From assembly GCA_033439765.1 (NCBI GenBank), contig JAULSN010000002.1:3410001-3474000 (forward strand): 64,000 bases of DNA, given 5' to 3'. The position numbers and the translations under genes were made by a program. Shown here piece after piece: positions 1 to 64,000 of the stretch. The DNA is from Lasiosphaeria ovina. Lineage: Eukaryota; Ascomycota; Sordariomycetes; Sordariales; Lasiosphaeriaceae. Position 1 is the first letter of the stretch; every line of letters starts with the position of its first letter. A model generated the notes under the pieces. The model had not been told where the DNA came from and searched no databases. It worked only from the letters and a program-made list of their open reading frames with translations.

Positions 1-1229
1 TCGAGGAAATGACGGCGCGCTGTGGGGTGGCACGGCGAGGATGCCATCGGCTGTATGTCAGCCTCGAACATTGCCCGCTGATGCATTTACTATGTAGTGA
101 GCCGCTTGTAAAAGTGGGCCAATCCCGCCAGGCGCGCTCAATTTGGTAACCTGATGTTGGACGGCAATCATTAAAGATGAAGGTGCTGCGACCGCCCGCT
201 GCGATGGCTCCTATTAAAGAGCCGTGAGAACACTGAACACGACAGCTCTCCGCCCCCTGTTGAATCAACGTATTCCGCCGAGTGCCGGAAAGTGCTGGTC
301 TTGTCGTTGTCAAGCTTCCACGAGGCGTGGTTTGATCTTCCCCACGACGGTGGAATGAAATTTGAATAAAAAAAGAGGTAGGGGGGATGAAGAAAAAGAA
401 GGGAAAAAAGGCACTTTGACTGGCGGTCGTGGCCATGGCCGGCCCCAAACATAGGACGTTCGGGGTGGTTCGTCATTGGGCCGGCCATCCATGGATTGGT
501 TCAGGATCGTCCCGTGGCTTGCCTTCTTTGAGTGGGTGTGTGGTGTCGGAATTGGGGACTGGAAAGTGGCAAGTGCAAACCGTGGTCGGGCTACGGGACG
601 AAGTTGGCTCCGTACTCAATGACAATAAACAAAATGCGGGGCTGCGGATAATTAACGCACATAACGCGATTTCGCACATGATTGGTGAAAATTGGGCCCC
701 GGTGCCGCACTAGCGGGGCCAACCCATTACCTCCGGGGTCTTTGACGGAGATGCGGGCACTTCGTAACGCACTTCAAATAGTTGCGTCGCACGACTTCCC
801 TAACGTGGCAAAGCTTGCCGCGCCGTGCGCCGTGTCCCCGCCCCGCATGCCAGGTTCGGAGGGTTTGAAGTCCGTTCAAATGGAACCGTGTGCCCGTATT
901 CCGCATGTACACACAAATCCAATCTTGAGAAGAAAATCACTCCCAGGTGCCGTTCTAATACTCAAAAGACGTGGGATTTCCTCACTAAAATATTACACAT
1001 GGGGACGCCATTTCTTTTTAGAACCAGTTCCCCTCTTCCCTCTTGCCGGAGCAACGGACACTCGGACTCGATTCATTTTTGTCCAAACAAGCTTTTCACA
1101 CGTTGGTTCCAGGAACTTGCATGCGCCGCACGCGCTGACAAGCAAGATGCGCGCACTGCACAGGACCAACCCGCAACCCATCCCCCTTGTCCCTCATCCG
1201 ACTGATATTAATTGCCTGCCGTCACGGAC
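1..1229. other. Left-edge intergenic region
   Basis: I see no gene I can support here. Several open frames overlap on both strands, but none shows a recognisable domain, codon bias or splice structure. The last few hundred bases should hold the promoter of the alpha/beta hydrolase that follows. The first ~150 bases could be the tail of a gene lying off the left edge, but nothing proves it. Confidence 0.5.
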
Positions 1230-2543
1230 ATGCTGCTTCGCACTCTTCAATGCGCCGGTGTCGCCGTCGGGGCCGCGCTAGGGCTCTACCTCGCCTTCGT
1301 GGCGCTCCTCGCGGTTCCTGCGTTACAGGACCAGGTGATATACCTGCACAGCGTCTCGCTGACATGGTTCCGCGACCTCAATGCGCCCGAGCAGTTCGGC
1401 TTCCTGCCCAACCAAGTCACCCCTTTTACCCTCGACACCGCCGACGGCGAGCGCCTGCACGCCTGGCACGTCCTGCCCCCGGGCCTATACCACGAGCATG
1501 AGGCTCAACTATGCGCCGAGCCCGCCGGCCTCGCCAACGGCAGCGAGATCGCCCGGCGCCTGGCCTTCCGCCTGCTCCGCGACGACCCAGACTCGCTGCT
1601 AGTGCTCTACCTGCACGGCGCCGGCGGCACGCTAGGCTCGGGGTGGCGCCCGGCTTCGTACCGCGCCATGTCGGCCGCATCGCCGCGGAACAACATCCAC
1701 ACGCTCGCCATCGACTACCGCGGCTTCGGCGCCAGCACCGGCCGCCCCTCCGAGGCCGGGCTGCTGGCCGACGCGCTGGCCCTAGCGCGCTTCGCTATGC
1801 ACGACGCCGGCATCCCGCCCGACCGCATCGTCGTCTTTGGCCACTCACTCGGCACGGCCGTCGCGACGGCGCTCGTCCACCGCCTCGCGCACGCCGCGCC
1901 CAGCTTGTCACAGACTAGAGAACGGGATGATGAGCCCCCCATCTTCCTCGCCGGCATGGTCCTCGTCGCGCCGTTCACCAGCGTCGAGCAGCTCACCGCC
2001 ACGTATCGGCTGGCGGGCGTGGTGCCGCTACTAGGGCCTGTGGCGTATTATTTCCCACGCGCCATGGTGTTTCTGCACTCGTGCATCCACGACAAGTGGC
2101 CAAGCACCGAGCGTTTGGCGCAATTTATACGCGCCGCCGAGACCCAACACCGCCAGCAGCAGCTTGTGTCTGCATCTAATGACCAACAGAAACAGCAACG
2201 AGAAACCAAAGCAAGCAGCCGCCCGCAGTACCACGTCACCATCATCCACGCGCAGGACGACTACGACATCCCGTGGACGCACGCGGCGAGCATGTTCCGG
2301 CACGCCGTGAACGCGACGACGAGCCGTGATGATGAGACGACGAGCCGTGATGATGAGCATGACGATACGGCGCGCGGCGAGTTCGACGAGTTCCGGTCTG
2401 GCGACGCGGTCGAGTGGCGTGCGCCGGCGGGGGTGCTGCGCGCGGTGGTCCCGCGCTTCGGCCTGCACGACCGCATCATGGCGTATCCCGTCGTCAGCCT
2501 AGCCGTGCTGCGGGCGTTTGAGAGCGCGGGCAATGGTGGTTGA
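1230..2543 (+). CDS. ABHD12/Bem46-like alpha/beta hydrolase
   Basis: Single-exon protein of 437 residues, probably a membrane-anchored serine hydrolase (lipase or thioesterase type). The first ATG is at 1230; the frame opens slightly earlier at a TTG, which is not a likely fungal start. Residues ~8-32 form a hydrophobic N-terminal anchor. The hydrolase core shows an oxyanion-side LYLHGAGGT motif, the AIDYRGFG motif typical of ABHD12/Bem46 proteins, and the nucleophile elbow GHSLG with Ser206. A late acid in HAQDDYDIPW and a C-terminal GLHDR histidine complete a plausible triad. Between elbow and acid lie a Q/K-rich insert and a short DE-rich duplication (TTSRDDE twice). ABHD12 relatives cleave lysophospholipids or monoacylglycerols; the substrate here is inferred only. 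Confidence 0.85.
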   Translation: MLLRTLQCAGVAVGAALGLYLAFVALLAVPALQDQVIYLHSVSLTWFRDLNAPEQFGFLPNQVTPFTLDTADGERLHAWHVLPPGLYHEHEAQLCAEPAGLANGSEIARRLAFRLLRDDPDSLLVLYLHGAGGTLGSGWRPASYRAMSAASPRNNIHTLAIDYRGFGASTGRPSEAGLLADALALARFAMHDAGIPPDRIVVFGHSLGTAVATALVHRLAHAAPSLSQTRERDDEPPIFLAGMVLVAPFTSVEQLTATYRLAGVVPLLGPVAYYFPRAMVFLHSCIHDKWPSTERLAQFIRAAETQHRQQQLVSASNDQQKQQRETKASSRPQYHVTIIHAQDDYDIPWTHAASMFRHAVNATTSRDDETTSRDDEHDDTARGEFDEFRSGDAVEWRAPAGVLRAVVPRFGLHDRIMAYPVVSLAVLRAFESAGNGG

Positions 2544-2920
2544 GATTACGTATTTAGGGTCGGATGACGATTTCATGAGACGGCTTGGCAGCGAAACACA
2601 CATAACAGGGCTGACCCGAACCGGCAAGGTGATGACGTGAGCTTCCCTTGCCTTACCTAACTAGGTGTGACGTGAATGCCCCGAGAAAGCACATGCCAAA
2701 TGTAATGTGCATGCATGTTGTATTAGAGTTATTACGGGTGCCCGCACAGTCGAGAAGTATTACCAGATCTGGATATGACTCTGGACTCGGGCAGCCCTTG
2801 AACCTTGTACTACGTATTTTGGAACAAATGCTACTGAATATATACTCTTGAATTAGTTAACATCAGCTCACCTTACCCGAGCATGTACTACTTTCGAACC
2901 ACACTACTTGAAAAATTACT
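2544..2920. other. Convergent intergenic spacer
   Basis: This 377-base stretch separates the convergent hydrolase and membrane-protein genes. It should hold both 3' ends. I see no coding frame of note. Confidence 0.5.
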
Positions 2921-5224
2921 TCAAGGCGCCGCCCTATTCCGGTGTCCGACCATGAAATGCATCGCGGCACGGATCCCCGCAGCCGGGAACCCCTTGCCCG
3001 CCTTGGCCCTGAGGGCGGCGGCAGAAGCCGCTCCCTGCGCGGGCACTTCGTGCCAGGTCTCGCCTTCCCTGAAATCGTGCCGGCGGGGCCCTTGCCGGTC
3101 GTGGCGCTGGGTGGCCGTCTTGTCATCGAGCACCGACACGTTGTCGTCATCGTCGCGGAACACGCGGGGGCGGGCGCCCGGGCGCCGTGCGGGTTTTCTG
3201 CCTCGCGGCGGGACGAGTCTGTCGCCGCCGTGGGCCGCTCCTGGCGGGAGCGGCGGTGTCGCGTTGACGACACGCGCGCTGTGGCCATCGAACGGCGGGG
3301 GGTTGGGCCCGTTCGGGTCGAACCCTCCCGCCGTTCCCGGATACATTCCCGCCGTTCCCGGATACATTCTCGCCGTTCCAGGATACATTCCCGCTGGGGG
3401 GTGGCGGGCGGGGGGGTAACTACCTCCCCCTAGTCCTGGCCGGCCCCCTCCGAGCCCCCCGGCGGGGTAATACTCCCTAGGGAGACCCGCTATCCCTGGC
3501 AGGCCCGCTCCGAGCCCCCCAGCGGGATACTCCCTGGGGAGAGCTGGTATCCCTGGCGGGCCTGCTCCGAAACTCCCGGCGGGGTATTCCCTAGGGAGGG
3601 CCGGAATGGCTGTAGAAGGTCCAGTCTGTGGGTATGGGGACATGGTGAAACGGGGATACTGTGTTGTTTGTTCCTGGAATCCGCCGGAGGCTGGTGGAAG
3701 TGGTGGGCCTGCCGCGTCATTGTCGGGCGGCTCGGCGTCGACGATGGTGATTCCCGGGATGCTCGCGCCGTTGTGGTTAGGTAGCTGCGCAGTTGCTGCT
3801 GCCGGCGATCCGACATGGGCCCCGGCTTCATGTTGACTTGGTCGCCTGCTAGGCATCAGCCCGGGCCGGTGTTGTCGTCGAGGGGATCGGGGGCTGTCGG
3901 TTAGCCCGCGAGACGATCGCCCGCTGCCGACAGACTCGCTTCGGGATTGTGCGTTCTCTGTTGGTGTGTGTTGTCGAGGTGTTCCCCGGGGAGACCGAGA
4001 TGCGCTGGGCGTGTCTTGCGACAAATCTTGGCTGCCAATCGACTCGCTTCGGGTTTTTTGATGGGACGTAGTCTTGTGCTGTTGAGGCGTTGCTCGGGGA
4101 GCACCCGAGTGGTCGGATGCTGGTTCGCTGCCCGGTTTGGTTGCCGGCTTGGCTGTTGGCTTGGTTGCCGGAGATCCGATCGTCTGAGGCTGGGACTTCA
4201 TGTCTTTACTGTCTGCCCCTGACGGTTTGGTCTCTGGCCCTTTCTCTCCTGGTAATTCTGCATCTTGTGTTTCACCGCTTGACGCTGGCTCCTTTGTAGG
4301 TTCCCCATCTATTGGTTTTGTTATTGATAGGCCTCGAAAAGCTAGTTCTTCAGACACTTCTCGGCCGGACTTGTCTGCCTTTGGCTCATCCTTGGAAGGA
4401 TTTCCTGATGACCCTTCTGGCTGTCCATCCTTTGGCTCTGACGGTTGATTCTGACCTGAATCTTTGTTATCTGACGTCTGTGTCTTCTCTACCTTCCCCT
4501 GTGGTTTTGGCTGTTCACCATCCCGTTGCTGGGTTGGTGGTGGTTGGAATTCGCCTCCCGACTTGCCGCCTTTATCCGGCTTGCGTGCGGATTCTCGAAT
4601 TTCTGGGTGAGGTGCTGGTTGTCTCTCTGGTCGTTGTTCTGGTCGCCGTGATGGTGATGTGCTCAGGCTATTCGGCGGGCTCCTCGACGGGCTCCTCGAC
4701 CGCTCGGCATTGGATTGATTTGGTGGGGGCGACGGCGGGGCCGGAAACGGGGCTCGCATGCCTGTTTGGTGGGGGAAGACTGGGCGCGGCGGCGGGCGGA
4801 TGATTGGATCCTCTCCTCGAAGTGGAACATTGTCCCAGTAGTTGTTTGCAATAGACGGCGGCCGGCGATAGGGGCTGTCGCCCGACCCGTCAGAGTCTCG
4901 TTTGCGGCGAGAGTGTCGGTGCCGCGGGCGCTGGCTCCAGCCATTCCGTCGGACCGACCGGAAGCAGCAGCACAGCAGTATGCAGATGAAGCCGCCAACC
5001 CCAACGAGAACTCCGACAATGATCTCGACCTGTGCACGCGTGATGCCGACTCCGTCCGAGCTGGGGGCTGGGGTTGCGGGGAAGCCCGCAGCCAAGGTAG
5101 CGGTAGCAACCTGGGTTGTTGAGGAGCGTATGATTGTCTGGATGACTGTATGCTCTGGCGACGGAGAAGGCTCTTGGCGGGCATGGACCGTCGCGTCTAC
5201 CGGTGAGCCGCCGAGCACGACCAT
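2921..5224 (-). CDS. Single-pass membrane protein with long proline/serine-rich cytoplasmic tail
   Basis: About 767 residues from the first ATG at 5224; the open frame reaches ~5340 without another ATG, so an upstream exon supplying a signal peptide is possible. The order is a Ser/Thr/Pro-rich N-terminal region, one transmembrane helix (residues ~67-88, IIVGVLVGVGGFICILLCCC), a basic stop-transfer segment, and then a very long low-complexity tail. The tail is rich in P, S, K, E and Q (many PKPQ, SPSR and ATKP runs). Near the C-terminus it has short tandem repeats: three PREYPAG-type units and three MYPGTA units. The topology resembles fungal Wsc/Mid2-like sensors (extracellular Ser/Thr region, one helix, disordered cytoplasmic tail), but no WSC domain is visible. 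Function is not recognised. Confidence 0.6.
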   Translation of the reverse strand: MVVLGGSPVDATVHARQEPSPSPEHTVIQTIIRSSTTQVATATLAAGFPATPAPSSDGVGITRAQVEIIVGVLVGVGGFICILLCCCFRSVRRNGWSQRPRHRHSRRKRDSDGSGDSPYRRPPSIANNYWDNVPLRGEDPIIRPPPRPVFPHQTGMRAPFPAPPSPPPNQSNAERSRSPSRSPPNSLSTSPSRRPEQRPERQPAPHPEIRESARKPDKGGKSGGEFQPPPTQQRDGEQPKPQGKVEKTQTSDNKDSGQNQPSEPKDGQPEGSSGNPSKDEPKADKSGREVSEELAFRGLSITKPIDGEPTKEPASSGETQDAELPGEKGPETKPSGADSKDMKSQPQTIGSPATKPTAKPATKPGSEPASDHSGAPRATPQQHKTTSHQKTRSESIGSQDLSQDTPSASRSPRGTPRQHTPTENAQSRSESVGSGRSSRGLTDSPRSPRRQHRPGLMPSRRPSQHEAGAHVGSPAAATAQLPNHNGASIPGITIVDAEPPDNDAAGPPLPPASGGFQEQTTQYPRFTMSPYPQTGPSTAIPALPREYPAGSFGAGPPGIPALPREYPAGGLGAGLPGIAGLPREYYPAGGLGGGRPGLGGGSYPPARHPPAGMYPGTARMYPGTAGMYPGTAGGFDPNGPNPPPFDGHSARVVNATPPLPPGAAHGGDRLVPPRGRKPARRPGARPRVFRDDDDNVSVLDDKTATQRHDRQGPRRHDFREGETWHEVPAQGAASAAALRAKAGKGFPAAGIRAAMHFMVGHRNRAAP
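3331..3393. repeat. 21-bp minisatellite, three copies, in coding sequence
   Basis: Three head-to-tail 21-bp units (3331-3351, 3352-3372, 3373-3393) differ at only one or two positions. On the minus strand they encode MYPGTA(G/R) repeats of the low-complexity membrane protein. The length is a multiple of three, so copy-number change keeps frame. Confidence 0.9.
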
Positions 5225-5806
5225 GGGCCGCTCATCGGCTTGCGGCTCGGCAAGCCCAAGGAACACTGGCGACGTCGCAGAAAAACAATGGTCGAGGGAA
5301 GGCTCAGTCGGGTCGGGGAGGGATCGCGGCGCTTTTCATCATGGGGAATACTCGACCCCTGGTCCAGCTGTCTTCCGTCTTCCGTCTTTCGCCTCAAAGT
5401 ATTGAGCCAGTGCGAATTACATCGGCTGCTACAGTGACTAACGCCCAATCAGTGCGGAGACCTGCAGTTGCCTTTCGATAGTCTCTGCTGCAATTGTTCT
5501 GCAGGGTGTCGCATAGGGCCGGATAAGCGGTCTTGGGAGCATTGCCGCTGGCGCCGGCGCAACTCGTCCCCTCTTTCGTCTGACTGCATCATGCAGCTAC
5601 TATCACGTACCCACACCACCCTCGGCCGTGCCCGCACTCGAGTCTTTGCGTCTCGCAAGGCTGTGGGAGTCGGTGTCGGTAGGGAATTTGAATGGCCGCA
5701 TGTCCGTGTCTTCTTGCATTGTTCGCTTGGGATGTTCTAACAAGCAGTACTGCACACCCCCAGGGCTACTGTGAAAAACGTAACCAGGAAAGCTTCGGCA
5801 ACCACA
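5225..5806. other. Divergent intergenic region upstream of the gasdermin-like gene
   Basis: About 580 bases between the starts of the membrane protein (-) and the gasdermin-like gene (+). It should contain both promoters. An in-frame GTG at 5771 extends the gasdermin frame, but the ATG at 5807, in a good CCACAATGTCC context, is the better start. I recognise no specific regulatory site. Confidence 0.5.
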
Positions 5807-6727
5807 ATGTCCGGGTTCAGCAAGACCTACTTCGCCATCCCCACCACCATCTACCAGCCGGACGACTTGATCCAGCTGGGTCAGGTGATAAAGGACCCGA
5901 CCCTCCCGTTTGAGCGCTTGGCGCCTCCGCCCAAACTCGAAGGTGCACTCAAGCCCAGGATATCCTCGCTCAAGGAGTGTGTCGTCACGAGTCAGAAGAC
6001 CAGGGCTATGTCGGTTGGCCTTGTCGCCCATGCCCTAGAATTCATCAACAGCGAGCTATCTGCAGAGAAGTCGTCCGCGGAGACGCTCACATGGGAAGCT
6101 GCTGAAATCGAGACGCACTTCTTCGAGCCGACTGCCGACGATAGCTTCATTGCACAGCTCTGCGCGAACAAGGCGGTGCGGCAAGGCCTCAAGAGGTTCG
6201 GCTTCGGGCAGTCAGCCTACGTCATTACGGGCCTCAAGATTGCCCTCAACCCGGGGCCTGTCAGCTGCCGCGTCGACCACGGAGCCGGCGTGTCGGCGCA
6301 GTTGGCAGCTGTTGTTGACCCCACAGGCGCCATTCAAGCTGGGGTGCAGGCAAGTTCCACTCGAACAGCCGGCGTGTCGGTCGAGGGCAAAGCCACCCAC
6401 AGCTACGTGTTCGCGTACCAGCTTCGCAAAGTCAGCGTCAATCCGGTGACTGGTAAAGCTGCCATTGGCGCACAAAGGAAGGGAGGGGACTTGTACGGGA
6501 TTGAAGACGACGCCGGCTCCGACAGTGACCTCGATTGGGACGAAGACCTTGACAGCTCAGGTGACGATGAAGACGAGGAAGCAGCGGGTGCGGCATCTCT
6601 GGAGCTCGCCAAGGGCATCTCGCTCGATGGTGAAGACTATGGGGCTAAATTGCCCGGGGCAGTGTTTGCGAGGGACAAGGTTGACATTGGTGACGAGGAC
6701 AAATATTATCTTGTCAGGCCAAAGTAA
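5807..6727 (+). CDS. Fungal gasdermin-like pore-forming protein (RCD-1/HET-Q1 type)
   Basis: Single exon, 306 residues from ATG 5807. Fungal gasdermin-like proteins oligomerise in membranes and cause regulated cell death, often in allorecognition. The fold signature I rely on is an N-terminal segment (residues ~1-45) with the DLIQLGQVIKD strand and a basic/proline strand PFERLAPPPKL, as at the start of gasdermin N-domains. A TGLKIALNPGP strand at ~141-151 follows. An alternating beta-rich hairpin-like stretch (~152-197) runs into the closing THSYVFAYQLRKVSV strand (198-211), comparable to the end of the gasdermin pore-forming domain. Residues ~226-306 form a tail with a dense D/E block (232-259). 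The gene is tail to tail, 173 bases from a subtilisin-like protease, exactly the known gasdermin context. Identification rests on motif resemblance plus context, not alignment. Confidence 0.8.
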   Translation: MSGFSKTYFAIPTTIYQPDDLIQLGQVIKDPTLPFERLAPPPKLEGALKPRISSLKECVVTSQKTRAMSVGLVAHALEFINSELSAEKSSAETLTWEAAEIETHFFEPTADDSFIAQLCANKAVRQGLKRFGFGQSAYVITGLKIALNPGPVSCRVDHGAGVSAQLAAVVDPTGAIQAGVQASSTRTAGVSVEGKATHSYVFAYQLRKVSVNPVTGKAAIGAQRKGGDLYGIEDDAGSDSDLDWDEDLDSSGDDEDEEAAGAASLELAKGISLDGEDYGAKLPGAVFARDKVDIGDEDKYYLVRPK

Positions 6728-6900
6728 TGGATGTCCGGGGTTCTGGCTCGAAAAGATAGCCCTTGCTTGACTGACTTGGACGGTTGGACCTTGACGTGCT
6801 AGAATTGGTGTTTTATCTAGTCTACCTCCCATTCTGTATTTACTTGTGAAGGTCTGCGACGCTCACAGCAACGGTTGAACAACCCCTTTTGCCGCCGTGA

Positions 6901-9900
6901 CTATAATCTGTAGTCCCCGTTGATGGCCTCGGTTAGACGGACCGTGAAGAAAAGATCGTAGGTGAGTTGGTAGTTGTTGATCTCCTCTTTCAAGCCGCCT
7001 GCCTTGTTGTTCCTGTTGTCAGGTCTGAAGTAGAAGATGCTCCCCGTATCAGAACGCGGCGGATGCAGATAGAGGATGGGATTGTTGCCGCTTGACTTGA
7101 TGCTCATGCTTGTCAGAATATGCCGGACCGAGCTGATGGTTTTGAGCTTGTCGGCCGTGCTTATGAGCCTGAGGTCGATTTGGTCCCTGTGCGTGTTGTA
7201 GAACTGATAGATGATGGCCACCATGGCGGCCGCGATCGGGGTCGCAAACGAGGTCCCGCTCATGACAGTCGACGTGTTGCATTTGGAAGAACAAGAGTGC
7301 TCGGCTTGGGCTTGGGCTTGAAGACTCTTGGTCTTTCGAGCCGGCTTACACTTGAGCTGTACCTTGTCCCCAGCGTTCTTGGCAAGATGTCCTGGCCAAA
7401 TGGACTCGATGTCGCGGCCCAGGGTGTGGAAGCTATTGATGTTATCTCGTGGTGTTCCCGTCGTCGCGTCTGGCATTGCAAAAGCGGTACAGTTGTAGAT
7501 CTTGAAGACGCCGTCTTGCATGGCCGGAAACGGCAGTACTCTGCTGTTTCCCGAGTTCCCGGTTGCAGCAAGGACGATGACATCGTTGTAAATAGCGTCC
7601 TTGAGCTTCCCCGTAACAAACGCATCCTTTTCGCACCCAAAGGAGATTGAGATTATTTCAGACTTCCACTCCTTGACGGCGTATTCGATTGCCTGTTTGT
7701 GAAGCAGTGAAGCAGCGCTCGCGTCAACAAGTGAGCCACAACAAACCACGATTTATAGCGATCTATTCACGTACCTTGCCGACTCTGTATGAGAGATGCT
7801 GTGGGTCGTCGTTCTGGATTGAACTGCGCGTTTTCCCAATCCTTGCAACCGACAGCTCAAGCCCTGGGACCAAGTTGAGGAGCAGCCCCGCGATGAAGGT
7901 GCCGTGGCCATCCTCGTCCACGGGAACATCCAGGCTGGGGTCCGTCGGCTCGCCCTCTTTATCATCACCAAACTTCCTATCCGAAAAGTCACGGAAGCGA
8001 GAAGGTTTGTCGGCGGGTTGTCCCCCCTTGGCGCTCCACTTCCACAATTTGCTAATTTTCGGGTGGTCGGTGCTGATCCCTGTATCTATGACAGCTACAC
8101 GAGCTCTGAGGGGGTAAGACGCGCTCGTGTTTGCCAGCGTCTTACCCGAAAATTCTTTCATCGTTTCCATCCACTGGGAGCTGAGGCTTCGCGGATCACC
8201 AAATGTCAGCCAGACGCTAGGAGGTGAAGCTAGGAGGTGAAGCCAGGTGTTCGGCTGCTTACTCGCTGGGCTTGGCATGATTCGCGTCGAATAGCGCCCC
8301 GGACACTCTATTGCTCGTATAGGTCCCAACCTCGTTTTCATCGTCTTCCCCGTCGCTGAAGTCTTCAGTAAATCCGGTTTCGCCTGTCCCGTTAGATAAA
8401 CCTAAACCTGTGGTACAATAGATGGTGTGTTTGACTTACTTCGAGCAAGGGAGTCAGGCAGCTCGGGCTGGGTGCTGTCCTCGTTCTGGACTTTTTGCTC
8501 GCGTTCAATCAGATCTTTGACCTCGGTAGCTTCGCTCCGCTGGCCTTCGTTGGATGACATGACTTTGTTCTTTTGCTGGCTATCCTTTGCGGCCCGGGCT
8601 TCTTCCCACAACCGAGCTTCTTCCGATAGCCGAGCTTCTTCTGACAGCCGAGCTTCTTGAGCGAGCGGCTCTTTTTCTTTACGTCGAGTTTCTCTTTCCC
8701 ATTGCTGCGCTTCGTCTTGGGAACGCCGCCTCTCCTCGGCCAGCCTTGATTCCTCGGCCATCCTAGCTTCTTTCGCCAACTGAATTTCTTCGGCAAGTCG
8801 AACCTCTTGAGCCAGCCTTTCTTTTTCTTCACGCTCAGTAATCTCGAGCCTCCGACCTTCTTCGGCCAGGCGGGCTTCGGAAGCGAGCCGATCTTCTTGA
8901 GCCAGCCGCTCTTTTTCTTGACCCTCAGCGTGTAGCTTGAGTTGAAATTCGTTCTCAAGCACCCGAGCTTCTTCGGCGAGACGGACTTCCCTGGCGAGTC
9001 GCACTTCTTTGGCCAAAGGGGATTTTTCAGCTAACCCCTCTTTTTCTTTACGCTTCGCATCTTCCCTGAGCTGGGCTTCATTCTCAAGCCTCGGAGCGTC
9101 TCCGACGAGGTCAGCTTCTTCGGCCAGGCGCGCGGCTTCAGCGAGCCGCTCTTCTTCCATCCGCCGAGAGTCATCCATTTCCTGTGTTTGATCCCTGGGC
9201 TGGGCTTCTACCAACCGCGTTTCATCCTTGACCTCTTTGGAGCTCTCGGCGTGGGGCGGCCTATCTTCTTCGGCAAGCAACTCTTCTTTGGGTTGAGAAA
9301 GAGATTCATCCACGAGCCGAGCTGGGTCATTGTATTGGGGTTTCCCAACCAGCTGAATCTTATCCTCGCCCTTGAAATCTTCTGGGAAGCGGACTTTTTC
9401 TGCCAGTTGTGTTTCATCCCTGACCTTGGTGCCTGCCAGCCCGTCTTCCCCAGAAAGCCGATCTCCTGATCCTGGCAGGTTCCTTTCCCCTTGTTCTCTG
9501 GGTCTATTGTCGTCAGATTGAACCTTCTCAGGCATCTCATATTCTTTGGGTTGAACCAGACAGCTGTCGTCTGCGCTTTGGATTTCTCTGATTGGCTGCT
9601 CAGCGTCCACTGGCTGGGCTTGCGCAGTGACCATAGCGTCCAACTGAGGAAGATTCTCCTCTGCGTGCATTGTTTCTGCTCTGTCTGGGATTTCATCATT
9701 GATATCAATAACTTCTGTCTCAGTCTGCCTCTGCGCAATTGCCTTGCACCTTTGATAGAGCCTCTTCCACCGAGACAGGACACGAATGACGGTCAAGGCG
9801 GTCAACCACATCTGCTTCGCTTTTTGTTGACGCATGTAGACGTACATCTCGAGCCGCAAACTCTCGTCCCAGTACTCGAGATCCGCCAAGGTGTGTTGGA

Positions 9901-10867
9901 GGGCGACTTTGAGCCTATCGTCGGCAATGTCATGGAGGCTCGGATGGTTCCGGATCTCGTTCATTTCTGCATGGACTTCGCGAGCACGGCCCCATGCCTT
10001 CAAGTCAACAGCCAGCAGCTGAACTGTTCTAATCTTGACTTGAAGGAGCAATGTTGTCAACATGGCTGACGCTCCGGTTTCCTTGACGCTCGTAGCAAGA
10101 AGGGCTGCAGTCCTTTGAAGAGTGCCGACATGGCCCCATGAGGCGGCGCCAGTTGAATTGACAACTTTCTCGTCGGCGTGGGTTTCTGTGCAGTTTATGA
10201 TGTTCATGACCAAGGAGTCGCAAACTTTGATATCCCTCTTGAGAGATTTGGGGTCGTCATAACTCTCCCCTTGGTTGATGTTCTGCATGACCAGTGACAG
10301 AGCCCGGACCCTGGTGCCCTGCGGGTCCCGTCGTGTCGCGGCAACTTTCTTGAGCACCGGAGCCAATGCTCTCCGACAATGCAGCATATCATCGAAAAGA
10401 CAATTCTTTTCTAGGCCCCCGAGCGTCTGGGTGTATTGCTCTTCGGCCTTGTCAAACTCTTCGCAATCGGCGTAGGCGGCCGCGAGGTCCTGCCTGGCAT
10501 AAAGAATCCCGATGTCATCTTCCTCTGCCCCTTGACCTATGGCGAGCAAGATGGCGTCGAGTAGATCCTGTGCCACGGCTTTGATTTCGCTGTTCCGAAT
10601 GACTCGGAGCCTCTCCTTTTCAACATCCACATCCCTTTGCACAGCCCGCTGGGCCTCTGCCGTTTCGCAATCTTCTTCGAACCGCCGTAGGGCACAATCC
10701 AATCTCCGGTCGGCTAATTCCCGTGAAATATCCAAGGCATCTTCCCATTGTTGCGGATCGGCAGTGTGCTCGCCTGGTATTGTATCTGGGCTTCCATCTT
10801 CAAGGTGTGGTTGTGGTGGTGATAGCGATGGGAGTGACAAGGGTGGTGGCACCAACTGGTTGTCCAT
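6901..10867 (-). CDS. Subtilisin-like (S8) protease with TPR-like and coiled-coil N-terminus, HET-Q2-like partner of the gasdermin
   Basis: Four proposed exons: 10867-8440, 8383-8263, 8216-7775 and 7692-6901. The frame closes at 1260 residues. Introns are 56, 46 and 82 bases; the first has GTAAGT and a CTAAC branch site, while the 46-base one is the least certain. Residues ~1-400 are helical with a TPR-like unit (LYARQDLAAAYADCEEFDKAEEQYTQ in part, ~135-165). Residues ~440-800 are a highly charged coiled coil built of RLAEEA(R/E) repeats. The C-terminal ~370 residues are an S8 domain: AVIDTG (Asp894), DEDGHGT (His954), ATGNSGN (oxyanion Asn1043) and SGTSFATP (Ser1145). No signal peptide is visible, so it is probably cytosolic. 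Most fungal gasdermin genes lie beside proteases, and HET-Q2 cleaves HET-Q1. The same role is inferred here. Confidence 0.85.
8590..9180 (-). repeat. Degenerate coding repeats of the charged coiled coil
   Basis: The minus strand repeats short units encoding ARLAEEARL-like and KEKE(G/R)LA-like heptad-rich segments about twenty times. This gives the protease a long, even coiled coil. The units have diverged and vary in spacing, so this is an old expansion rather than a fresh minisatellite. Confidence 0.7.
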
Positions 10868-12487
10868 GGTTGAAGGTTGAGAATGAGGGGTGAGCTACAG
10901 GCAGCTACTGGCAACCACTGTGCGGCAGCAAAGACAACAGCAACGTGCGAATGCAATTATTTAGCACTAGAGAGACAATACGGAGCAAAATGTTAACTCT
11001 CCGGCCTGTGGGCGACGGCTCGCACGGGTTGATTGGAAATTGAATCGCATGGTGATCGGGCAGATCGTCGGGTGCGGTTGGTCGTGTGTCGCTGCGATTG
11101 CACGACTGCCGCTGGACTCGGGCTTGGTCGGAATCTCCCGCGCCCCTTGAAGACTGCTGTGAATGGCTGCAGCGGTACTGTATGTACAATCCAACCACTA
11201 AATGTTTGTTAGCGCGGTACTTGAGCTGAAAGAAAAAATAGTGTACTTAGCCCAGCAATAAACCGACCGGCTAGGTGTTTCGGAGAAGGAATAGGCCTCT
11301 AGGACTCTGAAATGGGAATTCCAATATCTCTTACCTCCCTCGGCGAAAATCCTTTCTGGCTAGCTACAAGGTAAAGTATTAGGCCTTTAAAATTTGTAAA
11401 GTCTCCCGCTAACAGACATTTATGGATTGGACTGTACTGTACAGCAACCGTGGAGCTGTACATAGTACGATTGCAAATCCATTTTCTGCAGCTCATCACC
11501 TGCACGCAGGGGGTGCGAGCCTTATCCACAATAGCACGCTATGCACGGAATGTTCCGTACGATTGGTCCAAATCCGCTGCTCCGTTCGAGGTTCTCATGT
11601 CCACTGTGCGATACCTTACTTGCAGAAGCTACGACGTGATGGGCGGAAAGGCGGTGGGCTGCAGCTCGACACCCCACCACCCACCTGGCTGCCATCACCC
11701 CGTTCTTCCTGCCTTCAGAGCCTCGTCTCGCCGTCTCGAAATCGGAAACCAGCCAGAGCGCGAACAAACAGACGGGCAGAGAATTTTGTTCAAAGTGCAT
11801 TAATTACGGCCCAGAAAGAGAAGGTGGCAGCCGGAAGTCGCCAAGTGGGAGTGTCCAAAGGCAGCAGCTGTCGCCATCTCCCCGTTTCCATATTGACGCT
11901 AAAGAAGCGGGACGTAAGCAACCAAGAAAGCTCCTGCCCCATCACCTAACAGGTGTGGTGGAGCCCGGGGTGGCTGGATGTGAGAAAGTTGCTGATATCG
12001 TGCATTTCCGGCTGCAGTGGCGTTCCCTGTCCACCTGGAACCTGCAGTTACCTTCCGCTCTCTCCCAACCAGCAACGGAGGGAAAACGGAAAATAGTTTA
12101 GAGCAAGTCGGAAAGAATTAGACTAGATTGGGCACAGTGCCTTGCTAAATGTATGTACATACATAAAGCGGGTCAAGAAGCTTCCTAAGTTTGAGTCGTA
12201 AAGTAATCCGGTTGCTCTTTACATTCTTGAGAAACATTGTTTCGGACAGAGAGTTCACCTGCCAAGCCCAAAATGGAAACCTCTCCCGTCACTCTCGGAG
12301 CCCCAGCACAACAGTCCTTGTTAGCCACTGGCACGCGCTCCTCTTGAACCTTTGGATTTCCGGGGTTTTTAGTCAATAATTACGTCACACAGTCGAACAA
12401 CAGCCAAAGCCAACGCCATCCCCCAGCTCTAAAAGACAAACTTCACATCAACGTCATCCCAACCCCGGCCCGTCAATCTAGAAGAGC
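10868..12487. other. Intergenic region between protease and Zn2Cys6 regulator
   Basis: About 1.6 kb upstream of the protease gene and downstream of the regulator. Scattered short frames on both strands have no domains or credible splice structure. It should hold the protease promoter on its left side. I see no RNA gene or transposon end. Confidence 0.5.
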
Positions 12488-13066
12488 TCAAACCAGCCAA
12501 AACGCATCCAGCCAGAGCCGCTTCTTCCGAAGCAAGTCCTTCTGCGGTGGCGCCCACGGCAGCGGCTCCTCCTCTGCGACCTGCCCGTCCAACGACAAGC
12601 CCACCATCATCTCCCGATTCTCGTCGCCGACTCCCCCATCACCGGCGCGCTCGCGCTCGACCCCGCCGCAGAACGTTCGCACGCCCCGCGCCAGCCGCAA
12701 GAACAGCACCACGTCCTCGACCTCGGCCCAGGTCCCCGGAGGAGGCACCAGTTCGCCAGCCTCGCGCGCCGTGCGCTCGAGCCTGTCTGCCGCGCGCCGC
12801 AGCACGTCGGTGAGGTCGACCGTCGAGCGCACGTCCCATTTTTCTGCCTGTTGGTCCTCTTCAGCATCGAGGAGCGTGGTGGGGCCTGTCACGGTGCCGG
12901 CGTCGAGGCGATACAGCGCCGCGAGGCACTGCGTCAGCTGCGTCCACTGCACCAGGGTCAGCTGTGGGACTGGGGGGGCTGGTAGTGTGAGCAGCAACGT
13001 CGTGCAGCGCTCGACGGCCTGCGCTGAATGCCATGCGCGCGCGAGGCCGTGGTCGTCGTCGTCGGA

Positions 13067-13103
<37 letters not shown>

Positions 13104-14744
13104 GGGGATGTCGAGAGCAGGATGCTTAGTTCCGTGTAGTGCGTGTACGCGACGAGGATGGCTTCTGTGTGGTTTGGGGTTGTCAAGTTGCAGTTAGAGA
13201 GTGATTTGGATGATTTTGTTGTTTCGTCTGGGACCCTGGGTGAAACGGGCTGACGTGGGGTTTTTCTCACCTTGCTCGTGGCCCAGGTCTGGAGGAACGC
13301 ACGCGCGCAGGCCCTGGACCTGCTGGAGCAGCGCGTTGACGTCGTTGCCGTGCTGCATCTGCATCTCGGTGGAATGAAGCTGGCCGGCCTTGTCGGCGAG
13401 CAGCTGCAGGCGCACCTGCAGGACCAGCACGGCATCCTCGCGGCACTCGTTGCCGGCGGCTATGGCGACTAGAGCCTCTTCCAGCGAATTCGCCCACGCC
13501 AGGGCCCTGGGCTGGCCGTAGTAGGACGCCACGGCCGAGCTCAACACAAAGCACGCCAGCATGGCGCGCTGGCGCTCCGACGCGGCCTGCGGAGTGATGT
13601 GGGTTGCTGTTGGGCCGGAGACCCGAGACGTGAGGTGACGCAACGCGTGCATGTCTCGCAGGCCCGGCTCGTCAGCCAGGCGCAGCTCGCCCACCAGGGT
13701 TGCGGCCACGGCCACCATCCGGACCACGGCGGGGTCGTGGTCCCAGCCCCAGGCGATGTACGTCAGCAGCCCAAGCAGCAGGTCCATCTTCTGGTCCGCG
13801 ATGGCGGGGGGGGCCTCGGGGCGCTGCAAGAAGGCGGCCTCGCAGAACATTGATTTCAGCTCGGTGGCGCGCGTCCGCCTCTCGAGCGTCGTGGGCGCTG
13901 TCACGCAGGCGATGGCGCGGAGTAGCAGCGGCCGCTCGCACCGCACGACGAGTTGCGAGGCTAAATCGACAGACATGCAGAGGAAGGGAAGCTGGGGCAG
14001 AAATCTCGACCGGAATAGGTCAACAATGGCGTAGTCCGTGTGGACTTGTAACGCTTCATTGTTAGCCATGCCCGTAGCTGAGTCGACCTGGTTCATGATG
14101 GGGTCGAGGCTGAAGTAGAACGGAGCCGATGTCTGCTGGGGCTCAGGTCGGACTGTGTCGGCGTCACTATCGTCGCCGTCAGCAGCGTCGTGTTCCTGGC
14201 CGTCGTCGTAGCCACAGTCAGAGCCAGTCTCTGACTCGTTGCCGGTGTTGTTGTCATCGTCTTTGCTGCGCCTGCCGAAGCCGACGTGGAGGGCGCCGAG
14301 GATATCGCCGTAAATACACGTCTTCGGCCGTGGTCGAGATTGTTGTCGTGGCCGTGGGGATGCGGATGGCTGCTGCCGTGCAGACCGCGGCAGCCTGGCC
14401 GGGGTAAGCGCCGATAGGGTTCCGGGCCGAGCCTGGGGCTCGAGCTGAGTCTGGGCTTCAGGTTGAGTCAGAGTCACGGTCTGACCCCGTGACTCGAGCA
14501 GGGAGACCAGACTGGAGAGCCTGTCCTCAAGCTCGGCAATCCGGGTGTTCGAGCTTGTGCTACCCGCGTGGTTGTGAGTGGTGCGGCGGCGATGGCCATC
14601 GGATGGGTGACACTGCTTCTTGAGGCGGTGGCACCGCTCGCAGTCGTTGCCGTCGGTGCGGGGAATACATTTGCACTTCGTCTTCACGCAGTTCAGACAC
14701 GCCTTGCCGTAGGGGGCCGAGTCCCGGGCCTTTCTTTTCTCCAT
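12488..14744 (-). CDS. Zn2Cys6 (GAL4-type) transcription factor
   Basis: Two exons, 14744-13271 and 13164-12488, joined across a 106-base intron (GTGAGA...CACACAG); 716 residues. The binuclear cluster is at the N-terminus, CX2CX6CX8CX2CX6C, with Cys16, 19, 26, 35, 38 and 45 and a basic KTKCKC core. Residues ~75-100 form a short leucine-rich dimerisation-like segment (RIAELEDRLSSLVSLLES). A Pro/Ser/Gln-rich linker and an acidic DD/E-rich stretch come next, then a helical middle region as in fungal-specific regulators. A CAG-encoded run of 11 glutamines lies in exon 2. It is divergent from an MFS transporter 615 bases away, a common regulator-transporter pair, so it may control that exporter. 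The ligand or pathway cannot be told. Confidence 0.9.
13068..13103. repeat. (TGC)12 trinucleotide repeat encoding polyglutamine
   Basis: Twelve perfect TGC units, read as CAG on the minus strand, give a glutamine run in the C-terminal part of the Zn2Cys6 regulator. Perfect triplet tracts of this kind often vary in length between strains. Confidence 0.95.
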
Positions 14745-14985
14745 CTTTATCAGATTGGGAATCTGGCTAGACTTAGTGGATGGTTACTGCCAAAGACGTT
14801 CGCATCGGAGTTCGGCTTCCAAGCGTTGACTATTAATCATCTGCGGCCCTCCATGTCATGCCGCCGTCTTCTTGCTTGGACTGGCGTGGCGCTAGTTTTA
14901 GTCTCCGGGGACAAGCGAGTGCCATTGCGCCACGAATATCCGTTGGCGCTGCCTGCTGCTCTGCGATGCTATGTCAGCATAAACG

Positions 14986-15014
14986 CGGGATTCAACGGGA
15001 TTCAACGGGATTCC
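14986..15014. promoter_or_regulatory. Triple CGG direct repeat with 10-bp period in divergent promoter
   Basis: CGG triplets start at 14986, 14996 and 15006, each followed by GATTCAA or a close variant, so the 10-bp unit repeats nearly three times. CGG triplets are the half-sites of Zn2Cys6 proteins, and this lies between such a regulator and an MFS gene. One helical turn of spacing would put all three on one DNA face. Binding is inferred. Confidence 0.5.
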
Positions 15015-15359
15015 CCAGCAGCGCCAGGATGCCAAGCATGTTGTGGGGCCCGAGGACGGCCTGTTCCTCCGTCCCCGGCTACGAACCGGAATCTTGAAAT
15101 CCGGTCCTGGCAAAAAAATCAGCTAGTGTACAAAGGAGGAACTAAAGCCCCGGCCAAATACGAGCCGCGGTCTAGCGCGCTTCCTGATTATCAACACAGA
15201 CAGCAGGGACAAGGCAAGGCGATGCAGATATATTGGTTGGCGAGAAATAAAATAAAAGACACAAGTACCGCAACCATGCCTTACCATTCAGACTGTCCAG
15301 GCTCGACATGCCCATTCCCATCCCATTCAAACGACAAACCAAAATAGCACAGCATCGCC

Positions 15360-17326
15360 ATGTCGGTGTCAGCCCCTAGTACCACGTCCAACTCGGTCCC
15401 CGATAACTTGGGGCCCGCGGAACCCCGTGCCAATGGCGATCACGACAAAAATATTGACGACAAGGAAAAGACGGCGCAGAGCCAGAACCAGAGCGACCAA
15501 CAAGCTGCCCAGGCCAGCCCGAATGAGCACCAGTATCCGACGGGGCTGGCGCTATTTGCCGTCCTGGTGCCCATGGCGCTGGCCTTCTTCCTCGTCTTCC
15601 TCGACCTGGCCATCGTATCGACGGCGACACCGTCCATCACGTCGACCTTCAACTCGCTAGTCGACGTCGGGTGGTATGGCGGCGCCTACCAGCTGGGCGG
15701 CTCGGCGCTGCAGCCCCTGACGGGCAAGATCTACACCTACTTCTCGACCAGGTGGTCGTTCCTATCCTTTTTCTTTCTATTCATGCTGGGCTCGCTGCTG
15801 TGCGGCGCCGCCCAGTCGTCGGCCATGTTTATCGTCGGCCGTGCCGTTGCCGGCATGGGTTCTTCGGGCCTCAATACGGGCGCGTTCACGATTGTGGCTG
15901 CCACCTTGCCGCCCCACATCCAGCCCCGGGTCATGGGCCTCACCGTCGGCCTCGGCCAGCTGGGCCTGGCCCTGGGACCTATTGTCGGTGGCCTGTTTAC
16001 TGAATACGTGTCGTGGCGGTGGTGTGAGTCTGACTTTGTTACCTCGTTCCAATGAGTGAATTTACAAGTGATCAACGAAGCTGAAGCTGACAATACTCGT
16101 AATTATAGGCTTCTACATCAACCTCCCCGTCGGCGCGCCCGTCGCGGTCCTTCTCTTCTTCTTCCGCGTGCCCGAGCAGACGCCGAAACAACCCGTGCGC
16201 GCGGTGCTGGGCACGGCCATCAAGGCGCTCGATCTGGTCGGCTTCGCGCTAGTCAGCCCGGCGGCCATCATGTTCCTGCTGGCACTAATGTACGGCGGTA
16301 ACCAGCACGCGTGGGACAGCTCCGTGGTAATCGGGCTATTAGTAGGCGCAGCCACCACGCTGGCCGTCTTCCTCGCGTGGGAGCACCGCCGCGGCGACGA
16401 CGCCATGGTGCCCTTCGCGATGCTTCGCCACCGCGTCATCTGGTCCGCCGCTGGCAACCTGTTCTTCGTGCTGGCCAGTATGCTGGTCGCCGATTTCTAT
16501 CTTGCCATCTTCTTCCAGGCAGTCAACGGCGACTCGCCCGTCATGAGCGGCGTCCATCTGCTGCCCACTACCCTCGGTATGGTCGTGTTTACCATGACGT
16601 CGGGTGTCTTGAGTACGTAGCTGTTATTTTTCCCAGATCTTGTCAGAGGAATGCCTGCTGATTTATACCGCTACCACCGCGCAGTCGAAGTGCTCGGCTA
16701 CTATCTCCCGTGGGTGCTTGCCGGGAGCTGCATCTCCGCCATTGGCTACGGGCTGCTGTCGACTCTGGAAACAACGACGCCTGCCGCGCGATGGATCGGG
16801 TACCAACTGTTTTACGGGGTCGGCGGCGGGTCCATGGCAGCAGCGGTAAGCCTGTCTCGATGCACTACTTTTCTTACCGTCGTGCATTAACTAACAACTA
16901 GATGTGGTGCAGGCGTATACGGCAGTGCAGAACCTCGTGCCGGCCTCGCAGATCCCGACAGCGATGGCGATCGTGCTGTTCTGCCAGAGCATGGGCGGCG
17001 CCGTGTCGCTGGTCGCGGCCAACGCCATCTTCAGCAACAGCCTGCGGCAGCAGCTGCAGCAGCGCGCCGGCGCCATCGGCCTCGACCCGGAGGCCATCAT
17101 CAACGCCGGCGCCAGCGCCGTGCGCCTGCTCGTGTCGGGCGACGCCCTCGAAGCCGTGCTGCAGGCCTACGCCAAGAGCGTCGACCACGTCATGTACCTA
17201 GGCGTCGCCGTCAGCGTCGCCGCCTTCGCCTTTGCCTGGGGCCTCGGCTGGGAGGACATCCGCGTCGTGCGCAAGCGCAATGCCATCCGCGCGTCCAACG
17301 CCGAGACGGACGGACCGGGATGGTGA
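15360..17326 (+). CDS. MFS drug/toxin exporter, 14-TM (DHA14-like) type
   Basis: Four exons: 15360-16023, 16109-16612, 16685-16845 and 16913-17326; introns are 85, 72 and 67 bases and the frame closes at 580 residues. A ~60-residue hydrophilic N-terminus rich in N, D and Q precedes the membrane core. Recognisable pieces are the TM1 region [20 protein letters not shown], the [10 protein letters not shown] segment after TM1, [11 protein letters not shown], the antiporter motif C-like [13 protein letters not shown], and [14 protein letters not shown] across the first intron. These are typical of fungal 14-spanner H+-coupled exporters of toxins and drugs. The third intron could end at TAG (16901) or CAG (16912); only the latter keeps frame (GGGSMAAA joined to AYTAVQN). 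Divergent from the Zn2Cys6 regulator, which may control it. Confidence 0.9.
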
Positions 17327-18238
17327 GGCGGCCGACAGGTGGCGACCTCTGCCCGGCTGGGGATTTGTATACCTATGTAGTCTAACAGCAGTGGTGGTAT
17401 TTGTATTAATTATGTATAGGCATGGAGCGGTTGGCCTGGCTCAGTGATTAGAATCAAAATCTCACCTCCCATTCATGAACATAGTGCTGTTTAAATTCAG
17501 TACCTACTAGATAGTCTAATTTCACAAAGTTAGCCTCTATCTAAGTGATCTTGGGAGAGGGGGCAGGGGCTGAACGTAAGTAGGTATGAACGGGACTCTT
17601 TTCTTTCCATTACTCTGCGAGCGACCTCTATTGTTAGATCTACTACTGAAGAAGACTAGCTTCTACATATTGCTCGATATGCGCTGGGGTAAATATATTT
17701 AAATACTTATCGCGGTATTGTAGTAAAAAATTAAATAACCACAAGGTACCGTTAGAGTTAGACCGACCGACTTGCGAACCCTTACCGCCGGATAAAGACA
17801 TAGGTGGCGTAGTTTAAGGGCCTTATCCCGAGCCGGGTATGAACGGGGTCAATTCCGTGAAAAGTCATTTGCGCCCTCCTGCTAATCTTCCTTGTACTCT
17901 TGGTGTAAGGATTTGTTAGGCAGGACAGGCTTTGTCCCGGCCCTCGGCGTCTGTTATTCCTGTACAACAACAGCCTCGTAGCCACCGGTAATCTTGCCGC
18001 GTCTTTGTATCCACCTTGTCGCTATTCCCTGCCACATAGCGGTACGTTCTCTTGTTGCTCAATTAATCAAAAGGGCTGCGCAGCCGGGCGGGGTCGCAGA
18101 GATACTGAGTTACCGTGAATAAAAATGGCAGACCGGCCAGCCTTCCAAGGTAATCAGCATCCAGTGCGTCTTCGTTAACTTTACACAAGCACCCCATAAA
18201 AAAGACACACAAGGTAGTGGAGCAGATACGGATATCAC
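17327..18238. other. AT-rich intergenic region
   Basis: About 900 bases between the MFS gene and the broken APH-like gene. It contains AT-rich stretches and short frames only. I see no credible gene, tRNA or transposon end. Confidence 0.5.
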
Positions 18239-19620
18239 ATGGATCACTCATACCTCATTCAAGTCGCTGAAGCGCTTATAAGAGCAAGCAAACAAGACCT
18301 TGCTGCAAAACAAGAGCTTGAAAGAAGTGAAGCACAACAAGAGCTTAAAAGCAGACAAGACTACCAAGAGGTTCTAGAGCGTGCAAAAAACAAAAGCTTG
18401 AAAAAAAACAAGAGCCTGTAGAAGAGCAAGAGCTTGTAAAAGAACTGGCCCGTGTTACTATCGGGCCTGATGAGCGCGAGACTCTACGTATCCACATCTG
18501 GACTTTTGAGCGGTGTCACAAGGAACTCGAAACGTACCGTAAAGGCCAGATTCACAAGGGATCGTGGAACCACGGCGGCTACTATTTCGGTGTCTGGGAG
18601 CCCGAGGTGGTGGATATCGCCGCAATTCCTAAAAACCCCGACATACGGCGCCGCCAGGACGAGTATGAGTTCTTCCGTTATGGCGAAGGCGCCCCCGAAG
18701 TGACCTTTCAGCTAATGACGTGCTGGATGGGCTACGCGGCCTCGATCACATCCGAGAACAGAACAAACGACTGGGTTGAACTCCAGAAGTTTACCACGTT
18801 CCAGGCACCCAAGACCCTGTTATACATGGAGCGATATGGAGTCACGTGCATGGTCTCGACCCAGGTTCAGGGGCAGAGCCTCAATTGCCTTCTCTCACGC
18901 ACAATTGGGTTCAATGACGCCGGACGACTCGACGACCCGGCGCCTGATTCGCCCCAGGCCGCCGAGGTGACGCGAATCTGCGCCAAACTCTGCCCCCAGG
19001 TGGTGACGGCCATTCTGGAGATGTCAAGGCGCTGGGGCAACAAGGTCTGCGGTGTGGACTGGGGCCAGGTGCCGGACCTCAACTTTCTCGAAGCAATCAA
19101 TCCTCGTTACTGGCCCAAGGACGACATCCCCCAGAACTGCAAAGATGCCGGGCTCAGCTGCGATATAACGCGTTTTAGCCCTGGAGATATCAGCCCCCGG
19201 AATATCGTGGTCGACGAAGACGGCAATTTTGTCGGGTTCGCGACCTTATTTTCAGCTGGCTTCGTACCCCGGGGCTGGATCCAGGTGGGGCTCATCGATC
19301 CGGCCGCCCTGGAGGAGGCGGATATTACTGTTCGCGGAGATGCCTCTTTGACAGGCCAGTATTTCGTCCCCAGACGCGGCCGGCATTCCGCCTTGCTTAC
19401 GTACCAGCGTCTCATGTCGGACCTGCTTGCAGCTGTAGGCTTTCCAAAGCTAGACCCGCATAGGCTTCAGTGGATGCGGCGCCGCACCGAAGAACTCCAG
19501 AAAATGTCGTGGAGAGAGGTAGACGCCAGGATGAGAGAGGCAGGCAAGAGCTCGTGGAAGGAGCTGGTAGCCGAGACCGATTCCGATTCATGGTGGTATC
19601 AGCACAGTGCTGATGACTAG
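18239..19620 (+). pseudogene. APH-fold (aminoglycoside phosphotransferase-like) protein, frameshifted and lacking catalytic residues
   Basis: The ATG at 18239 starts a K/E/Q-rich helical segment that runs out of frame in the A-tract at ~18385-18390. The matching continuation (KQKLEKKQEPVEEQELVKEL...) is open in another frame from there to the stop at 19620. One extra A would restore a single ~460-residue frame. The C-terminal part resembles fungal APH/choline-kinase-like proteins. The usual HGDxxxxN catalytic loop appears as SPGDISPRNI (His replaced by Pro), and the metal-binding IDWE segment is GFATLFSAGF (Asp lost). So even with frame restored it would be a pseudokinase. The break could be real or a homopolymer error in the assembly. 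Confidence 0.6.
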
Positions 19621-20014
19621 GTCGGGGGTTAATTATCAATCGATGACCCCACGCAAGCGCACTAATTACTCGGTGTTTGCAAACCCCATACTACTCGGCT
19701 GTCTGATCTGAGTAGTTCTGGGTGGAGGACGCTACCGAGTTGAATGAAATTACTGACAGGATGGAATAGAGATATATGAAATTGAATAACGATTGTGTCT
19801 AATTGATTGTACAGGTTGTGGGGATGGTGGAAAATGCTACATTCTGTTGACTATGAATCCATCTCTAGTCCGTAGGGGTGGGTGTCAGGGTGCGCCGGTG
19901 GACACTCACTATAATTCGTTGAAAAATTGGGGATATGTTTGTGGTTTGACCTGTGAGCTACCATTCCCCCCATATATATCCATCTCTGCCTTGGTATTTT
20001 CAAGGGGCTGCTAT
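19621..20014. other. Convergent spacer
   Basis: Roughly 390 bases between convergent genes. Only short frames with no recognisable content. Expected to hold both 3' untranslated regions. Confidence 0.45.
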
Positions 20015-20371
20015 TTAGCCAAGGCGTCGATGAAGCTCGTCAAAGATCAAGTCGGCGAGTTTTTCCAGCGTCGCGCAGTCGAGATCGGAAATCGTGGGGT
20101 TGGTTGTTTGTGTACCGACATGCGCATAGTTCCTGGCTGGCATATTGGTCTCTTGCTTGGACGGTTGTGCTGGTCGGTTGAGTGTCTCGGCGACTGACTG
20201 GTTTTGTGCAAACGTCATCTCACGACATTTTTGACACCAGTTGAAGTCCCCCCTCTTTATGAGTCCCATAACAAATCTCTTAATTTCCGTCCGCTTGCAC
20301 TTTTCGCAGGTGTTGACTTTGTTGTTATTGGGGTCTGGAACCGTGGTCTCGTTGAGCCCATCTAACTCCAT
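20015..20371 (-). CDS. Small zinc-ribbon-like hypothetical protein
   Basis: 118 residues from ATG 20371, single exon. Two CxxC pairs, CEKC and CQKC, 23 residues apart (residues ~22-51), could bind one zinc ion. Between them is a basic helix-like segment (KRTEIKRFVMGLIKRGD). The C-terminus has an amphipathic helix (ATLEKLADLIFDELHRRLG). I do not recognise the family. It could be a short stand-alone zinc protein or a fragment of a longer one. The paired cysteines and even composition favour a real gene over a chance frame. Confidence 0.45.
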   Translation of the reverse strand: MELDGLNETTVPDPNNNKVNTCEKCKRTEIKRFVMGLIKRGDFNWCQKCREMTFAQNQSVAETLNRPAQPSKQETNMPARNYAHVGTQTTNPTISDLDCATLEKLADLIFDELHRRLG

Positions 20372-21223
20372 ATTGTTTGAATTGAGGTCATGACGAGGAC
20401 AAAAGGCCTATGGGTGAACTTGACGATGACCCATACATCCTCCCAAGAAGCCCACTGGCCCCCCGATGTCAGTTTTCGTGATTGGGTTTCATTTCTTTCA
20501 GGAGATGCGGCTGACTGACGGGTCCTCGCACTAAATTGGCATCGCGTTGCAGGAGAACGAACGTCATAAAACACGAGGGTGTCAAGATACAGGGGACGCA
20601 CTATTCGTCAGGGTTACAAAAACACCCTAATTGCGGCGGCAAACTCCTTCCCCCTTGATCAGGGCGTCTTGTAGCCCTGACGAGCACTGAGGAAAAACTG
20701 GCTAGCAAGTTTTCTTTGTGACACTCTTTTTTTCGCTTTGTTCTTCCTTGACAGATTGGCGACAGGGGAAGAGCGAAGAACAGCGGCTAACCATTCAGTG
20801 TAACAATCGCAAACAAGCCAGCCCACTGTAATCATCCGCCAAACCAGCCAGAATTTTGGAAAAAGTACAGATAAATACGCGAGAAATGCATCCTGCATAT
20901 GATTATCACAAAAACAAGACCTGCAAGAAAAAAACAGGCATCAAGTGACATTGAAAACAAGAAAGAATCGGAATTGCAAGCAACTGATATCCACACCAGC
21001 GTGTCTAACGCTAATGCCTGTGCCAACCTGGCCCAGAAACCCAGGACGCAGACCAGCAGCCCCTGAACGAGAGAAACCATGGAACATGCCCCAGCGCGAA
21101 AAGAGAAGCAATCCAAGAGTCAAAAGGAAAAGGAAAAGGAAAAGGAAAAGGAAAAGGAAAAGGAAAAAAAAACAAGAACAGAAATGCAAGCACGAGCAGA
21201 TAATACAGTTCGGTCAATACATC
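20372..21223. other. Intergenic region with (AAAAGG)n
   Basis: About 850 bases upstream of the zinc-ribbon-like gene and downstream of the Ulp1-like gene. It holds a hexanucleotide microsatellite and otherwise only short frames. Confidence 0.5.
21122..21163. repeat. (AAAAGG)7 hexanucleotide repeat
   Basis: Seven perfect AAAAGG units followed by an A-run, just downstream of the Ulp1-like gene stop codon. It is a simple purine-strand microsatellite in the 3' region. Confidence 0.95.
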
Positions 21224-22990
21224 TCAGGACTTGTAGTTGATCTGTTTCTTTACTCCACGGCCGGCGTTCCTCCTGGTTGGAGCGGCGGCGGCCTTGGCGG
21301 CGGCCTTGGCGGTACTAGCGGTCTCGGAAGCGGCGGTCTTGGGATTCTTTTTAGGCCTGCCCCTGGGCTTTGGCTGGTTTTTGGGATCGTCCTTGGGGTC
21401 GTCAGGATTCCCGCCGTCTTCGTCGTCCTCGCCGGGAGCGGGATCGTCTTCGCGTTTTCTCTTGTTGCGCGTCTTGGACTTGGGTTTTGTCTTTGATGAT
21501 GCTTTTGTTGGTCCTGGTGGTCCTGGCGCTCCTGGTGGTCCTGGTGGTCCTGGCACTCCTGGTGCGCCTGGTGCTCCTGGTGCTCCTAGTGTTTCTGCTT
21601 CCTTTGCGGCCCTTGCTTTTGCATCTGCCTCCGCTGCCACTACCGCCTCTGCCGCCTCTGCTGTTGCATTTGCAGCTTTGGCTTCCATCCTTGCTGCCTT
21701 TAACGCTGCGTCTGCTGCCTTTAACGTTGCGGCTGCTGCTTTTACCGCCTCTTCTGCTTCTCGTACGGCGTCTTCTTTTTTTGTTGCTTCTTCTCTCGCC
21801 TCTCTGGCGGCAATGGCTGCTTCGCTCTCCTCTGGGAGACCGCTGGGTGTGTCCTCCATTTGCCATTCCTCGGGCCTGGGCCCCAGGTTGATTTTGTCGA
21901 AGCCACCCCGCTTGAGGCCCCAGATATAGTGCAGTGAGGTCGTGAGCTGCCTAATCATTTCAGCCGGGTTTCCGTGGCCGCGCTTGTCCTGCCAGCGCGG
22001 AATCCTGTCCCAGCCCAGCACGCCCATCTCGAGGAAGGCGATTATGTTGGCAATGACGTGGAGCCCGCAGCTGACTTCATCATGCTGTGGCCAGATGGTG
22101 ATGACCTTGTGGTGCCCGTTATTATTTGCAGGAATGCCCGAATCCTCCAGCAACTTGTCCAACATCATCTTTGCAGCATCGCCGCGCTGAGGCCTCCCCT
22201 CCGACATTGAGTCTAGATAGAACGTGTCGCCTGTGTTTCTTTGCCGAATGATAAGTGCGTAGTGCGCCAATTCGACTCCCCTTTTCGTATGCTTGCTATT
22301 GACTCCGCAATAGAAGTGGACGATGTGGAGGGTAAATAGCGCGTCGTTGAATCTCTTTTCGAGACTGAAAAGGGGGCCCAGAGTGCCTTCTTCAATATTT
22401 GTGTTGAAGGGTGGCACCACCATATGGTCTCTGTGCTCGGGCTTTCGTACCTCGCCCGGCCAGGGCTGCTTGAGCATGTAGGCAATGGGCAGGATGAAGT
22501 AGTTCTCGGCGGCGCCAATTGGGAGGATGTTGGCGACTTTGTTGATGTTGAGTATCAGCCGGCTCGCAAACGCGAACACGGCCTCGTCAACAAGCGTTTC
22601 GTGGCGTCGGCAGCCGCCGAGCCCGTTGTGTCCCTCCACAAGCAAACCGTGACGCCATCGTTCTCGGTCTCCAATGTACTGCACGGTCGGGTCCGTGTCG
22701 AACTCGATTTCACCGTGCCAGACGCGAGCGTAGTTGAGCTCGACGAATAACCCGGCTTCAAAAATCCCAGCATCAAATTCTGTGTTAATCTCGCCGCCGT
22801 CCGCGTCGAATAGGTCCTCGTATCTGACGTCGACAGCGTCGTGATTCGGCAGGAAGAAGTTTTGCAATGATTGCAAGCTTGGCCGGGCATTCCCGCCCCA
22901 AATGGCTGATCCGGTTCCACTGCCAAAGTCGGCGACGACGCTCGGAGTCCATACATCCCGCCACGTGGGCTGCTTCCTTTTCCCAGCCAT
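21224..22990 (-). CDS. Ulp1/C48-type cysteine protease with alanine coiled coil and collagen-like repeat
   Basis: 588 residues, single exon, ATG at 22990. Residues ~140-330 carry a Ulp1-like (SUMO/ubiquitin-like deconjugating) protease core: His243 in LAHYAL, Asp260 in FYLDS, Gln302 and Cys308 in PQHDEVSCGLHVIANI. The spacing and order His-Asp-Gln-Cys fit family C48. The tail is unusual. Residues ~389-467 are an alanine-rich coiled coil, 469-494 are almost nine uninterrupted Gly-X-Y triplets (mostly GAP and GPP), then a basic, likely nuclear segment (KTRNKRKRE), an acidic patch and an AT-hook-like PRGRPKKN. No signal peptide is seen, so it is probably intracellular. Ulp1-like genes also occur in transposons; no transposase or terminal repeat is visible nearby. 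Confidence 0.8.
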   Translation of the reverse strand: MAGKRKQPTWRDVWTPSVVADFGSGTGSAIWGGNARPSLQSLQNFFLPNHDAVDVRYEDLFDADGGEINTEFDAGIFEAGLFVELNYARVWHGEIEFDTDPTVQYIGDRERWRHGLLVEGHNGLGGCRRHETLVDEAVFAFASRLILNINKVANILPIGAAENYFILPIAYMLKQPWPGEVRKPEHRDHMVVPPFNTNIEEGTLGPLFSLEKRFNDALFTLHIVHFYCGVNSKHTKRGVELAHYALIIRQRNTGDTFYLDSMSEGRPQRGDAAKMMLDKLLEDSGIPANNNGHHKVITIWPQHDEVSCGLHVIANIIAFLEMGVLGWDRIPRWQDKRGHGNPAEMIRQLTTSLHYIWGLKRGGFDKINLGPRPEEWQMEDTPSGLPEESEAAIAAREAREEATKKEDAVREAEEAVKAAAATLKAADAALKAARMEAKAANATAEAAEAVVAAEADAKARAAKEAETLGAPGAPGAPGVPGPPGPPGAPGPPGPTKASSKTKPKSKTRNKRKREDDPAPGEDDEDGGNPDDPKDDPKNQPKPRGRPKKNPKTAASETASTAKAAAKAAAAPTRRNAGRGVKKQINYKS

Positions 22991-23977
22991 ATTTTTCTTT
23001 CTGCCAAATGCACTGGAATGGGGGCTGGTTTACCGGATGCGCGGTGTCGTGACATGCTTGGTAGTTTCTTGACCGGGTTAAATAACAGAGGCGCGTTATA
23101 AAGCCAGGAATTTATCGTGCCGGATCCGGAATCAGCCTGGGCGCTGGCCCTGCTATTCTGTCAAAAGGGGGGCCTGTAAAGAAAGGCAGGGCGCGCGCGG
23201 GCGACAAAGGGGGTTTCATTTCGATCTTGCATTAGCATACAAGGTGCCAGAAAAGAAAGAAAGGGAGAATGGGACAAGTCGAGACGAAACGAAAAGAATG
23301 GAGGAGAACGAAGACACAAAAGAACAAGAAAAGAAAGGGGGGGGACAAAAGGGCACGACTTGATGAATAGAGCATTTTGTGCACTCTTCAGACGGAAATT
23401 GTGTCAGCCCCAAGCCGGCGGAGACAGGCTAGTCGCTCGAGTCATCACCTTAATCTCACTGCATGTTCAGTTGCAGCTCACAAATTAGCCTTGCAGTCTT
23501 GAGAATTTATAAGCACTATGGGACGGTGAGGGGATTGTGAATGACCAGTGTGGATGACGAGTGTGAGTGGTCGACTTAGTGTGCATAGGCAGTTGAACTC
23601 GTAGGGTCAACAAAGCCATATTTGCGTCTCGGTCAAATAACATAATTGTGCATGTCGGAGAAATGAACGAAACATCGCAAGTAGGCAGTAGTAAAAGATG
23701 AAAGATAGCGAGCAGCATCATTGAGTTTCGTAGCAGCAGAAATGACTGGAATTGTGTAGGTAGGTATATATCCATGTCCAATCATCATCAATCGTGTCTC
23801 GTCCAACATTTCGACTTTAATCATGGCGGGCGTGCGTGCGTGCGTGTGAGTGAGCGATAGTGCGTTATGTGCGTGCGTGCGAGTAGTGAGCGACAGTGCG
23901 TTTTATGTGTGCTTGCGTTCCAAGAATCGAAAGCGACTGTCCGGACTAAAAAGAAAAAACCCGAGCCGCTCTCCATC
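22991..23977. other. Intergenic region
   Basis: About 990 bases holding the promoter of the Ulp1-like gene and the 3' end of the BBE oxidase gene. A purine-rich stretch lies at 23240-23345 and GTGCGTGC-like short repeats at 23829-23885. No gene seen. Confidence 0.5.
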
Positions 23978-26200
23978 TCAAGCCGCAGCACCAGCCGCAG
24001 GAGTAGTCTTGCCCACCTGCTCGACTCTGCACAGCCGGCCGTTCTGGCTGCGCGGGTAGCCGTCGAAGGTCCTGACCTCCCAGGCATCGCTGCCGACGGT
24101 AGTCTGGGCCCAGAAGACGCCCCAGGGGTCGCGGCGACGCTTGATGGCGAGCAGGCGCGGGTAGTTTGCCCCGTAGAAGGCCTGCTGCCAGTCGGGCTCT
24201 CCGGGGTCGGCCTCGTTCATGTACGCACCCGCGCCGGGGCTGACGGCACGCCACACGCGCATGTACGCCTGGATGCGCGCCTCCTCGTCGCGCGCTGCCT
24301 GCGCTGTCAGCCCCGCCGGCTGTGACGTGATGAGGATGGCGTGCAGCACCGCCTCGCGCCACGCCGGGTTGACCGCGGCGGTCCGGCCGGGGTAGCCCGC
24401 TATGGCGGCAGTCGGCCCGATGGAGAGCCCGTGGAAGATGTATCGGCCGTCCTCGACGGCGCTGCGGATCGCAGCCATGGTCGACTCGAAGACCGGGTCT
24501 GTCGCCCAGTTCGCTCGCGGGAACAGCCGGCTGCGATACCGCGTTGCTGAGAGCGGTGAGGCCGGGAGCGCGGTGAGGCTGGTCACGCTGGCCGGCCCGG
24601 AGTAGGGTGTGCTCTGGATATCGGCCCGCCGTAGCGTGATGTGGCCCAGACCAGGCACCGCGGCGAATGACGCGTAGAGGGGCGCGAGCAGCGTGGCGAC
24701 TTGATCGACCGTGCGGTTGGGAAAAGTGATGCCGACACGGTAGGTAAAGCCGAGGGTGCCGATACTGCTGCTGTTGCCAGGAACGGTGCCGTTGCCAGGA
24801 ATGGTGCCGTTGACGGGAACCAAGGTGCCGTTGGTCGGAACTGGGCTGGCGGCCAGCGGATATAGATACTCCCAGTCTGTGCCTCTGCCATCAACAATCG
24901 TTCTCTTGAAGCGGAAGTACACGCCAAGCGCTTTCCAAAACAGTGCCGTGTCGTTGACGTAAAAGGTTCCACTGTTGACAGGTGCAAAAGGCGCTCGAGT
25001 GTTGGTATCAGCAGGAGGCCGGCACGCGATGCTCAGTGTTGCGCGAACTAGGTTGATGGGCGGATAGACTTTGACGACGATCGAGGTAACGACTCCGTAG
25101 GTACCTTCAGGGAGATTGTTAGAAAAAGAAGAGAAAAGAATTGAGAAGTAAAATAGTGTGTAGAGAAGTTTGTCGTCGCTGACTTACTTCCACCGCCGCC
25201 GCGCAGGGCAAAAAAGAGGTCCTCATTTTCCTCAGGGCTCGCAACCAGAAACCTTCCATCGGCAGTGACGACGTGGATCTCAAGGGCCTGGTCGGCACCA
25301 AGGCCGTAGAAAGACGCCACATTGCCGTGGCCGCCCGAGGCGAACCAGCCGCCGTTGCCTCCCACCGTGAGAACGCCGGCGGCTGCGATGGTGAGATTGC
25401 CGTACTGGTACATGTAGTTGAAGAGCTCCCAGGTCTCGAGCCCAGACCCAAACTGCGCCGCCATTCCCGAGTAGTTGCCCTTGGTGTAGCGCTGCAGGAA
25501 CTGGAACTCTTTCAGGTGGTGCGTCCAGATGCTCAGCGATCCGGCGCCGACCGACCGTCCACCAAAGTCATGTCCGGTGTTCCTGCGGACGTGAAGTGTC
25601 TTCTTAGCGTCAAGATGTGAATGGGGGCTGAGCAGTCACGTACTTGATAATCAGCCGAATGTTGTTGTTGCGTGCAAAGTTGACGGCCAACTGCACGTGC
25701 TTGACGGACGTGGCATTCACGACATAGACGGGGAACCCGCCTTGGGTGCAGGTTCCGGTGGCGTTCAAGGCCGGTGGACAAGTGTTTCCCTGTGGCCACT
25801 GCGTCAGCACCGTCACGGGGTCATCGAGGTAGAAGTGGTTGTTAGTAGCATTCGTGACAAGGAATCTGCATTTAGCGGCATCGTAGTTGGGGCCAACGTA
25901 GCAAGCAGCCGCCGGCGGGAGGGGCTTGAGGAGGGCTCCGCCGAGGGTCTGGTTGAAACTGCGCCAGTCGTTGTCACTGGGCCAGTCGTCGCTCCCTGGG
26001 AAGGCTCTGCACTCCGTCTCGGGCGGTGGGCTTTGGCCAAAGACGAGAGCACTCTCGTCTCGTTGGGCGAAGCGGACGGCGGGATTGGCTGCAGCATGCT
26101 TGCTCTCGAGCTGCACCGACTCGAAATCGAGAAGAGAGCCCTGAACAATTTGAGCCAACAGAGCCGCGCGGATCGCAGCGCGAAGAAGGGTCGGCCCCAT
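23978..26200 (-). CDS. Secreted FAD-dependent oxidase, berberine-bridge-enzyme (BBE) family
   Basis: Three exons: 26200-25644, 25582-25188 and 25104-23978; introns of 61 and 83 bases; 692 residues. A signal peptide (~22 residues, LLRAAIRAALLAQIVQG core) targets secretion. The FAD-binding PCMH-type domain follows: YVVNATSVKHVQLAVNFARNNN, then NTGHDFGGRS, in which His190 is the expected flavin-linking histidine. AAGVLTVGGNGGWFASGGHG and the ALRGGGGSTYGVVTS segment restored by the second splice complete it. The second linking Cys seen in some BBE enzymes is absent, so FAD is probably singly attached. Many N-x-T/S sites suggest glycosylation. The C-terminal NYPRLLAIKRRRDPWGVFWA is the BBE motif. 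Such enzymes oxidise sugars or secondary metabolites; the substrate is unknown. Confidence 0.92.
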
Positions 26201-27360
26201 CTGTAATCCAAGAACAAGTGTGTGGTGGGTGCCTGATTGTAGGTGCCGTATCTTCCGTCTTTCTGTCGTGTCTTTGCAGGTCGGTGGTGGCTGGCGGGAA
26301 AACTCTCATTGCTTCACTGCAATGGCAATGACAGGGCAGCGGGACACCCTACCTACTTGTAGATGCCATTCTTATGCCGCGATTCGACCCGCTGTGGTAA
26401 TGGTGCGACCCTGGGTATCCGAGTCTGGGCCCCAATGTCACTCTTGGTCAGCGGCAACTGCAAGTTTCGGTGCTTTGGCAAGCACGAAGCAACCTCGCTG
26501 GCGACAGAGATTTGTTTTGTTTGGTGACACCACAGGCAACCAAACACTCGGCTCGATCCGATGTGGCAGGGTCTGCCGAACAACAACTATAGAAGGGCTT
26601 GTATTATGGGCCCTGGTTCTAGACCGTCGTCCTTCGTATCCGCAGTCTTGGGAAGCCTCTGCAGATCTCGGTAAAACCCAGACTGCCGTTTTCGCATTGA
26701 GCCTAGCGGGACGAGCCGGGACTTACCAAACCATTGGCGCGGAGGCTTCCCGAGCCTGCCATGACGCAAACAAACGACCGTTAACGGCAGGCTTGTCGCC
26801 AGTATAGGTGCATGACGAACGACTTACCAATTGTTGGACTGGGGAAAATTTCCCGCATCCCCCACGTCGTGGCGCATCTTACCCGCGATCGTGTCTTGGC
26901 GATAGCCTCAATTGGCACCAAGACTCATTGCCATGGAGACGGCCGTGTATATCATCCGCCGTATAACCCCACAAGATGTCGACGGCTCAACTTTCAGGAC
27001 AGCGCTTATCGCAGGCCGAAGAACTTCACCTATACAAGTGCGGCATATTGTCCTCGCTCACGTCAGTCGACCCAAGTCACGAGGTTGCACCTCGTTCAGA
27101 CCACGCGTCACAAAAACGAACACCCGCAGGCAGGGGGGCTTTTTGTGTCGCCGAATAAGATGCGGGCGTCACATCGGCCGCCGATAATAGGTGATGACCA
27201 AGCACAGGCGCGGCAGCAGCGAAGCGACAGATATGCGCGAAAACAATGGGTCGTTAACGAAACTGTGAGCTGACATGGACGGCTCATATGGTCATACCAA
27301 TGCTGCTCTCATTAGATAAACCACGATTACGATAAACCAAGAATACGGGGTATCAGCTGT
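26201..27360. other. Intergenic region
   Basis: About 1.16 kb upstream of the BBE oxidase. A 195-codon plus-strand open frame at 26220-26807 has no domain and skewed composition, so I do not call it. The region should hold the oxidase promoter and the permease 3' end. Confidence 0.5.
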
Positions 27361-29169
27361 CTAAATACTACGCCAAACTTTGACATACCACGGGAGGTTA
27401 GCCTGTGACGCCGAAACTTCCTTTGCCTCCTCGAGATCCCTTCGGCGGCCGGACTGGAGATCCATCTCGTGCGCCTTCCAAAATTTCGTCTTGTTTATCA
27501 GTTTGTAGCCAAAGTAGATGATCGGGAACAGCGGAAGCAGGATGTAGGCGTCGACAAAGTCGCCGGCCACGAAGGGGGCGAAGGTCGACCACCCCTGAAT
27601 GAGGGCCAGGAAGATGTTGGCACCCAGGCCAAAATAGGCGTTCCAGGGGTACCACAACGACTTGAAGGGCAGCTCGTCGGCGCTGTGGCCTTGAGCCTTC
27701 CAGCCAACTCGGAATCTAATGTGGATGAAACTGATGGACCCCCATACGAGGAATGTGGAGACGCCGCTCAAGTTGACAATGTAGCTGTATGCCTTGCTGG
27801 CGCCGGTGCTTACGTTCATCATGCTCAGGGCGCCGCAGAGGTTGGTCAGGACAATAGCGGGGATGGGAACTCCGCGCCGGTCGGTCCAACCAAGGAACTT
27901 GGGCGCCTTCCGGGACTGGGCCATGAACAAGAGCGTGCGGCTGCCAATGTAGATGGAGCTATTGACAGCGCTCAGGCATGTCACGAAGATGAAGGCGTTG
28001 ATCAGATGCACGCCGTTCTCCCAGCCTGCATTTTGCAAAGCGACCGTCATAGGGCTGCGAAGCGCACGGCTTGCCCCGCCCACGAGGCCTGTGGCGTTGG
28101 CAGGGCACGTCAGGCCGAAAAAGAAGGCGCTGCCCATGTAGACGACGATGATGCGGACAAAGACCTGGCGGATGGCCTTGGGCACTGCCACACCGGGGTT
28201 CTTGGTCTCGGTAGCGGCCACGGCAACGGACTCACAACCGGCGTAGAAGGTGCTGCAAAAGACAAAGACGGATGCCACACCCTTGAAGCCGTCAACAAAG
28301 GCCCCCGGGTCGTTCCAGTAGCTGAAGCCAATGGCTGGCGCGCCCTTGACGCCGCCTGCAGCATAGCTGCGCGTGAAAGCGTTAGAAAGACTGGTGGACA
28401 CATGTCGAGGTCAATTGGACAGCAATGCTTACACGATGCTAAAGAGGAAGTAGGCAATCAGGCCGACGAGCTTCATGAGCGCCAACCAGAACTCGGCTTC
28501 GCCAAACGCCTCAACTCCAAGGAGTTGGAAGCCCAAGAATATAAACTAGCCACAAGAACTGTCAGAAACGGACCGAGCTGGAGATTTGCCTGGGTTTTGC
28601 CGGCGCAGTCAGGAGCATCTTGGACTCACCCAAAAGATCAAAAAGTAGCCATACAGGGGCAGCTTGTCGCTCCAGAAGACCAAAACGCTGGAGGTGACGT
28701 TGTACTCGTTGGCCAGGACAGCAACCCAGATGATGTAGTAGTTCCAGCCGACGGCGACGCCAAAGGCCTTGTCGACGAAGCGGTCGCCGAGGTCGGTGAA
28801 GGCGCCGCCGCTGGGGTAGAGCGTCGTCAGCTCGCCGAGGCTCTGCATGATGGAGAAGGCCAGGATGCCGATGACGCCGAAGCCGATGATGAGCGACGCG
28901 GGGCCGCCCGAGCTGAGCGCGCCGCCCGACCCGACGAGCAGGCCGGGCCCGATGATGCCGGCCAGAGCCATCATGGACAAGTGGCGCGTCTTGAGGCCGC
29001 GCTTGACGCCGCTGTGCGGGTCGATGGCGCGGAAGTCGCCCGTCTCCTCGGCCTCCGGCCCTGTCGCATACGCCTGGCTCTCGCCGGCGCCGACATACTT
29101 GCCTGTCACGGACAGTTCATCATCCTTCCTGAGGCCCGGTTCTGGGTGATTCTGGTTGTGGTACGACAT
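27361..29169 (-). CDS. Amino-acid permease (YAT/AAP family)
   Basis: Three exons: 29169-28630, 28545-28433 and 28366-27361; introns of 84 and 66 bases; 552 residues. It is a plasma-membrane proton/amino-acid symporter with 12 predicted helices. Landmarks are the cytosolic RGLKTRHLSMMALAGIIGPG start of helix 1, SLGELTTLYPSGGAF in helix 3, FQLLGVEAFGEAEFWLALMK across the first splice, a CESVAVAATETKNP segment and SRTLLFMAQSRKAPKF. These are signatures of the fungal YAT family, which includes general, GABA and basic amino-acid permeases. Hydrophilic N- and C-termini carry possible ubiquitination lysines. A very long open frame on the opposite strand is a shadow of this gene. Confidence 0.95.
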
Positions 29170-31378
29170 GGCGGCCAGCGGGGTGCCCGCAGTGCAGCGG
29201 GGTGGGCTACCAGTCGGATCGCGATCGAGGACGAGGGAGGCAGCAGCACCTCAGTTGTGGACTTGTGTGGAGCCGCGAGCCCTCTTCTAGGTAGGCCGAG
29301 GTGGAATGAGTCAGGAAGCGCAAACGGAAGGAAGGATTTCTCAAGAACTAAGGTACAGTAAGTAGAGGGTACGGGTCCAAGGCAATGCAGGCAGCGCATG
29401 CGCTTTATTATGGATCTCGTGCGAGGTAGGAGCCAGACAGGCAACACCGCTGCAAAGCTTTTCAGATCCCCACCATCTGCAAGTTGCTGCAGCTGATCAA
29501 CCCACACTTTCCAGCGGTACTGGGGAAAGAGCGCAGCCATATCGGGCATCGTTGGTCGGTTCTGGGAGGAGCTACTTGGTCGCTCCCGATGCATCGAGTT
29601 TAGGTTGAGGGAAGTCGCAAGGATAACCTTTCGCGTAGCAACCGCCCCCCGCATGGCACTAACAGCTTTGGCAGCTATTCACATGCGCCACTGTTAGCAC
29701 ATCCGACGTTTTCATCAGATTGGCAGTCGATCGCGCCATTCATGCCGTGGCGCGCCAAGAAAGTTATCCCACGCTTATTACAGCTGCAGGCAACTGGCAC
29801 GTGCGCATTTTCCGATTAGCGCACTGGCAGTGACATAATGGGATCCGCAAAGTTGTTGCCCAATTTGCACGGGGTGATTGTCAACCAGGTCCCTGTGCAA
29901 GAGGTGGCAGGTGGAGCCGAGAAAGGAGTGCTCGCCAACGTTTGCATGGCGTCACAAAGATGGGCAGCTGTGGTTATCAGATTCTCATCTTCAGGACGAA
30001 TTCTTTCACCGGAATGCCCGCCCTGTATACGGATTTCCGTGGGGAACTTTAGTGGTCTTGTTGGCTATAAGAAGCAATTTTTTACCTGTATTTTAGATCG
30101 ATCTAACCAGACATTTTAATGCTCAGTCAATCCAGATCACGTGCAACAATTTTCTATAGAGTTTGTATTATATAAAACGCACTGAGTCTAATTAGCTCGC
30201 CATCCATGTAATTATATTTGTGATGTAATTAATTGAAGGTTGAATTGTTATCCCGAGATCTCAAAATTGACAGAGTGTAATCGAAAACTGTGACCCTGTT
30301 CGTTGAAATATCAAGTCTTTATTTACTTTTCGAGCCCATTGAGGAGCAACTCCCCGTCTCCCACAGCAATTATTCACACCACAATAGGTATACAACTTCT
30401 CCTAACAATTATCACCACGTGCGATAGTAAAGCGATACCCGCAATCGATTTGTTCATCATCGGGGCCGTCTGGCAGGCCACGTTTGACAGCACAAAGTCC
30501 ATTCTTCCCCAGACGGCCGACCAATTCTCCGAGAGCGTTGACTCGCTTCTGGGGGTGCTTCATGGTCTCGCCCAGACCACGCACATTCCCGGCCATAACG
30601 CCTGCTTAGCCGACTTATACAAAGCGATAAGGGGAGTCAAGCTCAACACCCCCAATCACCTGAATGCCAGGCTGAACAGCTATCACACATACATGGACAG
30701 GCGGAGGAAGAGCAACTTCTTCTCTTCGCCGACTAACCCGAGGGCCTGTGAACTTTTGAACAGTCAGATCTCACCAGGTTCCGGACAGCGGGGAAAATCT
30801 TAAGTGTTCCCAGAACCAGAAATAGGGGCATGGCAGCAAAATCTTACCTTGTCTTATGAAGCTAAGCCGCGAGATTCGCATCGGACGGCAGACTCGTTTG
30901 GAGCCGAGAGGCAGATACCCATTTACACGACACCCTCCATTAATCATGTAATAATAAGAGCCCGAAATTGCGGATTACAGAGGAGGTTGGAGACGCATGT
31001 TAATATTACTAGAGAGGAATGTTTGCTGTATCTCGTGACGTCTGTTATAAATTTCCCATGGTTGACACTTCAGCCGTAAAACCCTGTCTTCTGACACATG
31101 ATCAATTACAGGGGAAAGGGGCAGGATTGGTTTGATAAAATAACTGGGGGGTGGCTGGATTTGAAACTCGCTGGCTAACCAATGGCGGTGAATTAATTGC
31201 CGCCGCGCAGCCAGCGTTGTCACCCGTCGGGGTTGTGGTGCGGCTGAGTGTGAGCATCAGGGCCTTCAATGTCATACGAGGAGCCTCGTTCTCAGTTCAC
31301 AGATTTCATTTTTAAACTAAATGTAACGGTTGAGGAGCTATACGCCACCCAGAAAATCGTAGGCCCCGAACAACAAAC
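29170..31378. other. Long intergenic region, possible gene fragment at 30435-30800
   Basis: About 2.2 kb between divergent genes. Most holds nothing I can name. From ~30435 to 30803 the plus strand has an open segment with protein-like composition (IDLFIIGAVWQATFDSTKS, then ADQFSESVDSLLGVLHGLAQ), but the frame begins at TTG, lacks a clear start and matches no family I know. It may be a relic or an exon of an uncalled gene. Confidence 0.35.
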
Positions 31379-34335
31379 ATGAGGCTGCAACATGTTCCCC
31401 CGATCTCTGCAAACCGGTGCCCAAGCGCCACACGGCACAGCGAAGGCGCCATCACTAGTCCTGTCCACCACTACTTTGGCTGCCTGCGGGAGACTGACCG
31501 CCGCAAGTACTATGAGACCCTTGGTCCGCGCCAGCAAGCTGCCATCCGAGACGAATGCCGTCGCATCATTAATCTGCGTAGGCGGCTAGACCTAGACGAA
31601 GACCCCTTGGACGACCTTCCAGAGGCTGTGGCCTTGCTGGCACGTCGGCACTCGACACGGGCAGATAGCCATACAGAAAACGGCCACGGTCCACAACGGG
31701 CATGTCTTTGCGGACAGTGCAACGACACCGAGTTGGCGGATGATGGGCGTGCAGAGAAGGCCAGTCTGGAGGACGAGATCATGGCGCACGTGGTGGAGTT
31801 CCGGCGCGCAGACGCCGGGCGGGGAGGGCTGGCTCCGCACACTGACAACAGCCTGCGCGGCGTCTGGCCGGACCAGACCGCCCCCGTGTCCTGGCTGCTT
31901 GCAGGCGACGCGCGAAACCCCCTGAGATCCGAGTGCCCCGAGGACGGTCTACGGTGGCTCCACCTGCCATATAACAATCTTGCTGTAGGTCTTGAGTGAA
32001 ACGGCTCCATTTTATACGGCATGAGCTAATGGGTTGCAGTGGATGGAGGTTTGTCTCCGTCCAAGGGACCTAGCCTCGTTGATACATTTCATCGCCGCTG
32101 ATGAATCTTTCTAGCAAACTCTGGGCTCCGACAGCCCCCGCCGGACCTTCTTCCACCGCTCCATGAAGCGTGCGAAGCAGGACGACGGCGCGTTAAGATC
32201 TTGGCACATGCGAGCTATGTGTGAATCGGAGCCGGCAACAGGTGTGTCTGCCTGTCTGTGCGATCAGGAATACTGGGATCAACAGTCAGTACTGACCTGA
32301 GACTCCGGGACTGACAGACACCGACCCTCGCCGACCAAGTACACCGAACATCGCGCTCTACGTAAGCCTGGACCTGAAACGAAACACACACCGCACTCTC
32401 AGTAACTACTAACCACGGACACAACAGATGCCGTACCTGAGTTGGGAATACGAGCGCCAGCACCTCGACATGAGCGCATGGACCCAAGAGTCTCAAAAAC
32501 AGGGCTCTATGAGCCCAGGAGGATACAGCTCTCGTCCAACCGCCCACCCCAGCAACCAAAATCGAGGCACCCCAGTCTTCAACGGCGACATACATCACAA
32601 AGACAAACCCCACCTCCGCCTACGCTCAACCCTCGCCGCCTGGCGCCAAACGCGCAGCCGGCCCGACCTAGCACTCGCGCTCGCCGCAGCGGCACACACC
32701 GCGCAAGCGCTACGGCTACACCACGACCGCGCCATTCTAGCCCTCGGCAACAGCGCCGTCGAGCCGCGGCGCACGCTGCACCAGGCGGCGCACTGGACGG
32801 TCGACACGCAGCTGCTCGACCGCGGGCAGGTCACACGGCAGGCGACGGTGCCCGTCGTGGAGTACGCCGGCGACGACAACGACATCCGCTGGCGCTGGTC
32901 CGCGGGCACGCCGCACGCGCGCCTGCTGATGGTCGACAGCCTGTGGCTGTTTGTCGTCGGCGCGGATACGCTCGTGACCTGCTTCCCCGCGCGATATGGT
33001 GAGCGTGCTGGGGACGGTGACGGGGGGCTGCACGGCGCTGTGCGGCGGCGGCTGGCTAGTGCGATGGAAGACCTTCCGGGCGCTGCGACTGCGCGCGACC
33101 TGGCGCTGGTGGTTCTTGACGAGTGCGCTGGCGTCTTCTTTAGTGGTCGTGCAGCCGCGCCGCACGCGCAGCCTCCGGTGCTGGATATTTTCGGGCGCAA
33201 GATTAGCGACGTGGTAGGTACTGACTGGCCTTCCCGTTAGATGTAGTTTTGCTGATGGGGCTTGCCGGACGCAGACGCGGCGCTGCCACCTCCTGACGGA
33301 GCAGATCGAGACCTTCACGCGGCTGCTGGCCGCGCTGTTCTACAGCGGGCGCGTGGCCGAGGCCAGCGCCGCCTTCCCGCAGATGGCCGGCAAGATCAAG
33401 ATGCAGAAGGACATGAAGGGCGTGCTCGGGGAGCTGCGCATCATGCGATCTGTTCTGGAGCAACAGGTGCGGGTTGTTGGGCTTTTCAGGACCGCAGCCA
33501 CGGGGCACGATGGTGGCGGTCATGACGATGACCAGCTGTGCAGGGTCGGCCACCACCTGGCCGTGGTCGAGAACCTGATAGAGGCCGCCGAGAACGCCCA
33601 GCAAGAGGTTCGTGTTTTCTCCCCCACGCAGCCGTGCCAGGGATGTGCCGGGGGAAGCTAACATGCTTTTGCACAGCTGGACGACCTCACGGACACGATG
33701 GCGCACCTGCAGCAAGAAGCCAGCGTGGTGCGGTCGTTCGAGTCGGCATGGCAGGGCGAGGAGACGGCCAAGCAGGGCAAGGCGCTGATGCTGTTCACCA
33801 TTGTCACGGTTATTTTGTACGTCCTCGCCACACCGTTACGATTGAGTCTTGGTTCTGACCAGTGCACGCAGCTCCCCGCTCTCCTTCATGTCGAGCATCT
33901 TCAGCATGAACTCGGTCGAGCTGGCCCAGTTGCCGCTGTCTCTCGGCGACGAGGTCAAGTACATGGGTGAGTGCCACTTCTGGAACGAACAAACCAAACT
34001 CCCGAATTAACAGCCGAACAGTCCTCGTCTCGGCCGCGGTCATCGCCGTCTTCTTCACCTTCGCCTATTCCTCGACGGCCCGCGCCGCCGGCAAGGCCCT
34101 CGTCAGCGTGCCGTGCCGGTGGGTGGCGACGCACGTCGGCCCGCTGCGCCGCCGCTACATGGCGCGCAGGGCGCCGTCGGCATCGTCGCTGCACGACCGC
34201 ATCGCCGACTACGAGGCCTGGCAGCGCGAAAAGTTGCGTCTGCGCAGTCGCTATGGCAGGGCCCGCTACGAGTCCATGAAGGACGCCCGGCGCGGCGCGG
34301 CGCAGTCGAGGCGGGCGGCCTTGGAGCTGGCGTGA
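31379..34335 (+). CDS. CorA-like Mg2+ transporter family protein (fungal multi-exon type)
   Basis: Nine exons proposed: 31379-31984, 32040-32048, 32115-32241, 32318-32361, 32428-33213, 33275-33607, 33677-33816, 33872-33966 and 34022-34335. The frame closes at 817 residues. It belongs to the large fungal CorA-like group: a long soluble domain with RWLHLPYNNLAWME, NIALYMPYLSWEYER, ARLLMVDSLWLFVV and helical EQIETFTRLLAALF segments, then two C-terminal helices. TM1 (~670-692) ends in FSMNSVE, where CorA has Gly-Met-Asn; here it is Ser-Met-Asn. TM2 is ~714-731. Exon 2 is only 9 bases (Trp-Met-Glu) and its 3' splice partner uses a weak GTTTGT donor, the least certain join. Transport of Mg2+ or other divalent metal is inferred from family. 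Confidence 0.8.
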
Positions 34336-34611
34336 TGTTTTGATGTCTCGGGAGGCAGGGGCCCGAGAGAAAACTGTGAGGGTACCTTTGAGGCTGGAAC
34401 AGGGGCTGCTCAATGTCTTTATTTTTACGATCCGGGGTTTATATGGCTACATGTTGGCTCTATGTCTATCTAGTCACAGTGGAAGTATTCTAGGTGACAC
34501 AACCACCCTGGCGGTGTGGATCAGCGGGATGCTCTGCTAGGAAAGGACCAAGGTATGCAACTATCGCATGGTGTCGACATCTGTCAACCGCCCATCTTTG
34601 CCAGGATGGAT

Positions 34612-35957
34612 TTACGGAAGAGGCGTCGGCGTGCACTGGGAGTAAAACGGGCTACAAGCAAGCTATCAGTAACTGCATTGTCCAGACAGGCCGGCCAACA
34701 GGAGGGCCACTCACTTCAAACTCGTGCACGAGTATCCAGGGCCGCACGCCGTCGGGCCCGTGTACGTCGAGAAGCCGCCACCTTGTGTGAGATTTAGTCA
34801 GTCGCTCCCCCGAATTAACTAGATGGGCGATACTCACACTGGCCGTACGGGGTGGCAGTCGCCGGGTTGGTCGTGGTGGTCGGCGGGGCGCCCTGGCTGA
34901 CCCAGCGCGAGGGAAAGGGGTACTTCTTGGCGAGGTCACACGTGCCGCCGGTGACGTAGTAGCTGCCGGCGGTCGACTTGAAGAGGGCCAATTGGTTGGT
35001 GATCTGCGTCAGGTTCTGGTTGTTGCCGGACCAGGCCGCGAGGCCGCCGGGGAAGATGGTGTCGAGCAGCACGGCGCGGCCGACGTCGGCAAAGTCCTCG
35101 GTGTAGCCGCTGCTGGCACCGTAGGCGCTGATGGCGTAGCCGTCCCTGTCTACGGCCGAGCGCCACGTCTGCGTGCTCGAGAAGGCCGACACGCCCGGGA
35201 CCGGCCCCACCAGCACCGTGTCGACGGCGTGCCCCGTCTCGTGCACCAGCGCCGTGGCGAAGTAGGCCGTGCTCTTGCCTACCACGACTCCCGACTGCGC
35301 AATGGTGCCGATGTAGCCCTCGTAGGTCGGGTTGTTGGTCGTGTCGTCGGGGTAGACGATGTACGTTCTACAGGTGTGGTTAGCGGACTATGGGCGTGTG
35401 AGATGGGTGGGTGGCTTACGCTACTGCCTGCCGCATTCCAATGGGAATTCTGGCAATTTCCTAGAGCAGATCGATCCTGTTAATACGGGCTCTTGTCCAA
35501 AAGACAGAAAGAAACAGCTTCAGGTTCTGCGAGTTTGACTTGCCGTGACGATCTGATTGAGGCTCTTGGGCGCATTTTTGTGCCGACACAAGGCGTAGGG
35601 CACGCTGCAGTCGGAGAAGGTGACGTTGTAGACGGTAAAGTCGGCGGCGCTCCAGCTGTCCGAGTTGACCGAGATGTTGCGGCAGATCTCGGGCCACTGC
35701 CCGTTGGTCCACTGCGTCGTGTCGAAGGTGTGATTGGGCAGGTACTTGATGTACGCGTTGTTGCCCGTGCCGTCCTCGTTGCCAAAGTCGAGCTCGGGCA
35801 CCAGGTACTTGCCGCCCTCGATGCATCCAGAGCTGGTTGCTGGGTCGCAAGCCGGGAATGCGCTGACCTGGAAGACGTCGGGTTCGAGCAGGCGCGCAAG
35901 TACGCCGGGCGTGTTGGCAACCGCTAGGGCCACAACCAACGTCTTTAGAACAGCCAT
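34612..35957 (-). CDS. Secreted HExxH zinc metalloprotease-like protein with C-terminal CBM1
   Basis: Five exons: 35957-35544, 35460-35420, 35367-34838, 34781-34715 and 34651-34612; 363 residues. ATG 35957 gives a signal peptide (MAVLKTLVVALAVANTPGVLA). A cysteine-containing N-terminal region (CRHKNAPKS) precedes residues ~139-310, with LVHETGHAVD supplying HExxH at 194-198 as in zincins. A Thr/Pro linker (PPTTTTNPATATP) then leads to a fungal cellulose-binding CBM1 module whose cysteines are split over three exons: YGQCGG, GPTACGPGYSC, then PFYSQC. The first intron requires a rare GC donor (GCAAGT); the others are GT-AG. The N-terminal part recalls Con-13-like conidiation proteins, but that is uncertain. 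The enzyme is probably anchored to plant or fungal cell wall polysaccharide; a third zinc ligand is not assigned. Confidence 0.78.
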
Positions 35958-37855
35958 CACTACAGAGAATCAGGGGCTGGGTAGTAAAAGATGAGTTTGT
36001 TGGTTTGTTTTGCTCGAAAACCTCTGGCCGTTGACGACGGAAACCACTTGGACTTTATACGTCGCCGTGGTTCAGATATCGAAAATATCTCTATGGGCTT
36101 AGGTGCCTCCCTCTTTCACTTGGTGGTTCAGCGGTCCACATTTCCATACGAGGAAGAATATAGCTGGCACAGCACTGGATTGTGGCTAGAATGCCTATTT
36201 TGGACACGATGGTAAGCTCGTATCGGGGTTGCGGATTCCTCATGGTAAGCATAACGTAGGATTGCTGAAGGGCTGGGGCAAGGCATCCAATAGAACCGGG
36301 GGGGAGAAGCAAATGACACTGAAATGCGAGTCATCGGCGGCCACTACCCATGGCTCGATTACCATGATCCCCTGAAGCCAGAGAACTACACGTGTACAGG
36401 TTGTTGATGCTAGTCGAAATGGCCTGTCTTTGTCCCTGCACCGTGCAGCGACCAGCGATTACGTGAAGTGTTTGCTCTAATTAATTAGATATTATATTAC
36501 GCGAGACACCCGGGGGTCTGGCCACAGCAACCACCACGTGGGGTGAGCATGGCTAGGTCCCACCTGAAACGGACCGAATAATAACGCCAACCTGCCGGTG
36601 CTCGAAATAAGGGACAATTACCCAATGTGGCAGGATAGCAAAAAAATCACCAAAGTGATACGCTGATATCAGGGTGCACTCGTCTATTTCGACCCATCAT
36701 TAGTTTTTCATTCTTGGCAACAGTAAGAGAAAGGAATCGGTACATACCCTCTTAGAAAATAGTGGCCAGTCTATTTTTGAATTTGCGACTGCCGGGTCCT
36801 CACGTAAGGAAGGGAGCGATGTAATTATATGGGAAGTATCGTTTCCAACAGACCGACCACAGCTGACAGTGACAGCCTTCCTGACGGCTGTAAAATCGTT
36901 ACCACTCAGGCCCCAAAGACGAAGATATGCCTAAACGCTTTTTCTCTGCCCGACCTGACTGCACTGCCTTCAACAGTCGTTGACAGCCCTGTCAGTCCGA
37001 CCAAGGACCTGCAACCCTGCTGCAGGCATTCTTGCCAGTCTATGCATAATTAGTGTGCGGGATGTCCTTATCGATAGGATGCAGTCTAACTGTATTTGGC
37101 TAGCTTACGTTAGTACGGGCGAACTCCGGGCCGTGATCCAGACCGGTGCGGGATGGCCCGGGTGGGGTCCAATCCGGGCCCGTCGACAAAAGCTCGCGCT
37201 GCACTGTGCACCAAACCACCAGCGACCGCTCTGCGCAAAATGGGTCCGACCCTGACAGCAACACACGCGCGCGTGCGTGCGCGTTGCATCGCCGCCGCAT
37301 TATGATCCTGCGCGTTGGTTATCTTTGGCCATGCTATTGAAGTTCAACCTATTGCCCCGATGCCTACCCCGAGTAGAATAGACCTACTGCGCAAGCGCAA
37401 AAACCACCCACCTTACCTAGCCTTGCGCGAAAAGCGATGGGCGCAAATGACCCGAAAGGGTTATTAATGGGTGTAGTATAGGTACCTACCTAACGCGCGG
37501 ACTGCGTTGTAGGCGCAAAAGCATGCAGGCGCAAAATCGTGCAGGCGCAAATGAAAGCCTCAATTGCTAATTATCACTAAAAAAGGGGAGGGGAGGGGGC
37601 TGCCCAGGCTCCTGCAGACGGGAAGCGCGATGGTAACACAGAACACTCTCCTGGTCATCAGTAGGCGGTTCAAGATTCAGCCCATGAGTCTGCCCTTGCA
37701 AATGTATTTGTTTGGACAAACCGATAGCCATAAGTATGTTTTTCTGAGGCGTACCTCCCCATGCTATCTACTCTCCACCCTCTCTCTCTTCAAGTCTTCG
37801 ACTCTTTCGACCAAAACTACCTACCTATCTCACCTAGCATTGCCTCTGTTGAAAA
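35958..37855. other. Intergenic region
   Basis: About 1.9 kb. The left part should be the metalloprotease promoter. Short alternating purine-pyrimidine runs (CGCGCGTGCGTGCGCG at ~37265-37282) and a few small frames occur. I see no gene. Confidence 0.5.
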
Positions 37856-39845
37856 ATGGATCCACCAAAGCGCGAAGTCCCCCTTAAACACGAACAGCGT
37901 CGGTCTCCTAGCCCGCCAAGTCCGAGCACCTCTAGGCTTCAACAAGACCGGAATCCCATCTTGGCCATAGCCAGTGACAAAGATTGCCGCGATGGCGCCC
38001 CAGAAAGTGGTAAGGATCTTGCCGAATGGATCAGCCAAAACCAAGTGCCGTGCTGACCCTCCTAACATAGACGCTGGACATCAGCCCGCTCAGCATTCAG
38101 GCGACGATGACGAGTCTGACTCCGAACATCAGAGCATCTTTGCACTGCGAGTGTCCTCGATGGTGCAGGTACCGACTGGACACTACCAACACGGGGTCTC
38201 TGATGCAAAGAAGCCCTTCACACACTCCAGCATGTACAATACTCTGCCTGCCACCCGCGGCGCGGACGCGGCAGCTAAGTCCGGCAGCTCACCGGCGCCG
38301 GGTGAGAGTCGAGAAACTTTTCTTGACTCGGACGAGAGCGACAGCGCGTCGGACACCACCAGCCGCACCGACTCATCGCTCGTCGAGACATTCCGTGCCT
38401 CGACGGCGCCTTTGACCCCTCAACTCCTCTCTGTCTTGACATGCATGAAGGAGGAGGTTGACGACCGCATCAGGTCGAGACTACAGTCGGTGGTAACGCA
38501 TCCGCAGGGAGCGCGGCAGTGTCCCCCGGGATCTCCCTCGCCTTCAGGTTTCCTGCCAGGGGTTTCGGTCTCTGCGCATTTTTTCGGCGGCTATAATGGA
38601 GGCCCTCGGCAGCAGCCAGCTCGTGGCACGGGGGGCGAGGGTCATGACTCCGAGGCAGACGACAGCGAGGATGAGGACATGAACAAGCAGTCAGAGCTGC
38701 CATTGAGAGACAGTTCCAGAGGAGGACTTGCTTGTGTTTTCTTCAAGAGATATCCCGGCAACCAGAACCTGTCCGGGGCGTGCCTTGGACCGGGCTGGCA
38801 TTCGGTGCACAGGCTGAAGTGAGTTGAAAATGTCTCTAATAATAAACTTCATGCGGCAATGGGGACTGACAATGACAACACCACTCAAAAGGGAACATAT
38901 TTATCGGGTTCACCGGCAGACGGGCTCTCCTTGTCCCCGATGCCGGGAAGTATTTGAGACAAGCAGCCACCTCAATCGCCACCTCCAACAGAATATCCCC
39001 TGTGAGTTGAGTGCCTCGTTGGATGAAGAAGAGATGCTCTTCATCAACTACGAGCAAGAGAAGAAGCTCAAAAAACGCATTCGGAAAGGTGCGGCGGAGG
39101 AGCGCTGGGTCGGCATCTTTCAGGTGGTGTTCCCAGATGTCCCCGAGAATGAGATCCCATCTCCGTGTAAGGCGACCATGAGAAAAGAAATCGCCATAAT
39201 TCCAGTATGCTGATTAGTCTAATTATATTATGACCGACAGACTACGAGGCTGTCACCACACTCCCATCATCCGACTTGACGACCCTTCAAGACTTCCAGG
39301 CGCACCTGCTCAGGACGCTCCCGAGTCGCATTTCCCGCGGCGTCGGCGGTGGTCTCGAAAGAGGCGTGACTGAGGTGTGCTACGAGGCGATCAGCGAGGT
39401 TTTTGGTGAGTTCATGCCAATGCTGCAGTTCACCTCTCAGTCTTCTCAGAACCCGAGTGGGACCTGCACTCCGGATGCTGCTTCCATGATTCCACCGGGA
39501 CCCAGTGAAGCGTTGTCAGTGTCGCAGAGAGACACGGGGTTCTCTCCAGATCCTTCGCTTTCCCATTTATCTACGCCTTCAAGCTCAGCCCAACCAGAAT
39601 CATCCACCTTTGGAGTGGACAGCGACTTGGCCCAGAGCAGCTCAGATCACTGGTTCATGTGGAACAATGCGGGTTGCGTCTTACCTGGCAACCCTCGAGC
39701 TCACCTCGGACAGTGGCAGACGCTCGGCGCTTCCGGCGAGCACGTAGACGCGGTCGTTGAGACGCCGAACGCGTCGGAGTCGAGTGCCCCTAATGGTGAT
39801 TGGCAAGCGCGGGAGTATTCCTCATTTTGGTTGCCGGGGGGCTAG
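37856..39845 (+). CDS. C2H2-type zinc-finger protein, fungal family
   Basis: Four exons: 37856-38009, 38071-38818, 38892-39166 and 39241-39845; introns of 61, 73 and 74 bases; the frame closes at 593 residues. The N-terminal half is disordered, with Ser/Asp-rich tracts (DDDESDSEHQ, DSDESDSASD, EADDSEDEDM). The conserved middle begins ACVFFKRYPGN, then GPGWHSVHRLKEHIYRVHR, CPRCREVFETSSHLNRHLQ and FPDVPENEIPSPYYEAV, each completed by a splice. This pattern is a widespread Pezizomycotina family with degenerate C2H2 fingers, probably nuclear, of unknown role. The C-terminus is Ser/Pro-rich. It is not linked by context to its neighbours. Confidence 0.85.
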
Positions 39846-42800
39846 TTATGGGGTCATTGGAACGGCTTTCTCAGTTGCTCATGTAAGGTAGGACGCTGAG
39901 GTAACATATAGTACCTCAATTCAAGAAAATTTTCTATGAAACTTTCGGCTTTTAAGCGCCGAATGTGAAGCGACTGCGAGAAGCGCCGCGGTTTGCTCCG
40001 AGTTGTCCGCTTTGGATGTTATTGAATGGCACCCTGGAAACCAGGCTGTTTGACGCAATAGTCCAGTTGTAGGACACGTCACTGTCCGCATGCGATAGGC
40101 TGCAGAATCCAGATAATTACCGACGGGATTTGTATTGTACAGTACATACCCCTGGGACGTCACCGGTTCTGAAGAAGCTTTGAGTTCGCGATGCCTAATG
40201 TGGGGTCTAAAAATATGATCACTTGCATCCGCACAGATGTGCAAAAGAAAGAGCGTTCTTGGAGGAGTCAGGACTGGGTCGGTTGCTGCCGCACGGCGGA
40301 GTGTCGGTTGCTAGGTAATGCGGCCGCATGGAGGAGGAGCGGTGAGGAAACTGGATGTAGTGTTGGGGCCCGAGCCTCTGGAGATATGCGCAACGCTGGA
40401 GTGGGGGCAGTTCACGGTGGCAATTCGGGGTGGTGCCGCCTAATCGGTGCTGCGTCTTCGGTGTGCTATCGCATGTGGCTAAGGGCGTGCTGCAGCAGGG
40501 CGGTGGTGGTCGGGGTTGCGCTGGGGGAGCCAATTATGTACAGTTCTATGTATGGGACGGTACTCCGTACCTAATTAAGGTTTAAAAATAGGTAGGTGTA
40601 TTCCGTAGATAACCGAGGTCACGTCCCGTCCTGGGTACTGAACACCTGCAAGCCCAGGCTTCGCAGCTGAGGACAACGATGTGCTATGAGACTCGCACTG
40701 TAATTTGGCGCACCGGCCAGAGCTGCATCCTTGTAATCACCATAATTTTGCTTGCCAAGCGGCATCGCAAGTCATCGCGACACTCCCCAGCAAATGCTGT
40801 ATGTAAGTTGCAGCTGCCACGCCCGCGCGTGAGGCTCTCTACCCTCCTGCCTACAAAAACTTAGCCCGTGTCTACCTACTCCAGTTAGGTTCAATAAGTA
40901 AGGTAGGGAGAAGCAGTAGCCCCCGCACGCAACACGCCACGCAACTGGAAGTTATCACTACCTATAGCTCTCACAAGGCTAACCTTCTCTCCCAAACGCA
41001 CCGATTCGAAAATGATGGTAAAAGAGACAACAAAGTCGTCAGTCCAAGGTATGGGCGTGGATGTGGACATGCCTGCAACGAGCTTGCCACAATCCCCGCC
41101 GTGGGCTGCGCGCAAGAGGGTGTGGCTTACACTTGCAGGACTAGTGTGGCAGCGTTGTCAATCCCCAGTGAAGATCGCTCATCACTGACCCGACTGACCC
41201 CTGTTTCGGTGGTGGGGGTCAAATACGCAGAGCGAATAGTTCCCTGTCGGTATGTACGGTGCAGTAGGTATACGCGTGCTTCGCTTCCCTTTACTGGGGT
41301 TCGTATTCAACCTGTTCTTCCGCGAGGAAAAAGCCCACTTTTACATTCACCTTCTCCAATTCCAACAGAACCTTAACCCCATTCGGAGTAACTTCCCGCG
41401 CAACTGCCGGCGCCTTACTAAGTTCATGGGCAGCTAGGAGGGAGGAATGATCAGAGGCAAGGTAAGTAAAGCCAGGTAGTCAGATAAGTAGCCAAGCAGG
41501 AGGTGGTAGGTAGGGTGCGGGGAAGGAAACTGAGGATTATATTATAATGGCGAGACGAAATGTTTGGTCTAATTACGTATTCGCCGGCCTGCTTCGATCA
41601 AAGAGTCTTTATTCTGTACTCGCTCGAAGACCAACTTTTCGACGAGTTATGGCTACGCGAGTCCACTAATAAACGATTAACCAATTCGTAGCAAGTGGTT
41701 AATGGTTTTTCCTGTCTTTTGCTTTTTCAGCTCGCCTTGTAAATAGGCCACGGCCCCGGGTGAGTGAGGTACAAGCCAAGACAGCGGATTTTCTCCGTGC
41801 CAGGGACCCACTTACCGCTTACCGCTTACCGCTTCCTGTACGTAGTTCGTTTGGCGTCCGAGTCCCTCGTCGCCGGTCTACATTTCCCTTCTGCTTTTCT
41901 CTTTTAACTAGCGTAAAAGATCTCTCGCTTAAATTAGATCTCCCTCTGCATGCCGAAAGGTACCTTGTTGTACTAGATGTACGGAATATGTATTATATTA
42001 TATATGCACGTGCATGTTGGACCGGTGCCGTTCAATTATTTAACTTTTTGCTTTTCCGCGGCAAATACTTGTGTTCACTTTTGGTATGTGCGGGGTGATG
42101 GGTATAAGCCATTTCACTTTTGTGATAGATCCAACTGTGGAAGTCGCTCCTTAGGCAGACGAGAAATACATGTATGTGCATACACATATACACCGACTTT
42201 AATTGCCGTAGCCCTAAGTATATTTCTGTCGGGGCACTGTATCCTTCTAGCGGCAACTCGTCAGCAAGTGCTTCGCGGTTTCTCCTGCTGGGGTTTTTAG
42301 TGTCGGTAGCCGTTATATTTTAGTGGGTCTAACCGTTGAAATGTTGGGGGCCTTAGGAAGTGAGTGGCTTACTAGGGTCCTGGTCTAGAGTCCCGGAAAG
42401 TGAGGGGAGGTGGCTGACCACCTTGATATGTGCGATTTCAGCAACTCGAACCGGGCAAAGAGTCCGCGGCGGGTAGTGGAGGGGAAGGGAAGGGGGCGGT
42501 GTGCTATAGTTTATCTCAGAAACTCAGACCCACGTTTTTGAGGAAAGAACCCACGTTAAATATTTGAACTAATTAAATGCAAAGAAAGAATCACCTCGCT
42601 AAAGCTTTGTTAATTGTGGGGGCCGCCACAGGAATTTTTTAGTACTGCTTCTTCTTAGCGAATTCGCCTTTGCACTAACAGGGGATATCTCGTCGTTCAT
42701 TTGCTCATTACGAGATCCTCCCACTTTTCCTTTGTTTCCCCACATCCCGATCGCGAAATCTGGTGGCTTTTTAATCCCTGGGCCTCCTAGTGCAAAGTCG

Positions 42801-43605
42801 ACCGCGCGTGCGTCCGCGTCCACAGCCTACCCTGCCCAAGAAACTCGAGCGGCTGATTTTTAAGATACTGACCTAAGCTCTAACCGGGCATTCGGCGTCG
42901 CGGCTAGCTCGAATGCCGAATTAGTCGGCTAGCTAAGCAGCCCAGCCGACGGGAAGTCAGGTATGACTCAGTTTGAGGCTGAGGGGCGTGCCGCCTCCAA
43001 GCTGTACAGCTTTTAGCAAGGTAATTTCGCTAGAATACGTAAATTCCTTGACTTGGTTATTATAACGTGACGGCTTTTTCGCTAGGAATACCGTCCTCCC
43101 GCCATAATACTCTTACCCTTGGAGCACAAACTGTGTATGTACCAACTGATACGCCTTCTCGATCGCCCCTTCCCAGAATGGCAGGCCCTGCATAATACGG
43201 GCAGTCCGTCCATTAGTGTTGGTACCCAATCCCGCTGCCAGCTGGGTTTGCTTTGCGGGGCTTTTAAAGGTCACGGGTCACGGACTTTACCATCAGTAAT
43301 TGAGTGCGTCACCTCGTTGTGTTCAAGGTGTTCGCCAAACGAAACGATATATAATTCCAATCATCCGCCCTCTGGCACAGGTTGGAGGGCAGCCGCCATC
43401 CCGCTCGTTCTCCCTGCTCTCGCGCGCCCCAACCTGGAAATACTGCGTAAAGCGTGGCGGTCGAGGCCCAGGGCAATAACACGCTGCACCACCAGTTCAT
43501 CCATCGACCCGAGCCACGCCCTTTCCCCGTCAACTCGGGCAGAGTAGACTGGACGTTCTACGTCCATTCAAACCCGACCCCGCCGGATTCCTCTTTGAAC
43601 CCATT
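39846..43605. other. Gene-poor region
   Basis: About 3.8 kb without a supportable gene. It contains AT-rich patches, a short ACCGCTT tandem at ~41814-41832, purine tracts and many small frames lacking start context, domains or introns. No transposon ends, tRNA or array were seen. It may be relic sequence beyond recognition. Confidence 0.45.
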
Positions 43606-44481
43606 ATGCGCGCCGTTGATTGCCACCAACCCCCCGAGCTAACCAAGGACGAACTGAAGATGATTGCATTGCATTGCACCACAGAGTGTGCCATCAAGAC
43701 CAGTCGGATCCTCTCCGCCCGTGCTGGACACGAAAACATGCTTCCGCGGTGGAAGCCGCACTCAGTCGTCACCTTCGCCTTCCTCGAAGAGAGCTTTCCA
43801 ACCCCACACAACGCTGCATGTGTGGAGAGTGCACTCTCTGTTGCAGTAGACGACTGGAACAGCAGACGAATCCATGTGCGACTCCAGCGCGTAGCCCAGG
43901 ACGAGCGCCCTGTCTTCGTCGTCGCTTATAGAGGGCGGAAGCGCCAAGACTACGCCAAAGCATTCTTTCCCAACTTCAACTTCAACAAACGGGTATTGAA
44001 GGTTTTCGAGCCCGCTCTGTCGGTGGGCAGTGGCGACTTCTTAGCCGTCATCCTTTGCCATGAACTTGGCCATATTCTTGGTCTTCGCCACGATAACGCT
44101 GACGTCGTGGAGAGTGGTTATCCTTCGGTTGAGTTGACGCCCCCCAACCCGCACTCCATCATGATGTCCCCCCTGTTCGCGGGTACCAAGGTCGGCATAC
44201 AGGAATCGGATGTCAAGGCGCTCAATACCCTTTACAGTATGGACAACAAGTCCACGCTTCACGGATTCCCGGTTGTAACGATCGATCCGGGTACGCTTGA
44301 GCAACCGAGCCACGAACACTCCCGAGAGACTCTGCACGAGGAGGCTGGGCCTGCTATCGCTGGCGCGCAGGTTCCCCATGCGCAGGGTACAACTATCAAC
44401 CTAGCCTTGGTCTCGACTTTTGTCTCTTGCTTTCTCTTTTTGGTTGTGAATGCAAGGATCGCCGCGGCCCGCTCGTCATGA
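43606..44481 (+). CDS. Matrixin (MMP-like, M10) metalloprotease with C-terminal membrane anchor
   Basis: 291 residues from ATG 43606. The catalytic domain starts near PRWKPHSVVTFAF (~47-59), as in matrixins. The zinc site is HELGHILGLRHD, with His152, Glu153, His156 and His162, followed by the Met-turn SIMM at 184-187. Both together define metzincins of the M10 type. Residues ~264-284 form a hydrophobic helix near the C-terminus, so the protein is probably tail-anchored or GPI/membrane bound. No signal peptide or cysteine-switch propeptide is visible; the frame is open upstream for some distance without ATG, so an upstream exon could supply them. Fungal matrixins are uncommon and little studied; substrate unknown. 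Confidence 0.8.
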   Translation: MRAVDCHQPPELTKDELKMIALHCTTECAIKTSRILSARAGHENMLPRWKPHSVVTFAFLEESFPTPHNAACVESALSVAVDDWNSRRIHVRLQRVAQDERPVFVVAYRGRKRQDYAKAFFPNFNFNKRVLKVFEPALSVGSGDFLAVILCHELGHILGLRHDNADVVESGYPSVELTPPNPHSIMMSPLFAGTKVGIQESDVKALNTLYSMDNKSTLHGFPVVTIDPGTLEQPSHEHSRETLHEEAGPAIAGAQVPHAQGTTINLALVSTFVSCFLFLVVNARIAAARSS

Positions 44482-44971
44482 GGGTAGGCATTGTATGTAG
44501 AAGAGGGTTTGGGAAGGATTGAATTCGGTTCCTCGGGGATATTAGCTCCCTGTTCGCAAAATTTATGTGTCGGAAAAGTTTATTTCACTCGGGAAAGGTA
44601 AAGATCTTGTGGCGACGCAGCTATGCATCGGGACTGGGGCAGGGTTGGGTTTAACTTTGGATGGGAGCGAATGGTTATGGAATGACCATAGAGTAGATAG
44701 AGTCTTTTAGCAGAACAACAGAATTGTTCTTGCTACCCGCCCAACCCGCCTCCCAGCTTGCCCTCACCGCAGCTACAAGATCAAATCCCTAGCAACGACC
44801 AGCCCTGCTTCTTCTTCTCCAAAAAAATATGGTCTTCACCAAGCTCAATCTTTCCAGCACCGCCAACCTTCCTTCACGTTTCTCAATCCATCGGTGTGAC
44901 TTGACACATCCTTTTACTTCTCTCTTGCGTTAAGCACTTATTGAGCTCCCCTCTCTCACGAAACTCTATGC
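44482..44971. other. Intergenic spacer
   Basis: About 490 bases with pyrimidine-rich tracts typical of a fungal promoter near 44740-44960. No gene seen. Confidence 0.45.
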
Positions 44972-46001
44972 ATGGCCTCTTCTTTTAGCGTGGGCAATCC
45001 CAAGTGAGTATCTCTAAGCGGACACTCCCTAAAACGCGCACGCATTTCGTATTTATCACATCTGCCTACCTTTCCGCCTAGCGGCATCTTGCCAGGCATC
45101 AGCCAAATCCCTCGCCCTGCCTTTACTTTCTGATAGTCATACGAATCTGAACTTCATAGTCAGAAGTCAACTCTGGCAATGGACGTCATCCAAATCCCAA
45201 ATGCGCCCGGGGGATCACCGAATGTTCAACTGCAATGCATCATCCAACCCTTCCACCTTCGGGGACCTCTTCGCCCCTTCTACCGTCAAGGATCTCTGAA
45301 GCCATTCTCGGGGTCACTCGTCTCGCTTTTTACCCGCGCTATCAGATCTGGTTATTTTTTCGCTACCTCTGCTTTCGGCCAGGCCGTCTAGTCAAGCACA
45401 AGCGTCTCAACCGATTTCACCCCTCAAGGCACTTCGGCTAGCATGGAGGACTCTATTTTTGCGGCGACGAAAGGCCCACAGACGATGCCAGCCTTAGACG
45501 AGCAGGACTGAACCTATTCTCGTGGAAGAAGAGCTGGTGCACGAGAAGCTCGCGAGCTCTTGGCATGAGGCCTACGCGGCCGGTGGCGATGACGCCGCAA
45601 GCCAAGGGGAACTGAATGCAGAGAAGAAACACGCTATCAATAACGACGTTAATGACGACCTCCATGAAGACCTCAATGGAGGTCTTGATAACCACATGGA
45701 AGACGTCGACGATGATAATACTGCCGCTGACATGTCACAATGCTTTGAGGGCCCCGATATAGTAGACATCGGGAGAAGCCTGTCTCAGCTGTCGATGGCC
45801 AGGTAAGCTTGCCGCAACGCACCAATCCCCGATCCCCGATTGAAGTCTTTCCATTGCTAACACATACATCAGCAACTATAGCGCAGCGCCGTCGGTCACC
45901 AGCATGTACCAAGCACTCCTTCGCCGACACCTATCTCTGAGGGCCTTACCGACGGCGAAGACGACCAATCTTCGGACTCTTGCGAATGCTGGAGGACATA
46001 G
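44972..46001 (+). pseudogene. Degraded gene encoding a Ser/Asp/Glu-rich protein
   Basis: ATG 44972 opens a short exon (MASSFSVGNP) with a GTGAGT donor, and NGILPGISQIPRPAFTF can follow it, but the frame then stops. Further on, coding-like pieces lie in different frames: NPSTFGDLFAPSTVKD, SSTSVSTDFTPQGTSASMED and an acidic block (45500-45803, EAYAAGGDDAASQGEL to DIGRSLSQLSMA). That block splices well at 45804 to a last exon rich in D, E and S ending at the TAG 45999-46001. The pieces look like one gene broken by at least two frameshifts. I do not recognise the family. The last two exons alone could be a small functional gene. Confidence 0.4.
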
Positions 46002-46514
46002 ACACACTGATGCGGTGAAGAGGCACCACAACACGAATGCAAGCTACAGGCGAGCCCTGCGGAGTATAGGTATAGGAATCTATAGTGACGCGGGGATAAG
46101 TGGCCAAGGAAAAGGAGGCTGTTTACACACAACCAAAAGGGGATATGCCCCTAACTTCTTGTAATCTAGTGTTATTTTTCCTTCTTTCTTTACCATTTGC
46201 CTTATATAAGGTGGCCAGCCTGCTCCGGGGGGGGGGGGGGCGCGTTCTTTCTTTCTCTTTTTCCTAGCTTTCTTTGGAAGAAATCTCTACGGTTTTCAAC
46301 ATCACCTAGGTCTCCCGGCCTTGGGTACGAGCCTGTGCCATTCTTAGATACATTGACTATCCGATATTCCCACGCAACAATTGCCAAGTAGCTAACGGTC
46401 ACAATATTGGGAAACTATTATCTACGCCGTAGTTGATTAACTGAGTTCGTTACATATGGCCATGGCAGCTGATCTACACTGTGCTGCGCGCAGCCTTGTC
46501 GAGAACCCATCCTA
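46002..46514. other. Spacer with 13-base G-run
   Basis: About 510 bases between two degraded genes. A poly-G run lies at ~46227-46239 beside a CTTTCTTTCT tract. No coding content seen. Confidence 0.5.
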
Positions 46515-47045
46515 GATAAAAAACATCCACGACCTGCTACGCCACACGCAGCGCGACTCGCGCGAAGAATACCTAGAGTGGGTAACGCTTTCGCTCGAGA
46601 AGGCTGCCGCGGCCATCGACGACCAGCAGAGCGTCGAGTTCGTCGCGGCGCTCGAGCGGGATAGTCTGGATGCGCTCGTGCTGCCGACCTGTGTCGCGCC
46701 CGTTGTGCCGGCACTCGGCGGCTGCCCGATCCTGACGGTGCCGCTGGGGTTTTTACTCTGAGGGCAGTGGTGTGGGGTGTAATCCTCGTTGTGAGCTGGT
46801 AGAAAGGGCGCCGGGCTTGCCGTGAGTCGTTGCTGTTTGTTTTCGTGTTGGTTTGCGTGGTCCGTACTGGCAGAATTGTGTGGGTTAGGTTTGGTCTCTC
46901 CTTCATTGGCGGGCTCTTCTCGGAGGAGGACCTCATCAAGTTTGCCTATGCGTTCGAAAAGGCAACGCAGGTCTGGCGCCAGCGCAGGTCCATCTATATT
47001 CCCTCGGCGGAGCTCCCTGGTATGAGTCTAAGAGACGCGATATGA
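46515..47045 (+). pseudogene. 5'-truncated amidase (amidase-signature family) relic
   Basis: Only the C-terminal part of an amidase is present. LERDSLDALVLPTCVAPVVP and GCPILTVPLGF are typical of fungal amidases, as is GLSFIGGLFSEEDLIKFAYA near the C-terminus. After TVPLGF the frame breaks in a T-run at ~46750-46754; one T fewer would continue as YSEGSGVGCNPRCELVERAPGLP. That then splices (GTGAGT ... GGTTAG) into PFGLSFIGG. The Ser-cisSer-Lys catalytic part is missing, and the upstream sequence is unrelated and holds a G-run. It is a decayed copy; an active enzyme is excluded. Confidence 0.75.
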
Positions 47046-47276
47046 AGAGCCAAGGGGGAGAAATTGAATTGTGCTGTTTTAAACACATTTCTACTAAAGG
47101 AGGTGGCTGGAAGTTACACGAAATGCGAAATGGTGAACATGTTACTGGTAGCCAGCTATGTGTGACAGAAGGATCAAATTCCCTAATAATGACATTGTTG
47201 CTTAAGCAGAGTTGTGTGTTTGTCTCTGGTTCCCGTCTCTCATATAAACCCATATGACGACGCCGAGAGTTGTATC

Positions 47277-49018
47277 TCACTCCGCGATGGCCACGCCGCC
47301 AACCCTTACGGCCAGCGCATCGACGACACTTGCCGTAATCGCTGTGGCGCGGGCTAGTAGCGGGTTGGTGGCCGTATCGTTGGAGTCCCACGCCTTCCAG
47401 GGCGCCGACTTGCTGCGGATGGCGTTCCACGTGTCGGCGCGCAGCGTGGCGACCATCTTCTCCAGCACGGCGTTGCGGCGCTGCCCCTCGTCCTCACCGC
47501 CGTCGCCCGCGAACACGTCCGGGGCCCGCCAGTTGTGGTACACATTCCCGTGCGGCGGCCGCACCCGCGGCCCGTCGCCCTGCGCCGCAAAGTACAGCGC
47601 GCACAGCCGGCATGTCGGCTTGCTCGAGCCGATGTAGCGCCCGAATTCAGCCTCGCGGAAGAACCCCAGCGGTTCCTCTTCGTCTTCTTCAGAGTGGTTT
47701 GTCGAGGCTATGCGCTGCGCGCGCCGAATGGCGTCGTCGACGAGGATTTCGGCGTGTACGATGGGCCGGAAGTGCAAGTGGTGTGTCACCTCCTTGATGC
47801 GATCGTCGATGCCCCACGCCTTGAGGGCGGCCGTGTTTCTCCGGTACGCCTTGAATTCCCCGCCGCCGCCGCCAGCAGACTTTTGGGCCTGGGTCATGCT
47901 GTGCAAGATGCGGTCGGCCGATTTGCGGATGCTCGGCGGGTCGCGCTCTGGGCGGCTTGACGGGAGCCGCACGATTTGGACGTTGGCGTGGAACAGCTCG
48001 GGCCAGTATTTGCGGGCCGAGAGGAGGATATTGACGGCCAGGAAATACGACAGCAGCCGGCCAATGCAGTGGTATGCGTCTTCCCAAGGGCTCCCGAGCG
48101 GCTCGTCTACGCTGATTTGGGCGGCCTGGTTGCCGCGCTTTGCCTGTGTCGCGATGCACTTCTCGCGAACAAACGTCTCGAGTTCGCCGTGGAAGAGATC
48201 GTTGAGCGTGTACATCAGAGTCTGGGTTTGAGTCGCGTCTGTGGTTCGCGGTGAGAACTGGCTCGGCAGAGAGGGAAGCGGCAATACAGACACTCATCTT
48301 CGCTCATCTCCCGTCTTTTCTGGGCAAACTGGGCCAGGTCCTTAATGGTGCCGAGGCTTCGCGAAGTTGCGCTCACTGTGGCAGGTTACCCTCTGGCTAC
48401 TCGGTCCAAGTCCGTAATATATATGAATAGGTACCAACCTCCCTCAGAGTCATCTGAACCGTCCTCGTCTGCGTTAGAAGAATCTTCATCCAGAGAGTCA
48501 TATGCGTCGTCTATGTCGTCGAGACATATTTCAAGTTCCTTGCAAAGCCGCTCGACGTAGAGCTCCATCCTTCCCCGGTTGAATCTGATGATCCTCGTCA
48601 GAATGTCAGAGTACAGCGAGCGGCGTGGATTCGCGATGGCCAGTTTGACATCGCTTCTTGACGAGTTGGAAAGAGTTTGGAAGATGTCAGTAATATAGTC
48701 TTCGACAACCCCCAGCTCGGCGGTATTTCTCTGGTTCGAGGCAAACCAGTACTGGACTTTGTCTTTGTCTAGTTTGAGGACCCCGAATGACGTGACCGTT
48801 TCTCCTCCACGCTCGCTATCGCAGATTTGGCTGAGCTTATCGACAAAGCAGCGATATGTATGCTCTAGACTCTTTGGCGTATCAACTTCGTAAGTCGCCG
48901 TCTCGACGCTGTTGCGAATGCAGTACCGTGGCACACAGCACAAGATGACGACGGGCTCGTAGAAGCGCTTTCGGAGGCCCGCCGGTATCGGGATAATGTC
49001 AGACGGGGGGAGGTTCAT
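47277..49018 (-). CDS. OTT_1508-like nucleic-acid deaminase family protein
   Basis: I read this as one gene with uncertain internal splicing. Block 1 (ATG 49018 to ~48439) is a helical N-terminal region (YEPVVILCCVPRYCIR, LDKDKVQYWFASNQRN) ending in an acidic DSLDEDSSNADEDG stretch. A 64-base intron (48438-48375) leads to a short block with CLYCRFPLC. The last block (~48215-47277) holds the deaminase fold: HAE in RPIVHAEILVDDA and the zinc-binding SKPTCRLCALYF pair. HAE plus CxxC is the signature of deaminases, and the wording matches the OTT_1508-like group, expanded in fungi and thought to act on nucleic acids. The join between blocks 2 and 3 could not be fixed. The frame start at 48293 is GTG, so it is unlikely to be a separate gene. 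Confidence 0.7.
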
Positions 49019-50256
49019 TTTGTTGGTCAGATATGGTGCAGTGGGCTTGGACTGTATGGAGGCTCTGAAATACTGATCTTGAAAGTGTCTGTGCGAATGC
49101 GAATTGAGGTATTGCAAACAAGTCTCTGTTGATGAGGAGTTCCTTGAGCCCTTATACTTGCTAAAATTGACCACGAGAGCCTGGCATTCTCTTGACGATT
49201 AGAATATCTGTATCATCCTGTATTTCGTCCGGGGTTCAGTCCAGACGGATCTCCCGACTGGCCCTTGCTCGCTTCAGGTGTGGTTACACGAGCCAATGGT
49301 TGAAGGGGCATATAAGGCAGCAATGTGAGCCTCTGAGGCCAGTTCCCTGCACCCAACCATCGACCAAGCCGCCCACACACCAGCAGTCGACAGAATGTTC
49401 AAGAATAGCAGGGCATGTTCTCTCCCTCTGTGTTGGCACAAGTTGATGAAGCCTTTCGGGTTCTTTTCTCGGTCAGTCTTGGGCCCGGCAGAGTCCCAAT
49501 TTTCCCTCGGCAACGGTTGGCCGGCTCACGATGATGTGACCAATTGTAATTCGCGGACAGATTGATGACTTCCTTGGCAACTGCGATGAGGCACCCCGCT
49601 AACTGGTTTTGGAATTTCGTGGCCGTGTTTGCCTTTGCGACCAACTGAGGCCCACAGACCCACCGACTCCCAGAGTTGCTGGGAGGGGAGGGCTGGGGAG
49701 TTCAGGGAGTTCCCCAAGGGCATGGTTCTCGCTATCATGTCATGGCTAGCTCCCTACAAAGTTTGAAGACAGTCTTGAGAAGTATTTGAGACCCGACTTC
49801 GCCCAAGGAGAAAGGATCCTGTTGCTCGATTCCCATCTTTGGGCGCAGGGGTCTTTTTCTTCTGTTGCGTTGATGGAGCCTGGCCATATATATCTCGAAA
49901 AGGCCCGTCAGCCCAGCACATCACCAGAGGCTCGGCATTATTGAAGCAGCTTATGGAAGTGTTTGTGCTACTGTCTCTGTCGTGCGCATACTATATCCTG
50001 TGCCTCGACTCCGCCTGGACGACATCTCGCTTATCCCGGCGTAACCACCGCGACCAGCAGCTGCTCGAGCGCGAGGAGGTTGGCGGCACCCCTGCGATGT
50101 CCCCAAAATGATAGGAGTGGATATGTGGTACTGACGCTGCCTAGAACTGCCAGCTAGGGACTCTTCGGCAGCGCCAATACACTTTCGCACCACGCATGCC
50201 AACCCTGCCGGAGAGTGCGTCAAAGCCACGGGATTGACAAGACCAAAGCGCGGAAT
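49019..50256. other. Intergenic region
   Basis: About 1.2 kb between divergent genes, holding both promoters. Short frames only, no domains or RNA gene. Confidence 0.5.
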
Positions 50257-51321
50257 ATGACCCAACAAAGTGACCAGGACCCGCAGTGGGTAGTTCCCGT
50301 CAGCACTGAGGACTTCCATGGGTACCCGTACAACGGAGAGTTCGGGATTGATCCCCAGCAGCTGTTGATGCGAAACGAGAATGAGGCCCACACTGGCCTC
50401 GCTTTTGAGGGCCACACGTCTTTAGCTTTTGCTGAGGAGCTCGCGGCGGCTGACGGCGCGAGTTTTCACGCAGTTGCGGGCTCCTCCCAGCAGCAAAACT
50501 GGCTACTGCATCAACACGCCGCCCCAGATGCCCCTTTCCCTCAAGCAGGATTTTCTAGTAGCACCGAAGAGCTTCCTTACTACCCTCAGGCTCATGAAGC
50601 AGCTCCAGCTCATGTCGAATACGCTTGATGCGGTTCCTCTACCAACATGGCTGGCAACCTGCCTCAGATCCCGAGCAACCGGATACCCGCGGCCCAGAAC
50701 TTTCCTGAAAATTCCTTTGTTACAGATCAACATGTTCTCTATGACCAAGACCCAACCCCTGTTTCTTACAACGACAATCCAGAGTATGACATGACAAATC
50801 AGTATGCGCAGCCCGGATACGCAACCACTTCCACCGAACCGGCACAGGTTTCCTACAACAACAGCGGCGGCCAGAGCAGCAGCGGTAGCGGCGGCGAGGA
50901 GGAAGACAATGAACCCATCACAACACACGACGGAAAGTTGCGCTGCAACTGGCTGGACAAGAAGAAGGGGACACGGTGCAAGAAGATCTGTCCGCTACCA
51001 GGCGACCTCACGTGCGTTCAAGCTCATGGCCATGAGTTCGACTTTAATTTCTGTGCAGTCTCCGCTAATATGTCTCATCTGGTCAGCAAACACCGCAAAA
51101 ACCACACCCCCCAGGTAAAATGCGAGGTTCCCGACTGTCGCGCCCGAAGCAACACGTTCGCTGAGGAGAAGGAGCGATACCGCCACTACGCGCATTACCA
51201 TGCGGGAACCGTGTGGGCCGACCACCCGCGCGCCAGGGCCTTCATGATAGTCTGCGATGTTTGCGGGTACCGGGGCCGCAAGGACAACGTTAAGCGTCAC
51301 CGGGAGAAGAAAAAACACTGA
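50257..51321 (+). CDS. C2H2 zinc-finger protein interrupted by one in-frame TGA
   Basis: ATG 50257 opens 123 codons (Q/A/H-rich, disordered), then a TGA at 50626-50628. The very same frame continues for 230 further codons, with an ATG at 50647, to the TGA at 51319. The second part has low-complexity Ser/Gly/Glu sequence, then cysteine-histidine patterns: CNWLDKKKGTRCKKIC, a CEVPDC...H...H finger and a final CDVCGYRGRKDNVKRH finger with a basic tail. It is probably nuclear and DNA binding. The stop could be a CGA-to-TGA mutation, a readthrough site, a sequence error, or the boundary of two genes. A 54-base intron across it is possible but needs a weak GTCGAA donor. Confidence 0.6.
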
Positions 51322-52188
51322 GTGTGGACTGGTCGTAGCATCTTGTTCTGCATTCGCATTACTGTCTGTCGTCTGCTGCGTTGCTTGGCTTGCAGAGTGT
51401 GTTGTTTTGTTATTCCCATCTCTTTTTCCCCTTTGCTTTTGTCTGTTGAGGGTCTGTTGGTGCCTGCGTCTCATTGCGGTATTACTCTGACGGGTTTTCT
51501 TGTCATGACTAACGATTTCTTCTCTTCTCTTTACTTTCGTTATTCTCTCAATGCCACGAAGAAATTAAATGGCTGGTGGCGAGGGTTGGAACCAGACCGA
51601 GTAGGTTGACGGCCTTGCCGCCAGAATTAGTTCTAGAAGCTCTTGTTGTGTCCCGCTTTTGCTCTTTTGCAACCCGGCATTGACCGTTAGATGAACATGC
51701 ATACATACCAAGCCCGGCGTCACCTGTTGCCTAGGCTGAAACAGAATGGCGTCGGGTTTGAGTTTGGCACTACAGGGCTTGGCTTCCCCGCTGCCACCGT
51801 CGCACATGTTCCGAGCCGGGCAAATGAGATGCAGTGAACGGCAGGAGCTCCGAACAGAATCATCGGGGCTGTTCCACTCATGACGTATTTGTCCTCCTTC
51901 CACTGGCAGTGACACGTCCAACCAGCGCCTGCCTCGTGCATCTTCGGCCGTGTTTGGCTACCTCTTGGAGCTGGCTGAAGCGGCTGAGTCCCGACCCCGC
52001 GACCTCGCATCGCCAGCAGTGGCCACCTCTCCATTGCCTGCAGAGACACGCACCAAAAGAACGCCCGCCGCGCGTCAATTCCTTTGTGTTATAACAGAGA
52101 TTTAGCCGTCTCAATTAACATTTGCTGCCATCTCGCCCTTCGACCGCAGCTCAACTCGTAATCGTTTACAAGGAGTACAATTGCGACC
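51322..52188. other. Intergenic region
   Basis: About 870 bases. No gene; includes the promoter of the small secreted protein. Confidence 0.5.
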
Positions 52189-52991
52189 ATGAATTCGCTT
52201 CTGCGAGTCGTCATTTCGGCGCTGGCCATGTGAGTCGGCCCCCCTCCCCCCCAATTCATTTGCCATGCACACACCCGCTGCAAACCCGCAACACACTGCG
52301 CACGCAGTCTGCAGGGCTAAACTAACCGCTGTATGTCAACCCGACCTGCAGCGCCGCCGCTGCCGTGGCCCAAGATGTCACATGCGACGCCCTGATTCCC
52401 GGCTGCACCGGCGACACCGCCGTGTCCGTGCCCGTGTCCAGCGTCGATGGCACCGTCAGCGCGCCCGAGCCCGCACTGACGTCCACCACGAGCACCGATG
52501 ACGGCGCCGCCACCAACACGGCGGTCTCCGGCCCCGCGCTCACCGCGTCGCCGTCGCTGCAATCCGTGTCGGGCTGCGCGGCCGTTGTCAGCACCACGGA
52601 CATCTGCAGCACCTGCTTCACGGCCGACTGCGTCATCCTGGCCACCATCACCGTCAACACCAACTGCGGCTGCCCTGCTACACCTGCTACCATCTATTCG
52701 TCGCACCCCTGCGCGCTCGGCTGCGGCGGCCTCGGCTGCGGCACGGCCTACACCGTCGTCACGGCCACCGGCATCGAAGGCTGTGAGTGCGCTCTTTTGT
52801 AATTCTGGAGAATATCCATTGTGCTGACTGCGACAGGCGGCGTAACGGCTATCGGTCCCAACCCCACCCAAGCGACCACCACGGGCGGCGGGCCGAACAA
52901 CACCACCCTCGTGACTCCCACCAAGCCGCCCGCCACCGCCGTCATTAGCTCTGCTGGTGCTGGCCGGCTGACGCCGTTCAACCTGTGGTGA
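52189..52991 (+). CDS. Small cysteine-rich secreted protein (effector-like)
   Basis: Three exons: 52189-52229, 52352-52782 and 52837-52991; introns of 122 and 54 bases; the frame closes at 208 residues. The signal peptide (MNSLLRVVISALAIAAAAVA) is restored by the first splice. The mature part has a CDALIPGC motif, a Thr/Ser-rich probably O-glycosylated stretch, then a dense cysteine module (CSTCFTADC, CGCP, CALGCGGLGCG). A Thr/Pro/Asn tail follows, and the protein ends without a basic or strongly hydrophobic stretch. Size, cysteines and lack of known domain fit fungal effector or cell-wall proteins. Function is not known. Cysteine spacing resembles no family I can name. Confidence 0.75.
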
Positions 52992-53555
52992 TGGCCTCTT
53001 TGCTGCTGATGTGGGTTATGATCAAGGTGGTTGTTAGCTTTTGGCCTCGGGTTGGTCATCGCATGATCGAATGTGGTTAGAAATTGTCCGTTCAATGGTG
53101 TCAGAATATGGCCCATGGCAAAATATCTTCTTAAACTTGTAAACTGGACAGAGCAAGATAGAGGAATATGTTGGTCTGCCTGCAGCCTGGTGATGTGTCC
53201 CTCCCTCGCACACTGTGCGTCTTGATGCAATATTCCTCCAACTCTCCGACGATGAAATTGCCATCTATAGTCAATTCACATGATCAGGCTATGAGGGATT
53301 TGTCGGCCGACGCCATTGCTCTTGGTGGCCGATGCCAGCGGGCTTTTATTGGATCCATTTGCGCCTCAATAGCTGCAGGTCGATTGTGTGGTGGCGGTGT
53401 AAAGTCATTCATCGGCTGAAGCCGGTCGGGCTCTTATCTCTCACCGTACCATCATACGTACCATGTTTCTACCGGACCCCTAGGCCAGTTGAGTCCCGAC
53501 AACCGACTTTCAAAGGCTCAATAGAACTGAAGGCCTGGTCGCGATAACTAACAGC
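52992..53555. other. Intergenic spacer
   Basis: About 560 bases, short frames only. Confidence 0.45.
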
Positions 53556-54846
53556 ATGTCCCAGGATGGACTATCTCTTCGCTTCTCCGCGGCAACCGCA
53601 GGCAATAGACCCATCTCGCAGCGGGCAAGACCGGCCCCTATCCTCGACTTCGCATCCGTCCTGGTCGCCGTCATCGACATATTCATGAGCGATGACTTCT
53701 ACACCGACTTGACGTAGCCGAAGGCATGGAGTGTAGCAAGGTCTGGGGCTCCGACGCCCTGTTCGAGACGAAGCTTGTTTGGCATAAATGGCGCATTTGG
53801 GAGAGCGACTGCCGAAGCTCGTCGATGGCCAGGCCGGCGCTTCGTGCTAGAGCCCTAACCTCGCCATCGACGCCGCCTCTAAGCGCTTCGTCAACCCCGA
53901 AACAGTCAAGGCCATCATAACCGGCCTGCGCGTCATGCATCACCCGGCGCTGCGGCCTACCCCAACGTCCTCGACGTGTACGGCTGCGCGTGGCTCCGCG
54001 AGACGCGCCTCCCAGGCGTCTCGGCATGTCCCGCCGTCCTTGTCGAGTTCGCCAAAATGGTTTCCCTGGACCAGTACCTGCTGAACCGGTCGACGCCGTT
54101 CGACTTGGACGCAAAGCTGCGGCTCGCAGGCGGGATCGCCCGCGGCGTCAGCGCCCTGCACGCCTGCCGCATTGTTCATTTCGATCTCAGGCCAGAAAAC
54201 GTTTCGGTGGTGAAGGGACAAGATGGGAAGCTCACGCCGAAGCTCGCGGGCTTCGGCATGTCGCTCGTCTTGAAAGAAGGCTGGTCTGCTGAGCCGTGGA
54301 CGGGGGAGACGCGCTCCTGGATGACTCCCCAGTGGGACACAGCGGGTACAGATGAGGAGCTGTATAGCACGGATGGTAAGTGTGGAGACCTGGGCGGTAG
54401 GATATGTCATTAACTTATGGGTTCGCTTAGTGTACAGTTGCGGCCTCCTCCTCTGGTCGATCCTCCTGGACGGCAGGCCGCCGTGGTGTCACTCGGCCTT
54501 GATCGACGGAAAGCTGTAGTGGGCGGTCGATATGTTTGGGCCTACTGCCTACGGTCGGATCATATTCGGGGAAGCTAAGAGGAACAGAGAGGGCGTCGTT
54601 AACATTGCGATGGCCGCGGCACTGGACACGTCGTCTGTGGGCGTCAAGAGGGCTGGAGAAATCCGTACCCTCCTGGAGTCGTTGCTCGGACCGGCGAACG
54701 AGCGGCCTCTAGATCTGCTGCTCCGCTACCAGGCAAAGTACGTGAGGTCAATACCGGTAACGCAATTTTGTGTGAATAATGCTGACCCACTTGGCAGGGA
54801 CAATCTGCTCGATCTGTCAGACCTGTTACTCCAGGCGCCTAGGTGA
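53556..54846 (+). pseudogene. Protein-kinase pseudogene
   Basis: ATG 53556 opens a short N-terminal piece that ends at a TAG. The N-lobe survives only as pieces in different frames. AIDAASKRFVNPETVKAIITGLRVMHHPAL runs out of frame near 53950 and continues in another frame as YPNVLDVYGCAWLRE. The C-lobe is clear: IVHFDLRPENVSVV is the catalytic loop (HxDxxxxN with Asp and Asn kept) and LAGFGMSLV stands in place of DFG. A 55-base intron (54376-54430) joins to VYSCGLLLWSILLDGRPPW. A TAG then interrupts the frame after IDGKL (~54516), and a helical tail continues to 54846. With a lost DFG aspartate, one frameshift and two stops it cannot be an active kinase. Confidence 0.7.
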
Positions 54847-55169
54847 GGAGCCTTTTGGACCGACCGGTGAGTGTCTTAGTGGCCGTGAGCGCTAGCTGAG
54901 TCGCGACCTCTTACAAGAAATCGTCAGCTGTTTTTCAATTGCTCTCTGAACTACCTGCCATTGTATGCGCAGCGCCAGATTCTGGGCACCATACTCCCTA
55001 GCACAAGATCATGGAGGATTCAGTAATTCAGTAATTCTGCAAGTGGGAACGCTGGATACCGTCGACTTCCTGGGCGGAGCTGAACAGAGTACATACAGTC
55101 AAAGCCCAGCGCATTGCGCCGACTTTACTGCCCACTGGCCCAGAGACAATCCAACGTAACCTATGTAAT
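54847..55169. other. Convergent spacer
   Basis: About 320 bases between the kinase pseudogene and the unknown minus-strand gene. No coding content seen. Confidence 0.45.
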
Positions 55170-55860
55170 TTAGGTGCCACGTCGAATCAGCTTCCCATCC
55201 TTGTCAATATACGTTCCCTTCATCCAGTCTTTGACTTTGTTGTCGATGTTCTTGGCCATGATCCACTCCTGGAACAGGTCGAGCAGCGCGTTGAGCTGCT
55301 TCTCGAGCTCTTTGCCAACCACGCCTCCGCTGCCGACGAGCTGCGCGCTCTTGGAATAGCTCCCGATGGCGTTGAACAGAGCCCGGGCCCACCACGCCGT
55401 GTCGTCCACGTACGGGCTAATTGGTAAACCGTTAGCGATCAGGGCAATGGTGGTGGCTGGATGTCGGACTGATGCAAGGTACTCACAGGTGGACAAACTC
55501 GACGCGGCCGTCGTCCGAGTAGCGCAGGCAGGTGTTTACGTCAAAGTCGGACTCGTGATCCGTGGACCACCACCACCACTTGGTCGTCTTTTTCGAGTGC
55601 AGCTTTCCGTTACCGAGGTCGGTCAGCTGGTAGTCGGGCTCTTGGGAGAGCTTCGTGGCGAGGATGTGCTCATCACCCGGGTGTTCCAGATTGTCGGGCG
55701 CATTGGTGTAGCTGAGGTAGTGCTGCGGGCCGGTCAGGCCTGACTTGAGGCGCAGGCAGTAGTCGATGTCGAGCACCGATTCCCTCGGCTGCGATGAACC
55801 TTTGGCGTAGACCGTGGCCCTGATGTAGTGGCCGTCGAGGCGCCAGCTTGATTGCGGCAT
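55170..55860 (-). CDS. Hypothetical protein, two exons
   Basis: Exons 55860-55487 and 55416-55170 across a 70-base intron with GTGAGT donor and a GCTAAC branch site; the frame closes at 206 residues. No signal peptide. The N-terminal half (SSWRLDGHYIRATVY, ESVLDIDYCLRLKSG, a WWWWS run) is beta-rich in appearance; the C-terminal half is helical (ALFNAIGSYSKSAQL, KELEKQLNALLDLFQEWI). The SWRLDGHYI...LDIDYCL pattern faintly recalls cyanovirin-N-like lectins, but one repeat is missing and I do not make that call. Splice closure and amphipathic pattern support a real gene of unknown role. Confidence 0.65.
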
Positions 55861-56299
55861 TGTGTGAATTATGGATTCAAGGAGATGGCAAGTGGCAATT
55901 GTCAAGTGGAAGAGTAATTGGTGGGTAATTGGGCAATCGGTCAATGGTCTGCGAAAAGATTGCCAAAGTGTGGATCCGAGGGAACGGACGCGGTGGCTTT
56001 ATAGCAGAACGTCTTGGATTCCCCTTTGCCGAACAATGAGGCATCCTAACCGGACCGTCCCATCAAAACGATGCAGCCAAAGTGGTGCAAGCCATATCCA
56101 CATCCAGCAGCGTCTGACTTTGGCGATGCAGCTATCGCGGGGTGCTATTGGCCACGCATGGAGGCAATGCGACTCTGCTGCGTTGAACTAACGGCCGTGG
56201 CAGACGGATACGTGGTTTCGTTCAGCTAGCGCGTAGCTGAAAAGCGGATATTCGATATCCAAAAAGCAATAGCGCGGAAGTCGGCGCGACACCATGATC
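55861..56299. other. Spacer left of the Tc1 element
   Basis: About 440 bases upstream of the hypothetical gene. The Tc1 element inserted at a TA dinucleotide at 56300. Promoter region of the minus-strand gene; no other gene. Confidence 0.5.
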
Positions 56300-56301
56300 T
56301 A

Positions 56302-56330
56302 CACCTACTCCGGGGTAATAAATATCACCT
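56302..56330 (+). repeat. Left terminal inverted repeat of the Tc1 element
   Basis: 29 bases starting CACCTACTCC, preceded by TA, exactly reverse-complementary to the right end. Confidence 0.95.
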
Positions 56331-56511
56331 TTTGACCTGAGGCCCACTTGGTGCTTTTTGGGCCCCACTTTTCCAAGCCATCGACGTAATTCTCTAAATA
56401 AGTACACTTTCTAGTAACTTCTATGAAGAAATACCTAGAAATAAATTCCGGAAGTTATCTACTAAAAATCCAGGTACCCACCAAAATCCACACTACTACA
56501 ATGCAACCACA

Positions 56512-57669
56512 ATGCAACTGCAAGCTCTTCTCAACGCCACCAACAATATCCACAACTCGCCCTGCGTAGATCGCTTTTATAGGCTTCAAACTAGACCTTC
56601 AATTAAACAACCACTTCTTCAACGAAGTCCACGTTCAGCCGAGTTATCGCGCGATGAAAAGCTTCAAATTCAGACCCTCCGCACGCATACGGGCATGAGT
56701 AAAAAAGCGATCGCTAGGAAGCTCGGGAAAACATATATGCAAGTCCGTCACGCCCTGCGAACACCGGTTACGCCGCAGAAGGTCCGTTCAGGCCGTAAGC
56801 CCTTGATTTCTACCCCGTTGAAAGAGGCTATTCGGCAGCTGCTCCTGTCTGACGAGCTCTATCGAAGACTGCCCTGGTATGATTTACAGTACTATTTACT
56901 AGGTTTTGAGTCCTACGGAGAGTATGCGATCTAGACAGCCTTGCGGAGCCTCGGCTACCGACGAGCAATTCGGCCACGGCGAATCCACTTGACTGAACGA
57001 CATAAGCAAGCCCGGCTTTCCTTCGCTCGTGAACAACTTGCCCTACGCCCTCGCCCCGAAGACTGGGAAAAAGTGCTCTTTTCCGACGAAACCTGGGCTA
57101 CTACATCGCATATGTGGAAGCAGTGGATCACTATACATGATAGCGAATCCCCTGAAGCCTGGGCACTGCTCCGAACGAAGCCTCACGGGTGGATGTTTTG
57201 GGGTTGTTTCGCCGGGTCCCTAAAAGGGCCAACCTTCTTCTGGGAAAAGGAATACGGTGGCATTGATGCGGCCAAATACCAGCAGTTTATTGTACCGCTA
57301 GTCAACAACTTCGTCCACGGACAGGAAGGCCAGGAAATCCAGCCTTTGGACTACGTTTTCCAGCAAGATAACGCTCCTTCACACAGAGCCCGGTCCACGA
57401 AGGAGATGCTAGCGAATCTGGGGATTCAAGTCCTTCGTTGGCCCGCCCGAAGCCCAGATATAAGCCCTATAGAGAATGTGTGGTTCTGGATGAAGGACTG
57501 GATGTCCAAAAATTACGATATTGAGCGGTTGAGCCTACCGGAGCTGCGCGCAGCCGTTGCAGCTGCTTGGGAGGCTATACCGGTTGGTTTTTTACGAAGG
57601 TTGGCACATTCAATGCCCGGTCGGCTGCAAAAGGTCATAGAAAACGGAGGTGGGAAAATAGATTATTGA
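56512..57669 (+). pseudogene. Tc1-type transposase with one in-frame TAG
   Basis: From ATG 56512 the frame is open except for one TAG at 56935; both parts are in the same frame, about 385 codons in all. The N-terminal paired-like helix-turn-helix (SRDEKLQIQTLRTHTGMSKK, AIARKLGKTYMQVRHAL) would bind the TIRs. The DDE catalytic domain has Asp in FSDETW, Asp in FQQDNAPSH and Glu in SPIENVW, with 34 residues between the last two, hence DD34E. The stop follows EYAI and may be a CAG-to-TAG change. Without readthrough or trans supply this copy is inactive. Confidence 0.9.
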
Positions 57670-57765
57670 TCAAAGTACTAGTACCTTTTTATGCACTCAA
57701 ATTTAGCCCTGTTTGAAGGTTCTAGTACCTTAGGCCAGAAACGGAATAGCGGTGGCGAAGTACCC

Positions 57766-57794
57766 AGGTGATATTTATTACCCCGGAGTAGGTG
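57766..57794 (-). repeat. Right terminal inverted repeat of the Tc1 element
   Basis: 29 bases ending GGAGTAGGTG, followed by TA, matching the left end without mismatch. Confidence 0.95.
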
Positions 57795-57796
57795 TA

Positions 57797-58533
57797 GAAC
57801 GACTTTTTGTTCGATAACTCTTTCCAATTCTGTTGGTGCCAGTGGCAATCCACAGCCGTGCAACCGATGCGGCCAGCTCCGCAGTGCACAGTTGTCTTCT
57901 TGTGATGGCGCCAAGCTGTCGAGCAAGCTTCCTTGACAGGGCACCTTGACAGAACAGGAAACCCTGCTCCACAATGGCGTCCCTTTGTTCTTGCCTCGCG
58001 ACTCCAGCTCCCCGTCGGACTAGATTCAGGAACATATCGAATCGCGACCTGCAATGTTTACCAACACCAGAAACGGAAGGTCCCAGAATACTACAAACCC
58101 CCTCCCCCTCCCTCGCTTGTGATTTTCCTCACTCTTCTACCTACTATCGACTGGCTCCCTCAACTTGTCGGCTCAAGAGGAGGGGAAAATTGAATTGAAC
58201 TCGAACGCTGCTCTCTATCACAGGTAAGGGCTCACATCAACCGACGATGAACCTCTTCCCAACCTGCACCGGTAAGGGCGAGGCGTTCTCGACGCGTGCA
58301 AAATACGTTAATGTCGCCGTTGAGTGGCAGTTCAAGCTGGCCGTGCACAGTGCGCTAAAGCTCCAAGGCATCGTTGGCGGGTTTGACGCACCGTGTCTCT
58401 TTCCAGAGGCCAACCCCGCAGACGACGGGTGCCCGCCCAAACCCAGCACCAGATAGCAGCGGCTCTTCGAAGTTCTCGAGTGGAATTGTTCCATGACCAA
58501 AGACCCTAACAGCCTGACACAATTCTCGTATCG
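57797..58533. other. Intergenic region
   Basis: About 740 bases between the Tc1 element and the acetyltransferase. An ATG frame of 69 codons at 58247-58456 (MNLFPTCTGKGEAFS...) has even composition but no domain; it may be a small gene or leader. Not called. Confidence 0.4.
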
Positions 58534-59046
58534 ATGGCTGTGACTTGGCGCAACATGTCGCCCGGCGACATTCAAAGCCTCATGCGCGTCGCCGACGAGG
58601 TGCACCCCGGCCTCCCTGAGAGCGAACGCGTCTTCGCTGAGCGCGTGCAGCTTTTCCCAGAAGGCTGCCTGGTGCTTGTCGACGGCGATAATAACGTCCG
58701 CGGCTACGCCATCTCACATCCCATCCGCCGGCGAAACCCACCAGCACTAGATAGCATGCTGGGAGACATTGCCCCCGACGCGGACCAGTACTACATCCAC
58801 GACCTTGCCATTCTCCCTGGCTTCCGGGCTCTCGGCCTGGCAGCGGAGTGCATGGCCACACTGCTGGCCTTGGGTGAGCGGTACCCGACCACGTGTCTCG
58901 TCTCAGTGTACGGCACTACGCCGTTCTGGGGCCGCTTTGGCTTCGCGTCGGAGCCCGTCGATGCCACTCTGCAAGAGAAACTGCGCGCCTATGGAGACGA
59001 TGCCGTGTACCTCGTGCGCCAGAGTGGCCCAGCTGTCGACCCATGA
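58534..59046 (+). CDS. GNAT-family N-acetyltransferase
   Basis: 170 residues from ATG 58534, single exon. GNAT enzymes transfer an acetyl group from acetyl-CoA to amines. Motif D/A region: YYIHDLAILPGFRALGLAAE, with the R-x-x-G-x-A pyrophosphate loop, at ~88-108. Motif B: FWGRFGF (~126-133), where these proteins place the Phe-Gly-Phe near the catalytic Tyr. N-terminal strands (VTWRNMSPGDIQSLMRVADE, GCLVLVDGDNNVRGYAI) fit the fold. Length is typical for a single-domain bacterial-like GNAT. The substrate is unknown. Confidence 0.9.
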   Translation: MAVTWRNMSPGDIQSLMRVADEVHPGLPESERVFAERVQLFPEGCLVLVDGDNNVRGYAISHPIRRRNPPALDSMLGDIAPDADQYYIHDLAILPGFRALGLAAECMATLLALGERYPTTCLVSVYGTTPFWGRFGFASEPVDATLQEKLRAYGDDAVYLVRQSGPAVDP

Positions 59047-60320
59047 AATGGAGGCTGAGATCCCATTGGAAAGAGAAAGGTCTGCTGTCTTGGAGAGAGG
59101 CAGGACGAACGGAAAACACACCGAGTTCGGAAAGCCGACCGAGTGGAACATACATCAACAAGATGTGGAAGCAAAGCCCTAGGCCACCAGGTTTGGAGTG
59201 CTGTTGGCAATCTCGCCGTACTCGCTGGCCGGGTCTGTTACCCGCTCGGAGCCCAGGCTGTCTAAACCGCCCCGGCTAAAGAGTAATTAGAAGCAATAAC
59301 TATCCTTATTATGGACTTTGAATCCGACGCTGCGCCGTGAGCAAGCGCTTCTTTCGCCTGCCCCATATAATGACTTCCCGGGAATCGCCCGCCCGCAGAA
59401 AAGAACCTTGCAGTTGCCAGTTCGGCCAATAGTGCCCTTCCTTCTACAAGCAGTATCAACACAAAATATGTGATGTATGCGCACCTAGTCTAGTCCCAAC
59501 ACAACAGAAATATAGCCCAACCTGGCATGTCCTCCAAGGCTCCAACCTGTACAGATCGCACCTTGACATGTTGCTCATTGAGTCTCCCATGTTCGGGTTA
59601 GGCTGACTGGCGGTCTTCAGCATTCCCAGCTGTCTGGTTACACAGGCTGTTTGGTTGCACAGGACACGGGATATGTCTTTGAAAAAGTATTTATACCCAG
59701 TTCCTCTCTGTTCAGTCAGGCCTTCTTTTGATAATCAGAGCAAACAACAATCAACAGCAATCCCCAACAATCCAACCACCAAGAAAGCCACAAAAGCCTT
59801 TAACATGCGTTCCAACACCGCCGTCCGGGGCTTCACCCTGCCGGCCAACGCGACGGACGGCATCTACCGGGCCTACATTGACGCCAGCGGCAGCGAGGTG
59901 CATAAGCCGCTGACCTCGGCAATAATACCCAGAACTCGGCCGCGGCCTTGTCGTCGGGCAAAGTCAGGGTCGCCGCGCGCAGCGAGCCCCGCATGGCACA
60001 AGTGTTAGAAAGGCCATACTGGATTTGGCATGGTCTTGAGGGTCCGGGCAGGGGCCGGGCAGGGTGCGCACAGGGCACCTAATTAGACCGCCTTTTCCAC
60101 AGGCTCTACACTGGTCCCCGGCCTGCAGGGCGAAGAGCTTTTCTTCCTTCTACACAACGGAATACACACACTTGGAATACCCTCTTTTTGACTGCTTTTG
60201 CATGCTTTGGCTTCTGAAAGTTATGAGCCCGGAAGCTGCATTCCCCAATACAACAACAAACATCTATTGAAGCCTCTATACCGACAGAGCAGTCCACGCG
60301 CACCGCGCCCGGAAAACCAC
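59047..60320. other. Region between GNAT gene and copia gag, possible gene fragment
   Basis: About 1.27 kb that probably includes the 5' LTR of the copia element, whose bounds I cannot set because the 3' LTR is off the window. At 59806 an ATG opens MRSNTAVRGFTLPANATDG..., a 5' gene fragment that loses coding character after ~59920. It could be a gene cut by the insertion or by decay. Confidence 0.4.
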
Positions 60321-61622
60321 ATGACAACAAAAGAGAAGACAGTCGCCCTCGAGGGCTCGGATGACTGGCAGGCTTGGAACAACACATTCATCAGCAAGGC
60401 CGTTGCGGCCGACCTTTGGTCCCTCATCGACCCTACCTCTGAGGACCGCGGGGACTTCCAACAGAAGCCGAAGAAGCCCTCATTCGCAGTGTTCTCGATG
60501 AGCAAGGAAGCGAAGAAGAGGAGGACCCAGGCCGCCGCGAGGGCCACCTCGGTGACCCGGGGCAACACGCCGGGTGTTGCTCCGGACCCCAACAACCCGC
60601 AACCCGAAATACAGGTCGCTGAACCAACAGCTAACGAAGACCACCTCCCGGCCACATGCCTAGCGGACCTGTCAGACAAGGACAACAAGGTCTACTCGCA
60701 GAGCCTCGCCCTGTACAACACAGACATGAAGGACTACGAGACAGAGCGCAGGGTACTTGCTGCCCTCAAGGACTGGGTGAATGAGACTGTCTCGGCGCAC
60801 CTATACACAGTTGCGTACGAGCCCACAGAGACGATCACCAGGTGGTATGCAAATCTACAGGCACAGGCGAGAACCACTTCTTCGAACGATGTAGGGAAGG
60901 CGAGGACCGCCTACAAGCAAGCAGTTCTCCCTCTCTCGAAGCCCCCGAAGTCGTGGAAAGCATGGATCAGCCACTGGGAGGAAGCCCTGCAGAAGGCCAA
61001 GGCCAAGAAGGTCCCTGAGGCGCAGGCACCGGCCACCTGGTATGACGATTTCGAGACGGCGATCAGGGAGGCAGGGTGGACTCACTGGTGTGCTACCTAC
61101 CGCCTGATGAACCAAAAGAACATCGATGCGGGGACCCTTGACTACCGGGACCTGGTGAACGCGTTCAACCAGGAGGTCAGGGCACAGGAGGCAACGAAGA
61201 AGCCCTCACGGTTCACGAAAGGGTCCTTCGGCGTAATATACGGTAACCAGGACACTGACAGCCCCGAGGAAGGGAAGGCACCGGGCCCGAGAAAGCGGAA
61301 ATACACCGGAGGCAGCCAGTCAGGGTGCAGGGTATGCTCGAATCCCCACACCTTGGAAGACTGTTGGTTCCTTTTCCCTGAGAAGGCCTGGGCAAAATGG
61401 AACCCCTCGAAGGAGCGCAGGAAGCGGGCAGAGGAGGTTTTGCAGGCAGATGACGCTCTGAGGAAGGAAGTCGAGGCCCTGAGGAAGAAGGTCAAGGGAG
61501 ACCTGCCTCGGAGAGGAAGCGTAAGCAGGCCCCGAGAGCCGAGCAGGGCCCCGAAGTCCAGAGCCTCGAGCCGGGCACCAGAGCCCGCCACTGCAGCAGA
61601 GGACGCCCCGGAGGAAGATTGA
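60321..61622 (+). CDS. Copia gag polyprotein
   Basis: 433 residues from ATG 60321; the open frame extends upstream through TTG but the ATG has a good ACCACATGA context. Starts with the copia-typical gag opening (LEGSDDWQAWNNTFISKAVA). A helical middle (WYANLQAQARTTSSNDVGKA) leads to a zinc-knuckle-like CRVCSNPHTLEDCW (CX2CX3HX4C, one residue shorter than the usual CX2CX4HX4C). A basic Arg/Ser C-terminus follows. It would form the retroelement particle and bind RNA. It ends at TGA immediately followed by CTAG, see the readthrough entry. Confidence 0.85.
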   Translation: MTTKEKTVALEGSDDWQAWNNTFISKAVAADLWSLIDPTSEDRGDFQQKPKKPSFAVFSMSKEAKKRRTQAAARATSVTRGNTPGVAPDPNNPQPEIQVAEPTANEDHLPATCLADLSDKDNKVYSQSLALYNTDMKDYETERRVLAALKDWVNETVSAHLYTVAYEPTETITRWYANLQAQARTTSSNDVGKARTAYKQAVLPLSKPPKSWKAWISHWEEALQKAKAKKVPEAQAPATWYDDFETAIREAGWTHWCATYRLMNQKNIDAGTLDYRDLVNAFNQEVRAQEATKKPSRFTKGSFGVIYGNQDTDSPEEGKAPGPRKRKYTGGSQSGCRVCSNPHTLEDCWFLFPEKAWAKWNPSKERRKRAEEVLQADDALRKEVEALRKKVKGDLPRRGSVSRPREPSRAPKSRASSRAPEPATAAEDAPEED

Positions 61623-61628
61623 CTAGTA
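61617..61628 (+). promoter_or_regulatory. Candidate UGA-CUAG readthrough site between gag and pol
   Basis: Gag ends GAT TGA CTA GTA. UGA followed by CUAG is the best known leaky stop context in eukaryotes. The pol frame continues in the same frame without further stop, so ~5% or so readthrough would give a Gag-Pol fusion. Readthrough is inferred. Confidence 0.6.
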
Positions 61629-63710
61629 CGCTACGTAGGCAAGGTCAATGCCTCATTCGCCGTACAGCACGCAGCCTTCTCGATGAACGAATACCCTCTC
61701 AAGCACTCGGCAATACTGGACTCAGGCTCTACAATACACATCTTCAACCAAGTCAGCCGCTTCCTCAACATTCGGCACGCCCTCGCGGGGGAATTCGTGT
61801 GGGCTGGGGACCACAAGATCCCTATCACTGCATACGGCGAGGTGGACCTGCAAGTCAGCAATGCATTCGGAGGAAAGAAGGTCCTGAGGCTGTACAATGT
61901 GGCCCTGTGTGAAGGCATCGCATGCAACCTGGTGTCACTGCGGCGCCTACATGAGAGAGGCATGCACTGGGATAACAGCGGGGACCCCACCTACCTACGC
62001 CGCATGACGGATCAATCGGTAGTATGCGTGCTGCAGGCCCGGCACGACCAATTCGTCATTGAGCATATTCCGGAAGACCTGAGCAGGGCCGCCTTCTTCA
62101 CGAGAAGGAACCGGTTCAATTCCTACACCAAAAGGAAGCCCCGGAGCGTGAGCGCCGAAATCTGGCACCTGCGTATGGGCCACCCGGGCCCCGGCGCCCT
62201 GGAAAGACTCGTCAACACAGCTCAGGGGGTGCGCATCAAGGGCATCAAAACAGTCGAGTGTAGCGTATGCGCGCGGGCCAAAATAAAGCGACAGGTCAAA
62301 CGAGAGCCAAAAGACAAGCCTCAACGGCCCGGGGACTGCTTTGCGATTGACTTTCATGACTGGGAGCCTGACGATAAGAAGTATGACTCCCTTATGCTGG
62401 TGACCGACCGCTACACAGGCATAAGCTGGGATTTTTACACCACCGACCGGAAGCACGTGACCCTTATTGCTATTTTGGAAGCCTTCTTCAAGGAGTTGAG
62501 GGTTCAGCACAAAGTCGTACCGAAGGTCATCGAGTCAGATAACGAGCTCAAGTCAGCAGAGTTCACGGACTTCTTCAGGAGGCATGGCCTAGTCTGGAAG
62601 CCCTCGGCGCCCCGTACACAGGGACAGAACGGTGCCGCCGAGAGGGCGGGGGCGTTGGTCAAGCAGAAAGCCCTTGCACTCGCTTTGGGAGCCGCATTCC
62701 CGAACAAATTGTGGCGGGAGATCTCTCGAACGGCTGTCTACCTGCTCAATAGGCAGCCTCGCGCTCAGAATGACTGGAAGACTCCTTATCAGGCCTGGTA
62801 TTCCTTCTTCAACGGCTACACTCTTCCGTACTCAGGGCACTTGCGGGTCTTTGGCTGCAAGGCATACGCGATGACCGATAGGGCCCAAAACAAGGAAGAA
62901 CGCCTCAAGCGTTTTGAGCCTAAGGCGTGGATCGGCTACCTCATCGGCTACACAGCGACCAATATCTACAGGGTATGGGTGCCTTCAAAGAATGCAGTCA
63001 TCGTCACCCGGGACGTCATCTTCGACGAGAATACTATATTTGACGGCAAGCTAGAAACCCTGGCGCAAGACGTCCGGGAAATGGACCCTACAGCCCTCGC
63101 GAACCATCTTGAGGCCCTCACGGTTAGGGAACCTGATATTGAGGAAGTGGTAGCCACCCCCGGGGACCAGGAAGATGTCAGGGACATTACCAATATACTA
63201 GAGGATGACGACGGCGTCATAGAGGATAAGATCGTAGCGTACAGGGAGGTCCCTGAGCCACACGGAAGCCACACGGCAGGAGGGAAGGGCAGCGGGTCGC
63301 TCCCTACACCACCACAGTCGCCGCCTGCAGCTATGCTAGCCGGGGCGATTACATTATACGGGCCGGGGGCCGACCTTGGGGAAACCCGGGCAGCCAAGCT
63401 CAGTATGACGGCAGAATGCGGGCCGGGGGCTGATCCGGGGAAAACCCGGGCAGCCAAGCTCAGTATTCAGGAGCATTGGAATGGGTCTTTCCATGCAGGC
63501 ACATTGTCTTCCAGGGTAGGGACCCTAGGAAGGAAGACCCTCACGAGGGCACAGGTCGAACGGTTGCTAAAGACCCCGTTGTCTATACACCGCCGGGACC
63601 TCCCGGACCCACCGGGTCACCACGGGGACTTGAAGGACCACCCTATGGGGAACCTCTTCGAGGACGCAGAGAGGGCACATCTACAGAGTCATATAGAGAT
63701 GCGTTCGTAG
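61623..63710 (+). CDS. Copia pol: protease and integrase
   Basis: Same frame as gag, open from just after the gag TGA to a TAG at 63708-63710; the first ATG is 61683. Aspartic protease: ILDSGSTIHIFN. GAG-pre-integrase and HHCC zinc module: WHLRMGHPG ... CSVCARAK. Integrase core: Asp in CFAIDFHDW, Asp in VIESDNELKS, Glu in GAAERAGALVK, then the copia-typical FGCKAYAMTD and WIGYLIGY. After that comes an acidic linker with a 63-base duplicated stretch (GPGAD...GETRAAKLS twice, around 63360 and 63420) before the RT. Such linkers separate integrase and RT in copia elements. The TAG stops this copy before RT. Confidence 0.85.
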   Translation, partial: LVRYVGKVNASFAVQHAAFSMNEYPLKHSAILDSGSTIHIFNQVSRFLNIRHALAGEFVWAGDHKIPITAYGEVDLQVSNAFGGKKVLRLYNVALCEGIACNLVSLRRLHERGMHWDNSGDPTYLRRMTDQSVVCVLQARHDQFVIEHIPEDLSRAAFFTRRNRFNSYTKRKPRSVSAEIWHLRMGHPGPGALERLVNTAQGVRIKGIKTVECSVCARAKIKRQVKREPKDKPQRPGDCFAIDFHDWEPDDKKYDSLMLVTDRYTGISWDFYTTDRKHVTLIAILEAFFKELRVQHKVVPKVIESDNELKSAEFTDFFRRHGLVWKPSAPRTQGQNGAAERAGALVKQKALALALGAAFPNKLWREISRTAVYLLNRQPRAQNDWKTPYQAWYSFFNGYTLPYSGHLRVFGCKAYAMTDRAQNKEERLKRFEPKAWIGYLIGYTATNIYRVWVPSKNAVIVTRDVIFDENTIFDGKLETLAQDVREMDPTALANHLEALTVREPDIEEVVATPGDQEDVRDITNILEDDDGVIEDKIVAYREVPEPHGSHTAGGKGSGSLPTPPQSPPAAMLAGAITLYGPGADLGETRAAKLSMTAECGPGADPGKTRAAKLSIQEHWNGSFHAGTLSSRVGTLGRKTLTRAQVERLLKTPLSIHRRDLPDPPGHHGDLKDHPMGNLFEDAERAHLQSHIEMRS

Positions 63711-64000
63711 GTAGAGGTCCTACAACGAGGCCTGAAAGGCATCAAGGTCCTAGACTACAGGTGGGTATACGTCTACAAGTTCGATAAACACGGAAGGTTT
63801 GTCAAATGCAAGGCCCGACTGGTTGTCCGGGGAGATCAACAGCCGAAGAACCTCTCGGAAAGCAATTACGCTGCAACCCTAGCCGGCCGATCCTTCCGCA
63901 CGATTATGGCGATAGCTGCACGCTTCGACCTTAAGCTCCTGCAATATGACGCCGTCAATGCCTTCGTAAATGCCTCCCTGGACGAGGAGGTTTATATGCG
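63711..64000 (+). pseudogene. Copia reverse transcriptase, 5' part after in-frame TAG
   Basis: In the same frame as pol after the TAG: VLDYRWVYVYKFDKHGRFVK, then KARLVVRGDQQ and FDLKLLQYDAVNAFVNASLD, the opening of a copia RT domain up to the first catalytic-region Asp (YDAVNAF). It runs off the window. The frame is intact here, so the TAG may be the only lesion. Confidence 0.85.

Follow-up and report, generated by a model that had tools for sequence, protein, structure and literature searches.

Analysis of the window—the whole 64,000-base stretch examined here, C12:3410001-3474000 of a 51.7 Mb genome in 32 contigs—supported the presence of a fungal gasdermin (fGSDM) gene facing, tail to tail, the gene of an S8 serine protease. 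We assign the pair to the Q2-like (Q2L) protease/gasdermin two-gene clusters, which have been described before. It is best read as a two-gene cell-death module in which the protease would activate the gasdermin (probability of about 0.8), the mechanism put forward in the initial annotation; this reading rests on the fungal gasdermin, the intact S8 neighbor, and the co-occurrence of both in other species. The nearest named relatives of both proteins came from fungi of the class Sordariomycetes. The two genes were located as follows:

5807-6727, plus strand: fungal gasdermin gene, single exon, 306 amino acids and a stop codon (ORF translation, fold, profile)
6728-6900, no strand: gap of 173 bases between the stop codons of the convergent genes
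6901-10867, minus strand: Q2-like S8 protease gene, 1250 amino acids, four exons (10867-8440, 8383-8263, 8186-7775, and 7692-6901), intron borders chosen by alignment to the relatives P0017 and P0018

Both genes were open from end to end under the gene model used. The 173-base spacing claimed in the initial annotation was confirmed, and all three motifs by which it had characterized a single-exon protein—DLIQLGQVIKD, TGLKIALNPGP, and FAYQLRKV—were found in the 306-residue ORF.

Pfam gave no family for the small protein at a limit of E 10 (filters drop most matches above about 0.1), so its identity as a gasdermin rests on profiles and fold. Fifteen database relatives, the protein itself excluded, were found at E <= 2.5e-7. 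A single-sequence search of the PDB yielded RCD-1-2 only at 0.033, which is insufficient alone; a profile built solely from orthologues (13 sequences) matched rcd-1-1 (2.4e-8), rcd-1-2 (8.5e-8), and the HET-Q1 pore chain (9uv9, E 1.1e-6), the latter covering profile positions 9-220 in the alignment. Gasdermins were also the best fold matches of the predicted model, occupying ranks 1-8 and 1-9 in two fold searches, and model residues 4-224 were aligned with RCD-1-2. The model was of modest confidence (pLDDT 61.1, pTM 0.57) with the tail largely unmodelled, and its Foldseek TM-scores against RCD-1 were only 0.42-0.62 with an rmsd of 5.8-6.9. The initial annotation had called this protein gasdermin-like and had named comparison with the gasdermin fold both as a check and as the test that could refute its view; the fold was found, within the modest confidence of the model, as was the relationship to RCD-1 and HET-Q1 that it had proposed to look for by profile. 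Fold and profile thus support the assignment of the 306-residue protein to the fungal gasdermins. MACPF, CDC-like, and pleurotolysin B folds were considered and rejected: they ranked below the best gasdermins, though intermixed with weaker gasdermin rows lower down. The following parts were distinguished in the gasdermin gene:

5807-6469, plus strand: predicted pore-forming gasdermin N-domain, residues 1-221 (model residues 4-224 against RCD-1-2; HET-Q1 pore chain against profile positions 9-220)
6494-6496, plus strand: Tyr230, candidate residue for the cleavage site, with an aromatic residue (Y/F) in all 13 aligned sequences
6503-6610, plus strand: acidic linker of variable sequence, residues 233-268 (commonest residue with a mean share of 0.38; pLDDT < 50)
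6611-6724, plus strand: C-terminal tail, residues 269-306, presumed inhibitory element (mean share 0.56; G279, L282, and P283 in 13 of 13 sequences)

The N-domain was followed by a region of about 75-85 residues. In the same alignment of 13 sequences, the commonest residue had a mean share of 0.65 in the N-domain, compared with the values listed for the linker and for the last 38 residues, and the invariant gasdermin columns were intact in the window protein. A conserved end behind a variable tether would fit an inhibitory element, and residue 230 may be guessed from the alignment as a candidate cut site.

In the protease gene, on the minus strand throughout, the following features were recognized:

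6904-8186, minus strand: S8 protease domain region, exons 3 and 4 (Pfam PF00082, ORFs of both exons)
8084-8086, minus strand: catalytic Asp884, codon position derived by hand from exon borders
7904-7906, minus strand: catalytic His944, codon position derived in the same way
7555-7557, minus strand: oxyanion Asn1033
7249-7251, minus strand: catalytic Ser1135
8588-9199, minus strand: charged linker with RLAEEA-type hexad repeats (6 residues, 18 bases), residues ~557-760 (tandem arrays 8594-8658 and 8968-9013; self-match period 6)
9848-10756, minus strand: N-terminal TPR-like helical array, presumed sensor, residues ~38-340 (predicted model with pLDDT 80.7; fold matches)

Peptidase_S8 (PF00082) was above the Pfam cut-off in both ORFs covering exons 3 and 4. 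All four residues of the S8 protease, previously placed at Asp894, His954, Asn1043, and Ser1145, were present; an S8 protease with intact catalytic residues as the facing neighbor of the gasdermin is supported at the level of sequence, while the earlier numbers were probably ten too high. A gene model with introns 1 and 2 of 56 and 46 bases gives exactly these numbers, whereas alignment to P0017 and P0018 favored an intron 2 of 76 bases (8262-8187), which gives 1250 residues and the positions D884, H944, N1033, and S1135. The 46-base intron 2 was replaced after this alignment, and a 32-base intron 1 was dropped as too short, 56 bases being preferred. The closest protease, P0017 of Lasiosphaeria miniovina (86% in the S8 part), is annotated without roughly its last 60-75 residues. 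The annotated protein of P0018 (Mycothermus thermophilus) has a 14-residue insert at the site of window intron 3, which is probably a retained intron in the annotation.

No Pfam family was found in the first-exon ORF of the protease at the limit of E 10, with filters dropping most matches above about 0.1. TPR-like fold matches of the N-terminal model had low TM-scores (0.15-0.40 by query length, one search), and 14-3-3, SNAP, and designed repeats were also among its matches; because some of the matches are not TPR proteins, the repeat type of the array is not firm. The TPR-like part would be the obvious gate of the protease. Among three candidates scored, this sensor was found at one place only in the genome. 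An orphan sensor was considered because a search with residues 1-400, in which only 7996 candidates sharing most words were scored, gave a single protein; the idea was rejected, as the same region aligns in P0018-P0022. For the linker, a heptad coiled coil was rejected: the self-match of residues 557-800 peaks at a period of 6 (0.32), not 7 (0.11).

Co-occurrence of the two genes was analyzed among the 12 closer gasdermin relatives (P0002-P0013). Five of them had an S8 match in the same organism on an equal-sized contig. In three of these pairs, adjacency was read from consecutive locus tags (Mycothermus VTJ49DRAFT_2459/2460, Ophiocordyceps australis CDD81_3327/3328 and CDD82_7635/7636); in the Apodospora and Whalleya pairs, linkage was read solely from the equal-sized contigs. 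Gasdermin/S8 identities to the window proteins in the five pairs were 60/60, 47/43, 49/43, 46/46, and 39/38%, and those of the N-terminal protease part were 44, 27, 27, and 26%, with no match in Whalleya. Within each pair, the gasdermin and the S8 part stand at a comparable distance from the window proteins, and the N-terminal part is more divergent. Presumed N-terminal sensors homologous to that of the window were present in Lasiosphaeria miniovina, Mycothermus, Ophiocordyceps, and Apodospora, and in Whalleya the window-type part is replaced by DUF7580.

The other seven relatives had no S8 partner among the matches of about 0.55-1.75 times the query length, the range of protein sizes admitted in the search for S8 relatives. 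Five of the seven are on records with the longest contig below 9 kb; long contigs carry the remaining two (Parachaetomium, 162 kb; Ilyonectria, 969 kb). None of the 16 matches of the gasdermin search was a gasdermin of Lasiosphaeria miniovina. A further protease copy of Ophiocordyceps australis, P0021 (CDD82_7503), lies on another short contig and shares its locus-tag prefix with CDD82_7636.

At least six gasdermin loci were found in the genome with three gasdermin queries, the third of which yielded no further locus. The S8 search of the 51.7 Mb gave 32 matches, merged into 25 genes; these counts are also lower bounds. An S8 match was present within 10 kb at five of the six gasdermin loci and was absent near the sixth. 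The matched gasdermin and S8 stretches were separated by 420, 723, 827, 2203, and 9286 bases, with other genes intervening in the last case. Assuming even and independent placement, S8 linkage would be expected at a rate of about 0.010 per locus; at least five linked loci of six then have a binomial probability of 7e-10. This recurrent linkage, the 15 gasdermin relatives, and the gasdermins among the best fold matches place the window pair beyond chance.

The other loci were organized as follows. At L006 (C1:2.85 Mb), a single-exon DUF7580-S8 protease (1146-3989, plus strand) and a gasdermin paralogue (4256-5257, minus strand) form a convergent pair with open frames about 266 bases apart. L007 (C23:0.56 Mb) contains a gasdermin and a DUF7580-S8 protease in same-strand tandem, with an adjoining HET-domain gene at 1294-4053. 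At L008 (C1:7.21 Mb; 1490-3815, minus strand), the S8 stretch comes directly after a pyridoxal-decarboxylase-like stretch (below Pfam's cut-off), and no sensor region was evident. At L009 and L019 (C3:0.64 Mb), 9.3 kb separate a gasdermin paralogue from an S8 match, and this interval contains a kinase-like and a HET-domain gene. The sixth gasdermin-like ORF, L018 (C12:6.20 Mb; 4531-5625, plus strand; E 9.3e-7), was found by one of the three queries and had no S8 match nearby.

Reviews place about 80% of fungal gasdermin genes in the neighborhood of a protease gene and about 60% of those proteases in S8; fusion of gasdermin-linked proteases to WD40, TPR, or ANK repeats or to kinase-like domains is frequent (PMC10197012, PMC10989679, PMC12881547). 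According to the reviews, a large fraction of Q2L proteases, not all of them, have a superstructure-forming repeat region next to the protease domain. The window pair is like the Q2L (HET-Q2-like)/fGSDM clusters reported from Ascomycota, in which a gasdermin lies beside a multidomain S8 protease and several gasdermins occur per genome: its protease, 173 bases away, is encoded within the 10 kb of an fGSDM gene by which Q2L proteases are recognized, and it has a predicted TPR-like array where TPR or kinase-like partner domains are reported for the class. Nothing in the analysis placed it outside these clusters; its differences in detail are the ~75-85-residue region after the N-domain and the hexad-repeat linker. 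The TPR-CHAT protease/gasdermin cluster of Podospora anserina is also similar, a TPR-bearing protease and reported activator being encoded there beside a gasdermin; its CHAT domain is a cysteine protease, in contrast to the S8 serine protease of the window.

At rest, the gasdermin would be held off by its C-terminal tail, i.e., the acidic tether and the more conserved end of ~38 residues, and the S8 protease by its own N-terminal TPR-like array and linker. Because one genome carries both genes, the protease should stay inactive in the absence of a trigger. On meeting a trigger, the TPR-like part would render the S8 domain active, and this domain would sever the gasdermin tail from the N-domain, with the conserved aromatic residue 230 as a possible cut site; once released, the N-domain would form plasma-membrane pores and cause the death of the hyphal compartment. 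We infer the cutting, pore formation, and death by analogy with HET-Q1/HET-Q2 and with the Podospora CHAT pair. Several triggers are conceivable, allorecognition among them; which stimuli activate these fungal sensors is described as a major question of the field (PMC12881547).

A more specific proposal, which we put forward tentatively and consider rather doubtful, is that the pair belongs to a distinct gasdermin/Q2L lineage that is locked in its own way: an acidic tether with a conserved C-terminal clasp, cut at the aromatic residue right after the N-domain, and a TPR-like sensor coupled to S8 by a fast-changing linker, here a hexad-repeat helical rod. If this were so, sensors would vary between lineages while gasdermin and S8 stay matched, and the trigger of a given lineage could be approached via natural pairs. 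As the class is already described, the gain is incremental: a further complete cluster, for which Mycothermus, Ophiocordyceps, Apodospora, and Whalleya offer homologous pairs occurring in nature. The similar divergence of gasdermin and protease, together with the stronger divergence of the N-terminal part, makes both the protease–gasdermin match and the sensor–signal match testable across these natural partners.

The initial annotation had termed the locus "het-Q-type". HET-Q1 and HET-Q2 of Podospora anserina are indeed similar to the window pair in combining a profile-related gasdermin (9uv9) with an S8 serine protease. However, het-Q1 and het-Q2 are reported as idiomorphs, distinct genes that occupy one and the same locus (PMC12881547), and HET-Q2 as a protease of 388 residues (PMC10989679). 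In the window, a single contig carries both genes at a distance of 173 bases, and the protease, with its long N-terminal part, comprises 1250 residues. On these points, the pair departs from a het-Q locus proper, and the term is not supported. HET-Q1 is also reported to lose 40 residues after F238 (PMC10989679), compared with about 75-85 residues beyond the N-domain in the window gasdermin. The same features make it unlikely that the pair is itself an allorecognition (het) locus, with alleles or presence/absence differing by strain and death on fusion of unlike strains: both partners share a contig in a single assembly, and the long protease with its TPR-like part is unlike the idiomorphic HET-Q2. 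We nevertheless assign this explanation a small probability, as het-Q and rcd-1 are reported to show that this gene class can turn into het loci (PMC12881547), divergence is stronger in the N-terminal part of the protease than elsewhere in the pair, and two other gasdermin loci of the genome (L007, L009) adjoin HET-domain genes.

RCD-1 of Neurospora crassa was the best sequence and fold match of the window gasdermin. Its activation is reported to follow an encounter with its other allele, to involve no proteolytic cleavage, and to need no protease (PMC12881547), whereas the window gasdermin has a protease neighbor and is longer at the C-terminus (306 residues versus 257 and 244). By analogy with RCD-1, the window gasdermin could be activated by a second allele without cleavage, the protease being a chance neighbor or acting on other targets; the sixth gasdermin of the genome without an S8 neighbor and the seven relatives without an S8 partner among the length-limited matches would agree with this. 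We consider it improbable in view of the five paired relatives with partner identities falling in step, the S8 linkage at five of six loci, and the conserved tail that the gasdermin has behind its variable linker.

A decaying or inactive pair, the relic of a cell-death module, is very improbable: a death-and-birth evolutionary regime is reported for gasdermin genes (PMC10197012) and the Lasiosphaeria miniovina protease homologue is annotated without its C-terminal end, but in the window both reading frames are open throughout under the gene model used, and neither the four catalytic residues of the S8 domain nor the invariant columns of the gasdermin show any loss.

The plasmid collection searched gave no match. 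Elsewhere in the window, an ORF with a weak match to matrixin-type metallopeptidases was found at 43606-44481 (plus strand). A piece of a retrotransposon polyprotein, presumably of the copia type, was located at 61683-63710 (plus strand) and contained GAG-pre-integrase, integrase core, and SH3-like domains.
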